Part shown: positions 1 through 64,000 of the stretch, piece by piece | Position numbering within the stretch: the first letter of the stretch is position 1 | Layout of the letters: each line of letters opens with the position of its first letter | Assembly: GCF_901543175.1 (NCBI RefSeq) | Contig: NZ_LR594040.1 | Coordinates: 1,116,001-1,180,000 of the forward strand | Direction of reading: 5' to 3' | DNA length: 64,000 nucleotides | Source: Streptococcus australis | Lineage (GTDB): Bacteria; Bacillota; Bacilli; Lactobacillales; Streptococcaceae | Notes under the pieces: generated by a model | Seen by the model: only the letters and a program-made list of their open reading frames with translations | The model's database searches: none | Told to the model about the DNA's origin: nothing | Made by a program: the position numbers and the translations under genes

Positions 1-1
1 C

Positions 2-1726
2 GAGGATTTGAGAAACAGCATCCTTGCTCTTGGAATAGGCCTTCCTATTGCCATCTTGATTTCAGAACTGATCAGCCTAATAACCGCTAAAATTGTGGGA
101 CTAGGGATTATTGAGCATCAATTTTCTCTATCTACCACAGCTCTACTCTATACAGTCATCGGCTTCCTAGCCGTCAAATTAGCAGTCTTTGTTCTTTTAA
201 GTGCAAAGACGGCCAATAAAGAAATCGGAAACCTACTATCCTATTCTCCTTCCGGTATGAAGAAAGTTCTACCTAGAGGTATTTATTGGCTTGCTTCTTC
301 CATTGGAATGTTGCTTCTCGGGGCAGCCTATTACTTGGGTATGAGTGGACGAGCTTGGAAGAGTGTCATAACCATGGGCATCACTGTTCTCTTGGGAACT
401 CTAGGAACCATCCTGCTCTTCTTTGGTATGCGTTTATTTATAGACTTTTTGGTCAAGCTTGGAAGCAATCGAAAACTTCATACCTATAATTTTAGACAGA
501 TTCAGGAATTAGTTATCCAGCGCTCAACTATACTGGCCATCTGCTCCCTCTTAATCTTCTCTGCCTTGTGCCTCTTTGGAGCAGGTGTTGCCATTGCAAG
601 CGGCAATTCAGGCAATCAAACCCACGTATTGGATTATACTTTTAGAGATAGCAAGCAAGAAACAGATGAAAATCTTGATATAGACACAGTTAAAAAAGAG
701 CTTGAAGCTACAGGACTAGCATCACAGTTTTCAAAGATTCTGCAAATCAAAGTCGGCAAACCAAAAGAACATGAGTCCGTATCCTTTGAACAGTTCATCA
801 AGGTATTGAAAGAGCAAAAAGACAGTAAAAACAAGGAAATCTTAGTCCATAATTTCCAAAAATATATAAGTTGCCACCTTTTGCCACTCTCTGAATACAA
901 TGAGCTTAGAAAGGCTGCAAACCTCCCTCCTCTAGAATTAACTAGTAAGGAAGCCTACTTGTATATGGGGAAAGATTTTCTACCTGATGAGAACTTGGTT
1001 AACTCTGTTCTGAAAGCAACCCCTCAAATCAAAGTCATGGGAAATGATATAAAATTGATTGGAGAGGTACAGTCTTTACCAATTGTAACGGACCGTGAGG
1101 TAACCCTCTCTGTCGCTCTCATTCTTCCAGATGAGGCCTTTATGAACTATACTGACAGTAAATACTCAAACTATGTCAGTGGCATCCTAGCTCCTAATCT
1201 TGTCAAGGAAAAAGGCTTGATGAGAGCTATCTCAGATGCCAATGAAAAGCTAAATCAAACCTCTCTTGGTTATGAAAGCTATATACAAAATATGGGAAGA
1301 CAATTATTTTATATTATCTCTGCCAGCTATATTACTATTTATCTGGCAATCATCTTCCTTGTTGTCGCAAATACAATTATCGGCGTCCAGTTTATGATGG
1401 GACAAAGACAATCCTACAGACGATACCAAACCTTGATTCATCTTGGCGCCAACTATGAAACTCTTTGTAAATCGTCAGAAAAGCAAGTCAACTGGTATTT
1501 CGGTCTACCAATAGCCCTCGCACTTATCAGCAGTAGCTTCGGTGTGAGCTCCCTCCTCACAGGAATAGTACCTGCTAGTGTAAGAATGGACATGGGGCAG
1601 AAATTTATCACAGCCATGCTGATCGTACTGCTCTTAGCTGGTTTTGAAGTCATCTATATCAGAATTGTAAAGAAAAATAGTAACAAGTACTTGTTATCCT
1701 TAATGGAACCAAAAAGACAAGAATAA
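2..1726 (+). CDS. BceB-type ABC transporter permease, 5' end missing
   Basis: This is the membrane permease of a peptide-antibiotic detoxification ABC transporter of the FtsX/MacB (BceB/VraG) type. The frame is open to the first base of the window, so the true start lies upstream; family members are about 660 residues and about 575 are seen here. The visible part has several membrane segments, then a large extracytoplasmic domain (roughly residues 200-430 of the visible part), then three C-terminal membrane segments; that large domain is the hallmark of BceB permeases. The response regulator and short-input kinase that follow within 35 bp form the usual Bce module partner. The ATPase gene is presumably just upstream, outside the window. 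Expected role: protection against bacitracin, lantibiotics or other lipid-II binding peptides; the exact substrate cannot be read from sequence. Confidence 0.9.
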   Translation, partial: EDLRNSILALGIGLPIAILISELISLITAKIVGLGIIEHQFSLSTTALLYTVIGFLAVKLAVFVLLSAKTANKEIGNLLSYSPSGMKKVLPRGIYWLASSIGMLLLGAAYYLGMSGRAWKSVITMGITVLLGTLGTILLFFGMRLFIDFLVKLGSNRKLHTYNFRQIQELVIQRSTILAICSLLIFSALCLFGAGVAIASGNSGNQTHVLDYTFRDSKQETDENLDIDTVKKELEATGLASQFSKILQIKVGKPKEHESVSFEQFIKVLKEQKDSKNKEILVHNFQKYISCHLLPLSEYNELRKAANLPPLELTSKEAYLYMGKDFLPDENLVNSVLKATPQIKVMGNDIKLIGEVQSLPIVTDREVTLSVALILPDEAFMNYTDSKYSNYVSGILAPNLVKEKGLMRAISDANEKLNQTSLGYESYIQNMGRQLFYIISASYITIYLAIIFLVVANTIIGVQFMMGQRQSYRRYQTLIHLGANYETLCKSSEKQVNWYFGLPIALALISSSFGVSSLLTGIVPASVRMDMGQKFITAMLIVLLLAGFEVIYIRIVKKNSNKYLLSLMEPKRQE

Positions 1727-1758
1727 AATTTAAAAAGCGAGGAAAAGGAGGAACTAAT

Positions 1759-2448
1759 ATGAAGCATATTCTGGTAATTGAAGATGAAGCCTTGATTCGA
1801 GATGAAATTGTCATCTTGTTAGAGAAAGCGGGTTATCAGGTTGATAAGTTGACTGACTTCAAAGATACAACCCAGCAAGTGCTGCAATACGATACAGATC
1901 TAATCATACTGGATTTGAATTTACCGGGAGAAACAGGTTTTCAAATTTGTAAAAATCTCAAGTCAAAACGCTCTGTGCCTATATTGGTTCTCACCTCTCG
2001 TGAACAACTAAAAGATGAAATCTACGCCCTGAAATTAGGGGCAGATGAGTATCTAACAAAACCTTTCAAGAAAGAAAGATTTCTGGCACGTATAGAAAAT
2101 ATCTTGAAACGCTATGAAGGCAGACAAAATCTACTTGAAAAAGATAATTTTCTGCTGGATAGACAGACCTATGCCCTTTATATCAATGGACATTCGATTT
2201 TACTCCCCCAAAATCAAGGAAAATTGTTAGAAATCTTATTAGTGGCAACTGATTCTGTCGTCACAAAAGAAGAACTAAGCATGAAACTGTGGAATACAAC
2301 TGAGTTCATCGATGAAAATGCCCTTCAAGTAAATATTGCAAGGCTCAAAAAGGTGATGAAACAGGCTGGCATTGCCCTTCAAGTCAAGTCCGTCAGAGGT
2401 ATTGGTTACAAGCTAGAAGAGGTAAGTCCAGATGAAACAGAATCTTAA
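1759..2448 (+). CDS. OmpR-family response regulator of a Bce-type two-component system
   Basis: A 229-residue response regulator. The N-terminal receiver domain has the acidic pair near residues 8-10, the phospho-acceptor Asp52 (in ILDLNLPG) and the conserved Lys101 (LTKPF). The C-terminal half is a winged-helix DNA-binding domain ending in the typical VRGIGYKLE. A strong ribosome site (aaaaggaggaa) precedes the ATG. It lies 32 bp after the permease gene and overlaps the kinase gene by 17 bp, so the three are probably co-transcribed. It most resembles the pneumococcal regulator of TCS01, which is linked to antimicrobial peptide resistance; that assignment is from memory of the family. Predicted role: activation of the adjacent transporter when the kinase senses transporter flux. 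Confidence 0.93.
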   Translation: MKHILVIEDEALIRDEIVILLEKAGYQVDKLTDFKDTTQQVLQYDTDLIILDLNLPGETGFQICKNLKSKRSVPILVLTSREQLKDEIYALKLGADEYLTKPFKKERFLARIENILKRYEGRQNLLEKDNFLLDRQTYALYINGHSILLPQNQGKLLEILLVATDSVVTKEELSMKLWNTTEFIDENALQVNIARLKKVMKQAGIALQVKSVRGIGYKLEEVSPDETES

Positions 2449-3430
2449 ATATCTAGCTGCCTATCTGCCCTGGTTACTTGTTCTTTTAGCATTTGATCTA
2501 TTCACAGCTGTCCTGCTTTGGCTTTCAGATTTGAGAATGTTTCAAGCCCTCATCCTTCTCTATCTTTTAGCTACCGTCCTGCTCTTTTTCATCCTATCAT
2601 TCCTACTTATAAGAAAAGAAAGAAAAAAATCCGCTGCCTATAAATCCTTCATAGCCAATCCCAAGACGGATACTGAGCTTGAATTATTGCATTTATCAAG
2701 TGCCTCAGAGAAAGAAAGCATTGAAAAAATGGCAGATACACTTTATCAAAAGCAAGTTGAAATAGGAAAGCTCAACTCATTACTAGCTGAGTACGAGGAC
2801 TATGTTGAAAAATGGGCGCATGAGATTAAACTCCCTCTATCACTTCTTTCCCTCCTTTTAGACAATCAAAGCGACCAGTTGCCTGAGGATACAGCTTTTA
2901 AGTTGGACTATGTGAAAAATCAAATCCAAGGAAATGTATCACAGATCTTATTCTATTATAGGGTGAAAAGTGAAAAAAATGATTTTCTATTTGAAGATCT
3001 TGACTTAGAAGAGTGTATCCAAGATCTTTTGGAAAACTTTGATCCCTTGCTCAAAGAAAAGAATTTTACGATTAAGTTAGAAAACATACAAGGAACCTGC
3101 TACACCGATCAACGCAGTTTTGAATTTATCCTCTCTCAAATCCTAGCCAACGCCCTTAAATATAGCTCTGACAAGCCTGAACTCAATATTTCTATGTCAA
3201 GAGAGAAGGGACACACAAGTCTGATTATTAGGGATAATGGTTGCGGAGTTAAAGCTTGCGACCTCCCTCATATCTTTGAAAAAGGCTTTACAGGTGATTC
3301 AGGTGATACAAGAAAAAAATCAACAGGCATGGGACTCTACCTGGTCAAACAATTAGCAGATGCTTTAAAAATTGACATCGCAGTAAAATCCGAATGGATG
3401 CAAGGATTTGAGATCACCCTTTCTATTTAG
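2432..3430 (+). CDS. Intramembrane-sensing histidine kinase (BceS type)
   Basis: A 332-residue sensor kinase. Two membrane helices (about 10-31 and 36-60) are joined by only a few residues, so there is almost no extracellular sensor; this is the intramembrane-sensing architecture in which the transporter itself is the sensor. The phospho-acceptor His130 sits in KWAHEIKLPLS. The ATPase domain shows the N box (ILANALKYS), G1 (DNGCGV) and G2 (STGMGLYLV). The start overlaps the regulator gene by 17 bp, giving translational coupling. Its phosphotransfer partner is almost certainly the preceding regulator. The gene is followed by a terminator shared with convergent ffh. Confidence 0.93.
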   Translation: MKQNLKYLAAYLPWLLVLLAFDLFTAVLLWLSDLRMFQALILLYLLATVLLFFILSFLLIRKERKKSAAYKSFIANPKTDTELELLHLSSASEKESIEKMADTLYQKQVEIGKLNSLLAEYEDYVEKWAHEIKLPLSLLSLLLDNQSDQLPEDTAFKLDYVKNQIQGNVSQILFYYRVKSEKNDFLFEDLDLEECIQDLLENFDPLLKEKNFTIKLENIQGTCYTDQRSFEFILSQILANALKYSSDKPELNISMSREKGHTSLIIRDNGCGVKACDLPHIFEKGFTGDSGDTRKKSTGMGLYLVKQLADALKIDIAVKSEWMQGFEITLSI

Positions 3431-3482
3431 TAATTTTTCGATTAAGAAAATTGCCTAAGCATAGAAAGCACATATTTTATAT

Positions 3483-3514
3483 AAAAAAGGAAAGCACTTC
3501 TGCTTCCCTTTTTT
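3483..3514. terminator. Bidirectional terminator between the kinase gene and ffh
   Basis: An A-rich/T-rich inverted repeat: aaaaaaggaaagca, a cttc loop, then tgcttcccttttttt, with one mismatch in the stem. It lies between convergent genes and touches the ffh stop codon, and it has T runs on both strands. Confidence 0.85.
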
Positions 3515-5084
3515 ATTTGCGTTTCTTCTTCGCTTTTTTCATTTTGTTGGCCATACGTTTCATAGACTGTTTCATGGCAAATTCACCGATTTTACCTTTG
3601 AGTCCACCACCAAACATCTGGCTCATATCTGGCATTCCTGCTCCTCCAAGTGCTGACAAGTCAGGCATGCCACCCTGTCCCATCATTCCTTCAAGGGCAG
3701 ACATATCCATGCCACCCATATTTGGCATGTTTTTAGGAAGGTTATTTGGATTGATTCCCATTTGCTTCATCATCTTGTTCATATCACCAGACATGACACC
3801 CTGCATGAGCTGTTTGGCCTGGTTAAAGTCCTTGATGAATTTATTGACTTCGACAAAGGTATTTCCAGAACCTGCAGCGATACGACGACGACGGCTTGGA
3901 TTTAACAAATCAGGATTTTCACGCTCTTCAGGTGTCATCGAAGATACGATGGCACGTTTGCGAGCAATCTGGCGCTCATCGACCTTCATATTTTGAAGGG
4001 CAGGGTTGTTAGCCATACCTGGAATCATCTTGAGCAAGTCTTCCATCGGCCCCATGTTTTGCACCTGATCCAATTGATCAATGAAATCATTGAAATCAAA
4101 AGTGTTTTCACGCATCTTCTCAGCCATTTCAAGAGCTTTTTGCTCATCGTATTCTTGAGAAGCTTTCTCGATCAAGGTCAGCATATCCCCCATACCGAGG
4201 ATACGGCTAGACATGCGGTCAGGGTGGAAGGTTTCGATATCTGTAATCTTTTCACCTGTACCAGTGAACTTGATAGGTTTTCCAGTGATGTGACGAACAG
4301 ACAGAGCCGCACCACCACGAGTATCTCCATCAATCTTGGTAAGGATGACACCAGTCACTTCCAACTGAGCATTAAACTCACGGGCGACATTGGCCGCTTC
4401 CTGACCGATCATGGCATCAACGACGAGTAGGATTTCATTTGGTTGGGCCAAGGCCTTAACATCACGAAGCTCATTCATCAAGAGCTCATCAATCTGCAAA
4501 CGCCCTGCCGTATCAATCAAGACATAGTCGTTGTGGTTGGCTTGCGCTTGTTCCAAACCTTGTCGAACAATCTCAACAGCTGGTACTTCTGTTCCAAGAG
4601 CGAAAACTGGTACATCAATCTGCTGTCCAAGTGTTTTCAGCTGATCGATGGCAGCTGGACGATAGATGTCCGCAGCAATCATCAAAGGTCGTGCATTTTC
4701 TTCCTTCTTGAGTTTGTTAGCCAGCTTACCAGCAAAGGTTGTTTTACCAGCCCCCTGCAAACCGACCATCATGATAATGGTAGGAATCTTAGGTGACTTG
4801 ATAATCTCAGCCGTATCAGAACCTAAAACAGCTGTCAATTCCTCATCAACGATTTTAATAATCTGTTGTGCTGGATTAAGAGTATCAATGACCTCATGTC
4901 CGACTGCACGTTCACGAACTTTCTTGATAAAGTCCTTTACAACAGGCAAAGCAACGTCGGCTTCCAGTAAGGCTAGACGAATCTCTTTAGTCGCTTCTTG
5001 GACATCCGCCTCAGAAATTTTTCCTTTTTTACGTAGATTTTTAAAGACGTTCTGTAAACGTTCTGTTAAACTTTCAAATGCCAT
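3513..5084 (-). CDS. ffh: Signal recognition particle GTPase Ffh
   Basis: A 523-residue SRP54 family protein that binds signal sequences of nascent membrane and secreted proteins together with the small SRP RNA and delivers ribosomes to FtsY. An N-terminal four-helix N domain is followed by the GTPase domain with P-loop GLQGAGKTT (near residue 108), DTAGR and TKIDGD motifs. The C-terminal M domain is rich in Met and Gly (for example GGMDMSALEGMMGQGG) and ends in a lysine-rich tail. The ATG follows a gaggaag ribosome site, 11 bp after ylxM. The ylxM-ffh pair is the conserved Firmicute arrangement. The SRP RNA gene is not in the window. Confidence 0.97.
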   Translation of the reverse strand: MAFESLTERLQNVFKNLRKKGKISEADVQEATKEIRLALLEADVALPVVKDFIKKVRERAVGHEVIDTLNPAQQIIKIVDEELTAVLGSDTAEIIKSPKIPTIIMMVGLQGAGKTTFAGKLANKLKKEENARPLMIAADIYRPAAIDQLKTLGQQIDVPVFALGTEVPAVEIVRQGLEQAQANHNDYVLIDTAGRLQIDELLMNELRDVKALAQPNEILLVVDAMIGQEAANVAREFNAQLEVTGVILTKIDGDTRGGAALSVRHITGKPIKFTGTGEKITDIETFHPDRMSSRILGMGDMLTLIEKASQEYDEQKALEMAEKMRENTFDFNDFIDQLDQVQNMGPMEDLLKMIPGMANNPALQNMKVDERQIARKRAIVSSMTPEERENPDLLNPSRRRRIAAGSGNTFVEVNKFIKDFNQAKQLMQGVMSGDMNKMMKQMGINPNNLPKNMPNMGGMDMSALEGMMGQGGMPDLSALGGAGMPDMSQMFGGGLKGKIGEFAMKQSMKRMANKMKKAKKKRK

Positions 5085-5095
5085 TTTTCTTCCTC

Positions 5096-5428
5096 TTATT
5101 CTCTATTATCAATGCTTGTTAAAACTTCTATCTGCTCCTGCAGAAAGTCATCCTTAGGATATCGCTCCAAGATCTGGTCAAAAATCTGACTGCGGACAAT
5201 GTAGTCTGAGTACATGTGTAATTTCATCTCATAGTCTTCCAGAATCTTTTCTGTCCGCTTAATATTGTCATAAACAGCTTGGCGACTGACACCGAATTCT
5301 TCAGCAATCTCAGCAAGACTGTAATCATCTGCATAATAAAGCTCTATATAGTTCATCTGCTTATCAGTCAAAAGCGCAGCATAAAATTCAAAAAGCGCAT
5401 TCATGCGATTGGTTTTTTCGATTTCCAT
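5096..5428 (-). CDS. ylxM: YlxM family helix-turn-helix protein (UPF0122)
   Basis: A 110-residue helix-turn-helix protein resembling sigma factor region 4 (motif around residues 20-60, including [20 protein letters not shown]). In streptococci YlxM works with the SRP and affects Ffh-RNA interaction and GTPase activity. It is the first gene of the ylxM-ffh operon. The likely ATG at 5428 has no Shine-Dalgarno and lies only 7 nt after an extended -10 box, so the mRNA is probably leaderless (see findings). Conserved length and context make the identification secure. Confidence 0.92.
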
Positions 5429-5435
5429 AACATTT

Positions 5436-5444
5436 ATTATACCA
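5436..5444 (-). promoter_or_regulatory. Extended -10 promoter of ylxM
   Basis: TGGTATAAT reads on the minus strand, followed by 7 nt and then the ylxM ATG. No convincing -35 box is seen, as is common with TGn-extended -10 elements in streptococci. Transcription would begin at, or one base before, the start codon. Confidence 0.7.
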
Positions 5445-5498
5445 AAAAATCTATCATATCGCTATACTAGAAGGTCTTCTTAAAAAAATAGAATGAAA

Positions 5499-5527
5499 AA
5501 AAGAACCTTGCAAAGCAAGATTCTTTT
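5499..5527 (-). terminator. Terminator of tuf
   Basis: Stem of 13 bp with one mismatch (aaaagaaccttgc / gcaagattctttt) and an aaa loop, 44 bp past the tuf stop codon. The minus strand continues in T-rich sequence. Confidence 0.8.
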
Positions 5528-5570
5528 AGTGTCTGACTTAAATAATTGTTCTTCTGGGAACTAAATCGAA

Positions 5571-6767
<1,197 letters not shown>

Positions 6768-6838
6768 TTGAGTAAAAGCCTCCAATAAAATATATTTTAT
6801 AGATAGACAGTAGGCAATACAGTCTAACTTTCCTTACT

Positions 6839-6866
6839 ATTTTATCAAATTTCAGCTAAATTGCAA
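6839..6866 (-). promoter_or_regulatory. Promoter of tuf
   Basis: On the minus strand TTGCAA (6861-6866) and TAAAAT (6839-6844) are 16 bp apart, with TGa extending the -10 box. About 70 bp of untranslated leader would precede the tuf start. This is the only strong sigma-A site I see in the 238-bp gap. Confidence 0.7.
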
Positions 6867-6983
6867 GTGTTTTACACATATTTTGTGAATTATTCTAAAT
6901 CTCATAATTTTCCATTCTTTTCCTTCTCCAACGGAATCATTTTAAACACTTTTGACCAGACTAACCTCAAGTCCTTTTATCAA

Positions 6984-7007
6984 AAAAATCAGGTCTCCCT
7001 GATTTTT
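6984..7007. terminator. Terminator at the 3' end of the AI-2E family gene
   Basis: A perfect 10-bp stem (aaaaatcagg / cctgattttt) with a tctc loop. It overlaps the stop codon of the minus-strand membrane protein gene and separates it from tuf. Confidence 0.8.
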
Positions 7008-8121
7008 AGATTAATTCTGATTTTTCTTGTTCTTTTTCTTTGGCTTCTTTATGATTTTCATATAATTTCGCCAAGAACTTAGTAATTTCTTTTAGGATAG
7101 AATAAGTTGGCACTGCTACAATCATTCCGATAACACCGTAAATATTGCTAGATAACAAGAGAAGAACCAGAATGGTGATTGGATGAACCTTCATAACCCC
7201 TCCAACGATACGAGGGTAGAGGATATTCCCATCCACTTGTTGGATAATCAACATATAAATTACTGCAATGAGAACCTTGTGGGGATCAGTAAAGACGTTG
7301 GCAATAATCATAGGAATCAGACCGATACTTGGTCCAACATAGGGAATAAGATTTGCCAAACCAGAAAAAATGGCAAAGACCAGAGCATATTTCAACCCAA
7401 TCGTACCGTATCCAATATAGGCCAAACATCCGATGATAACAGCATCAATCGCAATTCCGCTGATATAACGTGCGATAGTGGCGTTCAAATTCTTCAATAG
7501 ACTGGAGAAGTTTAATTTATCATGTTTTAGGACTGTTCGTTCCATCATTGGAAGGAACTTATGACCATCAAGCAAGAAATAAATCAAAAAGACTGGTGTC
7601 ATAATGAGAATCAAAACAGTACTAAACAAGGCCGAAAGAACGCTGCCTAAACTATTGCTCACACTGTTGAGAATGTTTTGTAAAATATCAACATAAGATA
7701 AATTCAACTGTTGAATGGCTTTTTGAATATCAATATTTTGGAAAATAGGATTCATCGATAAATCAATAACCAAATCTTGCAAGCGGCTATAGATATTCTG
7801 GCTAGAAATAATCAAGCTTGTCAACTGATTGATCAAAATCGGTAGCAAGTAGACTACCCCTACTACTATTGTACCAATCAAGGCACAAAGAGTGATGAGC
7901 ACACCTATCAAACGATTGACTCTACATTTCTTTTCTAAAAATGTTACGATGGGATTTGTCAGGTAATAGAAAAATCCTCCGAGCAAAAATGGAATCATAA
8001 TGGTATTGGCGACCATCACAAAAGGTGTGACAATCGCCCCCATCTCTCTCCAAAGATATAAAATAAGAGTTAGTAGTAAAATTTCAGCTGTCCAAAAAAA
8101 TAACTTGTTTCTACGGAACAT
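7006..8121 (-). CDS. AI-2E family transporter (PerM/YdbI-like membrane protein)
   Basis: A 371-residue polytopic membrane protein of the AI-2E/PerM family (formerly UPF0118). Hydrophobic segments occur near residues 9-30, 38-58, 70-95 and 145-180, with a cluster over 215-335; a polar stretch rich in Asn and Ile (about 95-150) is the typical extracytoplasmic part. The GLANLIPYVGPSIG motif and PTYSILKEI end region are family signatures. Family members export autoinducer-2 in one case and act as sodium/proton antiporters in others, so the substrate here is unknown. Start ATG has a ggagg ribosome site 5 nt upstream. It is a single-gene unit between divergent dacA and tuf. Confidence 0.88.
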   Translation of the reverse strand: MFRRNKLFFWTAEILLLTLILYLWREMGAIVTPFVMVANTIMIPFLLGGFFYYLTNPIVTFLEKKCRVNRLIGVLITLCALIGTIVVGVVYLLPILINQLTSLIISSQNIYSRLQDLVIDLSMNPIFQNIDIQKAIQQLNLSYVDILQNILNSVSNSLGSVLSALFSTVLILIMTPVFLIYFLLDGHKFLPMMERTVLKHDKLNFSSLLKNLNATIARYISGIAIDAVIIGCLAYIGYGTIGLKYALVFAIFSGLANLIPYVGPSIGLIPMIIANVFTDPHKVLIAVIYMLIIQQVDGNILYPRIVGGVMKVHPITILVLLLLSSNIYGVIGMIVAVPTYSILKEITKFLAKLYENHKEAKEKEQEKSELI

Positions 8122-8207
8122 AGGCGCCTCCTTCTTTCTATTTTACCATAATTCTTCAAAAATATAAGATGGCTTTACTATAAAAACGAGAATATTTTTT
8201 CGCTTTA

Positions 8208-8216
8208 TGATAGAAT
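8208..8216 (+). promoter_or_regulatory. Extended -10 promoter of dacA
   Basis: TGATAGAAT on the plus strand is followed 9 nt later by the dacA ATG, leaving an untranslated leader of about 2-3 nt and no ribosome site. No convincing -35 box is visible. Confidence 0.5.
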
Positions 8217-8225
8217 AAAACTACT

Positions 8226-9470
8226 ATGAAGAAAATAATTTTATCCTTACTAACTCTTATCATTTTTGGTACAACCATTCCTACTGTATCTGCGCAAGAT
8301 TTTGATGTTGCTGCCAAACATGCCATTGCTGTTGAAGCAAACACTGGAAAAATTCTCTACGAGAAAGATGCTACTCAAGCTGTTGAAATTGCTTCTATCA
8401 CCAAGATTCTCACTGTCTACCTAGTCTATGAAGCCTTGGAGCAAGGTACAATTAGCCTATCTACCCCAGTTGATATCTCTGACTATCCATACCAACTCAC
8501 AACCAATTCTGAGGCTAGCAATGTTCCTATGGAAGCGCGTAAGTACACAGTGGAACAATTATTGGAAGCGACTCTAGTATCAAGTGCCAATAGTGCAGCA
8601 ATTGCTCTTGCTGAAAAAATTGCTGGTTCAGAGAAAGACTTCGTTGACAAAATGAGAGCGAAACTTCTTGAATGGGGTATCCAAGATGCTACTATTGTCA
8701 ATACTACTGGGCTTAATAACGAAACACTTGGAAATAATATCTATCCTGGTTCTAAAAAGGATGAGGAAAACAAATTAAGTGCTTACGATGTGGCCATCAT
8801 CGCTCGAAACCTCATCAGAGATTATCCTCAAGTTTTAGAAATTACCAAGAAATCTTCATCAACATTTGCTGGTATGGAAATTCACTCTACTAACTATATG
8901 TTGGAAGGAATGCCAGCATATCGAGGTGGAGTAGATGGGCTCAAAACTGGTACAACAGACAAGGCTGGAGCTTCTTTCGTTGGAACAACTACCGAAAAAG
9001 GGATGCGAATCATCACTGTTGTCCTAAACGCTGACCAGCAAAACAGTAATCCTTACGCTCGCTTTACTGCTACTTCTTCTCTCTTGGACTATATAACATC
9101 TAATTATGCTCCCAAAACAATTGTCCAGAAAGGAGAGGCCTACAAAGATAGCAAAGTTTCTGTACTTGATGGGAAGGAAGATACCGTAACTGCTGTTGCT
9201 AAATCTGATATCACTGTCATTCAACGATTGGGAAGTCGAGCATCATCAAGCCTGCAGTTCACTCCAAAAACCAAGACCGAGACAGCGCCACTAGAAGCTG
9301 AAACTGTTGTTGGTCATCTAACCTATGATGATCAAGATTTGGTTGGTCAAGGCTACCTCACTTCCGAAAAACCATCTTTTGAAATGGTTTCTGAAAAGAA
9401 AGTTGAAAAAGCCTTCTTCTTAAAAGTTTGGTGGAATCAATTTATCCGCTTTATCAATGAAAAACTATAA
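8226..9470 (+). CDS. dacA: D-alanyl-D-alanine carboxypeptidase (PBP3)
   Basis: A low-molecular-mass penicillin-binding protein that removes the terminal D-Ala from peptidoglycan stem pentapeptides and so limits cross-linking. Length 414 residues matches streptococcal PBP3. A signal peptide ends near VSA-QD (residue 23). The acyl-enzyme motifs are in place: Ser57-Ile-Thr-Lys60, Ser119-Ala-Asn121 and a Lys-Thr-Gly in GLKTGTTDKAG (near 240). A beta-rich C-terminal domain and a terminal amphipathic helix (KVWWNQFIRFINEKL) for membrane attachment follow. The gene is monocistronic and ends at a strong terminator. The start lacks a ribosome site, and the mRNA may be nearly leaderless. Confidence 0.96.
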   Translation: MKKIILSLLTLIIFGTTIPTVSAQDFDVAAKHAIAVEANTGKILYEKDATQAVEIASITKILTVYLVYEALEQGTISLSTPVDISDYPYQLTTNSEASNVPMEARKYTVEQLLEATLVSSANSAAIALAEKIAGSEKDFVDKMRAKLLEWGIQDATIVNTTGLNNETLGNNIYPGSKKDEENKLSAYDVAIIARNLIRDYPQVLEITKKSSSTFAGMEIHSTNYMLEGMPAYRGGVDGLKTGTTDKAGASFVGTTTEKGMRIITVVLNADQQNSNPYARFTATSSLLDYITSNYAPKTIVQKGEAYKDSKVSVLDGKEDTVTAVAKSDITVIQRLGSRASSSLQFTPKTKTETAPLEAETVVGHLTYDDQDLVGQGYLTSEKPSFEMVSEKKVEKAFFLKVWWNQFIRFINEKL

Positions 9471-9497
9471 AAAAATCGCGATTTTTCGCGATTTTTT
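9470..9497 (+). terminator. Terminator of dacA
   Basis: A perfect 12-bp stem (aaaaaatcgcga / tcgcgatttttt) with a tttt loop starts at the last base of the dacA stop codon. Its symmetry lets it also serve the convergent thioredoxin gene. Confidence 0.9.
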
Positions 9498-9511
9498 CGT
9501 ATTCTTTAGGT

Positions 9512-10057
9512 TTATTTCATCTCTTTAAAAGCTGCTTCAGCATCTGCATTGCTAATAGCACCAAATTGGATTTTTCCAATTTTTCCTTGACTGTCAATCA
9601 AGTATTCTGTTGGAATACTACGAATTTGGTAGGCTTGGAAGGTAGTTGCCTTGGTATCATATAGAACTGGTATATCCTTGTAGCCTTGTTCTTGGTACCA
9701 TTTTGGAAACTCATCAACTGTTTTTTCACCTTGTAATCCTGGTGCGACGACACTTAGTATTTCAAAGTCTCGATCTTGTTTTGCAGCTAATTCCATCAAC
9801 TCGGGCATACTCTTTCGACAAGGACCACACCAAGAAGCCCAGAATTTCAAATAGACTTTTTTGCCCTTATAGTCTGATAACTTGACTTCTTTGCCATCCA
9901 TAGACTGCAAGGTGAAGTCTGGTGCATCCTTTCCTACTGCGATTTGTTGTACAGCAGGCTGTTTGGGATTTTCTGATTGTTTGGTTTCTTTTTCGCCACA
10001 GGCAATCAACAAAAATAATGACATGAGGCTCAATCCTGCAAAAATAACTTTTTTCAT
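9512..10057 (-). CDS. Extracellular thioredoxin-like lipoprotein (TlpA/Etrx family)
   Basis: A 181-residue surface thiol-disulfide oxidoreductase. A lipoprotein signal peptide ends in the lipobox LLIAC (Cys20). The thioredoxin fold carries the active site WCGPC in FWASWCGPCRKSMPEL, and a cis-Pro region in RSIPTEYLID. The gene lies directly after ccdA (12-bp gap), so electrons would pass from cytoplasmic thioredoxin through CcdA to this protein, which in pneumococcus (Etrx proteins) keeps surface methionine sulfoxide reductase reduced. It corresponds best to the Etrx2/CcdA2 pair of S. pneumoniae, since no msrAB gene is adjacent; this is from memory of that system. Confidence 0.92.
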   Translation of the reverse strand: MKKVIFAGLSLMSLFLLIACGEKETKQSENPKQPAVQQIAVGKDAPDFTLQSMDGKEVKLSDYKGKKVYLKFWASWCGPCRKSMPELMELAAKQDRDFEILSVVAPGLQGEKTVDEFPKWYQEQGYKDIPVLYDTKATTFQAYQIRSIPTEYLIDSQGKIGKIQFGAISNADAEAAFKEMK

Positions 10058-10069
10058 CTTTTTCTCCTT

Positions 10070-10795
10070 TTATCCAAGAATTCCTGACAAGGCATTTAAC
10101 TGCCCTAGCATTAATAATAATCCCATCAAAATAATCAAAGCTCCCCCGATTTTCTTTAGTAGGATCATATGGGGTTTTAGTTTACTAAAGTAGGGCATAA
10201 TCCAGCCCGAAGCCAAGGCCAAAACAAGGAAAGGCAGTGCCATTCCCAATGTATACACTAAGGTTAGTATAGCTCCTTGCCAAGCACCATTCCCTCCTGA
10301 AGCCGCAAGAGCCAAGACCGAACTCAAAACTGGTCCGATACAAGGAGTCCAACCAAAACTAAAGGTTATGCCAAGCAAAAAGGCTGACAGATAATGATTG
10401 GACTGTGATTGTTTGAAGGTGACTGTCTTTTGAACCTCCAGTTTATTGAAATGCAAGATTTCCATCTGGTGAAGACCCAAGAGGATAATGACTGCTCCCA
10501 TAACATAACGAAACCAGTCAGCATAGAGCATGTGCCCTAGGAATCCAGCTCCAAATCCCAAAATAAAGAAAATAAGAGAGATTCCAGCAATAAAGCACAA
10601 AGTCCGAATTAAGCCTGACCATGCAACCTCTCTTCCGAAAAATCGAAAGCTTTTCGAATTTCCTTGATCATCCAATAAAATACCAGCATAGACTGGTAGC
10701 AAAGGGAAGATGCAAGGTGAAAAGAAAGATAGAATGCCGGCTAAAAAAACCGATACTAAAAATATAATAGATTCCAACGAATTACCTACTTTCAC
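10070..10795 (-). CDS. ccdA: CcdA family thiol-disulfide transmembrane reductase
   Basis: A polytopic protein of about 235-241 residues with six predicted membrane helices that moves reducing equivalents across the membrane. The two redox cysteines appear in FFSPCIFPLLP and GWTPCIGPVL, the canonical CcdA/DsbD-beta motifs. The longest reading frame starts at GTG 10795 with no ribosome site; a TTG at 10777 (giving a protein that begins at LESIIFLVS) is an alternative, so the N-terminus is uncertain by six residues. It is the first gene of a two-gene unit with the thioredoxin-like lipoprotein downstream. Confidence 0.9.
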   Translation of the reverse strand: MKVGNSLESIIFLVSVFLAGILSFFSPCIFPLLPVYAGILLDDQGNSKSFRFFGREVAWSGLIRTLCFIAGISLIFFILGFGAGFLGHMLYADWFRYVMGAVIILLGLHQMEILHFNKLEVQKTVTFKQSQSNHYLSAFLLGITFSFGWTPCIGPVLSSVLALAASGGNGAWQGAILTLVYTLGMALPFLVLALASGWIMPYFSKLKPHMILLKKIGGALIILMGLLLMLGQLNALSGILG

Positions 10796-10881
10796 AAAAT
10801 TCTAATCTTATTTTACTACAAAAGAAAAAATTTGTGACAACTTTGCTACGCTTGTCTATTTTATCTAAACTGAATATAAAA

Positions 10882-10900
10882 AAAGGAGCTAAGCTCCTTT
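10882..10900 (-). terminator. Terminator of the map operon
   Basis: Inverted repeat aaaggagct / agctccttt just after the map stop codon, followed on the minus strand by seven T residues. Confidence 0.85.
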
Positions 10901-10904
10901 CATT

Positions 10905-11765
10905 TTAATAAGTTCCTTCTTCACCTTGACTTGTCAAGATAACAGGACCGTCTTTGGTAATCACAAACTGGTGTTCATACTGGCAAGATAGGCCACCATC
11001 GATGGTTTTATGAGCCCAGCCAGTCTTCATATCTGTATCAATTTCCCAGTCTCCAGTATTGATCATGGGTTCAATGGTCAGCACCATTCCTTCACGGAGA
11101 CGAAGACCACGACCTGCAACACCATAGTTAGGGACCATTGGCTCCTCGTGCATAGTTGGGCCGACACCGTGACCAACCAAATCACGCACCACACCATAAC
11201 CGCGACTTTCAGCGTATTCTTGAATCGCTGCACCGATATCTCCGATACGATTTCCAACAACTGCTTGCTCAATCCCTTTGTACATAGCTTCCTTGGTCAC
11301 ATCCATCAAGTTCTTCACTTTTTCAGACGGAGTACCAACCGCATAAGCCCAACATGAGTCAGCTAAACCACCAGTATAACTTTGGGTGTATTTTTTCATT
11401 TGCTCGACATTATTAAAGTTGAGTTTTGACACATTGAGGTCGGATTTGGCAATCGGACCTCCGAGTACCATGTCAACCTTGAGCAAATCGCCATCTTTCA
11501 AGATGTAATGACGTGGAAAAGCGTGAGCTACTTCGTCGTTGAGAGAGCAACAAGTGGCATAGGGGTAATCCATGACTGCCCCATCTACTCCAATCTGTAG
11601 AGGAAGAAAATTCTCCTCTTTACAACGACGACGAACATACTCTTCAACTTCCCACATATCCACGCCAGGCTTAATCAAATCACGTAAGCCGATATGAATA
11701 CTAGCTAGGAAATCACCAGCCTTGTCCATGGCTTCGATTTCACGTGCTGATTTTAAAGTTATCAT
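10905..11765 (-). CDS. map: Methionine aminopeptidase type I
   Basis: A 286-residue metalloprotease that removes the initiator Met from nascent proteins. The pita-bread fold metal ligands are recognisable: Asp in LKVDMVLG and DLNVS, His in GHGVGPTMHEEP, Glu in TIEPMI and Glu in CQYEHQFVI. It is about 35 residues longer than E. coli Map, because of an insertion around residues 125-150 (QSYTGGLADSCWAYAVG), which is normal for streptococcal enzymes. The ATG has an aggag ribosome site. It ends the murA-GNAT-CBS-map gene cluster and is followed by a terminator. Confidence 0.96.
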   Translation of the reverse strand: MITLKSAREIEAMDKAGDFLASIHIGLRDLIKPGVDMWEVEEYVRRRCKEENFLPLQIGVDGAVMDYPYATCCSLNDEVAHAFPRHYILKDGDLLKVDMVLGGPIAKSDLNVSKLNFNNVEQMKKYTQSYTGGLADSCWAYAVGTPSEKVKNLMDVTKEAMYKGIEQAVVGNRIGDIGAAIQEYAESRGYGVVRDLVGHGVGPTMHEEPMVPNYGVAGRGLRLREGMVLTIEPMINTGDWEIDTDMKTGWAHKTIDGGLSCQYEHQFVITKDGPVILTSQGEEGTY

Positions 11766-11780
11766 TTTTTCTCCTAGTTT

Positions 11781-13058
11781 CTAATTGATTTTCACTGTGA
11801 CATTTGCTTTTGAAACAATCTGATGACCATGATAAATATCGTAATCGATAATAGCTGAACGTCTGGTATGATGTATAATACGAGCCTGAATCCGCAGAGT
11901 ATCATCTATCTGCACAGCCTGCAAGAAGTAAATTAGCATCTGCTCAATGATGAGATTGCGTCTGCTATTTGCCACCAAATCCTGTGTCATATGAGTTAAA
12001 ATTTCAGCAAGAACACCATTTGCCAAAACTCCGTTCTTCTCAAGCATAAAGGGCTCAACTGTAATCACAACTTCGTCGTGATGATAAGACAACTTCTGAC
12101 CAATTTGCTCTGAAAAAGTCGGCAAGGCTGAAACCTGAGAACGACTCATCTTATCCATGACATCTCGTCTTGTAATCACCCCGAGCAAAGTTTGATTGCT
12201 TCTCACGACTGGGACCATCTCAAAGTCTTCTGCTATCATCCGTTGACTGACGTTAGCTATATTCGTTGCCAATCCTGTAAGGAAGAGACTACGAGTCATC
12301 ACCTTATCAATCGTTGTGCTGGGTGATTTATCCCCCGCATCTCGCATGGTAACAACCCCAACAACCACTTGGTGTTGGTTAATGACTGGGAAACGACTAC
12401 TCCTGTTCTTACGTACCAAGTCCAAATAGTCTTTCACTGTGTCCGTTTCTCTCAAAAAGCCATACTCATGGCTAGGACGATAGATTTTTTCAACTGTTAA
12501 AATGTCTGTCTTAATCTGCACATTTGACAAAGCTCTGTTGATCATGGTTGCAACTGTAAAGGTATCATGCTTGCTTCGTAAAACAGGGATACCTTTCTGA
12601 TTGGCAAGTTCCAGTACATCCTCGTGCACATGAAAACCACCCGTCACCAGAACTGCGTTTTCATTTTCCAAAGCCAAAAGTTGAATACGAGTACGGTCTC
12701 CGACGATTAACAAACCACCATCATGGAGATAAGAGAGAATATTCTGCTCAGTCATGGCACCAATGGAGAATTTACTAAACTCTCTCTCTAACCCTTCCTG
12801 ACCAGCCAAGACTTCAGATGAGGTTACTTCTGCAATCTCTGCATAGGTCAGTTTTTCAATCGCCACTTTCTGAGATTTGACACGAATGGTTCCACTACGA
12901 GGTCGAGTTTCTACAATTCCACGGTTTTCAGCTTCTTTAATGGCACGATAAGCCGTCCCATCACTGACACCCAAGTGATTGGAAATGCTACGAACGCTGA
13001 CACGTTTTCCTATTGGTAACTCTTCCAGATAACTTAAGATTTCTTGGTGTTTACTCAC
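11781..13058 (-). CDS. HTH-DRTGG-CBS-HotDog regulatory protein (YtoI type)
   Basis: A 425-residue four-part protein. Residues 1-65 are a winged helix of GntR/DeoR type (SNHLGVSDGTAYRAIKEAE). About 68-175 form a DRTGG domain (GDRTRIQLLALEN). About 195-305 are a CBS pair (SSRFPVINQ, MVPVVRSN with GVVTMRDA and GVITRRDV). About 310-425 form a HotDog thioesterase-like domain. CBS and DRTGG domains usually bind adenine nucleotides, and the HotDog part suggests an acyl-CoA or similar ligand, so it may be a metabolite-sensing transcription factor; its targets are unknown. It starts with GTG, overlaps the upstream GNAT gene by 8 bp and lies 15 bp before map. Confidence 0.88.
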   Translation of the reverse strand: MSKHQEILSYLEELPIGKRVSVRSISNHLGVSDGTAYRAIKEAENRGIVETRPRSGTIRVKSQKVAIEKLTYAEIAEVTSSEVLAGQEGLEREFSKFSIGAMTEQNILSYLHDGGLLIVGDRTRIQLLALENENAVLVTGGFHVHEDVLELANQKGIPVLRSKHDTFTVATMINRALSNVQIKTDILTVEKIYRPSHEYGFLRETDTVKDYLDLVRKNRSSRFPVINQHQVVVGVVTMRDAGDKSPSTTIDKVMTRSLFLTGLATNIANVSQRMIAEDFEMVPVVRSNQTLLGVITRRDVMDKMSRSQVSALPTFSEQIGQKLSYHHDEVVITVEPFMLEKNGVLANGVLAEILTHMTQDLVANSRRNLIIEQMLIYFLQAVQIDDTLRIQARIIHHTRRSAIIDYDIYHGHQIVSKANVTVKIN

Positions 13059-13602
13059 TGAACTCTCCTTTTATGTAACGAAATTCAAGATAGTCTCTCA
13101 TTTTACGCGTATAGCGGTCACTCCCCTTGAATTGGCGAAAGAGACCAAACCCTGCTTTTTGAGCCACTTTTTGGCTAGCCTCATTTTCCAAATGGGTGAT
13201 AATTGACAGCTGTCTGAGACCAAATTCTTCAAATGAAAGCTGACAAAGTTTGGTAACTACTTCTGTCATAAAACCTTGTGACCAAGAATCCTTTCTTAAG
13301 AAATAACCAATTTCAGCTTCTTTTTTGATTTCGTCTATTTTTTCAAACTTGATGGAACCAATCATTTCCTGATTGTCTTGGCTACAAATTGCCCAGACAC
13401 CCAGAGGAGCCTTCATAAAATAGTTAGCAAGTGCGTACTGACTTTCTTCCAAACTTGCTTGACTGGGAAAAATAAACTGCAAATTCTCAGGGTTTGAAGC
13501 AATCTCGAAAAACGCTTGACTGTCACTAAAAAAGAAAGGACGCAAATACAAGCGCTCCGTTTCAAAAAAAGAAAACATTGCTAATTTGGTCCAAATATTC
13601 AT
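13051..13602 (-). CDS. GNAT family N-acetyltransferase (RimJ/RimL-like)
   Basis: A 183-residue acetyltransferase of the ribosomal-protein-serine acetyltransferase type. It begins with the usual ETERLYLRPF strand; the acetyl-CoA motif region is IGYFLRKDSWSQGFMTEVV, and NEASQKVAQKAGF is the closing motif. The start is set at the ATG (13602) preceded by gaggtgatt rather than the GTG six bases upstream. It lies 16 bp after murA and overlaps the next gene by 8 bp, so it is co-transcribed. The substrate cannot be predicted. Confidence 0.85.
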   Translation of the reverse strand: MNIWTKLAMFSFFETERLYLRPFFFSDSQAFFEIASNPENLQFIFPSQASLEESQYALANYFMKAPLGVWAICSQDNQEMIGSIKFEKIDEIKKEAEIGYFLRKDSWSQGFMTEVVTKLCQLSFEEFGLRQLSIITHLENEASQKVAQKAGFGLFRQFKGSDRYTRKMRDYLEFRYIKGEFSE

Positions 13603-13617
13603 AATCACCTCAACGGT

Positions 13618-14877
13618 TTAGTCTTCAACAAGTGTAATATCCGCTCCAAGACTACGCAATTTTTCAATAATATCTGAGTAACCACGAAGGATAAACTCAA
13701 TATTTGTAATTTCAGTCTGGCCTTGAGCCATCAAACCAGCGATGACAAGTGCAGCACCAGCACGAAGATCTGTAGCTTTCACCTTGGCACCATGTAGAAC
13801 ACGCCCACCAGTGTAGAAAATATGGTCATTTGTAGTCGTAATATCCGCATCCATTTTTGCTAACTCAAAAACATGGTTGACACGTTTTTCATAAATGGTA
13901 TCAATAATAGTTCCACGACCTTGAGCAGTTAGTAAAAGTGGCGTGATAGGCTGTTGCAAATCGGTTGCAAACCCTGGATAGGGAGCTGTTTTGATATTGA
14001 TGGCCTTCAAATCAGACTGTTCTTCAACGAAGATACTATCCTCAGAGACTGTCATGCGAACGCCCATTTCTTCTAGTTTGGCGATAAAGCCTTCTAAATG
14101 CTCATAGAGAACATTGTTAATACGAATTCCTTTACCAACCGCTGCAGCAAGTGAAATATAGGTTCCAGCTTCGATACGGTCTGGAATGACTTGATGACGC
14201 GTCCCATGAAGTTGCTCGACACCATCAATGATGATAATATCAGTCCCTGCACCACGAATGTGAGCCCCCATGTTATTCAAAAGGGTAGCCACATCGATGA
14301 TTTCTGGTTCACGGGCCGCATTTTCAATGACAGTACGTCCCTTAGCTTTTACTGCAGCAATCATGGTGTTAATCGTCGCACCAACGCTGACAGTATCCAT
14401 ATAGATACTTGCGCCGTGAAGTCCCTTACCCTGAGCAGACAAATTCATATTGTCTCCCTCATAGCTCACCTTAGCTCCCATGGCTTCAAAAGCTTTTAAG
14501 TGAAGGTCAATCGGACGAGGTCCCAAATCACATCCACCAGGAAGTCCAACTGTTGCTTCACCAAAGCGACCTAACAGACTTCCATAGAAATAATAAGAAG
14601 CACGAAGGCTATTAATCTTACCATAAGGCATAGGAATGTTTTGAACACCTCTCGGATCAATCTCCAAAACATCATCATAGCGTTTTACTTTCGCTCCCAT
14701 GATTTCCATAATCTCTACAAGACTAGCAACGTCTGAAATATCTGGGACACAATCCAAAGTGACAACATCATCTGCCAGTATAATAGCAGGGATTAATGCT
14801 ACAACACTATTCTTAGCACCGCTAATGGTGATCTCACCTTGCAATGGATGTCCACCATTGATGACAATTTTTCTCAT
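13618..14877 (-). CDS. murA: UDP-N-acetylglucosamine 1-carboxyvinyltransferase
   Basis: The first committed enzyme of peptidoglycan synthesis, adding enolpyruvate from PEP to UDP-GlcNAc; it is the target of fosfomycin. The ATG giving [15 protein letters not shown] is chosen because an aaagag ribosome site lies 6 nt upstream and the product has 419 residues, the family length. Visible signatures are ISGAKNSV near the N-terminus, [13 protein letters not shown], and [16 protein letters not shown] with the catalytic/fosfomycin-reactive Cys near residue 116. Streptococci carry two copies; sequence and neighbours (GNAT, CBS protein, map) fit the second paralogue (MurA2/MurZ naming varies). Confidence 0.96.
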
Positions 14878-15000
14878 GTTATACTCTTTCAAAATTTACT
14901 AAAAAGGTCTTTACATTCTATTATACCATAGTTCTCTTATTTTTCCCATTTCTGTTTAATAAAAATCTCTCTCTTTTTATCTTCTAAAATAGAAAAAAGA

Positions 15001-15040
15001 CCCATCATACAAGCACAAAAGCTTGGTATGATAGGCTTTT
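15001..15040 (-). terminator. Terminator of pfkA-pyk
   Basis: A near-perfect stem (ccatcatacaagc / gcttggtatgatagg with one bulge) lies 12-50 bp after the pyk stop codon, with T-rich sequence following on the minus strand. Confidence 0.85.
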
Positions 15041-15051
15041 AAAAGTTTAGA

Positions 15052-16557
15052 TTAACGTACTGTACGGATACGCATCGTGTTTGTACGGACAGCTTCTCCA
15101 AGCGGTACACCTGCAACGATAACGATATCGTCACCAGATTGTACAAGACCTGCTTCAACTGCTTTACGTTCAGCGATTTCGAACATATCGTCAGTTGATG
15201 ATGGAGCATCTGTCAACATTGGGATAACACCCCAGTTCAACATCAATCCACGTTCTGTCAATTCGTCAAATGTCAATGCCAAGATATCAGCATTTGGACG
15301 GTATTTAGAGATCAAACGTGCAGTGTGACCAGTCTTAGTAAGAGTTACAACCAATTTGATGTCCATTGAGTTTGTTGCATCTTTAACTGCTGAAGCCATA
15401 ACTTCTGTCTTAGAGTTACGTTCGAAAGTATCTGAGTTCAAACGTCCGTATTCGTTAAGAAGAGTTTGAGCGTTCTTGTCAATTGTAGCCATTGTTGTAA
15501 CTGACTCAAGTGGGTATTTACCATTTGCAGACTCACCTGAAAGCATTGTTGCGTCAGTTCCGTCGATAACAGCGTTAAATACGTCTGATACTTCTGAACG
15601 AGTGGCACGTGGTTTTTCAGTCATAGTTTCAAGCATGTTTGTTGCTGTGATAACAACTTTACCAGCTGCGTTAACTTTAGTGATAATCATTTTTTGGTAA
15701 ACTGGAACCATTTCGAATGGTACTTCGATACCCATGTCACCACGAGCAATCATGATACCGTCAGCAGCTTCGATGATTTCATCCAAGTTGTCGATACCTT
15801 GTTGGTTTTCGATTTTAGCGAACAATTGAACATGCCCGTTTCCAGTTTCTTCACAGATTGCACGAACTTCATTCACGTCTTTTGCAGTACGTACGAATGA
15901 GATCGCGATGAAGTTAATACCTTGCTCAAGACCGAAACGGATATCATCGTTATCACGTTCAGCAAGTGCTGGGAAAGGAATTTTAGTGTTAGGGATGTTT
16001 ACACCTTTTTGTTTAGCGATAATTCCGTCGTTTTCAACTTCAACTTCAAATTCACGAGTTGCATCGTCTTTAGCAACAACGCGAAGACCAAGTTTACCAT
16101 CGTCAACCAATACTTGACGACCAACTTCAACATCGTCGTAGATGTCAAGAGCACCCGCAACGTTCAAAGCAATCACTTCACGAGTTGATTTGATTCCTTG
16201 TTTAGTTGCAACACGGATTTTTTCACCAGTTTTGTATGAGTACTCTTTAGCTTCACCTTCGAACAATTCAGTACGGATTTCTGGTCCTTTAGTATCAAGA
16301 AGGAAACCAACTTTTTTACCTGCAAGTTTTTCTGCAAGTTTAACAGTTGCCATACGTTCACCTTGTTCTTGGTGGTCACCGTGTGAGAAGTTGAAACGGA
16401 AAGTGTTTGCTCCTGCTTCAATCAATTTAGCAATGTTTTTTGCTGAAGCTTCAACGTCAAGTTTTTCACCCCAGTATCCGTCATCACCGAATTTTTTACC
16501 ACCACGGATTTCTACCGCAGGACCCAAAGTTGCAACGATTTTTACACGTTTATTCAT
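15052..16557 (-). CDS. pyk: Pyruvate kinase
   Basis: A 501-residue glycolytic enzyme converting PEP and ADP to pyruvate and ATP. Signatures include TLGPAVEIRGG at the N-terminus, FRFNFSHG, the metal/substrate motif IMIARGDMGIEVP (about 265-277) and SGESANGKYP. The C-terminal allosteric domain (about 370-501) contains TKTGHTARLISKYRP. The streptococcal enzyme is activated by fructose 1,6-bisphosphate. It follows pfkA by 64 bp in the same direction, as in other lactic acid bacteria, where the pair is often under carbon catabolite control; I did not identify a cre site. Confidence 0.98.
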   Translation of the reverse strand: MNKRVKIVATLGPAVEIRGGKKFGDDGYWGEKLDVEASAKNIAKLIEAGANTFRFNFSHGDHQEQGERMATVKLAEKLAGKKVGFLLDTKGPEIRTELFEGEAKEYSYKTGEKIRVATKQGIKSTREVIALNVAGALDIYDDVEVGRQVLVDDGKLGLRVVAKDDATREFEVEVENDGIIAKQKGVNIPNTKIPFPALAERDNDDIRFGLEQGINFIAISFVRTAKDVNEVRAICEETGNGHVQLFAKIENQQGIDNLDEIIEAADGIMIARGDMGIEVPFEMVPVYQKMIITKVNAAGKVVITATNMLETMTEKPRATRSEVSDVFNAVIDGTDATMLSGESANGKYPLESVTTMATIDKNAQTLLNEYGRLNSDTFERNSKTEVMASAVKDATNSMDIKLVVTLTKTGHTARLISKYRPNADILALTFDELTERGLMLNWGVIPMLTDAPSSTDDMFEIAERKAVEAGLVQSGDDIVIVAGVPLGEAVRTNTMRIRTVR

Positions 16558-16621
16558 GATTTGTGACTCCTTTATATAATTTGACCTTTTATGGTCATTT
16601 TACCAGATTAGTTAAAGTTGA

Positions 16622-17650
<1,029 letters not shown>

Positions 17651-17709
17651 TTAACATTCTTACTGATTATACCACATTTAATTGGAAAATTCTTCTATTT
17701 TCCGTATTT

Positions 17710-20700
17710 TTAGCGATAAATCGTTTTCATAACAATTCCTTCTAATTTTTCCTGTAAAAGTGGATCTTTTTTTACAAAATGTTGGGAGGAAACAATTGTT
17801 TTCTCCTCCTCAACATACCTGATAATCACAGGAATAGAGCCTTTATATTGTTCCAAGATAGTTGAAATCTCTTTATCATATTCATGATTTTTAACTTGAA
17901 TCCAGAATCGTTCAGCCACTGCTTCTTTCAAATCTTGTGCAATCATTTGCAGACGACCATCTCGAGATTGAACCTTCCCATTGATATAGTAAAATTTCCC
18001 TTCGGATAAAATGGAAGCGAATTTTCGATATTGGTCAGAAAATACAGTTACATCCAGCCTAGACTTACTGTCATGAACCTGTAGAAAGGCCATACTCTCG
18101 CCTTTCTTAGTTCGAATGACTTTTATTTTTTGCACTTCAACTAGGAGAATGGCTTGAGCTCCCTCGGTTAGATTAGTGATTGGAGTCGTCGGATATAGGG
18201 CTTGTTTGGCAAGAGTCTGGAGAGGATGGGCACTGATACCTACCCCGATCAGTTCCTGCTCCTTGTAAAATTTCTCCGCCTCTGTAAAATCATCAGCCTC
18301 AGTCCAACTATAGTTTGCATTCGCAAAGAGTCCTCCTAACTCCTCAACAAAAACAAACAAATTGGGCAGGTTCACTAAGATTTTCTGACGATTCTTGTCA
18401 AATTCATCAAAGAGCCCCAGTTCAACCAATGGAGTCAAAAGCGACAGTTTCTTGTAATTCTTGGGAAGACGTGTGACAAAATCTTCAATGCTTGAGAAGG
18501 GACGATTTTCAATAATCCAGTAAGACAAATCTCTTGGCATGCCCTTAATGGCTTTTAGACCAAGATAGATTTTCTTCTGAGCAATCTTATCATGATAGGG
18601 AATGCTGTTGATTGCTAAAGGCGCTACATCAAATCCCATCTGCAGAGCATCTACAATATAATCGCTGCTAGAATAATTCAACATGACTTGAAAGAAAATA
18701 GCAGGATAATGCGTCTTGAAATAAGCAAGTTGGAATGCCAGTGCTGAGTAAGCATAGGCATGAGATCTATTAAATCCATAGCCTGCAAACTTTTCCATCA
18801 CTGCAAAAACTTGGTTGGCTTTTTCTTCTGAATGCCCAAGTTTCATAGCCCCTGTGATAAAATCTTCCTTCATCAAATGCATCTCTTTAGCATTTTTCTT
18901 ACCCATGGCTCGTCTGAGGATATCGGCTTTGCCAAGGCTGAAACCTCCAAAGCGCTGAGCCACCTGCATGACTTGCTCTTGATAGAGCATGATACCGTAG
19001 GTTGATGAAAGGATGTCTTCCAAGGCAGGATCCAGCACCGTCACCTTTTCTTTGCCGTGCTTTCGAGCGACAAAGTTATCAATATAATCACTAGCACCTG
19101 GTCTGTTGAGAGAAGTCGTTGCCACCACTTCTTCGAAAACTTGCGGCTTGACTCGTTTCAAGAGTCGAATGGCACCAGGTTGTTCAAATTGGAAAATACC
19201 TTTAGTATTTCCAGCTGCAAAGAGAGCCAAGGTTTCTTCGTCTTCCAGATCAATTTCTTCGATTTTTAGATGTATACCTTCTGATTCCGCAAGCAATTCC
19301 TGCATTTTTTGTACGAAAGTCAGGTTACGTAAACCGAGGAAATCCATTTTTAGAAGGCCATTAGCTTCAACACCATGAGCATCATACTGGGTGATCAGCA
19401 TATCCTCACCGTATTTGAGAGGAATATAGTCCGTCAAGTCTTGGTCGCTCATAACGACTCCGGCTGCATGGATAGAGGTCTGACGTGGATAACCTTCAAT
19501 CTTTCGAGCAATCTCAAAAGCTTTTTGGTATTCAATCTTACTATTGATTAACTGCCTAAACTGTAAATTCTTTTCATAGGCCGTGGTTAAGGTATCTCGA
19601 AAACTGATCTTTTTCGTAATATTTGTTAATTCGTACTCAGGAACACCATAACGTTTGAAAACATCACGAATTGCTTGTTTTGCTCCAAAGGTCGAATAAG
19701 TGACAATCTGCGCCACGTGTTGACTGCCATACCGATCACGAACATAACGAATAAACTCTGGTCTATAAAGGTCTGGAATATCAATATCAATATCAGGCAT
19801 AGTGTAGCGCTCACGATTTAAAAAGCGCTCGAAAATCAAGTTCTTCTCAACTGGATCAATCCCTGTGATATCAAGTGAGTAGGCGACCAAACTACCCACA
19901 GCAGACCCGCGCCCCATTCCCATATAGTAGCCTTGTGATCGTCCAAAACGGAGCAAATCCCAAACCACTAGGAAGTAGTCGTCAAATCCCATATCATGAA
20001 TCACAGCCAATTCTTCATTCAGTCGCTCACGATAGATAGCTGAGCTTAACCCCTTGTCAATCAACCCTTGTTCAGCTCTCTCTCGAAGTTCTTCTACCGC
20101 TGATCTTTCCGGGTTAAAGCGAGGGAGTTTTAAACTTGGATCAAGTTGGTAGCTAACATTCTCTATCAGTCCTTGAAGATTGGCAAGTGCCTGAGGGAAG
20201 TGATTTTTAAATCTAGCTTCTAAGTCTGATGCGGTTAGAAAGATCCCTTGTTGTGAATGCACATCCACTTCTCTCAGACTGACATTATCCTTGATTGCCG
20301 ATAGGATTTGCAAAACCTGTAGGTCTTCTTTCTCAAAAGAGTTGACCTGATACAGTGGGAGAATGGGTTTCGTAAAGACTTCTTGGTGAGTATCGGGACT
20401 AACACCGATAAAATAATCGTGACCCAAATCCAGCTGTTCGATTCCATCAAAATAGGGAACAATAACAGCAATATCCTCAAGGTGACTGGTAAAGTCAGAC
20501 CAATTTTTTCGACCAGTCATTTTTAGAGTGGATAACTTCATCAACTCTTGGTAACCTTTAGTAGATAGGGCTAGAAAACGGAAAGAAATCGCCTTCTCGT
20601 CTATAATCAAGGTCATTTCAAGACCAATTAAAGGTTGGATTCCATATTTTCGAGTCACTTCTAAAAAGTGATAGGCTCCATAGAGATTATCCACATCCAT

Positions 20701-20811
20701 AATAGCAAGGTGAGAATAGCCATATTCTTTAGCTGTATGTACATATTTTTCAATAGAAACCACACTTTCCATAAAACTGTAAACAGTCTTGGTGTCGAGC
20801 TGCGCAATCAT
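17710..20811 (-). CDS. dnaE: DNA polymerase III alpha subunit DnaE
   Basis: A 1033-residue replicative polymerase, the Firmicute DnaE that extends primers before handing over to PolC. An N-terminal PHP domain (about 1-200, MDVDNLYGAYHF) is followed by the palm with its catalytic acidic cluster in PDIDIDIPD (near residue 345), the fingers with HAAGVVMS, and then a helix-hairpin-helix (AIKGMPRDLSYWI) and an OB-fold region near 900-990. Length equals the pneumococcal protein. The ATG has an aaggaggag ribosome site. It is the first gene of a minus-strand dnaE-pfkA-pyk run and is divergent from pepX. Confidence 0.97.
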   Translation of the reverse strand: MIAQLDTKTVYSFMESVVSIEKYVHTAKEYGYSHLAIMDVDNLYGAYHFLEVTRKYGIQPLIGLEMTLIIDEKAISFRFLALSTKGYQELMKLSTLKMTGRKNWSDFTSHLEDIAVIVPYFDGIEQLDLGHDYFIGVSPDTHQEVFTKPILPLYQVNSFEKEDLQVLQILSAIKDNVSLREVDVHSQQGIFLTASDLEARFKNHFPQALANLQGLIENVSYQLDPSLKLPRFNPERSAVEELRERAEQGLIDKGLSSAIYRERLNEELAVIHDMGFDDYFLVVWDLLRFGRSQGYYMGMGRGSAVGSLVAYSLDITGIDPVEKNLIFERFLNRERYTMPDIDIDIPDLYRPEFIRYVRDRYGSQHVAQIVTYSTFGAKQAIRDVFKRYGVPEYELTNITKKISFRDTLTTAYEKNLQFRQLINSKIEYQKAFEIARKIEGYPRQTSIHAAGVVMSDQDLTDYIPLKYGEDMLITQYDAHGVEANGLLKMDFLGLRNLTFVQKMQELLAESEGIHLKIEEIDLEDEETLALFAAGNTKGIFQFEQPGAIRLLKRVKPQVFEEVVATTSLNRPGASDYIDNFVARKHGKEKVTVLDPALEDILSSTYGIMLYQEQVMQVAQRFGGFSLGKADILRRAMGKKNAKEMHLMKEDFITGAMKLGHSEEKANQVFAVMEKFAGYGFNRSHAYAYSALAFQLAYFKTHYPAIFFQVMLNYSSSDYIVDALQMGFDVAPLAINSIPYHDKIAQKKIYLGLKAIKGMPRDLSYWIIENRPFSSIEDFVTRLPKNYKKLSLLTPLVELGLFDEFDKNRQKILVNLPNLFVFVEELGGLFANANYSWTEADDFTEAEKFYKEQELIGVGISAHPLQTLAKQALYPTTPITNLTEGAQAILLVEVQKIKVIRTKKGESMAFLQVHDSKSRLDVTVFSDQYRKFASILSEGKFYYINGKVQSRDGRLQMIAQDLKEAVAERFWIQVKNHEYDKEISTILEQYKGSIPVIIRYVEEEKTIVSSQHFVKKDPLLQEKLEGIVMKTIYR

Positions 20812-20977
20812 TCCATCTCCTCCTTGCTTTAGATATACTACTATTATACCATTTTAAAAACTAGAATGAAAAGGTAGAAGACCATTCCTTTTAAAGTGAC
20901 TTCATCACAGGTCAACAATATCTTTTTTACCTTATTTTTGATATACTAAATTTAGAATATTTTCAAAGGAGAGCGCC

Positions 20978-23251
20978 ATGCGTTTTAATCAATTCAGCTA
21001 CTTGCCCGTTTCTCATTCGCAAGTTTTGCGCGAGTTATCCCAACTTGGTTTGAAGCTGGTACCAGAACAATCATCAAAAAAACAACTTGAACAATTTGTC
21101 CGCTGGAGTTTTTTCACTTATACCAATACCGATTATGCTCTATCCACCCTAGCTGCAGATAGAGAAACGGATCTACTAAGCTTCTTTCAGTCTGATAAAG
21201 AGTTGACAGCTGATATTTTCTACACAGTAGTTTTTCAACTTTTAGGATTTAGCTACCTTGTTGACTTTGAGGATGCCGAACAGTTCCGTAAAGAAACTGG
21301 TTTTCCTATTGTTTATGGAGATCTCATTGAAAATCTTTATCAGTTACTCAATACGCGAACCAAAAAAGGAAATACGCTCATCGATCAGCTTGTTAGTGAT
21401 GGACTCATTTCAGAAGATAATCACTACCACTACTTTAACGGTAAAAGCTTGGCAACCTTCTCTACTCATGATGTCATTCGTGAAGTCGTGTATGTCGAGA
21501 GTCGTGTGGATACTGATAAAGACGGACTCCCTGATTTAGTCAAGGTTAGCATTATTCGTCCACGTTATGATGGACAAGTCCCTGCTCTTATGACTGCCAG
21601 TCCTTATCACCAAGGCACCAATGATAAAGCCAGCGACAAGGCTCTCTACAAAATGGAAGGAGAGCTTGAGGTCAAACCTGCCCACACCATTGAGTTCGAG
21701 GAGCCTAAGCTGAATGTAGTCGAACCTCATGGTCAAGCAGAAGTCGTCTCAGAAGCTGAAGAAAAACTATCTCATATCAATAGTTCATATACTCTCAACG
21801 ACTACTTCCTTCCCCGAGGATTTGCCAATCTCTATGTATCGGGCGTTGGAACCAAAGATTCCCAAGGTCTCATGACCAATGGGGACTACCAGCAGATTGA
21901 GGCATATAAAAATGTCATTGATTGGCTCAATGGGCGTTGTCGTGCTTTCACAGACCACACGCGCAAGCGCCAAGTTAAGGCCAACTGGTCAAACGGCAAA
22001 GTCGCAACAACAGGAATTTCCTATCTAGGTACCATGTCCAATGGTCTTGCAACCACAGGTGTTGATGGCTTGGAAGTGATTATCGCTGAAGCAGGTATTT
22101 CCTCTTGGTATAACTACTATCGTGAAAATGGCCTAGTGACTAGCCCAGGTGGTTATCCAGGTGAGGATTTTGACTCACTTGCTGAATTGACTTACTCCCG
22201 CAATCTCCTAGCTGGTGACTATATCCGTGGTAATGAAACTCATCACGCAGACTTAGAAAAGGTAAAAGAGCTTCTTGATCGCAAGACTGGTGACTACAAT
22301 CAGTTTTGGTATGACCGCAACTATCTGCTCAATGCTCACAAGGTTCAAGCTGAGGTTGTCTTTACGCATGGTTCTCAGGATTGGAATGTCAAACCTCTTC
22401 ATGTTTACCAGATGTTTCATGCCCTTCCTAGCCATATCAATAAGCACCTCTTTTTCCATCATGGTGCCCATGTCTATATGAACAACTGGCAGTCGATTGA
22501 CTTCCGCGAGTCCATGAATACCTTGTTAAGTAAGAAATTGTTGGGACTTGACTCAGACTATCAACTTCCGACTGTTATCTGGCAGGACAATACCGAACCG
22601 CAAACATGGCAAAGTCTTGATGACTTTGGCAAGCAAGATGAACTGCATACCTTCTCTCTTGGTAATGAGGAAAAAGTGATTCAAAACCAGTATGATCAAA
22701 AAGATTTTGATCGTTATGGTAAGACTTACCAGACTTTCAACACAGAACTTTACCAAGGAAAAGCTAATCAGATCACCATTGACCTTCCAGTAAGTCAAGA
22801 CATTCACTTAAATGGGCGAGTGGAGCTGAAACTTCATGTCAAATCGAGTACAAACAAGGGCTTATTATCAGCCCAACTGTTAGAACTTGGACAAAAGAAA
22901 TATCTGCAGCCTTATCCAGCTGTTTTAAGTGCTAGAACCATTGACAACGGTCGCTACCACATGCTTGAAAATCTCTGCGAACTACCATTCAATCCAAGTG
23001 CCCAACGTGTCATCTCCAAAGGCTACCTTAATTTACAAAACCGAAGTGACCTCTTAAAGATTGACAATATCCAACCAAATGAATGGATGGACTTCAAGCT
23101 AGAGCTGCAACCAACTATTTACAAGCTGAAAAAAGGTGACACACTTCGCCTTGTTCTCTATACTACCGACTTTGAAATCACTGTCCGTGATAATACAGAC
23201 TATCACTTAACAGTCGATCTCACACAATCCTCCATCACCATCCCCTCATAA
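20978..23251 (+). CDS. pepX: X-prolyl dipeptidyl aminopeptidase
   Basis: A 757-residue cytoplasmic serine peptidase that removes X-Pro dipeptides from the N-terminus of peptides, for amino acid supply. The S15 catalytic core shows the nucleophile in [12 protein letters not shown] (Ser near 347), the Asp in [11 protein letters not shown] and the His in [13 protein letters not shown] helical N-terminal dimerisation domain and a C-terminal beta-sandwich flank the alpha/beta hydrolase domain. There is a strong ribosome site (aaaggagag). It is divergent from dnaE and 16 bp upstream of argR. Confidence 0.97.
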
Positions 23252-23267
23252 AAGGAGTCAGCCTCAT

Positions 23268-23738
23268 ATGAATAAATCTGAACATAGACACCAACTCATC
23301 CGTGCGCTTGTAGCCAAAAATAAGATTCATACACAGGCAGAGTTGCAAGCTTTACTAGCTGAAAACGACATCCAAGTCACACAGGCTACTCTCTCACGCG
23401 ATATCAAAACCATGAATCTATCAAAGGTTCGCGAAGCAGATCATTCTTATTATGTTTTAAATACTGGTTCCATCTCCAAATGGGAAAAACGCTTGGAAAA
23501 CTATATGGAAGATGGCTTAGTCATGCTACGTCCTGTCCAGCATCAGGTTGTCCTCAAAACCTTGCCAGGCCTTGCCCAATCGTTTGGAGCTGTTCTCGAT
23601 GCTCTCAATTTTAAACAAATCATTGCCACAGTATGTGGTGATGACGTCTGCCTTCTTATCTGTGAAAATGCCGAAGAAGCACAGACTTGCTTTGAAATTC
23701 TTAAAAAATTTGCGCCACCATTTTTCTTCAATGACTAA
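23268..23738 (+). CDS. argR: ArgR/AhrC family arginine regulator
   Basis: A 156-residue transcription regulator. The N-terminal winged helix includes the family signature TQATLSRDIKTMNL (recognition helix). The C-terminal oligomerisation and arginine-binding domain includes LDALNFKQIIATVCGDDVCLLIC with the GDD motif. Streptococci have several ArgR paralogues and a number alone does not identify which one this is. It sits 16 bp after pepX, so it is probably co-transcribed, and it ends at a strong terminator. Expected targets are arginine synthesis or catabolism genes, none of which are in this window. Confidence 0.92.
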   Translation: MNKSEHRHQLIRALVAKNKIHTQAELQALLAENDIQVTQATLSRDIKTMNLSKVREADHSYYVLNTGSISKWEKRLENYMEDGLVMLRPVQHQVVLKTLPGLAQSFGAVLDALNFKQIIATVCGDDVCLLICENAEEAQTCFEILKKFAPPFFFND

Positions 23739-23744
23739 AAAATT

Positions 23745-23769
23745 CCCCGTGATGAATACAATCACGGGG
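23745..23769 (+). terminator. Terminator of pepX-argR
   Basis: A perfect 9-bp GC-rich stem (ccccgtgat / atcacgggg) with a 7-nt loop, just after the argR stop codon, followed by ttctgtttt. Confidence 0.92.
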
Positions 23770-23793
23770 TTCTGTTTTATCAATGTCGATAGG

Positions 23794-23967
23794 CTATTTT
23801 TCTTCTTTATCAGCCTTCTCATTGCTTTTTTTTTCTCGTGCTAATCTAAGAGCACGTTTGGGATTGAGACGATTAAACAATTCTTCTAGTTTCTTTTCAT
23901 TCCATACATCTGCTGCAGAAACAAAATTTCCATCTGCATCTCGGAATGATATCGGTTTATCTCCCAT
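23794..23967 (-). CDS. Small conserved streptococcal protein, 57 residues
   Basis: A short charged protein beginning MGDKPISFRDADGNFVSAAD and ending in a Lys/Glu-rich tail. No membrane segment and no recognised domain is apparent. It is supported by an aggag ribosome site 6 nt before the ATG and by its position 9 bp after the obgE stop codon, so it would be the last gene of the obgE unit. I recall a similar short ORF next to obg in pneumococcal genomes. Function is unknown. Confidence 0.75.
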   Translation of the reverse strand: MGDKPISFRDADGNFVSAADVWNEKKLEELFNRLNPKRALRLAREKKSNEKADKEEK

Positions 23968-23976
23968 ATCTGTCTC

Positions 23977-25287
23977 CTAGTCTACAAATTCAAACTCAAA
24001 TTTACCGATTCGAACCAAGTCTCCATCCTTAGCTCCACGCGCACGAAGGGCTTCATCTACCCCCATACCACGTAACTGACGAGCAAACTTCATGACAGAC
24101 TCATCACGGTCAAAGTTAGTCATGTTAAAGAGTTTCATGAGTTTTTCACCAGAAAGCACCCATGTCGCATCATCATCACGACTAATCTCAAAGGCTTTTT
24201 CTTCCTCATCCAAGCCATAGTAAGCTTCTTCTTCCATATCGGATTCATCATAAATCGGAAATTCTGGAGTCTTGTCCAACAATTCAGCTGTCGCATCCAA
24301 AAGAGTAGCCAAACCTTGCTTAGTCAATCCAGAAATAGGGAAGATAGCTGGAAGTTCCTCGAACTCGTCGTAGTTTGCAGCCAACTTTTCCTTGAAAGTT
24401 TTAAGATTTTCCTGACTTTCAGGCATATCCATCTTGTTGGCTACGATGATCTGCGGACGTTCCATGAGACGAAGGTTGTATGATTCCAACTCTTTATTGA
24501 TAGCAAGGTAATCTTCGTAAGGATCACGACCTTCGCTAGCCGACATATCGACGATATGAAGGATGACTCGAGTGCGTTCAATATGACGAAGGAACTGAGT
24601 CCCCAAGCCGACACCCTGGCTAGCTCCCTCAATCAAACCTGGCAGGTCCGCTACGGCAAACGATTCACCTGACTGGGTACGAACCATCCCAAGATTTGGG
24701 ACAATTGTCGTAAAGTGGTAGGCACCAATCTTTGGTTTGGCTGAAGTAATGACACTAAGCAGAGTTGACTTTCCAACAGATGGGAAACCTACCAGACCGA
24801 CATCCGCCAAGATTTTTAATTCTAGTTGCAACTCACGTTCTTGACCTGGCTCCCCATTCTCAGAAATCTCAGGTGCAGGATTTTTTGGTGTCGCAAAACG
24901 GATGTTTCCTCGACCACCTCGACCACCATGGGCCACGATAAATTCTTGACCATGTGCAATCAAGTCTGTAATGACTTTACCTGTTTCTGCATCACGTACA
25001 GTCGTTCCTTGTGGTACGCGAACACGAAGATCTTCTGCACCACGTCCATGCATTCCTTTAGTCATTCCTTTTTCACCAGATTCGGCCTTGAAATGACGGT
25101 TATAGCGGAAATCCATCAAGGTACGCAAGCCTTCGTCCACAACGAAAACGACGTTACCTCCACGTCCACCATCACCACCCCAAGGACCGCCATTCGGGAC
25201 ATACTTTTCACGGCGAAAGGCAACCATGCCATCGCCACCATTACCAGCCTTGACCTTGATCTTGGCTGTATCTAAAAACATACTCAT
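23977..25287 (-). CDS. obgE: Obg family GTPase (ObgE/CgtA)
   Basis: A 434-436 residue essential GTPase acting in 50S ribosome assembly and (p)ppGpp-linked stress control. The N-terminal glycine-rich Obg fold (about 1-158) has repeats such as [14 protein letters not shown] and GGRGGRGN. The G domain carries [19 protein letters not shown] and [10 protein letters not shown]-terminal OCT domain (about 355-430) ends [11 protein letters not shown]. Two ATG codons 6 bp apart compete: 25287 has the better-spaced gagaag ribosome site, while 25281 gives the conserved [13 protein letters not shown] start. It is followed by a short conserved ORF. Confidence 0.96.
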
Positions 25288-25357
25288 ATTTTCTTCTCAC
25301 TTTAAAAAGGACTGGAAAATCCAGTCATTAGTTATTGTTTCTATCTTAGCAACTTGC

Positions 25358-25492
25358 TTAGAATCTGCTAAAAGCTCCAAGCGCTGTCGCAAAGATACCA
25401 GCAAGGGTTACAAACAACATAATTAGCACGACAAAAAGCGTTACTTTTTCAAACATTGTTTTTTTACGTTTTCCATTATCTCCAAAAGCCAT
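25358..25492 (-). CDS. DUF4044-type small membrane protein, 44 residues
   Basis: A 44-residue protein, MAFGDNGKRKKTMFEKVTLF and onward, with a basic N-terminus and one membrane helix (about 18-39). The pattern matches the short DUF4044 family common in streptococci. An aaggag ribosome site lies 6 nt before the ATG. It sits between the PspC-domain gene and obgE on the same strand. Role unknown. Confidence 0.78.
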   Translation of the reverse strand: MAFGDNGKRKKTMFEKVTLFVVLIMLFVTLAGIFATALGAFSRF

Positions 25493-25535
25493 CTGGACTC
25501 CTTTTTATTTCTCTTTGTTCTATTCTAATTCTCTT

Positions 25536-25727
25536 TTAATATTCGCTAGAAACAGGCGCAATTGCCCACAAAATCAAGTAAGCAAGTACCCCTGCCCCAT
25601 AACAAAAGGCAAGAACACCCCAAATCACACGGACAATGGTAGGGTCAATATCAAAATAGTGGGCTACACCTGCGCAAACGCCTCCAATTTTTTGATCTCT
25701 ACCACTTCTCATAAATTTTTTTGCCAT
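25536..25727 (-). CDS. PspC domain membrane protein
   Basis: A 63-residue protein made of one PspC domain (KIGGVCAGVAHYFDIDPTIVRVIWGVLA), as in the N-terminus of phage shock protein C, with two closely spaced hydrophobic stretches. PspC proteins sense or relieve envelope stress and can act as small modulators of kinases such as LiaS; which applies here is not shown. The ribosome site is gggag. It lies 22 bp after the glycolipid synthase gene, consistent with an envelope-related operon. Confidence 0.88.
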   Translation of the reverse strand: MAKKFMRSGRDQKIGGVCAGVAHYFDIDPTIVRVIWGVLAFCYGAGVLAYLILWAIAPVSSEY

Positions 25728-25749
25728 ATTTTATTCTCCCATATTTTTA

Positions 25750-27066
25750 CTAATCTCTCCAGTAATCCCGGATGCTAGACAATTGCTTTTTAGAAGCCTT
25801 TAATATTCGTTTGGACTCTTTAACTGGAGCTGAAACAGCCTGCTGAGGTAGGTACAAAATAGTTTTTAAGAATCGCTGTGTCATGGGTTCGTCGCCACGC
25901 AGTTCCTGCTCAAATTTATTTGAAATCATCGCATCGAGATAAAACTCATGAACTCGTTTCCCAAAATTCTCAGCCGAAATCTCATACAACTTGTCAGCCA
26001 ACTTCTGCTCATCCATATCTGGAGTGGCGATCAAGGCCTCCAAGATTGCACCAGCAAGATCATGCTCTCCATAGTAGAGGGTTCCAAACATTTTGTCACT
26101 GATCAGATTATCCAGATAAGGATTGCCATGAGCAATGACAGGCGTTCCACTTGCTAAACTCTCTAGATAAGTTAATCCTTGGGTTTCACTAGTAGAGGCA
26201 GAGATGAAGAAATCTGCAGCCTTATAGTATAAGGCTGTCTCACTTGGAGGAATCATACCTGTAAAAATCACATGTTTTTGCAGGTTTAATTTCACTGCTT
26301 GCTCTTTCAGACTGTCCAGATAGGGACCGTCACCAGCAACAACAAGTTTCACCTTGTCTTCTTCTTTCAAAACCTCAGAAAAAGCATTTAGGACTGCCTG
26401 GATATTCTTCTCATAAGAAATACGTGAAAGGCTCAGCAACATTTTCTCGCCTTCCGGAATGCCTAACTTCGAACGAAGTTCTTTCAAGTTTTCCTCTTTG
26501 ATCTCAGGGCGTTCAAATTTAGCTAGCTCAATGCCAGTTGGGATAACACGCTTTTCAACCTTGACTTTGTATTTAGATAAAAGATCCCGAACAATCTCAC
26601 TAGGACAAATCACGCCATCTACATCATGAAGGAAGCCACGCACCAAATATTTTACCATACTCGGACGAATTAGCATGCCCTTAGCAATGTAATGTACATA
26701 GTCTTCATACTGGGTATGGTAGGTATGGATAACAGGAATTTTCAATTCTCTTGCAATCCAAATCCCTAGCAAACCTAGTGAAAACTCTGTTTGGGTATGA
26801 ATGATATCCAGCTGATACTGTTTGGCAATTTCAAGCGCCTTTGTAAAACCACGATAGGCAAATCGTCGATCTTTAAATGCAAAGAAAGGGACACTCGGAA
26901 TGCGAATAATTTGCCAATCCTCGTATCGATTCACGTCTTTATCAGTTGTTGTAAAGATAAAAACTGCATGCCCTTGCTTCTCAAGCTCTGTCTTCAAGGT
27001 CCGAATACTAGTCGCGACCCCGGAAACTTGAGGAAAATAGGTATCTGTAAATAAACCAATTCGCAT
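25750..27066 (-). CDS. GT4 glycosyltransferase, alpha-monoglucosyldiacylglycerol synthase type
   Basis: A 438-residue GT-B fold glycosyltransferase of family 4. The N-terminal acceptor domain begins RIGLFTDTYFPQVSGVATS with FPQVSG as the loop motif. The C-terminal donor domain has LSLSRISYEKN, VAGDGPY and the EX7E motif in SETQGLTYLESLASG. A C-terminal basic, amphipathic stretch suits peripheral membrane binding. It resembles the pneumococcal enzyme that makes alpha-glucosyl-diacylglycerol, the substrate for CpoA. The ATG is 8 bp after the cpoA stop codon, so the two steps are encoded together. The order is cpoA first, glucosyltransferase second. Confidence 0.9.
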   Translation of the reverse strand: MRIGLFTDTYFPQVSGVATSIRTLKTELEKQGHAVFIFTTTDKDVNRYEDWQIIRIPSVPFFAFKDRRFAYRGFTKALEIAKQYQLDIIHTQTEFSLGLLGIWIARELKIPVIHTYHTQYEDYVHYIAKGMLIRPSMVKYLVRGFLHDVDGVICPSEIVRDLLSKYKVKVEKRVIPTGIELAKFERPEIKEENLKELRSKLGIPEGEKMLLSLSRISYEKNIQAVLNAFSEVLKEEDKVKLVVAGDGPYLDSLKEQAVKLNLQKHVIFTGMIPPSETALYYKAADFFISASTSETQGLTYLESLASGTPVIAHGNPYLDNLISDKMFGTLYYGEHDLAGAILEALIATPDMDEQKLADKLYEISAENFGKRVHEFYLDAMISNKFEQELRGDEPMTQRFLKTILYLPQQAVSAPVKESKRILKASKKQLSSIRDYWRD

Positions 27067-27074
27067 AGATTACC

Positions 27075-28118
27075 TCACTTTTTGCCTAGAGCCGCCTGCT
27101 CCCGATAGAACTTCAACCAGATTTCCAATAAATGCTCCTCGGAATACTCTTTAGAAATCTCTCTAGCTTTTTCTTTCAAGTCTTTCAACTTTTCAGGATG
27201 ATCTTTGTATTCGAGAATGGCTTCTCTCATCTCTGAAACATCACTTGTCGCACGATAATTCCCTTCGAGAATGACCTTGTATAGATCTAAATCCCTCAAC
27301 ATAATCGGCGCTTCACAACTTGCTGCCTCTAAGATGGTCATAGGGAATAGTTCGTTATAACTTGGTAGCAAGAAGAGATCCGCTAAAGCGTAGAGCTCCC
27401 GCATTCGCTCTGGAGGAACAATACCTGGGAAAATTAGATTTTTAGGTGGATTGTCCATGATTTTTTTATAGCGTTCATAACCATCTGTCATCCCGCCAAA
27501 TGAAAAACCACCAGCCCAGATAAAAGTAATTTCTGGCAATTCCTCCGCAAGGCGGATAAAGTCATCAATACCTTTACGTTTCTGAACCTGACCTGCACCG
27601 ACAACAACAAACTGATCCTCAGCTAAGTCCATTTCCTGACGAAGTTTTGCTACTTGGTCAGCTGGCAGTGGATGCCATTTTTCCTTATTTACAAAGTTTG
27701 GAATATAGGTTACTTTTTCACGTGGAATACCAGCTGCCACCAAATCCTCGATAAACATGGGATTGACCACCACCAAGTGTTCCATTCGGTTGTAAAATGA
27801 AAAAACATAGCGTTTGATAATTCCCTTTAAGAAAAATGGAATTTTCAAACTCCCCTCAAGCGTATCAGGCAAAAAATGCACATAGCCAATTTTTCTCCCA
27901 GATCGCTTCTTTTGGAATGTAGATAAATAATAAGGGAAATCAATGGTATGAAAGTGAGTTACATCTGCCTCAACAGGAAGATTCTCCGTAACAATTAACT
28001 GATCTTGGGCATCACGATGTAGGAGACGTACCAACTCACGGTAGGCTCCTGATACTCCCTGACCAGCCACTTTTTCACTTGAACTTAGCATATTAATACG
28101 CAATTTTTCGTTTTCCAT
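27075..28118 (-). CDS. cpoA: GT4 glycosyltransferase CpoA, galactosyl-glucosyl-diacylglycerol synthase
   Basis: A GT-B glycosyltransferase of about 347 residues that adds the second sugar to glucosyl-diacylglycerol; in pneumococcus cpoA mutations alter glycolipid composition and piperacillin susceptibility. Visible parts: SSSEKVAGQGVSGAYRELV near the start, VVGAGQVQKRKGID, and the donor-site motif in PSYNELFPMTILEAASCEAP (EX7E). The start is set at the ATG at 28118 because an ATG 9 bp upstream overlaps the -10 box and cannot be transcribed in full; orthologues may instead begin at the LRIN codon. No ribosome site exists, so translation may be leaderless. Confidence 0.9.
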   Translation of the reverse strand: MENEKLRINMLSSSEKVAGQGVSGAYRELVRLLHRDAQDQLIVTENLPVEADVTHFHTIDFPYYLSTFQKKRSGRKIGYVHFLPDTLEGSLKIPFFLKGIIKRYVFSFYNRMEHLVVVNPMFIEDLVAAGIPREKVTYIPNFVNKEKWHPLPADQVAKLRQEMDLAEDQFVVVGAGQVQKRKGIDDFIRLAEELPEITFIWAGGFSFGGMTDGYERYKKIMDNPPKNLIFPGIVPPERMRELYALADLFLLPSYNELFPMTILEAASCEAPIMLRDLDLYKVILEGNYRATSDVSEMREAILEYKDHPEKLKDLKEKAREISKEYSEEHLLEIWLKFYREQAALGKK

Positions 28119-28125
28119 ACCATTC

Positions 28126-28134
28126 ATTATACCA
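28126..28134 (-). promoter_or_regulatory. Extended -10 promoter of cpoA
   Basis: TGGTATAAT on the minus strand lies exactly 7 nt before the ATG at 28118. The surrounding bases are nearly the same as at ylxM. It places the transcription start at or next to the start codon. Confidence 0.7.
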
Positions 28135-28230
28135 TTTTATTTCCAGAAAATCAGCAAAAGAAAGAAGAGACCAAAGGAAAAAGAAGGAGATTTCCTCATT
28201 TTCCAATCGTCTCTCACATTTTTCTACTGT

Positions 28231-28560
28231 TTATTTAATTCCTAGCGCGATACGTGCATAGCGACTCATTTTTTCAACAGTCCAAGCTGGATACCAGACC
28301 AATTTAACTTCGGTATTAGTTACCTCAGGCACATCTGTCATCGCATCATATATCTGGTCTGTCAAAAGGTCAGCCAGTGGGCAGCCCATAGTCGTCAAGG
28401 TCATATCAATTTCAGTGTGACCTGTGTCCCCATCAAAACGAATTTCATAAATCAAACCTAAATTGACAATATCAATTCCCAACTCAGGGTCGATGACTTC
28501 TTCCAAAGCATTTAAAATGCGTGTTTTGATCGTTTCAATTTGCTCTTCTGTATAAGCCAT
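28231..28560 (-). CDS. MIP18/PaaD family iron-sulfur cluster assembly protein
   Basis: A 109-residue DUF59 (MIP18) protein beginning MAYTEEQIETIK. The family motif EVIDPELGIDIVNLGLIYEI and the single conserved Cys in TLTTMGCPLADLL are present. Such proteins (SufT and relatives) assist Fe-S cluster maturation. The start is placed 33 bp inside the longest frame because of a gagg ribosome site 4-8 nt upstream that lies directly after the rpoD stop codon. It is the third gene of dnaG-rpoD-MIP18. Confidence 0.88.
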   Translation of the reverse strand: MAYTEEQIETIKTRILNALEEVIDPELGIDIVNLGLIYEIRFDGDTGHTEIDMTLTTMGCPLADLLTDQIYDAMTDVPEVTNTEVKLVWYPAWTVEKMSRYARIALGIK

Positions 28561-28573
28561 ATTCATCCTCACT

Positions 28574-29683
28574 CTAATCTTCAATAAAATCACGAAGGGG
28601 CTTGCTGCGACTTGGTTGACGCAATTTTCTCAAAGCCTTGGCCTCGATCTGACGGATACGTTCACGAGTTACGTTAAAGACTTTACCAACATCCTCAAGG
28701 GTGCGCATTTTCCCATCGTCCAAACCAAAACGAAGGCGCAAAACGTTTTCTTCACGGTCTGTGAGAGTATCCAAGACTTCATCCAACTGCTCACGCAAAA
28801 CGATTCGAGTCGTGTAGTCTACAGGATTTTCAATCACTTCGTCTTCGATAAAATCCCCAAGATGGCTATCGTCCTCTTCACCAATCGGTGTTTCAAGAGA
28901 TACTGGTTCTTGAGCGATTTTTAGGATTTCACGCACCTTGTCAGGTGTCATATCCATACGCTCAGCGATTTGTTCAGGAGTTGGATCTTGACCCAATTCT
29001 TGAAGGAGATTTCGCTGTTCACGGACAAGCTTGTTAATCGTTTCAACCATGTGAACAGGAATACGAATGGTACGAGCCTGATCAGCGATGGCACGAGTGA
29101 TTGCCTGACGAATCCACCAAGTTGCATAAGTAGAAAACTTAAAGCCTTTTGAATAGTCAAACTTGTCCACGGCCTTCATCAAGCCCATGTTTCCTTCTTG
29201 GATCAAGTCAAGAAACTGCATGCCACGCCCTACGTAGCGCTTAGCGATGGAAACCACCAAACGAAGGTTGGCTTCCGCAAGACGTTGTTTAGCTTCGATA
29301 TCACCTGCTTCAACAGCTAGGGCCAATTCTTTTTCCTCTTCGTTGGTCAAGAGAGGAACGACTCCGATTTCCTTCAAATACATACGGACAGGGTCATTAA
29401 CCTTGGCAGAGGTTGAGCCAATCAAATCCTCATCACTGAGTTCTGGTTCTTCTTCTGCACTAAGAACACGCGCACTTGGATTTCCTTCGTTGTCTGTGAT
29501 AGAAATTCCAGCATCCTGAATCCGTTGCAAAAGGTCTTCAATACCGTCTGCATCTAGGGTAAAAGGAATAACCAGACTTGAATTGATTTCATCATCTGTT
29601 GCTGTTCCTGTTTTTTTGTGGTTACGGATAAAGTCTGCTACTTGCACATCAAATGTCGTTACTTCTTTTTGTTTTGTTGCCAT
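28574..29683 (-). CDS. rpoD: Primary sigma factor RpoD (SigA)
   Basis: A 369-residue housekeeping sigma-70 factor. Region 1.1 is short. Region 1.2 contains [11 protein letters not shown], region 2 has the core-binding/-10 recognition block [19 protein letters not shown] and [13 protein letters not shown], region 3 has [12 protein letters not shown], and region 4 ends with the -35 recognition helix [18 protein letters not shown]. It starts 2 bp after the dnaG stop codon, and the ribosome site lies in the end of dnaG. This is the macromolecular synthesis operon order of Firmicutes without rpsU. Confidence 0.98.
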
Positions 29684-29685
29684 TA

Positions 29686-31446
29686 TTACTCCATTCTTCT
29701 CTTTTGGGAAATCAATCGTTGCAATTCTTCCAAGGCTGTGTCTGTATCTCCTACATGACTAGCTTCCTGCACTTTCTTTTTAATTCGTAAGTTGTCCTTG
29801 CTGAGGAGGGCACGGTTACGAGTCGCTTCTACTTCTACTAGCTCCTGAGGAGACATCTCAGCTGGCAAATCTAAACCAAGAACATGGTACCAGGCATTTT
29901 CAACCTCAGGAGTCTGATGAGAAAGTTCCTCTGATCCGATTTCTCCCTCTACATTTAATAATTCGTAAAGAATCTGAAATTCTGGGGTATCAAAGAAAAA
30001 ATCTTCTCTTAATCTGTAGTCATTTAACACAACTGGATTTTCAGCCATCCTATAAAGGAGATGAGCCTCTGCTCTCATAACTGCTGTCAGTTGTCGCGTC
30101 ACAGGTAAACTAATCGCTACTGGAGGTTGCTCCTCTTTGACTCTTTCCTGCCTTTGAACAATCCGACTTTCATTTACAATCTGTTCTACTTGCTGGTAAT
30201 CAAAGGAAGGTAGGTTATCCGCCAGAATGTGGATGTAAGAATTCTGGGCTGTGATCGACTTTTCTTTGGCGATTAAGGGCGCAATCTTTTCAATGAATTC
30301 GATTTGCGCTTGCAAGTTATCACTATTCTCAGGTTTGAGTTGGTAAATATAGAACTCTATGGGACTGATACGTGTCTTGGTTAAGAGGTAGGCTAGGTCT
30401 TCAGCAGAATTCTTTTGTAAATACTCATCTGGGTCCATGGCATCAGGTACTCGGACAACTTCCACTGAGAAATCTTTTAATTCTTCCAGAGCTTTGGCTG
30501 TCGCTGCCTGTCCTGCCTTGTCACCATCATAGCTGAGAACTATCTTTTTGGTGAAGCGTTTGAGGTGATCAACATGTTCCTTGCTCAGAGCTGTCCCCAT
30601 GGAAGCTACAGCATTTTCTATACCAGCACGGTAGGCCGCGATAACATCCATGAAACCTTCCATCAGATAGAGTTCTGTGATCTTACCCGTTCCCTTTTTA
30701 GCCTTGTCCAAATGATACAATTCGTAACTCTTGTTAAAAATTGCAGTGGAACGACTATTTTTGTACTTGGCAGTCTGATTATCTGTTTCTTGCCAAATAC
30801 GACCTGAAAAGGCAATGACCTGCCCCTTGTCATTGGTCAAAGGAAAGATGATACGTCCAAAAAAAGTATCATAAAATTGATTGTCATCTGACAAATAAAA
30901 CAAACCAGAATCCAATAAATCCTTTTCTTCAAACTTGCCAGATAAACGTTGGTAGAGATAGTTTCTCTCGGCTGGAGCCAGTCCAATCTGAAAGTGCTTC
31001 AAAACCTCATCCGTCAATCCACGTTTGTAGAGATAAGCCCTTGCTTCTTCTCCCATCTTGGTCGTCATGAGGATTGCATGATAAAAGCGTGCAGCTTCTT
31101 CATGCATATCATATAGAGCTTGATGAGGAGAAAGCTGTTGAGGACGAGACTGAATAGGCATGGCTAGTTGAATACCGACGCGCTCACCTAAGAGCTGAAC
31201 GGCTTCCATAAAGGACACACCTTGGTATTCTTCGATGAACTTAAAGACATCTCCTGAGCGCCCACAACCGAAGCAATGATAAAACTGCTTGTCTTCAACA
31301 ACGTTAAAAGAGGGGGTCTTCTCACTATGAAAAGGACAGAGCCCTAAATAGTTCCGTCCAGCCTTTTGTAAAGAAATCACGTCACCTATGACTTCCACAA
31401 TGTTGGCATTGTTTTTGATTTCTTCAATGACTTGCTTGTCAACCAT
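29686..31446 (-). CDS. dnaG: DNA primase
   Basis: A 586-residue primase making RNA primers for replication. The N-terminal zinc finger has [11 protein letters not shown] and CFGCG. The catalytic TOPRIM core has the Glu in [11 protein letters not shown] and the acidic pair in LSYDGDKAG. The C-terminal helicase-binding domain follows from about residue 450. The ATG of [14 protein letters not shown] is chosen because a ggagg ribosome site lies 8 nt upstream and 586 residues is the family length in streptococci; an upstream in-frame start would add five residues. Operon with rpoD. Confidence 0.97.
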
Positions 31447-31574
31447 ACACAATACCTCCATCTTATCATAGTTTCACGTAAACTAGTATAGCTTATTTCT
31501 GAAAAAAAGTAAACCATTTCATACGCTTTCCGTAATTCTCTTTACCTTATTTTTCTTGATAGAAAGGGAAGATA

Positions 31575-31610
31575 AAAAACTCAGAATCACTTCTGTGTTT
31601 CTAAGTTTTT
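31575..31610 (-). terminator. Terminator of the T-box-controlled ABC transporter operon
   Basis: Stem aaaaactcagaa / tttctaagttttt with one mismatch and an 11-nt loop, about 30-65 bp past the ATPase stop codon. It also separates this operon from dnaG, whose promoter lies elsewhere in the 195-bp gap. Confidence 0.7.
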
Positions 31611-31641
31611 CTTCTCTATTTTTGATGAACGATTCTCTACT

Positions 31642-32400
31642 TTACTCAAATAATTGATAGTAGTCTGAAATTTTCATTTTTGCTTTTTCTTCTTTGTTCA
31701 AATCTTGGATGATACGACCTTCTTTCATAACGATGAGACGATTGCCATACTCGAGGGCATCTTCCATATGGTGGGTAATCATGAGGGCTGTCAGATGATC
31801 TTTGCTGACAAATTCATCTGTTAACTCCATCAATGCAACACTGGTCTTTGGGTCGAGAGCTGCTGTGTGTTCATCCAACAAGAGCAACTCTGGTCGCTTT
31901 AAGGTTGCCATCAAGAGACTCAAGGCCTGACGTTGACCACCTGATAGAAACTCTATAGGGGTGTCCAGATGTTTTTCAAGTCCATTTCCAACTTTTTCAA
32001 TAGTAGCCTGAAACTCTTCTCTATGACTTGATAGTCTTCTAGGCAGGAGACCTCTTTTCTCACCTCGAAACTTAGCAATCAGAAGATTTTCTGCAACGGT
32101 CATACGTGGAGCCGTACCCATCTTAGGATCCTGAAAGACACGAGACAAGTACTTAGCCCGCTTTTCAGGTGAAAAATGCGTCACGTCCTCGCCCATGATA
32201 TGGATACTTCCACTTGTTAAAGGTAAAGTACCTGCAATGGTATTAAAAAGCGTTGACTTCCCAGCTCCATTTCCACCTAGTATAGTAATGAAATCATGTT
32301 CGAAAATTTCAAGAGAAACATCATTTAGAATGATTTTTTCCTCATCAAAGCCATTCGTGATGACTTTGGTAGCATTTTTTAATTCTACAATTGCTGTCAT
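31642..32400 (-). CDS. trpZ: ABC transporter ATP-binding protein, TrpXYZ type
   Basis: A 252-residue ATPase energising the adjacent permease. Walker A is GGNGAGKST (near 42), the signature is LSGGQRQAL (near 153), Walker B is LLLLDEHTAALD, and the H-loop His is in MITHHMED. The ATG overlaps the permease stop codon by 4 bp (ATGA). It is the last of three genes behind a T-box leader with an apparent Trp specifier. The trpXYZ name comes from comparative T-box work on streptococci; direct transport data are not something I can cite for it. Confidence 0.88.
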   Translation of the reverse strand: MTAIVELKNATKVITNGFDEEKIILNDVSLEIFEHDFITILGGNGAGKSTLFNTIAGTLPLTSGSIHIMGEDVTHFSPEKRAKYLSRVFQDPKMGTAPRMTVAENLLIAKFRGEKRGLLPRRLSSHREEFQATIEKVGNGLEKHLDTPIEFLSGGQRQALSLLMATLKRPELLLLDEHTAALDPKTSVALMELTDEFVSKDHLTALMITHHMEDALEYGNRLIVMKEGRIIQDLNKEEKAKMKISDYYQLFE

Positions 32401-33263
32401 TTGCTAAACTTGACTCCTTTCAGGTATTTGCTTTTGAAAGTTGGAATCATAAGGCAAACTGCCAAAATTAAGGCGCTGTACAAACGCAGATAACTTGTAT
32501 TAAATCCAAGAGCAATCACTCCCCAAACGAGGAACTGATAAGCGATAGAACCTACAACGATGGTCATGAGTCGCTCTGCCAAGGTCAAACTCTTGAACAA
32601 AACTTCACCAATAATCAAGCTAGCAAGCCCTACGACAATCACTCCAATTCCTCGAGAAACATCTGCATATCCCTCTTGTTGAGCAATTAAGGCTCCTGCA
32701 AGCGCGATAATCCCATTTGAAAGAACCAAACCCATGAGTTCCATACGACCAGTATGAATTCCAAAACTACGAGCCATATCAGGATTATCACCTGTAGCGA
32801 TGTAGGCCTGACCTAGTTTGGTATCTAGGAAAAAGAGCATGAGACCAATAACAAGGGCAACAAAGATAAATCCAGTCAAGAGTTGATTGAGGTCCGAATC
32901 AAAAGGCAAAACATCCTGAATTTGCTTGGTGCCAAGAAGACCCAGATTGGCACGTCCCATAATCATCAACATGATGGAATGACAAGAAGTCATGACCAAA
33001 ATCCCTGATAAGAGAGTTGGAATTTTCCCTTTGGTATATAAGAGACCTGTCGCCATTCCAGCTAGGCAGCCTGCTCCTACTGCAGCCAAGGTCGCTAAAA
33101 ATGGATTGACTCCTTGTGTTATCAAGGTTACAGCGACTGCTCCTCCTAGAGGAAAAGAGCCCTCAGTAGTCATATCTGGAAAATTCAAAATTCGAAAAGT
33201 CATAAAGATTCCCAAACCTAAAATCGCCCAGACCATTCCCTGAGAAATAATGGATACTATCAT
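32397..33263 (-). CDS. trpY: ABC transporter permease, TrpXYZ type
   Basis: A 288-residue integral membrane protein with about eight to nine hydrophobic segments, of the branched-chain amino acid-like permease family (BPD_transp_2) as found with ABC_sub_bind type binding proteins. Motif DMTTEGSFPLGGAVAV near residue 30 is typical of this family. It overlaps the ATPase gene by 4 bp and follows the binding protein gene by 65 bp. Probable substrate, from the T-box, is tryptophan or a precursor. Confidence 0.88.
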   Translation of the reverse strand: MIVSIISQGMVWAILGLGIFMTFRILNFPDMTTEGSFPLGGAVAVTLITQGVNPFLATLAAVGAGCLAGMATGLLYTKGKIPTLLSGILVMTSCHSIMLMIMGRANLGLLGTKQIQDVLPFDSDLNQLLTGFIFVALVIGLMLFFLDTKLGQAYIATGDNPDMARSFGIHTGRMELMGLVLSNGIIALAGALIAQQEGYADVSRGIGVIVVGLASLIIGEVLFKSLTLAERLMTIVVGSIAYQFLVWGVIALGFNTSYLRLYSALILAVCLMIPTFKSKYLKGVKFSK

Positions 33264-33328
33264 AATCTTTCACTCATTTCTTTCTTTAGTAAAAACGGGA
33301 GGAGATGTCCCCAACTCCTCCTTTATCC

Positions 33329-34324
33329 TTATTCAATCACTTGCCCTGCTTCTTTTAGAACAGACTCAGGAATGGTGATTCCAAGTTCTTGCGCTAGTTT
33401 TTTGTTGATAACCGACTTACCAGTTGAAAAGACATTGACTGGAGTATCAGCTGGTTTTTCACCTTTCAAAACTTTAGCAATCATCTTACCAGTAGCCACT
33501 CCAAGATCGTGTTGGTCAACTACTACAGATGCCAGACCTCCTGCTTCCACCATGGCAGTTGCGCTTGGGTAGATTGGTTTTTTAGCTGTTTGGTTGCTTG
33601 ATACAACTGTTGGGAAAGCTGATGCGATGGTGTTGTCAATTGGAACCCAGATAGCGTCGACCTTGCTGGTCATAACATTAACAGTTGAAGCAATTTCGTT
33701 GGTTGATGGAACGGCAAAGGTTTCGACTTTCAAACCTGCTTTTTCAGCATAAGCCTTGAATTCTTCAACTTGTGATTTTGAGTTATCTTCGCTACTTGAG
33801 TAGAGGGCTCCGATTGTTTTAACATCAGGTGTCAAAGCTTTAATGAGTTCTACTTGTTGTTCTGCTGGGTTGTGGTCTGATACTCCTGTAATGTTGCCAC
33901 CTGGTTTTTTCAAATCTTTGACCAAGTTAGCACCAATTGGATCTGTTACAGCCGCCATGATAACGGGAAGGTCTTTAGTAGCACTTGCAAGTCCTTGAGC
34001 AGCTGGTGTTGCAATCCCAACGACAAGGTCATTCCCGTTTGCAACCAATTGTTTACTCATGGTTGCAACCTTGCTCTGGTCGCCTTCAGAGTTCATAAAG
34101 TCGATTTTTACTTGGTCGTCCTTATATCCTTCTTCAGCAAGTCCATCTTGAATTCCTTGATAGATCAAGTCTAAAGAAGGGTGGCTGACGAACTGTAGAA
34201 CACCAACCTTAGCAACCTTTTGCTCCACCTTCGCTGCTGGTTTGTTCATGGATGAATAAACCAAGCTAGCCACTACCAATACTGCTAATCCAGCAATAAT
34301 TCCAATCAAACGTTTATTTTTCAT
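33329..34324 (-). CDS. trpX: ABC transporter substrate-binding protein, TrpX type
   Basis: A 331-residue periplasmic-binding-fold protein of the ABC_sub_bind family (PF04392 type): VGVLQFVSHPSLDLIYQGI near the start of the mature part, NSEGDQSKVATMSKQL, and IGALYSSSEDNS between the lobes. The N-terminus has one hydrophobic segment (about 6-24) but no lipobox cysteine, so it seems to be held by an uncleaved membrane anchor, which is unusual for Gram-positive binding proteins. Ribosome site aaaaggagaaag. It is the first gene after the T-box leader. Confidence 0.9.
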   Translation of the reverse strand: MKNKRLIGIIAGLAVLVVASLVYSSMNKPAAKVEQKVAKVGVLQFVSHPSLDLIYQGIQDGLAEEGYKDDQVKIDFMNSEGDQSKVATMSKQLVANGNDLVVGIATPAAQGLASATKDLPVIMAAVTDPIGANLVKDLKKPGGNITGVSDHNPAEQQVELIKALTPDVKTIGALYSSSEDNSKSQVEEFKAYAEKAGLKVETFAVPSTNEIASTVNVMTSKVDAIWVPIDNTIASAFPTVVSSNQTAKKPIYPSATAMVEAGGLASVVVDQHDLGVATGKMIAKVLKGEKPADTPVNVFSTGKSVINKKLAQELGITIPESVLKEAGQVIE

Positions 34325-34362
34325 ATTCTTTCTCCTTTTAAATCACTTGCATAATGTTCTTT

Positions 34363-34404
34363 TCAACAAAACAAGCGACGCCATCGTTTAAATTCCATCA
34401 TCAT
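34363..34404 (-). CDS. Possible leader peptide ORF between the T-box terminator and trpX
   Basis: An ORF of 11-13 codons: three consecutive ATG codons directly after a perfect aggagg, then EFKRWRRLFC and TGA. The third ATG has ideal 6-nt spacing. It contains one Trp codon and four basic residues. It lies downstream of the T-box terminator and 38 bp upstream of trpX, so it is translated only when the T-box reads through. It may be a regulatory upstream ORF or a chance ORF; conservation has not been checked. Confidence 0.4.
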   Translation of the reverse strand: MMMEFKRWRRLFC

Positions 34405-34410
34405 CCTCCT

Positions 34411-34449
34411 AAAAGAAAAAGTCCTCACACAAAAAACTTGTGTGAGGAC
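34411..34449 (-). terminator. Intrinsic terminator of the T-box leader
   Basis: Stem gtcctcacaca / tgtgtgaggac with an agttttt loop, followed by tttttctttt. It is the terminator alternative to the T-box antiterminator. Confidence 0.92.
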
Positions 34450-34652
34450 GTCGATGCGCGGTGCCACCTCAATTATAGGGAATATCCCTATCGCTCTTTC
34501 TCGCATTCACGAGTTGCACTGTAAGGTGTGCTCACCGAATTCTTATGATTTCAAATTCTTTATAACATTCAGCCCAATTTTCATCACTTTCATCTATCTG
34601 TTTTCACCAACCACAGACTCTCTAAAAAACTTCAATGATTACTTTCTGAATG
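34411..34652 (-). promoter_or_regulatory. T-box leader (tRNA-Trp sensing) upstream of trpXYZ
   Basis: The T-box bulge motif AGGTGGCACCGCG (34457-34469) precedes the terminator, and its 3' part can compete with the terminator stem. Stem I closes with CATTCAG pairing to CTGAATG. Inside it, AGTA and GAA flanks suit the loop E motif, and the specifier-loop 3' strand ends in UGG followed by G (34574-34576), that is a tryptophan codon next to a purine. Distal stem I shows GGTTGGTGAAAAC-like sequence. Uncharged tRNA-Trp would stabilise the antiterminator and turn on the transporter. Confidence 0.9.
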
Positions 34653-34657
34653 TTTAA

Positions 34658-34685
34658 ATTATATCATTTTTCAATTACTTGTCAA
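34658..34685 (-). promoter_or_regulatory. Promoter of the T-box/trpXYZ unit
   Basis: Consensus TTGACA (34680-34685) and TATAAT (34658-34663), 16 bp apart on the minus strand, with TGa before the -10 box. Confidence 0.88.
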
Positions 34686-34716
34686 GACTATTTTTAGAAT
34701 TTTTTAAACTATTCAA

Positions 34717-34744
34717 AAACTTCCCCTAGAAAAAGAGGAAGTTT
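34717..34744 (-). terminator. Terminator of ppc
   Basis: Perfect 8-bp stem aaacttcc / ggaagttt with a 12-nt loop just after the ppc stop codon, followed by a T-rich minus strand. Confidence 0.75.
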
Positions 34745-34752
34745 AGAAAATA

Positions 34753-37449
34753 TCAGCCTGAATTACGCAAACCTGTTGCAATACCGTTAATGGTTGTATG
34801 AATCAATCTTTCTTCGTCTGCTGATAACTCACCACGACGTTGACGTTTAATCAACTCCAACTGGATATAGTTAAGGATATTAAAGTAAGGCATACGATAG
34901 TTTAGACTGTCTTTTAGATAAGAGTTTTCTGCCAAGAGTTCGTCATAACCTTCAATAGCTAAAATAACATCCTTGGTCAATTGCCATTCATCTAAAATAG
35001 TGTAATAGATAGCTTGCACTTCTTCATCTTCACAGAGCTTGGCATATTCAAAGGCGATATTCATGTTAGACTTGGACAAGACCATGTCCACATTGGAAAG
35101 CAAAGATTGGAAGAAAGGCCAGTTTTGATACATATCACGAAGAAACTCGATATTTTTCGGATCTTGATCAATAAACTCTTTAAAGCTGGATCCTACTCCA
35201 TACCATCCAGGGAACATGACACGACTTTGTGACCATGAGAAGACCCAAGGGATAGCACGTAGGCCACCGATTTCTGTAATGGTCTTACGAGCGGCTGGAC
35301 GAGAACCGATATTAAAACTTGAAATAGCCTTAATCGGACTGGACTCAAAGAAATAGTCATAGAAATGTTCATTTCCAAAGACCAAGTCACGGTAGATATC
35401 GTAGCTACGATCCACCACTTGGTCCATAATGGCTTCGTAACGGTTTGATGTATTGGTATCACTCTTCTTCTTGGTAATCATACGGTTAATGGCTGCAGAA
35501 ACCAGCATCTCAAGGTTGTAATAAGCAGCATCTTTGTTTCCGTATTTGTTGCCAATCACTTCTCCTTGCTCAGTCAGACGGATACGGTCCTTGATAGACT
35601 TGAGAGGTTGAGATGTAATGGCTTCATAAGTTGGGCCACCACCTCGACCAACAGTACCCCCACGACCATGGAAGAAAGTGACCTTAACACCAAATTCATC
35701 TCCGATAGCAGTTAGTTGTTGCTGCGCCTTGTAAAGGGTCCAACATGAGGACAAGTAACCACCGTCCTTGTTACTATCAGAGTAACCGAGCATGATTTCT
35801 TGGTAATTGTCTTTTGAAGCAATCCATTTTTTAGCCAAAGGAAGAGAGAAGTATTTTCTCATAGTTTCTTCCGAATGATCCAAATCTTCGATAGTTTCAA
35901 ACAGAGGAACAATCTGAACTCGTGCTTTTTGGGCATCCACCAATCCTACTTCTTTGAGCATGATTGCTAGTTCGAGCATATCAGACACGCTAGTTGCATG
36001 AGAAATGATGGTTTGACGAATGACATTTTCACCCAGTTTATCCTTCAACTTGCGAGCAGCTTTAAAGATAGACAGTTCTTTTTCAAGCAGTTCTGACTTT
36101 TCAGCATGAGTGGCTGAGAGGATACGAGGATCTTCTTCCAACTCTTTTAAGAGGAGGGCGCATTTTTCATCTTCAGAAAGGTCGCTATAATGGTCATTGA
36201 TACCAGCTGATGCTAATAATTCAGCCACACAAGCTTCATGAACACTTGAATCTTGGCGCATGTCGATAGAGGCAAGGTAGAAGCCAAAGATTTCAACTGC
36301 CTGCATCAACTCGACAAATTCTCCTGAAATCAGGTACTCACCTTTGTTCTCTAATAGAGAATCTCGGATAGCCAACAAGTCTTGGTAAAATTCATCTGCG
36401 GTAGCATATCTTGGATGAACATCCTTATCTTCGATAAGATAGGTCTTGGTTGCCTGCATCTTAGCTTGGATGTCAAAGAGGGCACGACGATAGAGTTCTT
36501 TTTCACGATAAATCGAGTTATCCTGTGACTTGAGCGCCATCTCACGAACCTTATCACTGACATTCACAATACTGGTTGAGAGTGAGAATTCACGATAGAG
36601 GTTATAAATCTTCTCATCGTAATAGTTCATGATGACTTCGCACTGAGTCAAGGCTGATTTATTGAGGGTTTCCGCTGTTACGAAAGGATTTCCATCACGG
36701 TCTCCTCCAATCCACATCCCCATTGTAATCGGTTTTGGATGTTGGAGCTCGATACCTTGTTCCTTAGCTAGTTTCTTATACTCAGCCGTCAAACGTGGAA
36801 CAGCATTCAAGAAAGAACTTTGATAGTACTCCATCACGTTGGTGATTTCGTTGGTTACTTTCAATTTCTTCTCGCGAATCATGTCCGTTTGCATGATAAT
36901 CTCAATATAACGACGGAGATCTGTGTGCCATTTTTCTTTGTTAATCAAGCCTAGTTTGACATCACGGTACTTACGCAAAAGAGTATGGATGTGATTAGTC
37001 AAATCCAACATACTCTTACGTTGGACCTGAGTCGGATGGGCAGTCAGAACAGGGACAACATTCAGTTGCTCCAAAATGGTAGCTGCATTTTCTTTTTCAG
37101 CTACCATTTTAATGGTTGTAGATAATTTTCCTAGATAGTCTTGGTCCACATTATTTTGGTGATTGATCTCATAAGCCAAATCCACATCCTCAGAGATATT
37201 GATCAAGAGTGGAAGGATTGAGAAATAACGAGAAATATAAATCATTTCTTCGTTTGAAAGGCTGGTCACCAATTTATTGAGTCCTTGATAGTCTTCGTTT
37301 GTAGACAAGTTCTTTAACTGCATGATTTTATCAAAGGTCTCAGGCGCAAGCATATTTTTTGTGATGTCTTCTAATAACTCTGTCAAAATCAAGACTTCTT
37401 CTTGGACGACTGCTTTATTGCTATAGTTTTCTAATTTTTGAAGTGACAT
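34753..37449 (-). CDS. ppc: Phosphoenolpyruvate carboxylase
   Basis: An 898-residue enzyme that carboxylates PEP to oxaloacetate, supplying aspartate-family amino acids in an organism without a full TCA cycle. Signatures: the catalytic-His region [38 protein letters not shown] and the mobile loop [14 protein letters not shown] with the conserved Arg and Gly residues; the C-terminus ends in TGLRNSG. Ribosome site aaaggagag. It lies 23 bp after ftsW. Confidence 0.98.
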
Positions 37450-37472
37450 AAACTCTCCTTTTCATACTTTCC

Positions 37473-38696
37473 TTACAGTTGACCAGAAGCTTGGGCTGCA
37501 AGTTCCCTGTATAGTTTCGCACGCTTTTCACTAGCATCGATATTTAGTACAAAGGCAATGGCTACAGATAAGACCAAAAGACTATTCCCACCTTGTGAAA
37601 GGAAGGGGAAGGTTACCCCTGTAGAAGGAATCAAACCGGAAATCCCACCGATATTGACAAAGACCTGCACAAGGATCATCCCTCCGACACCGATAGCAAC
37701 CATAGAATTAAAGGGATCCTTAGCTCGAATTCCGACTAAGATAATTCTCAAAATCAAGAAGAAGAGGAGGGCCAAAATCATACTTGCTCCTACAAATCCA
37801 AATTCCTCGATGACAATTGAAAAGACGAAATCCGTGTGAGCTTCTGGCAAATAACCACGTTTCTCAATGGAATTTCCTAATCCTAGTCCAAACCAACCTC
37901 CATTAACCATGGCATAGTAAGAATTTGCAAGCTGGTGTCCAGCCCCTGCTAGGTCGTTAAAGGGATTAAAGAAGGCACTGAAACGTTTAGCAACGTAACC
38001 AAATAGCGGAATTTTAGAAAACTTTTCAACCCCGACGAGACGAATGACAGACAAGGCTAATATCGAACTTCCTGCTAAGAGAGCTAGAATAGTCGAGAAC
38101 CAACGATAGGCGATCCCACTAACCGTATACATGATGAGCGCCACTAAAACTAAGATAGTCGCATTTCCCAAGTCTGGGAAAATCCCCAAGCTACCAATCA
38201 GAACCAGTAGAACGAAACGCCAGTCATTAAAAGCCCGAGGCAACCACTGATTTTGAGTCAAGACCTGAAAATCATAAACAGCTATCTCATCCTGCTGTTT
38301 TGAAAAACGATGCGCCAAGTACCAGATGATGATAATCTTAAGGTACTCCGCAGGCTGAATCGTTACAGGTCCTACAGAAATCCAACCGTAGGCACCATTG
38401 ACTGGTGTCCCAATTAGCCGCGCCAAAGCTAGGAGAATCATCTCTACAAACATGACGATAAAAATCAAGCGTTCATTTCTTAAAAAACCAAGTTTCAGTT
38501 TATAAATTAAGGCAATCAAAATCAAACTAACTACCCAAAACATTCCTTGGTTCCGAGCTAACTGAAGAGCGCTTTTTCCTTCTTGGATCAGGGTAGCACT
38601 CGTCGTTGAGTAAACAACAATTAGACCCAAAATCGATAAAAGGAGGTAAGGAATCAAAATGGAATAGTTCAATAGGTGCCTTTTACTAATTTTCAT
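37473..38696 (-). CDS. ftsW: FtsW SEDS-family peptidoglycan glycosyltransferase
   Basis: A 407-residue membrane protein with about ten helices that polymerises lipid II at the septum together with a class B PBP. SEDS signatures: the conserved acidic residue in the large loop (FNPFNDLAGAGHQLANSYYAMVNGG), GLGLGNSIEKRGYLPEAHTDFVFSI and the C-terminal GLIPSTGVTFPFLSQGG. The position directly before ppc matches pneumococcus. The 189 bp upstream hold A/T-rich sequence and the prsA terminator. Confidence 0.95.
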   Translation of the reverse strand: MKISKRHLLNYSILIPYLLLSILGLIVVYSTTSATLIQEGKSALQLARNQGMFWVVSLILIALIYKLKLGFLRNERLIFIVMFVEMILLALARLIGTPVNGAYGWISVGPVTIQPAEYLKIIIIWYLAHRFSKQQDEIAVYDFQVLTQNQWLPRAFNDWRFVLLVLIGSLGIFPDLGNATILVLVALIMYTVSGIAYRWFSTILALLAGSSILALSVIRLVGVEKFSKIPLFGYVAKRFSAFFNPFNDLAGAGHQLANSYYAMVNGGWFGLGLGNSIEKRGYLPEAHTDFVFSIVIEEFGFVGASMILALLFFLILRIILVGIRAKDPFNSMVAIGVGGMILVQVFVNIGGISGLIPSTGVTFPFLSQGGNSLLVLSVAIAFVLNIDASEKRAKLYRELAAQASGQL

Positions 38697-38847
38697 ATGT
38701 CACCATTCTAATAGAAACAGAGAAAACTGTTCCTAATTCCGTTTTATTTTCTAGTTTTGATTGCTATTATACCATTTTTTCAGAAAGAAAAAAACTCTTA
38801 TCCTCCAATCCTTCGAATTTTGCTCTTTGGTCGAAACTGATTACTAA

Positions 38848-38880
38848 AAAATACAAACTTCAAGACAAAGTTTGTATTTT
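38848..38880 (-). terminator. Terminator of prsA
   Basis: Perfect 13-bp stem aaaatacaaactt / aagtttgtatttt with a 7-nt loop, directly after the prsA stop codon, followed by six T residues on the minus strand. Confidence 0.9.
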
Positions 38881-38885
38881 CTTTT

Positions 38886-39827
38886 TTATTCTGCTGATGA
38901 GCTACTGCTTGAGTTTGAGTCTGCACCACCAACGTATTGGGCAAAGATATTTTGGAAAACAGGATCTTTCACTTTAATATTGGCAGCTTGGAATTCTTTT
39001 CCGATAACGCTCTGAACGAAAGATGAATCGTTTTGTTTCTGCGTCAAAATGACTGTTTTTAATTTTTCTTTGTAATCATCTAGGTTTGATGATTTTTCTG
39101 TTTTCTTGGTTAGCTTAATAATGTAGTATTGGGTACTGTAGGCTTGTGTTCCAGTCGCTGTGATAACATCAGAGATACCATTCACATCCAAGGTAAAGGC
39201 CGCCTTCTTGACTTGTTCTGGAAGTTCTGTAGAAGCAGAGTCAAAAGTGATTTCGCCACCATTTTCTTTTGTCTTGTCATCATTTGAGTTGTCTTTTGCC
39301 AACTGGGCAAAGTCAGCTCCTTCTGCTTTTGCTTTTTCAAGCACTTCTTTGGCCTTGTCTTCATTATCCATACGGATGATCTGAGCTGTTACATCTGGTG
39401 TATAAGACTCAAAAGCTTTTTGGTAAGCTTCGTCAGTCAATTCACTCTCTGCGGCTTTTTTAACTGCCAATTCGACCAACTTACTTGTGCGAATTTGAGC
39501 TTTACGAGTCTCAGGAGTCATACCCGCACGTTGAAGTACGCTGTTGTAGCTATCGCCGTATTTCTTTTGTTCCTCAGCAACGGCATCAGCCACCTCTTTG
39601 TCAGTCACTTCTGAACCATATTGTTTTTCAAATACTTTTTGGATAGTCATATTAAGCAAGACTTGTTGCGCAGTTGGATTGTTTTTGACTTGTTCATAAA
39701 ATTGGTGTTCAGTGACGACATCACCCTTCATGCTGATGAGGTCAGCCCCTTCAGAACTTTTTGAACAAGCAGCCAAAGTCGCTACAGATAATAATGTAAT
39801 GGCTCCTGCCAATAGTTTTTTCTTCAT
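38886..39827 (-). CDS. prsA: PrsA-type foldase lipoprotein (peptidyl-prolyl isomerase)
   Basis: A 313-residue extracytoplasmic folding factor. Lipobox LAAC with Cys21 follows an N-terminal signal. The chaperone domain flanks a central parvulin-like region (about 140-245: TAQIIRMDNEDKAKEVL, GADFAQLAKDNSNDD, GGEITFDS). The parvulin part looks divergent, as in pneumococcal PpmA/SlrA-class proteins, so isomerase activity is not certain. The C-terminus is serine-rich. In pneumococcus it directly follows the O-methyltransferase gene; here an insert of about 2.6 kb lies between them. Confidence 0.93.
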   Translation of the reverse strand: MKKKLLAGAITLLSVATLAACSKSSEGADLISMKGDVVTEHQFYEQVKNNPTAQQVLLNMTIQKVFEKQYGSEVTDKEVADAVAEEQKKYGDSYNSVLQRAGMTPETRKAQIRTSKLVELAVKKAAESELTDEAYQKAFESYTPDVTAQIIRMDNEDKAKEVLEKAKAEGADFAQLAKDNSNDDKTKENGGEITFDSASTELPEQVKKAAFTLDVNGISDVITATGTQAYSTQYYIIKLTKKTEKSSNLDDYKEKLKTVILTQKQNDSSFVQSVIGKEFQAANIKVKDPVFQNIFAQYVGGADSNSSSSSSAE

Positions 39828-39968
39828 GTTTACTCCTTTTTCTAAAAACGGTCAAAAATTTCTCTAGACCAACTCAATCATTATACCATATTTTATAGCA
39901 GATAACTTAAATAAGACTAAAAATAGTAGCTTTTAAATTTTTAACGATTCAAGTTTTTTTCATTCCAA

Positions 39969-39998
39969 AAAGAACCTGAACAATTGTTCAAGTTCTTT
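39969..39998. terminator. Terminator of the LPXTG surface protein gene
   Basis: A long dyad (aagaacctgaacaa / ttgttcaagttctt, 13 of 14 matches) 20 bp after the stop codon, with T runs outside the stem on the minus strand. Confidence 0.88.
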
Positions 39999-40017
39999 GT
40001 TTATCTTGTGTTATTTT

Positions 40018-41676
40018 TTAGTGACGTCCTTTGTAAGTCAAGCCTGCTAGACCAAGACTTGCAAGAAGGAAGCCTGCAAATCCAAGAATTGAATTTTGTT
40101 CTCCAGTGTTTGGTAAAGCTGTAGTTTCGGTTTTCGAAACAGGTTTGTCAGCTTTAGTGTTTGAATCTTGCCCAACAGGATTTATAGGAGCTGTTGGAGC
40201 GTTATTTAAACCAGTTTGTGGTTTGGTAGTTGGCTTGTTAGTTTCTGGTTTATCAACAGGCTTTTCTGACGGCTTCACTTCTGGTTTTGGAGTTTCTGAA
40301 GGTTTAGGCTCAGGTTTTGCTTCTTGCTTAGGCTGTTCGCTTGGTTTGACGTCAGGCTTAGTTTCTTCTGAAGGCTTGACATCCGCATCTAATTTCTTAT
40401 ATCTTAGGTATCCCTCCCTATACCCATCAGCAGCACCGTAAAAGAATGTGCTTGCTATATCATGCGTCAAGTTATAGCCTGGCATCCATGAAAAGTTCGA
40501 TACCACTTGATATCCTTCAATATCCTTGTGGATATTTATAGACTCACCAGGGTTCAGAACTCCGGTCTCCATAGATGCGATTTCCCTGCTATGCTCATCT
40601 AAATACCTAATACGGTATTTGATTGGCTCTTGTTCTTCAGCTTCAGCGTCAGGCTTTTCTGACGGTTTCACCTCTGGTTTCGGGGTTTCTGAAGGCTTAG
40701 TTTCCGGTTTTACTTCTGGTTTTGGAGTTTCTGAGGGCTTAGTTTCCGGTTTCACTTCTGGTTTCGGAGTTTCTGAAGGCTTAGGTGCCGGTTTAACTTC
40801 TGGTTTTGGTGTTTCTGAAGGCTTAGGTGCCGGTTTTACTTCTGGTTTCGGTGTATCTGAAGGCTTAGGTGCCGGCTTAACTTCTGGTTTTGGTGTCTCT
40901 GAAGGTTTGGCATCCGCATTTACCTTCTTATAATCTAGAAACATGTAATGTTCATCCATAGTACCACCAAAATATGTACTCATTATCTGGTAGTCCACAT
41001 TATATCCAGGCATCCAGCTATAATTCGAAACTACCTCATAGCCATCAATATTTTTATGGATATTGATAGTTTCACCAGGGTTTAAAGCTCCATATTCTCG
41101 AGATATCTCCTCTCCCGTATCTGCATCGAAATAATCGATACGATATTTGAGGGGCTCCTGCTTTTCTTCTTTTGGCGCTGGTTCTGGTTTTACTTCTGGT
41201 TTCGGAGTTTCAGATGGTTTTGTTTCCGATTTTACTTCTGGTTTTGGTGTTTCTGAAGGTTTGGTCTCTGGCTTAACTTCTGGTTTCGGAGTTGGTGCTG
41301 GTGCTGGATCTAACTTCTTATATTTAAGATACATATAGTTATATCCATCCACGAAACCAGAATATGTACTTAATGTATCATAATCCATGTTATAGCCAGG
41401 TAGCCACTCAAAACGTGAAACTACCTCGTGACCTTCAATATCTTTATAGATATTAACCGTTTCGCCAGGGTTTAAAACCCCAAATTCTGACGGAGCAACC
41501 TTTTCTCCTGATTCTCCGATGTAATCAATACGGTATTTTAACGGTTTCTGCTGCTCTTCCGCTTTTACAATAGAAACCCCAAAAACAGGGTTATTGGTCA
41601 AAGCTGGCGCAACAACGCCAAGAGCTGCAACAGAAAGCAAAGAAATACCAAGTTTGGTTACTTTATTCGTTTTCAT
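40018..41676 (-). CDS. LPXTG cell-wall-anchored protein with three ~79-residue repeats
   Basis: A surface protein of 552 residues. The second ATG (41676) is chosen for its spacing to aaggagg. A signal peptide ends near IVKA-EE (residue 39). Three related domains at about 45-123, 175-253 and 351-430 share PLKYRIDY, GxLNPGETxNIxKxIxGYEVVS, SWMPGYN and a closing YKKLD; they recall MucBP-like adhesin modules but I cannot assign them to a known family. They are joined by Pro/Lys/Glu linkers built from a 14-residue unit ([18 protein letters not shown]). The C-terminus has LPNTG (521-525), a hydrophobic helix and a KGRH tail for sortase. Function unknown; probably an adhesin. It lies in an insert between prsA and the O-methyltransferase gene. 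Confidence 0.93.
40648..40911 (-). repeat. 42-bp tandem repeats encoding the Pro-rich linker
   Basis: Six consecutive 42-bp units encode [14 protein letters not shown] between repeat domains 2 and 3. Two to three more copies lie in the first linker (about 41150-41300) and partial copies after domain 3. Near identity of the units favours slippage and length variation. Confidence 0.85.
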
Positions 41677-41795
41677 CATTTCCTCCTTAGGAATGTAGAA
41701 TTACTTTTTAAGGTATGCAAATACTACAAAAGGCCTAATTTTTGATTTAGTATTTCGTAAAGTTCTCCTCAACCACTTGAGCGACAAGGGTTTTG

Positions 41796-41827
41796 GTGTA
41801 TCGCGTAAGGACCGTTAAACGATACAC
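41796..41827. repeat. Dyad site A (32 bp) in the surface gene leader
   Basis: Perfect 8-bp outer arms GTGTATCG / CGATACAC around 16 bp; counted from a central AC (plus strand), 12 of 15 half-site positions match. It is related to site B (22 of 32 identical), with paired changes in the arms that keep the symmetry. Confidence 0.75.
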
Positions 41828-41861
41828 TTAAAAAACAAAAAAATACAAATCCAACACAGGA

Positions 41862-41945
41862 TCAAAACCTTGTTAAATTCGTATTTTCTGAAATATTCAT
41901 ATTGTTATTTTGAATGTTTCGCCAAACGGTCGTTAATCGAAACAT
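41862..41945 (-). CDS. Possible 27-codon leader ORF of the surface protein gene
   Basis: Begins ATGTTTCG inside dyad site B, about 6 nt after the predicted transcription start, and encodes MFRLTTVWRNIQNNN and onward to a TGA. No ribosome site could be on the mRNA, so translation would be leaderless. It is followed by a weak hairpin (gatcc / ggatt) and a T-rich run. May be a chance ORF. Confidence 0.25.
   Translation of the reverse strand: MFRLTTVWRNIQNNNMNISENTNLTRF
41914..41945. repeat. Dyad site B (32 bp) in the surface gene leader
   Basis: Perfect 8-bp outer arms ATGTTTCG / CGAAACAT and an inner AACG-AC-CGTT (minus strand), so 12 of 15 half-site positions match around a 2-bp centre. It begins about 6 nt after the predicted transcription start and lies 118 bp centre to centre from site A. 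Confidence 0.75.
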
Positions 41946-41957
41946 ATTTACGCCTTC

Positions 41958-41986
41958 ATTATAGCATTTTGTCTGGTTTTTAGCAA
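41958..41986 (-). promoter_or_regulatory. Promoter of the surface protein gene
   Basis: TTGCTA (41981-41986) and TATAAT (41958-41963), 17 bp apart on the minus strand, with an extended TGC before the -10 box. The -35 box overlaps the recombinase stop codon. It implies an untranslated leader of about 275 nt containing both dyads; the rest of the 300-bp gap holds the weak hairpin and T run, a small ctcaa/ttgag stem and the ribosome site. Confidence 0.8.
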
Positions 41987-42603
41987 GAAATTTGCGAAAC
42001 TTTTTTTCGATTGTTGGCCACATCGTTGCGTTCCAAGACTTTATAGATGGTTGAGGTCGAAATTCGTTCTGTTTTTGCAATTGTTCTGATGCTTGATTCC
42101 CCTGCTAAATACAGCTCAATAATTCTCTCCTCCTTCTCTTTCGAAATTTGCTTGGCACCTAGTTTGACGCCTTTTTCCTTGGCTTTACGAAGTCCTTCAC
42201 GAGTACGAAATCGCAAGTTTTCCAGCTCACTTTCTGCCACAAATCCTAAAATCATACAAAGTAACCTACCAATGAGCGAATCGGTTTCCAGCTTTTCATG
42301 TAAACTGACTAGCTGAATATCCGAATCATTAAATTGTTCAATCAGTTCTAGCAATTTGAACATGGAGCGAGTCAGGCGATCTAACTTATAGATAGTAAAA
42401 GTGACCTGTTTGCCTTCCTTTGAAAGGTCACAAGCCAATTTTAAGGCCTTTTCGAGTTCTGGACGTGCATTGTTGGAACCAGATTCACGTTCGATAAAGA
42501 GCTGGTCGCAGTGCTTAAGTGCCTCGATTTGCACCTCTAAGCCCAAATCTTGCTTGTGGGTTGAAACGCGTGCATAGCCGATATTGATGATGTTTTGAGA
42601 CAT
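41980..42603 (-). CDS. Serine site-specific recombinase (resolvase/invertase family)
   Basis: A 207-residue small serine recombinase. The N-terminal catalytic domain has Arg12 and the nucleophile Ser14 in GYARVSTHKQDL, the conserved Arg47 (ARPEL) and the DRLTR block (Asp75, Arg76, Arg79). A long E helix follows (AESELENLRFRTREGLRKAKEKG), and the C-terminal helix-turn-helix is about 160-195 (SSIRTIAKTERISTSTIYKVLE). All catalytic residues look intact. No transposase is nearby. Likely action sites are the two dyads just downstream of its stop codon. Its ribosome site is buried in a hairpin, so expression should be low or conditional. Confidence 0.93.
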   Translation of the reverse strand: MSQNIINIGYARVSTHKQDLGLEVQIEALKHCDQLFIERESGSNNARPELEKALKLACDLSKEGKQVTFTIYKLDRLTRSMFKLLELIEQFNDSDIQLVSLHEKLETDSLIGRLLCMILGFVAESELENLRFRTREGLRKAKEKGVKLGAKQISKEKEERIIELYLAGESSIRTIAKTERISTSTIYKVLERNDVANNRKKVSQISC

Positions 42604-42606
42604 AAA

Positions 42607-42636
42607 AATCCTCCTATTACTTGGTACAGGAGGATT
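42607..42636 (-). promoter_or_regulatory. Hairpin sequestering the recombinase ribosome site / O-methyltransferase terminator
   Basis: A perfect 9-bp inverted repeat (AATCCTCCT / AGGAGGATT, 12-nt loop). On the minus-strand RNA its 3' arm contains the AGGAGG that serves the recombinase ATG at 42603, and the stem is followed by TTTTTA, so it also resembles the terminator of the upstream O-methyltransferase gene. Confidence 0.8.
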
Positions 42637-42651
42637 GTACTATTTTTTAAT

Positions 42652-43365
42652 TTATTCCATTTCTGGTAAAGTTACATTTTCCACATTCTTTCGTAGCATG
42701 AGAATGCCGTCTCCAAGTGGAATTAAAGTCGCCGTTAAATCTGGATTGTCTAAGGTTGCGTCGAACAGTCTTTGTAAACCACGGTAAATGGTGCGTTGAC
42801 CCCGACGGACTTCCATGATATCCTTGGCAACATCGCCTCCTTGGAAAATATCATCCAAGACTACTACTCCACCAACTTCCAAGTGTTTGAGGATTTCAGG
42901 TAGAAAGACGATGTACTTGGACTTGGCCGAATCCATAAAGACAAAGTCATAAGTTTCAGTCAAGGTTGACAAGACATCGACTGCGTCTCCCTCTAGGAGG
43001 GTGATTTGCTTGCGACTATCAAACTGGGCAAAGTTTTCCTTGGCAAAGCCGATCATCTCAGGATTACGGTCAATCGTTGTAATCTTAGCATTTGGGGCAT
43101 GTTCCGCCATCAGGAGAGCTGAGAAGCCAATTGCCGTTCCAATCTCCAAAATGTTCTTGGGCTGCAGACTTTCCATGAGAAAACGGAAATATGCGACTGT
43201 TTCATGAGGAATAATGGGAATATTTTCCTTACGAGCGAAGGTTTCCAATTCTTTCAAGGAACCTGTCACCTGCTTTTGACGCTGGCGCATGAACTCTACG
43301 ATTTCTTCCTTGACAACGGGACGACGCATATTGTGATTGGCATTTTTACTATAAGACTCTACCAT
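42652..43365 (-). CDS. SAM-dependent O-methyltransferase (class I, caffeoyl-CoA type)
   Basis: A 237-residue methyltransferase of the Methyltransf_3 family. The SAM site is NILEIGTAIGFSALLMAEH; the metal/substrate region is VFMDSAKSKYIVFLPEIL, and the following VVLDDIFQGGDV gives the second acidic motif. The ATG of MVESYSKNANH is chosen; it is one base after the pepF stop codon, so translation is coupled. Substrate unknown; similar genes sit between pepF and prsA in other streptococci. Confidence 0.9.
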   Translation of the reverse strand: MVESYSKNANHNMRRPVVKEEIVEFMRQRQKQVTGSLKELETFARKENIPIIPHETVAYFRFLMESLQPKNILEIGTAIGFSALLMAEHAPNAKITTIDRNPEMIGFAKENFAQFDSRKQITLLEGDAVDVLSTLTETYDFVFMDSAKSKYIVFLPEILKHLEVGGVVVLDDIFQGGDVAKDIMEVRRGQRTIYRGLQRLFDATLDNPDLTATLIPLGDGILMLRKNVENVTLPEME

Positions 43366-43366
43366 C

Positions 43367-45169
43367 TTAAGCCAGTCCCAATTTTTCAACTAAGGCTTCA
43401 AACTCATTCAAGCGGCGTTCAAAGACTGCAAAGGCGTCGTTGAGATAGTCTTCCTTCTCCATATCCACTCCCGCTTTTCTCATGACATTGAGTGGATAGT
43501 CTGACTTACCTGCCTTGAGGTAGTCGATATAACGGTCACGGTCTTCCTGACTACCATGGACAATCTTCTCAGCCAAGGCTGAAGCAGCTGCAAAACCAGT
43601 CGAATACTGGTATACGTAGTAGTTATAGTAGAAGTGTGGAATGCGTGCCCACTCGTATTGGATCTGTGGATTGTCTTCCTTGCTGAGTCCATAGTACTCT
43701 TGGTTCAAGTCAGCGTAGAGTTTATTCAGGAAATCACTTGTCAAGACTTCTCCATTTTGGTCTGCTTGATGGATAGCATGTTCAAACTCAGCGAATTGAG
43801 TTTGACGGAAGACTGTTCCACGGAAACCGTCCAAGAAGTTGTTAAGGATGGCAAAACGAGTTGCATCGTCTTCCACTTCCTCCAATAATTTCTCCGTCAA
43901 GATATTTTCATTGGTCGTTGAGGCAATCTCAGCCAAGAAGATAGAGTAATCCCCGTAAACATAAGGCTGAGTTTCACGAGTATAGCTAGAATGCATACTG
44001 TGACCTGTTTCATGGACAAGGGTAAAGAGATTGTCTAGATTGTCCTGCCAGTTGAGAAGCATAAAGGCATTTGTATCATAAGAACCACCAGAGTAGGCAC
44101 CAGAACGCTTGCCTTGGTTTTCATAGACATCAATCCAACGCTCGCTGAAGGCACGTTTAACACGGCTCAAGTAATCATCACCCAAGACTGCCAAGGCTTC
44201 TTCTGCTTTCTTCAAGGCTTCCTCATAAGTAAAGCTGTATTCTACTGAAGATAGCGGTGTGTAGACATCGTACATCTTGAGATCAGAAATCCCCAAGATT
44301 TTAGAACGCAGGTTAAGGTATCGATGCAAGAGTGGCAAATGCTTGCGAACTGCTGCTACTAGATTGTCATAGACACTTTCTGGAACAAAGTTTGCTGCGA
44401 GGGCTGCATGGCGAGCACTCTTATAGTTGCGAACTTTTGCGCGGTAGTTTTGCACCTTAACATTTGTCTGCAAAGTCTTAGCGTAAGTGTGTTGGAATTG
44501 CTCATAAGTCGCATAGAGGGCTTCATAGGCACCACGACGCACTTCACGGTTTTTAGACTCCATCAAACGGATGTATGTACCGTGTGAGAGTTGCACTTCC
44601 TTGCCTTCATCATCAAGGACATATGGGAAGCTAATATCCGCATTGTCCAAAATAGCGAAGGTTTCACTAGCAGCGCCAAAGATTTCTCCTGCTCCAGCAA
44701 GTAATTCTTCCTCACGTTGCGAAAGAACGTGGTCTTTCTTTTGCAAGAGCTTGTCAAAAAAGTGTTTGTAAACTTGGAGTTTTGGTTGAGCTTCTAGGAA
44801 GGCCGCATACTGCTCTTCGCTAATCTCCATAAACTCAGGTTCATAGAATGAAAAGGCTTGTTCTAACTGACTGTATAGGGTCATTGCCTTGGCATAGTAC
44901 TCTTGATACTTGGCTTCACGCGTGTCCTGGTCATTTTTCATATGCGCATAGACATAAAGCTTTTCAACTTGGCGTTCCAAGTCAAGTGAGAATTCTGTAA
45001 TCTCAAGCAAACTGTCTGCACTATCCAAGAGATGCCCTTCATACTGAGATGCTGTTTGTACTTTTTCAGTTAAATCTTTCAAGGCTTCTTCCCAAGCCTG
45101 ATCTGTTGGGTAGATTGTCGAAAGATCCCATGTATCTTTTTCATTTATTTCATGTCGTTGTAATACCAT
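43367..45169 (-). CDS. pepF: Oligoendopeptidase F (M3B family)
   Basis: A 600-residue zinc metallopeptidase cleaving oligopeptides in the cytoplasm. The zinc motif [12 protein letters not shown] (near residue 385) gives HEXXH, and the third ligand Glu lies in [11 protein letters not shown]. The [21 protein letters not shown] motif is typical of PepF. Ribosome site ggagg. It follows coiA in the same direction by 18 bp and is coupled to the methyltransferase gene, so these late genes may also be read from the coiA cin-box promoter. Confidence 0.95.
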
Positions 45170-45187
45170 AAGATTCCTCCATCCTTT

Positions 45188-46144
45188 CTATTTTACCACA
45201 TTTTTTGAGAAATATAAGTGATAAAAGGCTGGTGGATAGAGCTTTTGGCGATTATTTTTCGGATTTTTTTGATAGTAAGCGAAAAATTCTTTATAATAGC
45301 TACTTATATCTTGGTCAATTTGACAAAAATCTCCTGATTCTATTGGTCTGACCTGGGGATACCAGTCGTCCAGTTGACGCTTTAATAGATTGTCTCCTTG
45401 TTGATAAGCCTCCTCCTGTTTTTTCATCCAGTAAGGCGTTTGGTAGTACAACTGCTGGCGAATGTAGTGATAGATAGTAGAATCTAGGGGAACTGCAAAA
45501 CGAGACATTTTTTGTTTTTGATAAGGAAATCGTAAAATCTCTAAGAGATTTCCTTGACCAAAGGGAAATTCCTTTACCAGAAAATGAAGCTTGCCACGTA
45601 GGTCCTGATGTAAAAGATATTTCAGTCTCAAAACTTGCTTTTTGAAATCTAGTTCCCAAGCATAGAAACCCATATTTTGACTAAAATAGAGAAAACCCCT
45701 TTGCAGTTGAGTAAGCCGCTCTTTTAACCAGAGTTTTTCTCCTAGTAGCCAGATAACTTGGTATCCCTGACTACGGTATCCTTGACTTCTGTCGCGTAAA
45801 AGCTTTTGAGACAAGGGACTGCACTGGACCTCTAGAGCTAGTTTCTCATTTACGAGAACATCCGCTACCTGCTGAATCGCGGGCAGACTGTATTCTACAT
45901 CAACCTGATTATCCTTTTTAGCCCAGTGATAGAGAGCCTCTTTGTTGCCCAAGTGTTCTGAACTTTCATTCTCAAAAATAGCCATACAATCTCTTAAAGA
46001 TTCATGAGCAAAATGCGTTCGAATGCTCTGTCCTTGACGTAATCGTAGTCCGCCACCACAGGCTGGACAGGTATAAGCCTGCTTAGTCACCTCTTTTTCA
46101 AGGGCATTTACCAAATTTCCCTTGCTATCTCTGGCTACAAACAT
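45188..46144 (-). CDS. coiA: Competence protein CoiA
   Basis: A 318-residue late competence protein needed for processing incoming single-stranded DNA in transformation. An N-terminal zinc-binding segment (YTCPACGGGLRLRQGQ) precedes a conserved nuclease-like domain with ALEVQCSPLS (about residues 100-110) and GYQVIWLLGEK, the typical CoiA core. The C-terminal half is less conserved and rich in Tyr and Lys. Ribosome site aaggagg. A cin-box lies 22 bp before the start, so expression should depend on the competence sigma factor SigX/ComX. Confidence 0.95.
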   Translation of the reverse strand: MFVARDSKGNLVNALEKEVTKQAYTCPACGGGLRLRQGQSIRTHFAHESLRDCMAIFENESSEHLGNKEALYHWAKKDNQVDVEYSLPAIQQVADVLVNEKLALEVQCSPLSQKLLRDRSQGYRSQGYQVIWLLGEKLWLKERLTQLQRGFLYFSQNMGFYAWELDFKKQVLRLKYLLHQDLRGKLHFLVKEFPFGQGNLLEILRFPYQKQKMSRFAVPLDSTIYHYIRQQLYYQTPYWMKKQEEAYQQGDNLLKRQLDDWYPQVRPIESGDFCQIDQDISSYYKEFFAYYQKNPKNNRQKLYPPAFYHLYFSKNVVK

Positions 46145-46165
46145 GGTCTACCTCCTTTTCTTTTC

Positions 46166-46173
46166 TATTCGGA
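46166..46173 (-). promoter_or_regulatory. cin-box (SigX/ComX promoter) of coiA
   Basis: TCCGAATA on the minus strand, 7 of 8 matches to the streptococcal TACGAATA consensus, preceded by a T-rich stretch and 21 bp before the coiA ATG. Confidence 0.85.
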
Positions 46174-46181
46174 AAAGAAGT

Positions 46182-46203
46182 AAAAAAGACTGGAATTCCA
46201 GCC
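46182..46203 (-). terminator. Terminator of the DUF1887 gene
   Basis: Minus-strand hairpin ggctggaattccagtc followed by six T residues, 16-37 bp after the stop codon of the CARF nuclease gene. Confidence 0.85.
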
Positions 46204-46218
46204 TTTCATATTGCTTTT

Positions 46219-47367
46219 TTAACTTTTTACTCTCTTAGAGTATTTTTTTAGCATGGGAATAAGATTGGGGATTTGCTCGCTCCTAATGACGAGCACACCG
46301 TATTCCTGACAACGATTGGCATAAACGGGATTGATTTTCCCCGTACAAACAATCAACTTGAGGCAACTCTCCCCAGCAAAATGATTAGCATAGACTTCAA
46401 GCTCATTGATGGCTTCAACTGATAAATCTGTCATCTTGCAGGAGATAAAGGTAATCGAGCGCCCCTTTCTCAGAATGACATCAATCTCATTTTGAACATT
46501 GTCTGCCTCTGGAAAGATACCATTCCAATCAATCTCACCACCTATCATGCATTCATCAAATAGCTGAGACTCGAGCGCCAAGAGATAGAGATATACCTCT
46601 AAAATATGCCCCTTGTTACGGCAAAAGACTTGAGCTTCTTGACTTGGAAAGCTGTAGCTTACTCGCTCCTTGTCCTCGCTTTCAATACGAAGCATCCCCG
46701 CTTCCACTAGTAAGGGGATGACGGATTCTGGATAGAGGTAATACTTGCCGTTGTTTTCCAGTATCTTTTCAGTTTCAGCATGCAGGTCATTGGTCTTAGC
46801 TAAAGAGAAAAATTGGGTTACTTGGTACCAGTGGGCGGGATTGGCAATAGCAGAGCTAGCTAGTTTTTTAATGGCCGCAATTTGCTGAGCTGAGTGGATA
46901 GGGCGTTTTGATTTGAGCATTTTTCCACCACGCAAGGCTATCAACTGTTGGATACTTAGGGTTGGAATATCCAAGTCTTCTTTTTCCAACTGACTAGCTG
47001 TCCACTTGTATTGTTTTCCCCGGTCGACATCCATGGCCACAATGGGGAGGTGGCGATCCAAGCCATATTGATAGAGAGATAAGGCTAGTAGTGAATCTCC
47101 ACCAAAAACATCGAGAAGAACTTGATCATAGCCTGCCAGGCAATAATCTAACTGGTTCGCTAGTTGTTCTAAAGACAGCTGACGGAAGGTCACTCGTTGG
47201 ACATGGGACACTTCATCCATGATAAAATGGCGCAGCGAAAGTTTATCGTTATTGCTTATTTTCGTCAAAGAAAGGAAGAGAATCTCGTCACAATCACTGA
47301 TAAAGGCTTGGTAGACATTCTTTTCCAATACATGCCGATCATACAGTTCCACCAAAAGACTCGTCAT
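46219..47367 (-). CDS. CARF-nuclease of the DUF1887 (Card1/Can2) family
   Basis: A 382-residue protein when started at the ATG with ggagg 8 nt upstream (47367); the longer frame would begin above the promoter. The N-terminal half (about 1-140) looks like a CARF Rossmann domain, with a glycine motif in LDVFGGDSLLALSLYQYG where relatives have TGGTK-like sequence. A linker winged-helix region follows. The C-terminal part shows a PD-(D/E)XK nuclease: NEIDVILRKGRSITFISCK with Glu/Asp and the SCK lysine, then INELEVYANHFAG. Card1/Can2 proteins of this size cut nucleic acid when they bind cyclic tetra-adenylate from type III CRISPR systems; no such system is in this window. Own promoter and terminator. 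Confidence 0.8.
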   Translation of the reverse strand: MTSLLVELYDRHVLEKNVYQAFISDCDEILFLSLTKISNNDKLSLRHFIMDEVSHVQRVTFRQLSLEQLANQLDYCLAGYDQVLLDVFGGDSLLALSLYQYGLDRHLPIVAMDVDRGKQYKWTASQLEKEDLDIPTLSIQQLIALRGGKMLKSKRPIHSAQQIAAIKKLASSAIANPAHWYQVTQFFSLAKTNDLHAETEKILENNGKYYLYPESVIPLLVEAGMLRIESEDKERVSYSFPSQEAQVFCRNKGHILEVYLYLLALESQLFDECMIGGEIDWNGIFPEADNVQNEIDVILRKGRSITFISCKMTDLSVEAINELEVYANHFAGESCLKLIVCTGKINPVYANRCQEYGVLVIRSEQIPNLIPMLKKYSKRVKS

Positions 47368-47446
47368 TGGACCACCTCCATCATCTACAATTTCTTGAGC
47401 CGAAAGTGACAGCAATACAGCTCTACTGCTCACATTTCCTACTTCT

Positions 47447-47475
47447 AGTATAGCATAAAATCCTGCTCGCACCAA
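47447..47475 (-). promoter_or_regulatory. Promoter of the DUF1887 gene
   Basis: TTGGTG (47470-47475) and TATACT (47447-47452), 17 bp apart, with extended TGC. It lies between the tehB terminator and the gene, and implies a leader of about 70 nt. Confidence 0.75.
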
Positions 47476-47495
47476 TCCGCCGCCGCAAATAAAAA

Positions 47496-47528
47496 CGAAT
47501 AGAAACCTTTCAAAATGGTTTCTATTCG
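47496..47528. terminator. Terminator after tehB
   Basis: A perfect 12-bp stem cgaatagaaacc / ggtttctattcg with a 9-nt loop. The minus strand continues with tttttatttg. Confidence 0.9.
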
Positions 47529-47553
47529 CTTGTAAAGATTTGATTTACTTGAT

Positions 47554-48414
47554 TTACTTGATTTTCTTGGCTAGCATGGTCGCAAATCGGAGTTGAATGC
47601 GATTGCCATTTTCATCACGACGGTGCAGATGTCCTGGATTTTCATTGTACTTGACCAACTCCCAATCCTTGTAGTAGTCAGCCAATTCCCCTTCTTTAAA
47701 GGTGAATGGGAAGTTAACCGAGCAAGGATAATCCTCTGTATCCATGGCACAGACGATAAGATTGTAGCCCCCAACAGTAGTTTTCTCCTGCATGTTTTGG
47801 ATGATAGCTGGAATACGGTCCGCTTGAAGGAACATGAGAACAACTGTCGATACGATAAAATCATAGACCTGGCTAATGCTGGCTGAATTGATATCATAAA
47901 GTCCAACTGGCATGTCTAAATCCTCTTGCTCTACGATGCTTTGCAAAATTTCAAGGGATAGTTCATTTTGATCCACAGCTGTAACATCAAAACCTTGCTG
48001 GGCTAAGAAGAGAGAGTTACGTCCTTGACCACAACCCAAATCCAAGGCTCTTCCTGGTTTCACCGTCTGCATGGCCTCTAGGACCTCTGAATGGACTGGA
48101 TTGGTCTGGTACTTCTTAGAAAAATAATCCTCAGGTTTACAATAAAACTCCAAATACCATTCTACATCATCCGTAGCTGCCTCTACTCGATGCCAAGCTT
48201 GCGGTTGCGCCATGGGATTGTCGGCCCCTGCTTGGAAAAGATATTCAGCTAGAACTTGACCTTCTTCTGTCAATTCAATAAACTTGAGAGTTCCTTTCAA
48301 AACGGTGATTTTCCCCCATGTCCCGACCTTTGTATTGTGCTTCTGCTGAACAGCTTCAGGCATGGTCTGTTTATTCCACAAGGGCATTCGTTTATAGGCA
48401 ATTAGTTTTTCCAT
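47554..48414 (-). CDS. tehB: TehB-type SAM-dependent methyltransferase (tellurite resistance) with N-terminal DUF1971 domain
   Basis: A 286-residue protein. Residues 1-90 form a cupin-like DUF1971 domain (MPLWNKQTMPEAVQQKHNTK). The rest is a class I methyltransferase with the SAM site RALDLGCGQGRNSLFLAQQG and VTAVDQNELSLEIL. In E. coli TehB methylates tellurite and selenium compounds; the fused form is normal in streptococci, and the physiological substrate is not known. It lies 14 bp after smpB and ends at a strong terminator. Confidence 0.92.
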   Translation of the reverse strand: MEKLIAYKRMPLWNKQTMPEAVQQKHNTKVGTWGKITVLKGTLKFIELTEEGQVLAEYLFQAGADNPMAQPQAWHRVEAATDDVEWYLEFYCKPEDYFSKKYQTNPVHSEVLEAMQTVKPGRALDLGCGQGRNSLFLAQQGFDVTAVDQNELSLEILQSIVEQEDLDMPVGLYDINSASISQVYDFIVSTVVLMFLQADRIPAIIQNMQEKTTVGGYNLIVCAMDTEDYPCSVNFPFTFKEGELADYYKDWELVKYNENPGHLHRRDENGNRIQLRFATMLAKKIK

Positions 48415-48428
48415 TTCACTTCCTCTTC

Positions 48429-48896
48429 TTATCGCTGGTTGACAGCTTTCATCACACGCGCGATGTCGCGGTTTTGTTCACGTCGCTTGATCGACTCCCG
48501 TTTGTCATAGTCATGTTTCCCTTTAGCAAGTCCTAAAAGGAGTTTGGCATAGCCATCTTTGAGATAGACTTTGAGGGGAACCAGAGTCATTCCTGTTCCT
48601 TTGGTTTCTTGTTCCAATTTTTGAATTTGCTTCTTATGGAGCAGGAGTTTGCGACGGCGTTCTGGTTCTTGGTTCCAGATATTGCCCTCTTCGTAAGGAG
48701 CGATATGAACATTGCTCAACCAGACCTCCCCATTTTTGACTTGGGCAAAGCCGTCCTTGAGATTGATACGTGCAGCACGTACACTCTTGATTTCCGTTCC
48801 TGTCAGCACCATTCCTGCCTCTAGCGTGTCTACGATTGTATAGTCGTGGTGCGCTTTTTTATTTTGTGCGACGACCTTTCCCTCGCCCTTTGCCAT
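48429..48896 (-). CDS. smpB: SsrA-binding protein SmpB
   Basis: A 155-residue RNA-binding protein that brings tmRNA to stalled ribosomes for trans-translation. It has the beta-barrel signature [20 protein letters not shown] near the N-terminus, [17 protein letters not shown], and the C-terminal tail [19 protein letters not shown] that reads as a helix in the mRNA channel. Its start lies inside the 3' end of rnr (38-bp overlap). RNase R degrades the mRNA freed by trans-translation, so the pair is functionally linked. Confidence 0.97.
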
Positions 48897-51213
48897 GCTT
48901 AGCTCCTTTCTTAGCTACTTCTTTGTAAAATGGTTTCTTACCCTTTTTCTTTTTGTCTTTTGATAAGGACTTGCGTTTGTCGCTAGGACGTCCTTGTCTT
49001 CTCTTGTCCTCTTCTTTGTCTGAACGACGGTTGGAAGATTTCCCTCTTTCTTTACGACCCGTTTGTTTCAAGCCCTTTTCAATGACATCAAACTCACTTG
49101 GGATATAAGAGAAGTCAATCTCACCTGTCATCTTATCCGCTCTTTCTACGCGAATACGAATCTGCTGTCCCACACGGAAGGTTGTTCCTGACTTCTCTCC
49201 ACGAAGAGTCAAATCACGTTCGTTGAAATGATAAAATTCAGGCAAATTGGTGATGTGAATCAAGCCTTCAACTGTGTTCGGCAATTCGACAAAGAGACCG
49301 AACTTGACAATACTGGATACAACCGCATCATACTCTTCTCCCACGTATTCTTCCATGTACTCAGCCTTTTTCATGGCTTCGACTTCACGCTCTGCCTCGA
49401 TGGCACGACGCTCACGGTTGGAAGACTGGGTTGCAATCTCTGGAATCACTTGCTCAAAATGCTCTGCTATTTCCTTAGAACGGCCGTAATCCCGAATCAT
49501 ACGGTGGACAAGGAGGTCTGGATAACGGCGAATCGGACTGGTAAAGTGAGTGTAATAGTCCGCAGCCAACCCATAGTGGCCATGATTGTGCTCCGAATAA
49601 CGAGCCTGTTGCATGGAACGGAGAAGCATCATGGATAATACATCCGCATAAGGCTCACCTTCAACAGCACGCATGATGTCTTGGAGGGCTTCCTGGCTAA
49701 TCTCACTGGCCGTCCCATAAATTCGCAATCCAAAGCTCGAAGCGTAATCAATAAACTTCTGAACTTTTTCAGCCTTGGGCTCCTCGTGAATCCGATAGAT
49801 AAAAGGTAGGTCCATCTTGCTGAAGTGCTCGGCAACCGTTTCGTTGGCAATCAGCATGAAGGACTCAATCATCCGCTCAGCAACGCCACGTTGACGAAGA
49901 ACGATATCCACAGGCTTGCCTTTTTTATCCACCAAAATCTTAGCTTCGCTGGTATCAAAATTAAGGGCACCACGTTTCTCACGCATGCTTTCTAGAGTTT
50001 CATGAAGCTTGGCCATCAGTTCGATACTTGGAACAATTTTCTTATACTCTTGTCTCTTCTCCTCATCACCAGCTAGGATGTCATTAACAGCACTATAGGT
50101 CATACGGAAGCTAGTCTTGATAACTGTTTGGGTAATGGTGTAATTAACCACACGGCCATGTTTATCAATTTCCATAATGGCGGACTGGGTCAAGCGATCT
50201 ACTTGAGGATTGAGAGAGCAGATGCCGTTTGAAAGGCGTTCTGGTAGCATAGGCACTACACGGTCTGTCACATAGACAGAAGTTGCGCGGTTAAGGGCTT
50301 CCTTGTCAAGGGCAGAGCCCTCAGTCACATAGTAGGAAACATCCGCGATGTGAACTCCGAGTTCGATATTGCCATTTTTCAAAGGCTTGATGTGAACTGC
50401 GTCGTCCAAGTCCTTTGCATCCGCGCCGTCAATGGTAAAGGTAAGCTCATCTCTCAAATCAAGACGCCCTTCAATATCCTTTTCTGAGGGAACATCAGGC
50501 ACACTTTCCGCCTCTTTGAGAACAGCCTCTGGAAATTCTGAAACAATATCCATGGACTCTAAGACTTCAAGGACATCAATTCCTGCATCTGTCGAGTGTC
50601 CTACCACGTCCAGTACACTAGCGACAAAGAAATCGTGTTTCTTACTTGGGTACTTGTCGATAAAGACCTTGAGAACTTCTGTCCCTTCAAGTTTGAGGGC
50701 TGGTTTCTTAACATAGATTGGTTGGCTGATTTTTTGATTTTTGGAACGAATGTAGCCAGCATACTTGGGCTTTTCCTGATCCAGAACAATTTGACCGACA
50801 ACTGTCGTCAGACTGTGTTCAAGGATATCAATAATTTTGGCTTCGGCAGCTGTTCCCTTGTTACGGTCAGCAACTTTCTTAATGACCACCTCAACGGTAT
50901 CGCCGTCTATGGCACAGTTGACATCGTTTTTTCCTACAAAAAGATCGTCCTCTTCACCTTCCAGACTGACAAAGCCAAATCCGTTTTTATGGGCATGAAA
51001 AATCCCTTTGAGGGTGATTTCATGTTTCTTCTTCTGGTCCAAGGTGAGGCTGCCATCTTCTCCAAATCGAATCTGGTGCTTTCTTTCCATCAGAGACAGG
51101 GTTTTAATCAACTCACGGAAATCCTTGGATCCATCCTTTCCGAGAGCCTGAGCTAGGTCATTTACCGTCACTCGCCCCTTCTCTTGCAAATATTCTTTAA
51201 TTTTATCTTTCAT
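48859..51213 (-). CDS. rnr: Ribonuclease R
   Basis: A 784-residue 3'-5' exoribonuclease for structured RNA. Order: N-terminal helix-turn-helix-like domain, two cold-shock domains (about 65-220), the RNB catalytic domain with the acidic cluster in [18 protein letters not shown] (near 270), then an S1 domain (about 625-710, [19 protein letters not shown]) and a strongly basic C-terminal tail rich in Lys, Arg and Gly. The tail-coding DNA overlaps the smpB start by 38 bp. A BOX repeat lies between secG and this gene. Confidence 0.96.
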
Positions 51214-51271
51214 GTTTTCTTTCTAGATTTTTATAATTTTCTTTTACTGTAAGACCTTCTCAAACATCATT

Positions 51272-51379
51272 TAATACTCAATAAAAATCAAAGAGCAAAC
51301 TAGAAAGCTAGGCGCAGGCAGTACTTGAGTACGACAAGCCGATGCTGACGTGGTTTGAATTTGATTTTTGAAGAGTATA
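51272..51379. repeat. BOX element (boxA-boxC type)
   Basis: About 108 bp between secG and rnr. Read on the minus strand it starts TATACTCTTCAAAAATC, continues CAAACCACGTCAGC (boxA), and ends GCTCTTTGATTTTTATTGAG (boxC), with an internal GTACTCAAGTAC palindrome. Ends are inverted so the RNA can fold. No boxB copy is seen between the two parts. BOX elements are small repeats of pneumococcus and close relatives, thought to be mobilised in trans. Confidence 0.9.
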
Positions 51380-51417
51380 AAAATAAAAATAGGCTAAGAC
51401 CTAGTCCTGCCCATTTC

Positions 51418-51651
51418 TTATCTACTTGATAATACCGTCAATGCTAAGGCAATGGCTAGCCAGAAAAAGACTAAAATACCTGTCAAACGTTGCATCACAG
51501 CTTCAAAACCACGAGCTTTACTACGTTCAAACAAATCACCTGAGCTGGCATCAAATACATTGCTAGATTGGTTCTTGGTTGGTTGCATGAAAATCGCAAT
51601 CACAATCACAACAGATAATACTAATAAAATGGTTAATAATAGGTTATACAT
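51418..51651 (-). CDS. secG: Preprotein translocase subunit SecG
   Basis: A 77-residue protein with two membrane helices (about 2-20 and 53-74) joined by a polar loop containing KNQSSNVFDASSGDLFERSK, the SecG/YvaL pattern. It is a non-essential subunit of the SecYEG channel. Ribosome site aaggag. It lies after rpmG in the same direction; the usual rnr-secG pairing is interrupted by a BOX element. Confidence 0.93.
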   Translation of the reverse strand: MYNLLLTILLVLSVVIVIAIFMQPTKNQSSNVFDASSGDLFERSKARGFEAVMQRLTGILVFFWLAIALALTVLSSR

Positions 51652-51690
51652 ATCAAACTCCTTAAAATCCCTACTATTTTACCATAAATT

Positions 51691-51840
51691 CTACTTAGAT
51701 TCAAGATGTAGGGTTACTTTTCTTTCCTTTGGACAATACTTTAAAACTTCAATCTTGTCTGGATGGGTTTTTGAGTTCTTACTAGTTAGATAATTCATGC
51801 TGCCACAAGAGGAGCATTTGAGATTAATTTTTACTCGCAC
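51691..51840 (-). CDS. rpmG: Ribosomal protein bL33
   Basis: A 49-residue protein, [20 protein letters not shown] and onward, ending [10 protein letters not shown]. It has a CxxC pair but only one cysteine of the second pair (YCPKE), so zinc binding is probably lost. It starts with GTG that shares a base with the pmrA stop codon (TAGTG). Streptococci have several L33 paralogues. Confidence 0.92.
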
Positions 51841-53039
51841 TAGATTTCCTTTACTTTTAATAATGATCTAAATTGAACTAAGTTAAATAAACAACTGAAA
51901 GCCACACAGGCTGCTGTCGCATAAAAAACAGAGTGGTAGCCAAATTGCCCTGCTACTACTGAACCAGTCATGGGACCAACAACACCCCCAAGGTAGAAAA
52001 AGACTTGATTAAAGGCAAAAATCCTTGAAATGCCTGCTTTGGGAGTCATCTTACTAAGCAATGCATTAACACCTGGTATCAGAGCACCCGTTCCCAAACC
52101 AAATAGAAAACGATACAAGCCAAGTTGAATGGGGCTGGTTGCATGGGCACAAAGAAGGTAAATGATGACTGAATAAACCTGCGCTGCAACTAAAAGTCTA
52201 TGATTTCCCACCTTATCTCCTAGTTTTCCCATCACTCCAGCACTCATCATGCTAGAAAATCCCATACTCGATACTATCAAACCAGATACAAAGAGGAGAT
52301 TTTCAGTCTGCCCTAAGTCCCGCACATAGAGAGCCAGGATAGGACCAATTGATTGAGCTGAAAATTGAATGACAAAGCTGGTTAAAAACAAATTAATCAA
52401 AAGATGAGAGTGTTTAATAGAACTAAACAACTCTTTTGTTGGTATTGCCTTCTCCTTAGCCACTGGTCGAAAATCTTCCTTGATAAAGAAAATGGTTAGG
52501 ATTGCAGCTAAAAATAGGAAAGCACCCACCAATAAAAAGACATTGCGAATACCAAAAATTTCAGCAATCAAGCCACCTACAAAGGGGCCCGTTAGGGTTC
52601 CAGCTACTACTCCAGTTGATAAAGTCCCCAAAGCATAGCCAGACTTATCCTTGGGGACTTGACTGGCTATTAAAGCTGTCGCATTCGGTACGAAACCTGT
52701 AAATACGCCATTTAGTAACCTAAGAAAGATTAACCAATAGATATTCGGCACGAAGGCCAAACCTCCCATAGTGATGGTCATGGCAAGGCCAGCTCGAATC
52801 ATCATGGGTTTACGACCGTACTTGTCAGCAAGAATACCCCAGATAGGAGAAATCAAAGCTGCTGAAACAGCCGAAACTGAGATGGCTAATCCAGCATAGA
52901 AAGCAACTTGGTCACTCTCGATTCCCAACTGCTCTACAAAGATAGGCATAAAAGGGACGACCAAGGAAATACTGGCTCCCGTTAGAAAACTACCGAACCA
53001 GGCGACACGAAGATTATCTTTCCAACTAATCTCTTGCAC
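51840..53039 (-). CDS. pmrA: MFS multidrug efflux protein PmrA
   Basis: A 399-residue major facilitator with twelve predicted membrane helices. The MFS signature [14 protein letters not shown] lies between helices 2 and 3. In pneumococcus PmrA exports fluoroquinolones and dyes. The start is placed at the GTG before QEISWKDN, because aggagg is 8 nt upstream and 399 residues equals the known protein; the longest frame starts six codons earlier and overlaps coaE by 32 bp. The last base of its stop codon is the first base of rpmG. Confidence 0.92.
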
Positions 53040-53631
53040 AGCTATCGCCTCCTTCAAGTAACTTCACTACTTGCCCCACAAGCTGGTCACGACTGCCATT
53101 ATTATCTAATATATGACTCGCCAATTTTTTCTTTTCTTCTAAAGACCACTGGGCTGCCAGACGGGACTCCGCTACTTCCTTAGAAAGATGATCCCGTTTC
53201 ATGAAACGTTCTAATTGGATATCATGGTCCACATAGACCAGCCACGTTTCATCAAACCAGTTGGCATAGTTCTGCTCAAAAAGCAGAGGAATATCCATGA
53301 AAAAAATCGCTTCTGTCTGAGCCAACTGTTCTCTTAGTACAGCCAGTTCCTCACGAATAATCTCTCCTTGGGTTTGCTTAGACCATTCCCGCTCTTCTGG
53401 ATTTGAGAAGATGAGACTAGCTAGGAGAGGGCGATTGAGTTCTCCATTTTCTAAGATAATTTCCTGTCCAAAGTGCTGAACTAAGACCTGATATAGGCGC
53501 TCTCCAGGTTTTTGTTGTTGGTGGACGACTGCGTCAGCATCGACCACTTGAAAGCCTTTTTCTCTTAGGAAATTTGTCACAGTTGACTTACCTGAGGCAA
53601 TTCCTCCTGTGATCCCGATAATTTTTCCCAT
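53026..53631 (-). CDS. coaE: Dephospho-CoA kinase
   Basis: A 201-residue kinase for the last step of coenzyme A synthesis. P-loop GITGGIASGKST at the N-terminus, DADAVVH, the lid-region Arg residues and DNNGSRDQL near the C-terminus. Start chosen at the ATG of [10 protein letters not shown], which overlaps the mutM stop codon (TGATG) and has aaggagg upstream. It overlaps the pmrA start. Confidence 0.95.
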   Translation of the reverse strand: MGKIIGITGGIASGKSTVTNFLREKGFQVVDADAVVHQQQKPGERLYQVLVQHFGQEIILENGELNRPLLASLIFSNPEEREWSKQTQGEIIREELAVLREQLAQTEAIFFMDIPLLFEQNYANWFDETWLVYVDHDIQLERFMKRDHLSKEVAESRLAAQWSLEEKKKLASHILDNNGSRDQLVGQVVKLLEGGDSCARD

Positions 53632-54455
53632 CAGCCCCTCCTTTGACACTGAGGACAAAAATGAGTTCCTCGTCCACCGAGCTGGAATTTCTCAATGAGG
53701 GTGCCACAGCGGGAACATGCTTGTCCAGTCTTATCATAGACCTGATGGAAGTCCTGCATGGTTCCGTCTTCCCCAAAGGCATTGGTATAGGTTCGAATGG
53801 TAGAGCCGCCCTTTTCAACTGCCTGTCCCAAAACAGCAATGATCTGATCATGAATAGCTGACGCTTCTGCTGCTGTCAAAGTTTGCGAAGGTCTTGCTGG
53901 ATGGACCTGAGCTCGCCAGAGGACCTCATCCACATAGATATTTCCAAGACCAGCGACCAAGGTTTGGTCTAGGAGGTGGGATTTGATAGGCTTTTTAGAT
54001 TTGGCTAGGGCAGCTTGGAAGGACTGCAAATCAAAGTCCTGCTCTCTTGGCTCAGGGCCTAATTTTTTAGAAACAAAGTAGGCTTCCAAAAGGTCAGGTG
54101 ACAGCAGTTCCATAGTTCCAAACTTGCGTACGTCCTCATATACAAGAGTGCCGCCATCCTCAAAATGGAAGAAAACATGGGCATGCTTGCATTCAGGAAC
54201 CTGATCCGGATAGTAGAAATACTTGCCCTCCATCCGCAGATGGGAAATCAAGACCTTGTTTGTCAGGTAAAAAAGTAAATATTTTCCACGGCGCCCCATG
54301 GACTCAACAATCTGACCAGGCAATTCCTTTTGAAACTCATCCAAATCTGTCTTGATCATCTTAGGATAAGCAATCTCTATACTAGAAATCTTCTTTCCCA
54401 AAATTAATTTCTCTAAGCCACGACGAACGGTTTCAACCTCAGGTAATTCAGGCAT
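53631..54455 (-). CDS. mutM: Formamidopyrimidine-DNA glycosylase (MutM/Fpg)
   Basis: A 274-residue base-excision enzyme removing 8-oxoguanine. The start is fixed by chemistry: the processed N-terminus must be Pro2 in [14 protein letters not shown], the Schiff-base nucleophile, followed by Glu3. A ggagg ribosome site is 4 nt away. The helix-two-turn-helix region follows [15 protein letters not shown], and the C-terminal zinc finger has CSRCG and CPQCQ. It overlaps coaE by one base. Confidence 0.97.
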
Positions 54456-54503
54456 AAATCCTCCTTCTGTAAAAACAAGAAGCAGGCATGAGCCCACCTC
54501 TAC

Positions 54504-55403
54504 TTAGTATTCTTTTTCATTATAGCCAAAGTCAGCCAAATCTAGCTTTTTATCACGCCAGTTTTTCTTGACCTTAACCCAAGTTTCTAGGAAAACCTTA
54601 TCCCCTAGCATGAGTTCGATATCACGACGGGCCATGGTCCCAATTTTCTTGAGCATAGCGCCACCTTTTCCGATGATGATCCCTTTCTGACTATCGCGCT
54701 CGACCATAATAGTTGCGCGGATGTGAACCTTGTCGGTCTCTTCGTCACGCTTCATGGAGTCAACCACTACGGCAACTGAGTGAGGAATCTCTTCACGAGT
54801 TAGGTGCAAGACCTTCTCACGAATCATTTCTGAAACTAGGAATCGCTCTGGGTGGTCTGTGATTTGATCAGACGGAAAGTACTGGAAACCTTCCTCCAGA
54901 TTTTCACTAAGGATGTCAATTAGACGAGAAACGTTATTTCCCTGAAGGGCTGAAATTGGAACAATCTCCTTGAAGTCCATCTGGTTACGGAAATCATCAA
55001 TCTGAGCCAAGAGCTGATCAGGATGAACCTTATCAATCTTATTCACCACCAGAATCACAGGAACCTTGGCAGCTTTCAGACGCTCGATAATCATGTCGTC
55101 GCCCTTACCACGTGGCTCATCAGCTGGCACCATGAAGAGAACAGTATCCACTTCACGAAGGGTACTGTAGGCAGATTCCACCATGAAATCACCAAGAGCT
55201 GTTTTAGGCTTGTGAATACCTGGTGTGTCAATAAAGACGATTTGCTCCTTATCCGTGGTGTAAATCCCCATGATTTTATTGCGCGTTGTCTGCGCCTTGT
55301 CACTCATGATGGCAATCTTTTGCCCCATGACGTGATTCAAAAAGGTTGACTTCCCAACATTGGGACGTCCCAAAATGGCTACAAAGCCTGATTTAAATGT
55401 CAT
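54504..55403 (-). CDS. era: GTPase Era
   Basis: A 299-residue GTPase required for 30S subunit maturation. G domain: [18 protein letters not shown] and NKIDKVHPD. The C-terminal KH domain contains [22 protein letters not shown], which binds the 3' end of 16S rRNA. Gene order ybeY-dgk-era is conserved in Gram-positives and groups rRNA maturation functions. Confidence 0.98.
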
Positions 55404-55419
55404 AATTTCCTCTTATTGT

Positions 55420-55815
55420 TTAAAATAGTATATCCCAAATGCGCGGGATAAAGATAAGTGCACCTGTCACTGCAGCAAAAAGAGAGACCACTAGAACGGC
55501 ACCTGCTGCCATGTCCTTGGCTTTCTTTGCCAACATAGAAAAGTGATAGTGACTGGCTAGATCCACCACATTTTCGATAGCAGAATTAATAATTTCAAAG
55601 GCTACTACTAAGAAAATGCTCATTAGGAGAAAGAGCCATTCGATTCGTGATACCTGAAAAACAAAACCTGCAAGGATAACTACTAGAGCCGTCACTGCAT
55701 GTTTTCGCATATTGCGTTCTTCCTTGATAGCAGTCAAAATCCCTGTGATGGCAAATTCTAAACTGGATATCAGGTCACGATTTTTCCATTTTCGTTTATT
55801 GTCTTGTGAGTCCAT
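55420..55815 (-). CDS. dgkA: Diacylglycerol/undecaprenol kinase family protein
   Basis: A 131-residue membrane protein with three helices and the family motif [15 protein letters not shown], carrying the catalytic Glu. In Firmicutes this family phosphorylates undecaprenol (and less so diacylglycerol). The start overlaps ybeY by 20 bp and it precedes era by 17 bp. Confidence 0.94.
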
Positions 55816-56293
55816 AGGCTGTCAAAATTTCTTCTTGTAAACCGAACATCTCCGCTTCTTCTTCCGGAGTGTAGTGATCGTAGCCGTTGATATGTAAAAA
55901 GCCGTGTACTGCCAAGAAGCCCATCTCACGCTCAAAGCTGTGACCGTATTCCTTAGCCTGCTCATGCGCTTTATCGATAGAGATGAAAAGCTCCCCAATA
56001 TAGGCATCAAACTCAGACATCATCTCTGCTAATTCAGGATTTTCAAGCAAATCTTCCTCATCAAAGGAAATGTCCAATTCTGGCTTATATTCAAGGCTAA
56101 TGACATCTGTCGGACGATCTGTATCACGGTACTCGAGGTTGAGTTCGTGGCTACGCTCGTTGGTCACAAAAGTAACTGCCATCTCCTTGTCTTCTTTTCC
56201 TATTTTTTGGGCAGCAAATTCCAAAATCTCTTGGGTTTGTTGCAAGATTTCTTGTGAAACTTGATCAGTTTCATCTACCATTTCAATATACAT
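55796..56293 (-). CDS. ybeY: Endoribonuclease YbeY
   Basis: A 165-residue metal-dependent RNase acting in 16S rRNA 3' end processing and 70S quality control. The zinc motif [16 protein letters not shown] gives the three histidines, and [14 protein letters not shown] is the conserved active-site flank. Ribosome site gagaag. First gene of ybeY-dgkA-era-mutM-coaE-pmrA-rpmG-secG on the minus strand; divergent from pavA. Confidence 0.96.
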
Positions 56294-56358
56294 GTACTTC
56301 TCGATTCTCTTTACTTGGCTTTATTATACCATATTTCCATGATTTTATTCTACCTTTT

Positions 56359-56367
56359 TGATATAAT
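56359..56367 (+). promoter_or_regulatory. Extended -10 promoter of pavA
   Basis: TGATATAAT on the plus strand, about 30 bp before the ATG at 56398. The ATG at 56371 is only 3 nt after the -10 box and therefore cannot be the start. Confidence 0.75.
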
Positions 56368-56397
56368 ACTATGGAATACAATCACAAGGAGAGAACG

Positions 56398-58053
56398 ATG
56401 TCATTTGACGGATTTTTTTTACACCACATGGTTGAGGAATTGCGATGCGAGTTGGTCAATGGTCGCATTCAGAAAATCAATCAGCCTTTTGAACAAGAGT
56501 TGGTCTTGCAAATCCGCAACAATCGCCAAAGCCATCGCCTGCTCCTTTCTGCCCATCCCGTTTTTGGACGCATTCAGCTGACCCAAACGACCTTTGAAAA
56601 TCCAGCCCAACCTTCTACTTTTATCATGGTTTTGAGAAAATATTTACAAGGCGCCGTAATTGAGTCCATCGAGCAAATCGAAAATGACCGAATCGTAGAA
56701 CTAACAGTTTCCAATAAAAACGAAATTGGGGATCATATCCAGGCTACCTTGATTATCGAGATTATGGGGAAACACAGCAATATTCTTCTTGTCGATAAAA
56801 GTAACCACAAAATCCTCGAAGTCATCAAACACGTAGGCTTTTCACAAAATAGCTACCGCACCTTACTGCCAGGCTCAAGCTATATCGCTCCGCCAAGTAC
56901 CGAGTCTCTCAATCCTTTTACAGTCAAGGATGAGAAACTCTTTGAAATCCTGCAAACAAAGGAATTAACAGCAAAAAATCTTCAAAGCCTCTTTCAAGGT
57001 CTAGGTCGTGATACGGCAAACGAACTGGAAAGTCTATTGGTTCATGATAAACTATCAACTTTCCGTAACTTTTTCAGTCAAGCAAGCAAACCATTTTTGA
57101 CAGAGACTTCTTTCAGCCCAGTTCCTTTTGCGAATCGTGTAGGAGAGCCTTTTGCCAGTCTTTCTGATCTTCTGGATACCTACTACAAAGACAAGGCCGA
57201 GCGCGATCGCGTCAAACAGCAAGCCAGTGAACTGATTCGTCGTGTTGAAAATGAACTTCAGAAAAATCGACATAAGCTGAAAAAACAAGAAAAAGAGTTA
57301 CTGGCGACAGACAATGCTGAGGAATTTCGTCAAAAAGGGGAATTGTTGACAACCTTCCTTCATCAAGTACCTAATGACCAAGATCAGGTTACCTTGGACA
57401 ACTACTACACCAATCAGCCTATCACAATTGCTCTTGATAAGGCACTAACTCCCAGCCAGAATGCCCAACGCTATTTTAAACGTTACCAGAAGCTCAAAGA
57501 AGCTGTCAAATATCTGACTGAACTGATTGAAGAAACCAAGGCCACCATTCTTTATCTGGAAAGCGTTGAAACGGTTCTCAACCAAGCTGGACTGGAGGAA
57601 ATCGCTGAAATCCGTGAAGAATTGATCCAAACAGGTTTCATTAGAAGACGCCAACGTGAAAAAATCCAGAAACGCAAAAAACCAGAACAATATCTGGCGA
57701 GCGATGGCAAGACCATTATCTATGTCGGTCGAAACAATCTTCAAAACGAAGAATTGACCTTTAAAATGGCCCGCAAGGAAGAACTTTGGTTCCATGCCAA
57801 GGATATTCCTGGAAGCCATGTCGTCATCTCAGGAAATCTTAATCCTTCTGACGAAGTGAAGACAGATGCGGCCGAACTAGCTGCCTACTTCTCCAAAGGG
57901 CGCTTGTCAAATCTAGTTCAGGTGGATATGATTGAAGTTAAAAAACTCAACAAACCAACAGGTGGCAAACCCGGTTTTGTTACTTATACTAGACAAAAGA
58001 CCCTCCGTGTCACACCAGACCCAGAAAAAATCGCATCTATGAAAAAATCCTGA
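56398..58053 (+). CDS. pavA: Rqc2/NEMF homologue RqcH; fibronectin-binding protein PavA
   Basis: A 551-residue protein known in pneumococcus as adherence and virulence factor A. The start gives MSFDGFFLHHMVEEL with aaggagag upstream. Domain order: NFACT-N (1-about 190), helix-hairpin-helix and long coiled coil (about 270-330 and 365-420, rich in Lys/Glu), then the NFACT-R domain with EELWFHAKDIPGSHVVI (near 460). In bacilli RqcH adds Ala tails to nascent chains on split 50S subunits for degradation; surface fibronectin binding lacks a signal peptide or anchor here. Monocistronic. Confidence 0.96.
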   Translation: MSFDGFFLHHMVEELRCELVNGRIQKINQPFEQELVLQIRNNRQSHRLLLSAHPVFGRIQLTQTTFENPAQPSTFIMVLRKYLQGAVIESIEQIENDRIVELTVSNKNEIGDHIQATLIIEIMGKHSNILLVDKSNHKILEVIKHVGFSQNSYRTLLPGSSYIAPPSTESLNPFTVKDEKLFEILQTKELTAKNLQSLFQGLGRDTANELESLLVHDKLSTFRNFFSQASKPFLTETSFSPVPFANRVGEPFASLSDLLDTYYKDKAERDRVKQQASELIRRVENELQKNRHKLKKQEKELLATDNAEEFRQKGELLTTFLHQVPNDQDQVTLDNYYTNQPITIALDKALTPSQNAQRYFKRYQKLKEAVKYLTELIEETKATILYLESVETVLNQAGLEEIAEIREELIQTGFIRRRQREKIQKRKKPEQYLASDGKTIIYVGRNNLQNEELTFKMARKEELWFHAKDIPGSHVVISGNLNPSDEVKTDAAELAAYFSKGRLSNLVQVDMIEVKKLNKPTGGKPGFVTYTRQKTLRVTPDPEKIASMKKS

Positions 58054-58075
58054 TTTCAAGTGAAATCAGGATTTT
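58044..58075. terminator. Bidirectional terminator between pavA and deoD
   Basis: A perfect 15-bp stem aaaatcctgatttca / tgaaatcaggatttt with minimal loop, overlapping the pavA stop codon; T runs outside the stem on both strands. Confidence 0.93.
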
Positions 58076-58085
58076 CGTTTACAAT

Positions 58086-58796
58086 TTACTCTGCAATCAA
58101 GGTTTCCAAACCAACCTTCATCATATCGGTGAAGGTATTTTGGCGTTCTTCTGCCGTAGTGTCTTCATCTGGATTGACCAAGCTATCAGAAATGGTCATG
58201 ATAGCAAGTGCATCAACGTGGTGTTGGGCAGCAAGATAGTAAAGAGCTGCTGCTTCCATTTCCACAGCCTTAACTCCCCATTTACCAAGTTCGATGTTCT
58301 TTTCAAAATAGTTTGAATAAAAGACATCTGATGACAAGACGTTCCCAACGTGGGTTGTCATACCGAGTTCTTTAGCGATATGGTAGGCCTTGTCTAACAA
58401 ATCAAAACTAGCGATTTGTGGAAAATCATACTGTGGCCAGTCGTTGCGGATGATGTTTGAATTGGTTGCAGCAGCCTGTGCCAAGACCAATTCACGGACG
58501 TGAACATCTTCATTCAAAGAACCAGCAGTTCCCACACGAATCAATTTCTTCACACCGTAATCCACAATCAACTCGCGTGCATAGATAGAGATTGATGGCA
58601 TTCCCATACCAGTTCCCATGACAGATACACGGTGACCCTTGTAAGTACCAGTGTAACCAAACATGTTCCGCACTTGGTTAAAACAAACAGCATCTTCAAG
58701 GAAGTTCTCCGCAATAAACTTAGCACGAAGAGGATCCCCCGGAAGAAGAATTTTATCAGCAATTTCACCCTGCTTAGCAGCAATATGGATAGACAT
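58086..58796 (-). CDS. deoD: Purine-nucleoside phosphorylase DeoD
   Basis: A 236-residue trimeric/hexameric phosphorylase of PNP family 1, splitting purine (deoxy)nucleosides. Signatures: [29 protein letters not shown] and the active-site [12 protein letters not shown], with Asp in TISDSLV. The ATG of [11 protein letters not shown] is chosen for family length; the upstream sequence has no clear ribosome site. It is separated from the punA cluster by a 255-bp gap with hairpins and direct repeats. Confidence 0.94.
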
Positions 58797-58839
58797 AATA
58801 TAAGATACCAAACCCGTCAAAAAGCAAAGGGAAAATAGG

Positions 58840-58875
58840 AGTTGGGTGCAGTGAGCGATGCTCGCTAGACCAACT
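58840..58875. repeat. Long imperfect hairpin upstream of deoD
   Basis: Nested stems: AGTTGG / CCAACT outside and AGTGAGC / GCTCGCT inside (one wobble), separated by small internal loops. On the minus strand it is followed by cctattttccc, so it may terminate the punA operon; T5 follows on the plus strand. Confidence 0.6.
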
Positions 58876-58900
58876 ATCTTTTTCCCACTGCTTTTAGGGG

Positions 58901-59029
58901 GGGTTCAATTCCTTTCTTTCTTAATTTAGATGATAAATAGGAGAATAGCACGGGTTCAATTCAAAACCAAACTACCCTACCTTTCAATGTTTTTAGAAAA
59001 GTTTTCCGCTCGTGTTCAAATCTGAACAC
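58901..59029. repeat. Direct and inverted repeats in the deoD upstream gap
   Basis: The 11-mer GGGTTCAATTC occurs exactly twice (58901-58911 and 58952-58962), and a related GTGTTCA-aatc-TGAACAC palindrome lies at 59012-59029. They may be regulator sites; no owner is known. Confidence 0.5.
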
Positions 59030-59051
59030 ACGCTCTACCTTTCTGTTATTT

Positions 59052-59762
59052 TTAACTTGTTAATGAATTCAAAAATGTATAGAGTTCCGCATTCATTTCT
59101 CGATAATCGTAGTTACGAATAGTTTCAGGTTTTTGAACAAAAGTCAGATTTTGACTTTGTTCCTCCAAAACAGCTTCACCATCCGCAGTAATTAAGAGTT
59201 CTATTGCTTCTGGATCAAATTCCAAATGGGCCTGAAAGGCATAATGTTTCGGACTGAAGCGAATAATCTGACGTGGACAACCTTGACTGGTCGCAAGAAC
59301 AACAGCATCCTCTGTCAGCCCTGGCATATCACCGTGCCAGTGGCCGGTTTCTAAGGTTTCTCCGAACAAGCTGACATGAGGATCTGTTAGACCTTGCATC
59401 GTCAATGTCACAGGATAAACGCCGATCTCGCGCTCTGGACTATGTTCATACTTCGCACCATAGGCAACAGATAGGAGCTGCGCACCAAGACAGACACCAA
59501 CAATATAAATATCTGCAGCAATCGCTTCTTTCATAAAAGCAAGCTCAGCCTTTGGATCATAGTATGGGAAGTTTTCTCTATCCTCATCAGGTGATTGAGG
59601 ACCACCCATAACAATCAGAAAATCAATTCCGTCAATTGTTTCAGGAAGAGGTTCTTTTTCATAAACCTTTGTTGATGTAATGTGATGACCTCGTTCCAGA
59701 GCCCATTTTAGATAAGCACCCGGAACCTCAAATGTTTCATGTAAAATAAAGTGAACTCTCAT
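59052..59762 (-). CDS. Class I glutamine amidotransferase-like protein
   Basis: A 236-residue GATase1 domain of the GMP synthase-like group, without a synthetase domain. The nucleophile is in GVCLGAQLLSVAYGA (Cys near 93), with the His in FQAHLEFDPEAIELL. The start is the ATG of MRVHFILHETFEVPG, 4 bp after the punA stop codon; a longer frame overlaps punA. Close homologues hydrolyse glutamyl compounds or have unknown substrates. Co-transcription with punA hints at purine metabolism. Confidence 0.88.
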   Translation of the reverse strand: MRVHFILHETFEVPGAYLKWALERGHHITSTKVYEKEPLPETIDGIDFLIVMGGPQSPDEDRENFPYYDPKAELAFMKEAIAADIYIVGVCLGAQLLSVAYGAKYEHSPEREIGVYPVTLTMQGLTDPHVSLFGETLETGHWHGDMPGLTEDAVVLATSQGCPRQIIRFSPKHYAFQAHLEFDPEAIELLITADGEAVLEEQSQNLTFVQKPETIRNYDYREMNAELYTFLNSLTS

Positions 59763-59766
59763 GACA

Positions 59767-60576
59767 TTACAATTCAACAATAATAGCTTTAAGCAAGCCT
59801 TTGAAATCACCTTTGACACGCTCTGTTACTTCAACCACTTCCTCATGGTTGAGTTCCTCTTGGAAACCAGCAGCGTGGTTAGTGATACATGAAATTCCTA
59901 GAACTTTCAAGCCTGAGTGGGCTGCTACGATAACTTCAGGAACAGTGGACATACCAACTGCATCTGCACCCAATGTCTTATAGGCACGAATTTCTGCTGG
60001 TGTTTCATAAGTCGGACCGGTTACACCGATATAGACACCTTCATCAAGCTTGATACCAAGTTTTTTAGCAACTTCATGGGCAGTAGTACGGTATTCTGGT
60101 GTGTAGGCTTTAGACATATCTGGGAAACGTGGACCAAAGTCATCCAAGTTTTCACCCATCAATGGGTTTTGCCCCGTCATATTGATATGGTCTGAGATAA
60201 CCATCAAGGTACCAGGTCCATAACCAATACCACCAGCAGCATTGGTTACAATGACACCTTCACATCCGAGAACTTTCATCACACGTACCGGGAAAGTCAC
60301 GACTTCAAGAGGATTTCCTTCATAGAAATGGAAACGACCTTGAAGAGCCAAGACCTTGCGGCCTGCAAGTTCACCATATACCAATTTTCCAGCGTGTCCG
60401 ACTACTGTAGAGCGGCCCCAGTTTGGAATGTCTGTATAATCTACTACAACTGGATTTTCGATTTCTTCTGCTAATTCTCCAAGTCCTGATCCAAGGATTA
60501 AACCGAACTCAGGCGCTTGGATTCCCTTATCTTTCAGGAAAGCAGCTGTTTCCTTGATCTTATCTAAAAATGTCAT
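59767..60576 (-). CDS. punA: Purine nucleoside phosphorylase PunA (family 2)
   Basis: A 269-residue inosine/guanosine phosphorylase. Signatures: GLILGSGLGELAEEI, phosphate-site VVGHAGKLVYGELAGRKVLALQGRFHFYEG, and GADAVGMSTVPEVIVAAH. It differs in fold group from deoD, and both are usual in streptococci. The ATG overlaps the DUF1697 stop codon by 4 bp. Part of the rpiA-deoB-DUF1697-punA-amidotransferase cluster. Confidence 0.96.
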   Translation of the reverse strand: MTFLDKIKETAAFLKDKGIQAPEFGLILGSGLGELAEEIENPVVVDYTDIPNWGRSTVVGHAGKLVYGELAGRKVLALQGRFHFYEGNPLEVVTFPVRVMKVLGCEGVIVTNAAGGIGYGPGTLMVISDHINMTGQNPLMGENLDDFGPRFPDMSKAYTPEYRTTAHEVAKKLGIKLDEGVYIGVTGPTYETPAEIRAYKTLGADAVGMSTVPEVIVAAHSGLKVLGISCITNHAAGFQEELNHEEVVEVTERVKGDFKGLLKAIIVEL

Positions 60577-61133
60577 TCTGTGTCTCCTTTATTATTTTTT
60601 AGCATTTGACCGATTTTGTCAAAGGTTTTTGCATTGCGAATGGTGATGTTGCGATAAAAAGGCATCTTGAGCAAGTACTTGTGATAGGCAGTTGCATAGT
60701 AGGATTCTTCAGAGAATTTCCCCCAGAAAATCCCAAGTCTTCCAAAACGAACCACTTCATCTTTCAGTTCCAAACTTTCAACTTTCTCAATGACTTGATC
60801 CACATCCAAGCCTTCTGTATAAAAGAGGACATCTTTTCGAGCCAGGTCTTTGGTCCACCAATTTGGCAGATTCTTCAGCTCTGCTTCATAATCTTCCTGA
60901 CTCAGCAAGGAAAAGCTCTGAATAAATGGATAATGGACTGCAAAGAAATCCTCTAACTTTTCAACCAATTGGGCTTTGGGATCTGTCGAAGTAAAGAAAA
61001 TATTGCCACTGTTGATGTAGGTATCAACTTTTTCCAGTCCCAACTCTGTCAATTCTTGACGAAGTTGCGCCATAACAACCTTATTTTTCCCACCGACATT
61101 AATGCCCCTTACCAGTAAAGCATAGCGCGTCAT
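60573..61133 (-). CDS. DUF1697 family protein
   Basis: A 186-residue protein with the DUF1697 N-terminal signature RYALLVRGINVGGKNKVVMAQLR and SGNIFFTS, ending in the RNAKTFDKIGQML helix. No enzymatic function is assigned to the family. It begins one base after the deoB stop codon and overlaps punA by 4 bp, so it is firmly in the nucleoside salvage operon, which suggests but does not show a related role. Confidence 0.9.
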   Translation of the reverse strand: MTRYALLVRGINVGGKNKVVMAQLRQELTELGLEKVDTYINSGNIFFTSTDPKAQLVEKLEDFFAVHYPFIQSFSLLSQEDYEAELKNLPNWWTKDLARKDVLFYTEGLDVDQVIEKVESLELKDEVVRFGRLGIFWGKFSEESYYATAYHKYLLKMPFYRNITIRNAKTFDKIGQMLKNNKGDTE

Positions 61134-61134
61134 C

Positions 61135-62346
61135 TTATACCAATTTATCTAAGAAACTTTCCCCAATCATGGCAGTTTCAACACCAAAGTTATCTGCAAC
61201 TGTCGCTGAGATATCTGCAAAATGTCCAACTGGAATGACACCATTTCCCTTAAAGCTAGGGCTGTAAGCTAAAAGTGGAATATATTCACGAGTGTGGTCT
61301 GTTCCTGCATAGGTTGGGTCATTTCCATGGTCCGCTGTAATCAAGAGAAGATCATTCTCTCTCATGGCTGCGATAATTTCAGGCAAGCGTTCATCAAACT
61401 CATGCAAGCAATCACGGTAACCATGAGCATTGCGGCGGTGGCCGTAAAGGGCATCAAAGTCAACTAAGTTTGTGAAGGAGAATCCTTTTTCAAACTCAGC
61501 AAGTCCCATGGTCTTCAATAATGTATCAATTCCGTGGCTGTTTGACTTGTTGTGGCCCATGTCATGATTGATACCAGCGCCGTTAAAGATATCGTTGATT
61601 TTACCAACGGCGTAAGTATCGATGCCAGCTTCGTTCAATTTATCCAAAACAGTTGGTGCAAATGGGGATACAGCCAAGTCACGACGGTTTGCTGTACGAG
61701 TGAAGTTACCAGGCTCACCTACATATGGACGGGCAATGATACGACCTAGAAGAGCAGGACGCTCAAGGGTAATCGAACGAGCGTATTCACAAATACGATA
61801 CAGTTCATCCAAAGGAATGATATCTTCGTGGGCAGCAATTTGCAAGACTGGGTCAGCTGAAGTATAGATAATCAACTCCCCAGTTTCCATTTGACGTGGT
61901 CCAAAATCATCGATAACAGCTGTTCCTGAGTAAGGTTTGTTGGCTTCACGAATGACCTTGCGTCCGGAAAATTCTTCGATCTTTGTCAAGATTTCTTCTG
62001 GGAATCCATTCCAGAAAGTATCGAAAGGTTCTGTAATGTTAAGGCCCATAATTTCCCAGTGTCCAGTCATGGTATCCTTACCAAGAGATACTTCTTCCAA
62101 TTTCGTCACATATCCTGTTGGATTGCTTTCTGCTGGAACAGTCTTCAACGGCGTTTCACGAGGAATATTTCCTAGACCGATTTTAGCCATGTTTGGCACA
62201 TTCAAACCAACTGTTTTTGAAATGTGTCCCAGTGTGTCAGAAGCTCCGTCTGGAACTCCTGCATTGACAAAGTTATTGGCATCTGGTGCAGCACCGATTC
62301 CCACGGAATCCAGTACCACCAAGTGAATTCGATTAAATTTTGACAT
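61135..62346 (-). CDS. deoB: Phosphopentomutase
   Basis: A 403-residue alkaline-phosphatase-superfamily enzyme converting (deoxy)ribose 1-phosphate to 5-phosphate. Metal ligands lie in [23 protein letters not shown] (phospho-acceptor Thr), [12 protein letters not shown] and [19 protein letters not shown]. It links the PNP products to the pentose phosphate pathway, whose next enzyme RpiA is encoded 13 bp upstream. Ribosome site aaggag. Confidence 0.97.
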
Positions 62347-62359
62347 AGTGTGTCTCCTT

Positions 62360-63043
62360 TTATTTCCCTTTTGTTGAAGTTAAAATCTGAACACCGTCTC
62401 GTCCAGCAACGATGACCTTATCCACCATTTGGTTGAACAAGCCATGCTCTACGACACCAACAACATGGTCCAATTCTTGCCCAAAGGCAATCGGATCTTC
62501 AATGACATCCAAGGCTAGGTCAATGATAAAGTTCTGCATATCGGTCACAAAACGTTGGCCGTCTTTTTCACGGAAACTTGGTTTGTAGCCAGCTCGCTCA
62601 AATCGACGAAAGACCTGTTCTGATCCATACTGAACCACTTCTACTGGCAATTTAAAAGCACCTAGTTTCTCTACTAGTTTGCTTTCATCAACCACCCAAA
62701 TGTATTCTTTTGAGGGCGTTGCGACAACCTTCTCCATCAGAAGGGCACCACCACCGCCTTTGATCCCGTTGAACTGGCTGTCTACTTCATCCGCTCCATC
62801 GACTGTCACATCGACAAAGTCCACTTGATCAATCGACTTGAGCGGGATGTTAAGACCTTCAGCCTGTTTACTGGTCACACTGGAAGTCGTTACAGCAGTA
62901 ATCTGCAAACCTTCTTCCTTAATCCGACGACCGATTTCTTCTACGAAATAGTAGGCAGTTGATCCAGTACCGAGTCCGACAATCATACCATCCTTGACAA
63001 ACTCAGCAGCCTTGATACCTGCCATCTTTTTCAGATTCTCCAC
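62360..63043 (-). CDS. rpiA: Ribose-5-phosphate isomerase A
   Basis: A 227-residue isomerase of ribose 5-phosphate and ribulose 5-phosphate. Signatures: [42 protein letters not shown] and [11 protein letters not shown]. Starts with GTG 7 nt after a ggagg ribosome site. First gene of the salvage operon; a TATAAT-like box lies about 30 bp upstream. Confidence 0.96.
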
Positions 63044-63114
63044 TTAAATACCTCCATTAAAGAGCTACTTTTATTATAACATGTATCCGTTTTTATTTCA
63101 TGAATACACTTGAA

Positions 63115-63143
63115 AAACCCGAACATTTTTATTTCGGGTTTTG
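63115..63143 (-). terminator. Terminator of the U32 peptidase gene
   Basis: Perfect 10-bp stem aaaacccgaa / ttcgggtttt with a 9-nt loop, just after the stop codon. Confidence 0.88.
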
Positions 63144-63148
63144 GTGTC

Positions 63149-64000
63149 CTATTTAACCATATCAGGATCGTAGTCATAGAATCCTGTATCGAGGAAACGG
63201 TTTTTAGGGTGTAACTTGCGCACTTCCTCATCTAACAAGAAGGCTTGGTCATGACTGAAATTCCCCTCTTGGATCAAGCCACGCGCTTGAATAAAAAGTT
63301 TAGCAATTTCTACAAAATTCTGACCAGGTGTATAAAGTCCTTCTAGCTTCCAGTGAGTGAAACCATGTTCTACTAATTCTGTCAATTTAGTCATCAAATC
63401 AAGGTCATTGTTGGCAAAGATGTGGGTACCATGATTATCCTCAAAGATAGAGTAATGGCTCTCTGGGTCGCTCGGTTCCGCCAAGAAGAGGTCACGTTTA
63501 CGTGTCTTTTCATCATCGATATGTGTAAAGTTATAGTAGTTTTGTAAGAGCGGACGCTTAGAATGGTGAATGACGCTAGCTCCGTAAACCAAGACTTCAG
63601 CAGGAATTTCCAAAATTTCTGGCATCTTGAAGAGCTCAGCAGATGGAATTTCACGCGCCAAAACCGCCTCAGATGCACCAGCCTTTTGACCCCAAAAGTT
63701 AATCTGACGACTGCTTGTCACCATAGTTGAAGCATCGTAGATGGTTTTAAAGGAGTAGCCATCACGGTTTACCACGTAAAAGACACCTGCATCTCCAACA
63801 GTAATATAGTCTGTCTTGATTTCTTCCAAGAAGTCTAGGAAAGGCTTGATACGGTCCATCATATCTTGGTGCATGAGGGCATTAACTGCAACAATCAATT
63901 CCTTGCCTGCTTCATGAACCAACTTAGCGATGGTGCGTAACTCTTCATAGCTAAAGGTTGTTGGCAGACGAAGACCAAAATCTTTCTCACCAACATAGAT
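63149..64000 (-). CDS. Peptidase U32 family protein, 5' end missing
   Basis: The frame is open to the last base of the window, so only the C-terminal 283 or so residues are seen. A TIM-barrel U32 protein of the short (TrhP1/YrrN-like) type, about 305 residues in full. Seen: VGEKDFGLRLPTTFSYEEL, IVAVNALMHQDM, ITVGDAGVFYVVN, VLYG-type loops and HGFTHWKLEGLYTP near the C-terminus. Family members act with a partner in 5-hydroxyuridine formation in tRNA, and others are collagenase-like; the partner is not in the window. Confidence 0.88.
   Translation of the reverse strand: MYVGEKDFGLRLPTTFSYEELRTIAKLVHEAGKELIVAVNALMHQDMMDRIKPFLDFLEEIKTDYITVGDAGVFYVVNRDGYSFKTIYDASTMVTSSRQINFWGQKAGASEAVLAREIPSAELFKMPEILEIPAEVLVYGASVIHHSKRPLLQNYYNFTHIDDEKTRKRDLFLAEPSDPESHYSIFEDNHGTHIFANNDLDLMTKLTELVEHGFTHWKLEGLYTPGQNFVEIAKLFIQARGLIQEGNFSHDQAFLLDEEVRKLHPKNRFLDTGFYDYDPDMVK

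Follow-up and report, generated by a model that had tools for sequence, protein, structure and literature searches.

A probable invertible-terminator phase switch between a serine recombinase gene and an LPXTG surface-protein gene in Streptococcus australis

DNA inversions that flip a promoter are well known. The Hin/Gin-type serine invertases act on kilobase-sized segments, have a Fis-bound enhancer and invert a promoter or coding sequence, and in the Mpi system of Bacteroides surface genes are switched by a serine recombinase, with the promoter inside the inverted segment. RecV, the recombinase of C. difficile cwpV, is a tyrosine recombinase. According to the cwpV report, both the promoter and the reading frame lie outside the inverted segment, the imperfect 21-bp repeats are 195 bp apart, and in the OFF orientation an intrinsic terminator is proposed in the leader of this cell-wall protein gene, the hairpin arising at the junction of repeat and segment (PMC2784873). 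The pneumococcal PsrA is described as inverting repeat-flanked coding stretches of hsdS genes (PMC12324116), and a 2025 inverton study states that enriched motifs merit follow-up, for example as transcriptional terminators (PMC11892184). Within the open-licence literature searched, an invertible leader terminator was found only for C. difficile cwpV (PMC2784873), the phrase "invertible terminator" was absent and no streptococcal or serine-recombinase example was among the matches listed; supplementary inverton tables may include such loci.

The locus described here lies in a window of 64,000 nucleotides from S. australis (contig NZ_LR594040.1), which is the whole stretch of DNA that was analysed and to which the coordinates refer:

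40018-41679, minus strand: LPXTG surface-protein gene (553 aa), proposed as what the switch controls (TIGR01167, 22.2 bits, cutoff 15.9)
41796-41827, minus strand: site A, the gene-side crossover site, minus-strand centre GT
41828-41913, no strand assigned: invertible segment between the sites, reversed in four relatives (G149, G290, G247 and G066)
41839-41888, minus strand: terminator-like hairpin facing the surface gene, from folding, with a U-rich stretch next to it at about 41829-41838
41914-41945, minus strand: site B, the promoter-side crossover site, minus-strand centre AC
41958-41986, minus strand: predicted promoter TTGCTA-17-TATAAT, its -10 box preceded by TG; it lies outside the segment, where the recombinase gene ends, and points to the surface gene
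41980-42603, minus strand: small serine recombinase gene, 207 aa, the proposed invertase (Pfam PF00239, 3.9e-32; PF02796, 1.3e-06)
42652-43389, minus strand: O-methyltransferase gene, named from sequence

Read along the minus strand, the elements are O-methyltransferase, recombinase, predicted promoter, site B, segment, site A and LPXTG gene, in that order. In our view this locus is likely an invertible-terminator phase switch, in which a leader terminator is turned round by the neighbouring serine recombinase and of which the window holds the OFF state; the segment is probably a self-contained on/off switch.

Like cwpV, the locus has its reading frame outside the segment and a promoter predicted outside it (with a score no better than chance), and its terminator-like hairpin is strong in one orientation by folding, where a simple scan finds none. 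Unlike cwpV as described (PMC2784873), the sites are dyads of about 30 bp, 118 bp apart, and the whole predicted terminator lies inside the segment; unlike RecV, the recombinase next door is of the serine class. By analogy, the locus would work like cwpV, yet is not a member of the cwpV type. It shares with the Hin/Gin systems the serine recombinase family and inverted sites with a 2-bp centre, and differs in its segment of only about 0.1 kb. As with Mpi, a serine recombinase would switch a surface gene, but the sole predicted promoter is outside the segment, and the recombinase scores 45.7 against the Mpi family (NCBIfam PRK13413), far under the cutoff of 272. The small size of the segment, well below what is usual for a serine invertase, raises a mechanistic question of its own. 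With PsrA/hsdS the locus shares programmed DNA inversion in a streptococcal host; hsdS, as described, has no leader terminator (PMC12324116). If our reading is right, the logic of cwpV extends to another class of recombinase and, among oral streptococci and other Lactobacillales, to many different surface genes, and surface-protein phase variation in these commensals becomes directly testable by orientation PCR.

A first-pass annotation of the window had described two dyads with perfect 8-bp arms, and recomputation from the window sequence returned them unchanged at 41796-41827 (A) and 41914-41945 (B). Each site has outer arms paired at 8/8 positions and half-sites at 12/15 around a 2-bp centre, and the two sites are identical at 22/32 bases in direct and inverted alignments alike. 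Dyads of equal quality number four in the window, compared with a mean of 0.08 and a maximum of one in 60 Markov-1 resamples; the remaining two are at 3483 and 58044. When up to three mismatches were allowed, a degenerate A/B site pattern matched the whole 1.93-Mb genome at these two places only, and the same pattern read backwards had no match across that genome. The sites are inverted by centre, as had been claimed, because the plus-strand centres are AC at A and GT at B, with a spacing of 118 bp. An Rfam search of 41500-42200 gave two matches, both far under their gathering scores. We note that the dyad at 58044-58075 (32 bases, half positions paired 15/15) is possibly an ordinary terminator.

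The survey on which the comparison is based covered 284 genomes of the genus. The recombinase was found at E <= 1e-50 in 43 genomes, giving 53 loci, all of which were examined: 21 close loci (at least 80% recombinase identity) and 32 sister-group loci (about 49-60%). Two close loci were left out as not intact, G274, whose switch region reads as N, and G324, which lacks the segment and the promoter-side site, and their low-scoring "inverted" calls were excluded from the counts; 19 intact close loci remained, the window included. Alignment of the gap from other recombinase-carrying genomes, a check proposed with the first-pass annotation, found both orientations, the inter-site stretch of about 75-87 bp being of the window type in 15/19 of these loci and reversed in 4/19 (G149, G290, G247 and G066). 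Compared with its nearest window-type relative, the inner segment of G247 matches that of G062 at 86/87 positions when flipped and at 59/101 as read. The corresponding values are 75/76 and 50/84 for G290 against G258, 79/87 and 58/101 for G149 against G087, and 73/76 and 47/80 for G066 against G167. In the reversed loci the inner half-sites are swapped and the outer ones kept, which places the crossover at the 2-bp centre; the gene-side outer half-site of G066 is the exception. An invertible segment thus has A and B as its crossover sites, and the earlier suggestion of a short invertible segment is borne out by four relatives in which it is reversed and has its breakpoints in the central dinucleotide. 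In G066 (L007/L111) the outer half-site on the gene side, together with the sequence next to it, duplicates the promoter-side flank, perhaps as a recombination by-product or a draft-assembly effect.

The neighbouring recombinase would be the enzyme responsible. It has a resolvase catalytic domain and a C-terminal helix-turn-helix, with PF00239 and PF02796 both above their curated cutoffs. Small serine recombinases have catalytic Arg/Ser and Asp-Arg-x-x-Arg residues, and the YARVST and KLDRLTR motifs of this protein align with gamma-delta resolvase. As for a serine DNA invertase, the locus has two inverted sites that share a central dinucleotide, and inversion is the product seen among its relatives. 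The nearest solved structures are gamma-delta resolvase and a DNA invertase. The former is the nearest by sequence, and this, with flanks that permit the direct 22/32 alignment, is what could be said for the alternative that A and B are two subsites of one res-type locus resolving direct repeats. The complementary centres, however, make the sites inverted, the product observed is inversion and the site pair is single-copy in the genome, so that this reading, also put forward in the first-pass annotation, is unsupported and in our judgement highly improbable. As the sole function of the sites, a res-type locus is refuted by the inverted relatives.

Whether the inversion belongs to the past, with orientations that differ between lineages whose cells no longer switch, bears on the reading as a live switch. 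A recombinase tree was built for 50 of the 53 loci, G247, G049 and G023b being out as their uninterrupted recombinase is too short. The three placeable reversed loci need three state changes on this tree, and well-supported branches force two. Opposite states are found on short branches, with G066 beside G258 and G290 beside the G152 group, and the centres have remained complementary through several dinucleotide changes; both observations argue against a purely historical inversion. Consistent with it are the sampling of one genome per species, the recombinase frame, which is interrupted in G247 (L108, inverted) and in G049 (L109, window-type), so that those switches may be locked, and the sister group, in which 0/32 loci are inverted. 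We consider this alternative unlikely. The lack of an ON form among the 32 sister loci is also the weak point of the switch model, which would have to assume strong bias, counter-selection or regulated switching in that group. One further locus, G041, received a low-scoring "inverted" call, and folding puts its hairpin gene-ward (-23.6 vs -4.7).

The central dinucleotides were followed across lineages with a scan for pairs of ACG-NN-CGT cores, allowing up to one mismatch per core, 100-132 bp apart and within 330 bp after the recombinase; complementarity of the centres was not required. The best core pair was nevertheless complementary in 19/19 close loci and 32/32 sister loci. Outside the genus, 16 order-level loci from ten genomes gave a core pair in 13, complementary in 12 of those 13, and among loci at 32-40% identity a core pair was found in 1/12, also complementary. 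In control stretches taken upstream and further downstream, respectively, core pairs were present in 0/19 and 0/19 close loci, 0/32 and 2/32 sister loci, 0/16 and 1/16 order-level loci, and 1/12 and 0/12 of those at 32-40% identity. The complementary centres found are AC/GT, GT/AC, TT/AA, AA/TT, AG/CT and AT/AT, and TT/AA has at least two independent origins on the recombinase tree. Such joint change at two sites about 115 bp apart is the demand of strand exchange at the central dinucleotide. A search by arm similarity near more distant recombinases (L019-L031) found a site pair in 1/13 loci; the core-based search does better (12/16 order-level loci) because the arms vary. The core search missed four order-level loci, of which L168, L171 and L160 look alike by eye and stand outside the counts. 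The same layout recurs in other Lactobacillales with other recombinases and other downstream genes.

The variation of the arms also bears on a reading in which the dyads are two RNA hairpins of the leader, kept for RNA structure, with loops GACCGUU and AACGGUC that could pair. The perfect outer arms in the window and the loop complementarity are in keeping with this idea, but arm pairing is lost in several relatives, there is no within-site covariation and the half-sites are exchanged in the inverted loci. The hairpin reading, which the first-pass annotation had listed, found no support for these reasons, and we give it very little credence. The accompanying remark that arm differences are paired so as to keep symmetry stands for the window and fails as a general rule, for example in G258, G302, G259, G152, G167, G084 and G087.

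Beyond the earlier reading, folding suggests that the crossover segment carries a directional terminator-like hairpin. The gene-ward strand of the window segment folds at -18.9 kcal/mol (z -6.5) and the opposite strand at -8.8 (z -3.3). In a search for a hairpin plus U-tail, the window-type close loci had a gene-ward hairpin of -13.2 to -22.4 in 15/15 cases, whereas in the four reversed loci the gene-ward values were -2.8 to -9.1, compared with -11.6 to -22.2 on the other strand. A gene-ward hairpin of -6.5 with a good U-tail persists in the reversed locus of G066. The sister loci gave -16.0 to -29.8 in 30/30 folded, G274b and G301 having been omitted, and among the order-level loci with a complementary core pair the hairpin is gene-ward in 11/12, L154 having it on the reverse strand only. 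Many of the stem pairs are A-U or G-U. Across the alignment 92.4% of stem cells are paired, compared with 32-54% when the stem is slid, and 11 cells are changed on both sides (0/500 shuffles as high); these two-sided changes fall on only two stem pairs (311/500 shuffles as high), and 3/20 pairs fail in 7-12 of 17 sequences. A simple consensus terminator scan called none at the locus, and the predicted terminator therefore rests on folding and on the custom hairpin-plus-tail search.

That scan result, the predicted nature of the terminator and the hairpins that remain on both strands leave some room for a segment that inverts with no effect on termination, the two orientations differing instead in RNA stability, in translation, in how the leader RNA folds or in an antisense promoter. 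Against this stands the recurrence of the strong one-way hairpin with its U-tract in all window-type close loci, all folded sister loci and all but one of the order-level loci with complementary cores, together with the lack of any promoter-like site detected inside the segment, and we regard such an effect as improbable. In L154 (G584), which lies outside the genus, the sole terminator-like hairpin between the cores points away from the gene, and this locus is an apparent ON form.

For the invertible-terminator switch, the promoter is taken to be fixed. The predicted promoter has 10/12 consensus matches, in a scan that finds one such site where 1.6 are expected by chance; it is the single promoter-like site in 41600-42100, and it lies outside the segment. 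By eye, close relatives have a similar sequence in the corresponding position, and most of the sister loci viewed have TTGACA-like boxes. This position fits the earlier proposal of a promoter that stays fixed while inversion alters the leader behind it. In the proposed mechanism, transcription would start from this promoter, where the recombinase gene ends, and run towards the surface-protein gene, through a leader in which two crossover sites, their 2-bp centres complementary and about 118 bp apart, enclose an invertible unit. Bound to both sites, the recombinase would cut at the centres and invert this unit. In the window orientation the leader RNA would form the hairpin followed by the U-tract and transcription would stop (OFF). 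In the inverted orientation the G-U pairs of the stem would become A-C mismatches and the U-tract would leave the gene-ward strand, allowing read-through (ON).

The genes that would be switched differ from genome to genome. The window gene scores marginally below the cutoff for Pfam Gram_pos_anchor (19.6 vs 20). An open frame with a signal-like start follows the switch in 20/21 close loci, the exception being G274, where the region reads N, and an LPXTG-type end is found in 16/21 within the stretch examined; the downstream proteins vary among these genomes. Sister-group switches precede genes for LPXTG, other secreted, small membrane or lipoprotein-like proteins, no frame being returned in a few loci, and in G111, which belongs to another family, the downstream frame is of LPXTG type. 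The O-methyltransferase was matched in 273/279 genomes, and the neighbourhoods of the best 30 loci were examined. In nine of these the recombinase lies downstream of it, while in the other 21 a prsA-like gene follows after 69-71 bp and neither recombinase nor surface gene was found, indicating that recombinase, switch and surface gene were gained or lost together at this place.

Sister-group cassettes (L013, L069, L012, L071, L014, L068, L084 and L091 among them) are bounded by inverted repeats, a CCTGCTACAATAG-like sequence upstream of the recombinase start in 30/32 loci and a CTATTGTAGCAGG-like sequence after the gene-side site in 28/32, with up to three mismatches. Within-genome sister pairs show about 900 bp of homology between the bounding repeats, ending close to them, in 4/7 cases. 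We lean slightly towards a portable Lactobacillales phase-variation cassette of about 0.9 kb, consisting of recombinase, promoter and invertible terminator and spreading as a unit (with CCTGCTACAATAG/CTATTGTAGCAGG as its bounds in the sister group), which would impose random ON/OFF expression on any downstream surface or secreted gene. Of the phage records searched, 451 have a relative, all at less than 60% identity; the best 5000 plasmid matches are likewise all below 60%, and no relative was found in viral contigs. By eye, L019 (G111, of another family) has the same layout with bounding repeats CCTGCTACACTA and TAGTGTAGCAGG, both changed together.

The genome of the window has a second recombinase, L064 (G000:C1:1680922-1681515), with 54% identity to the first. 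A separate site pair (GT/AC) and a terminator-like hairpin accompany it, ahead of a small membrane-protein gene. Finally, the ribosome-binding site of the window recombinase lies inside a hairpin, AATCCTCC...GGAGGATT (42607-42636, minus strand), which is kept in 21/21 close loci at -7.6 to -16.7 kcal/mol, also in those loci that have another upstream gene, and may block recombinase synthesis from read-through transcripts.
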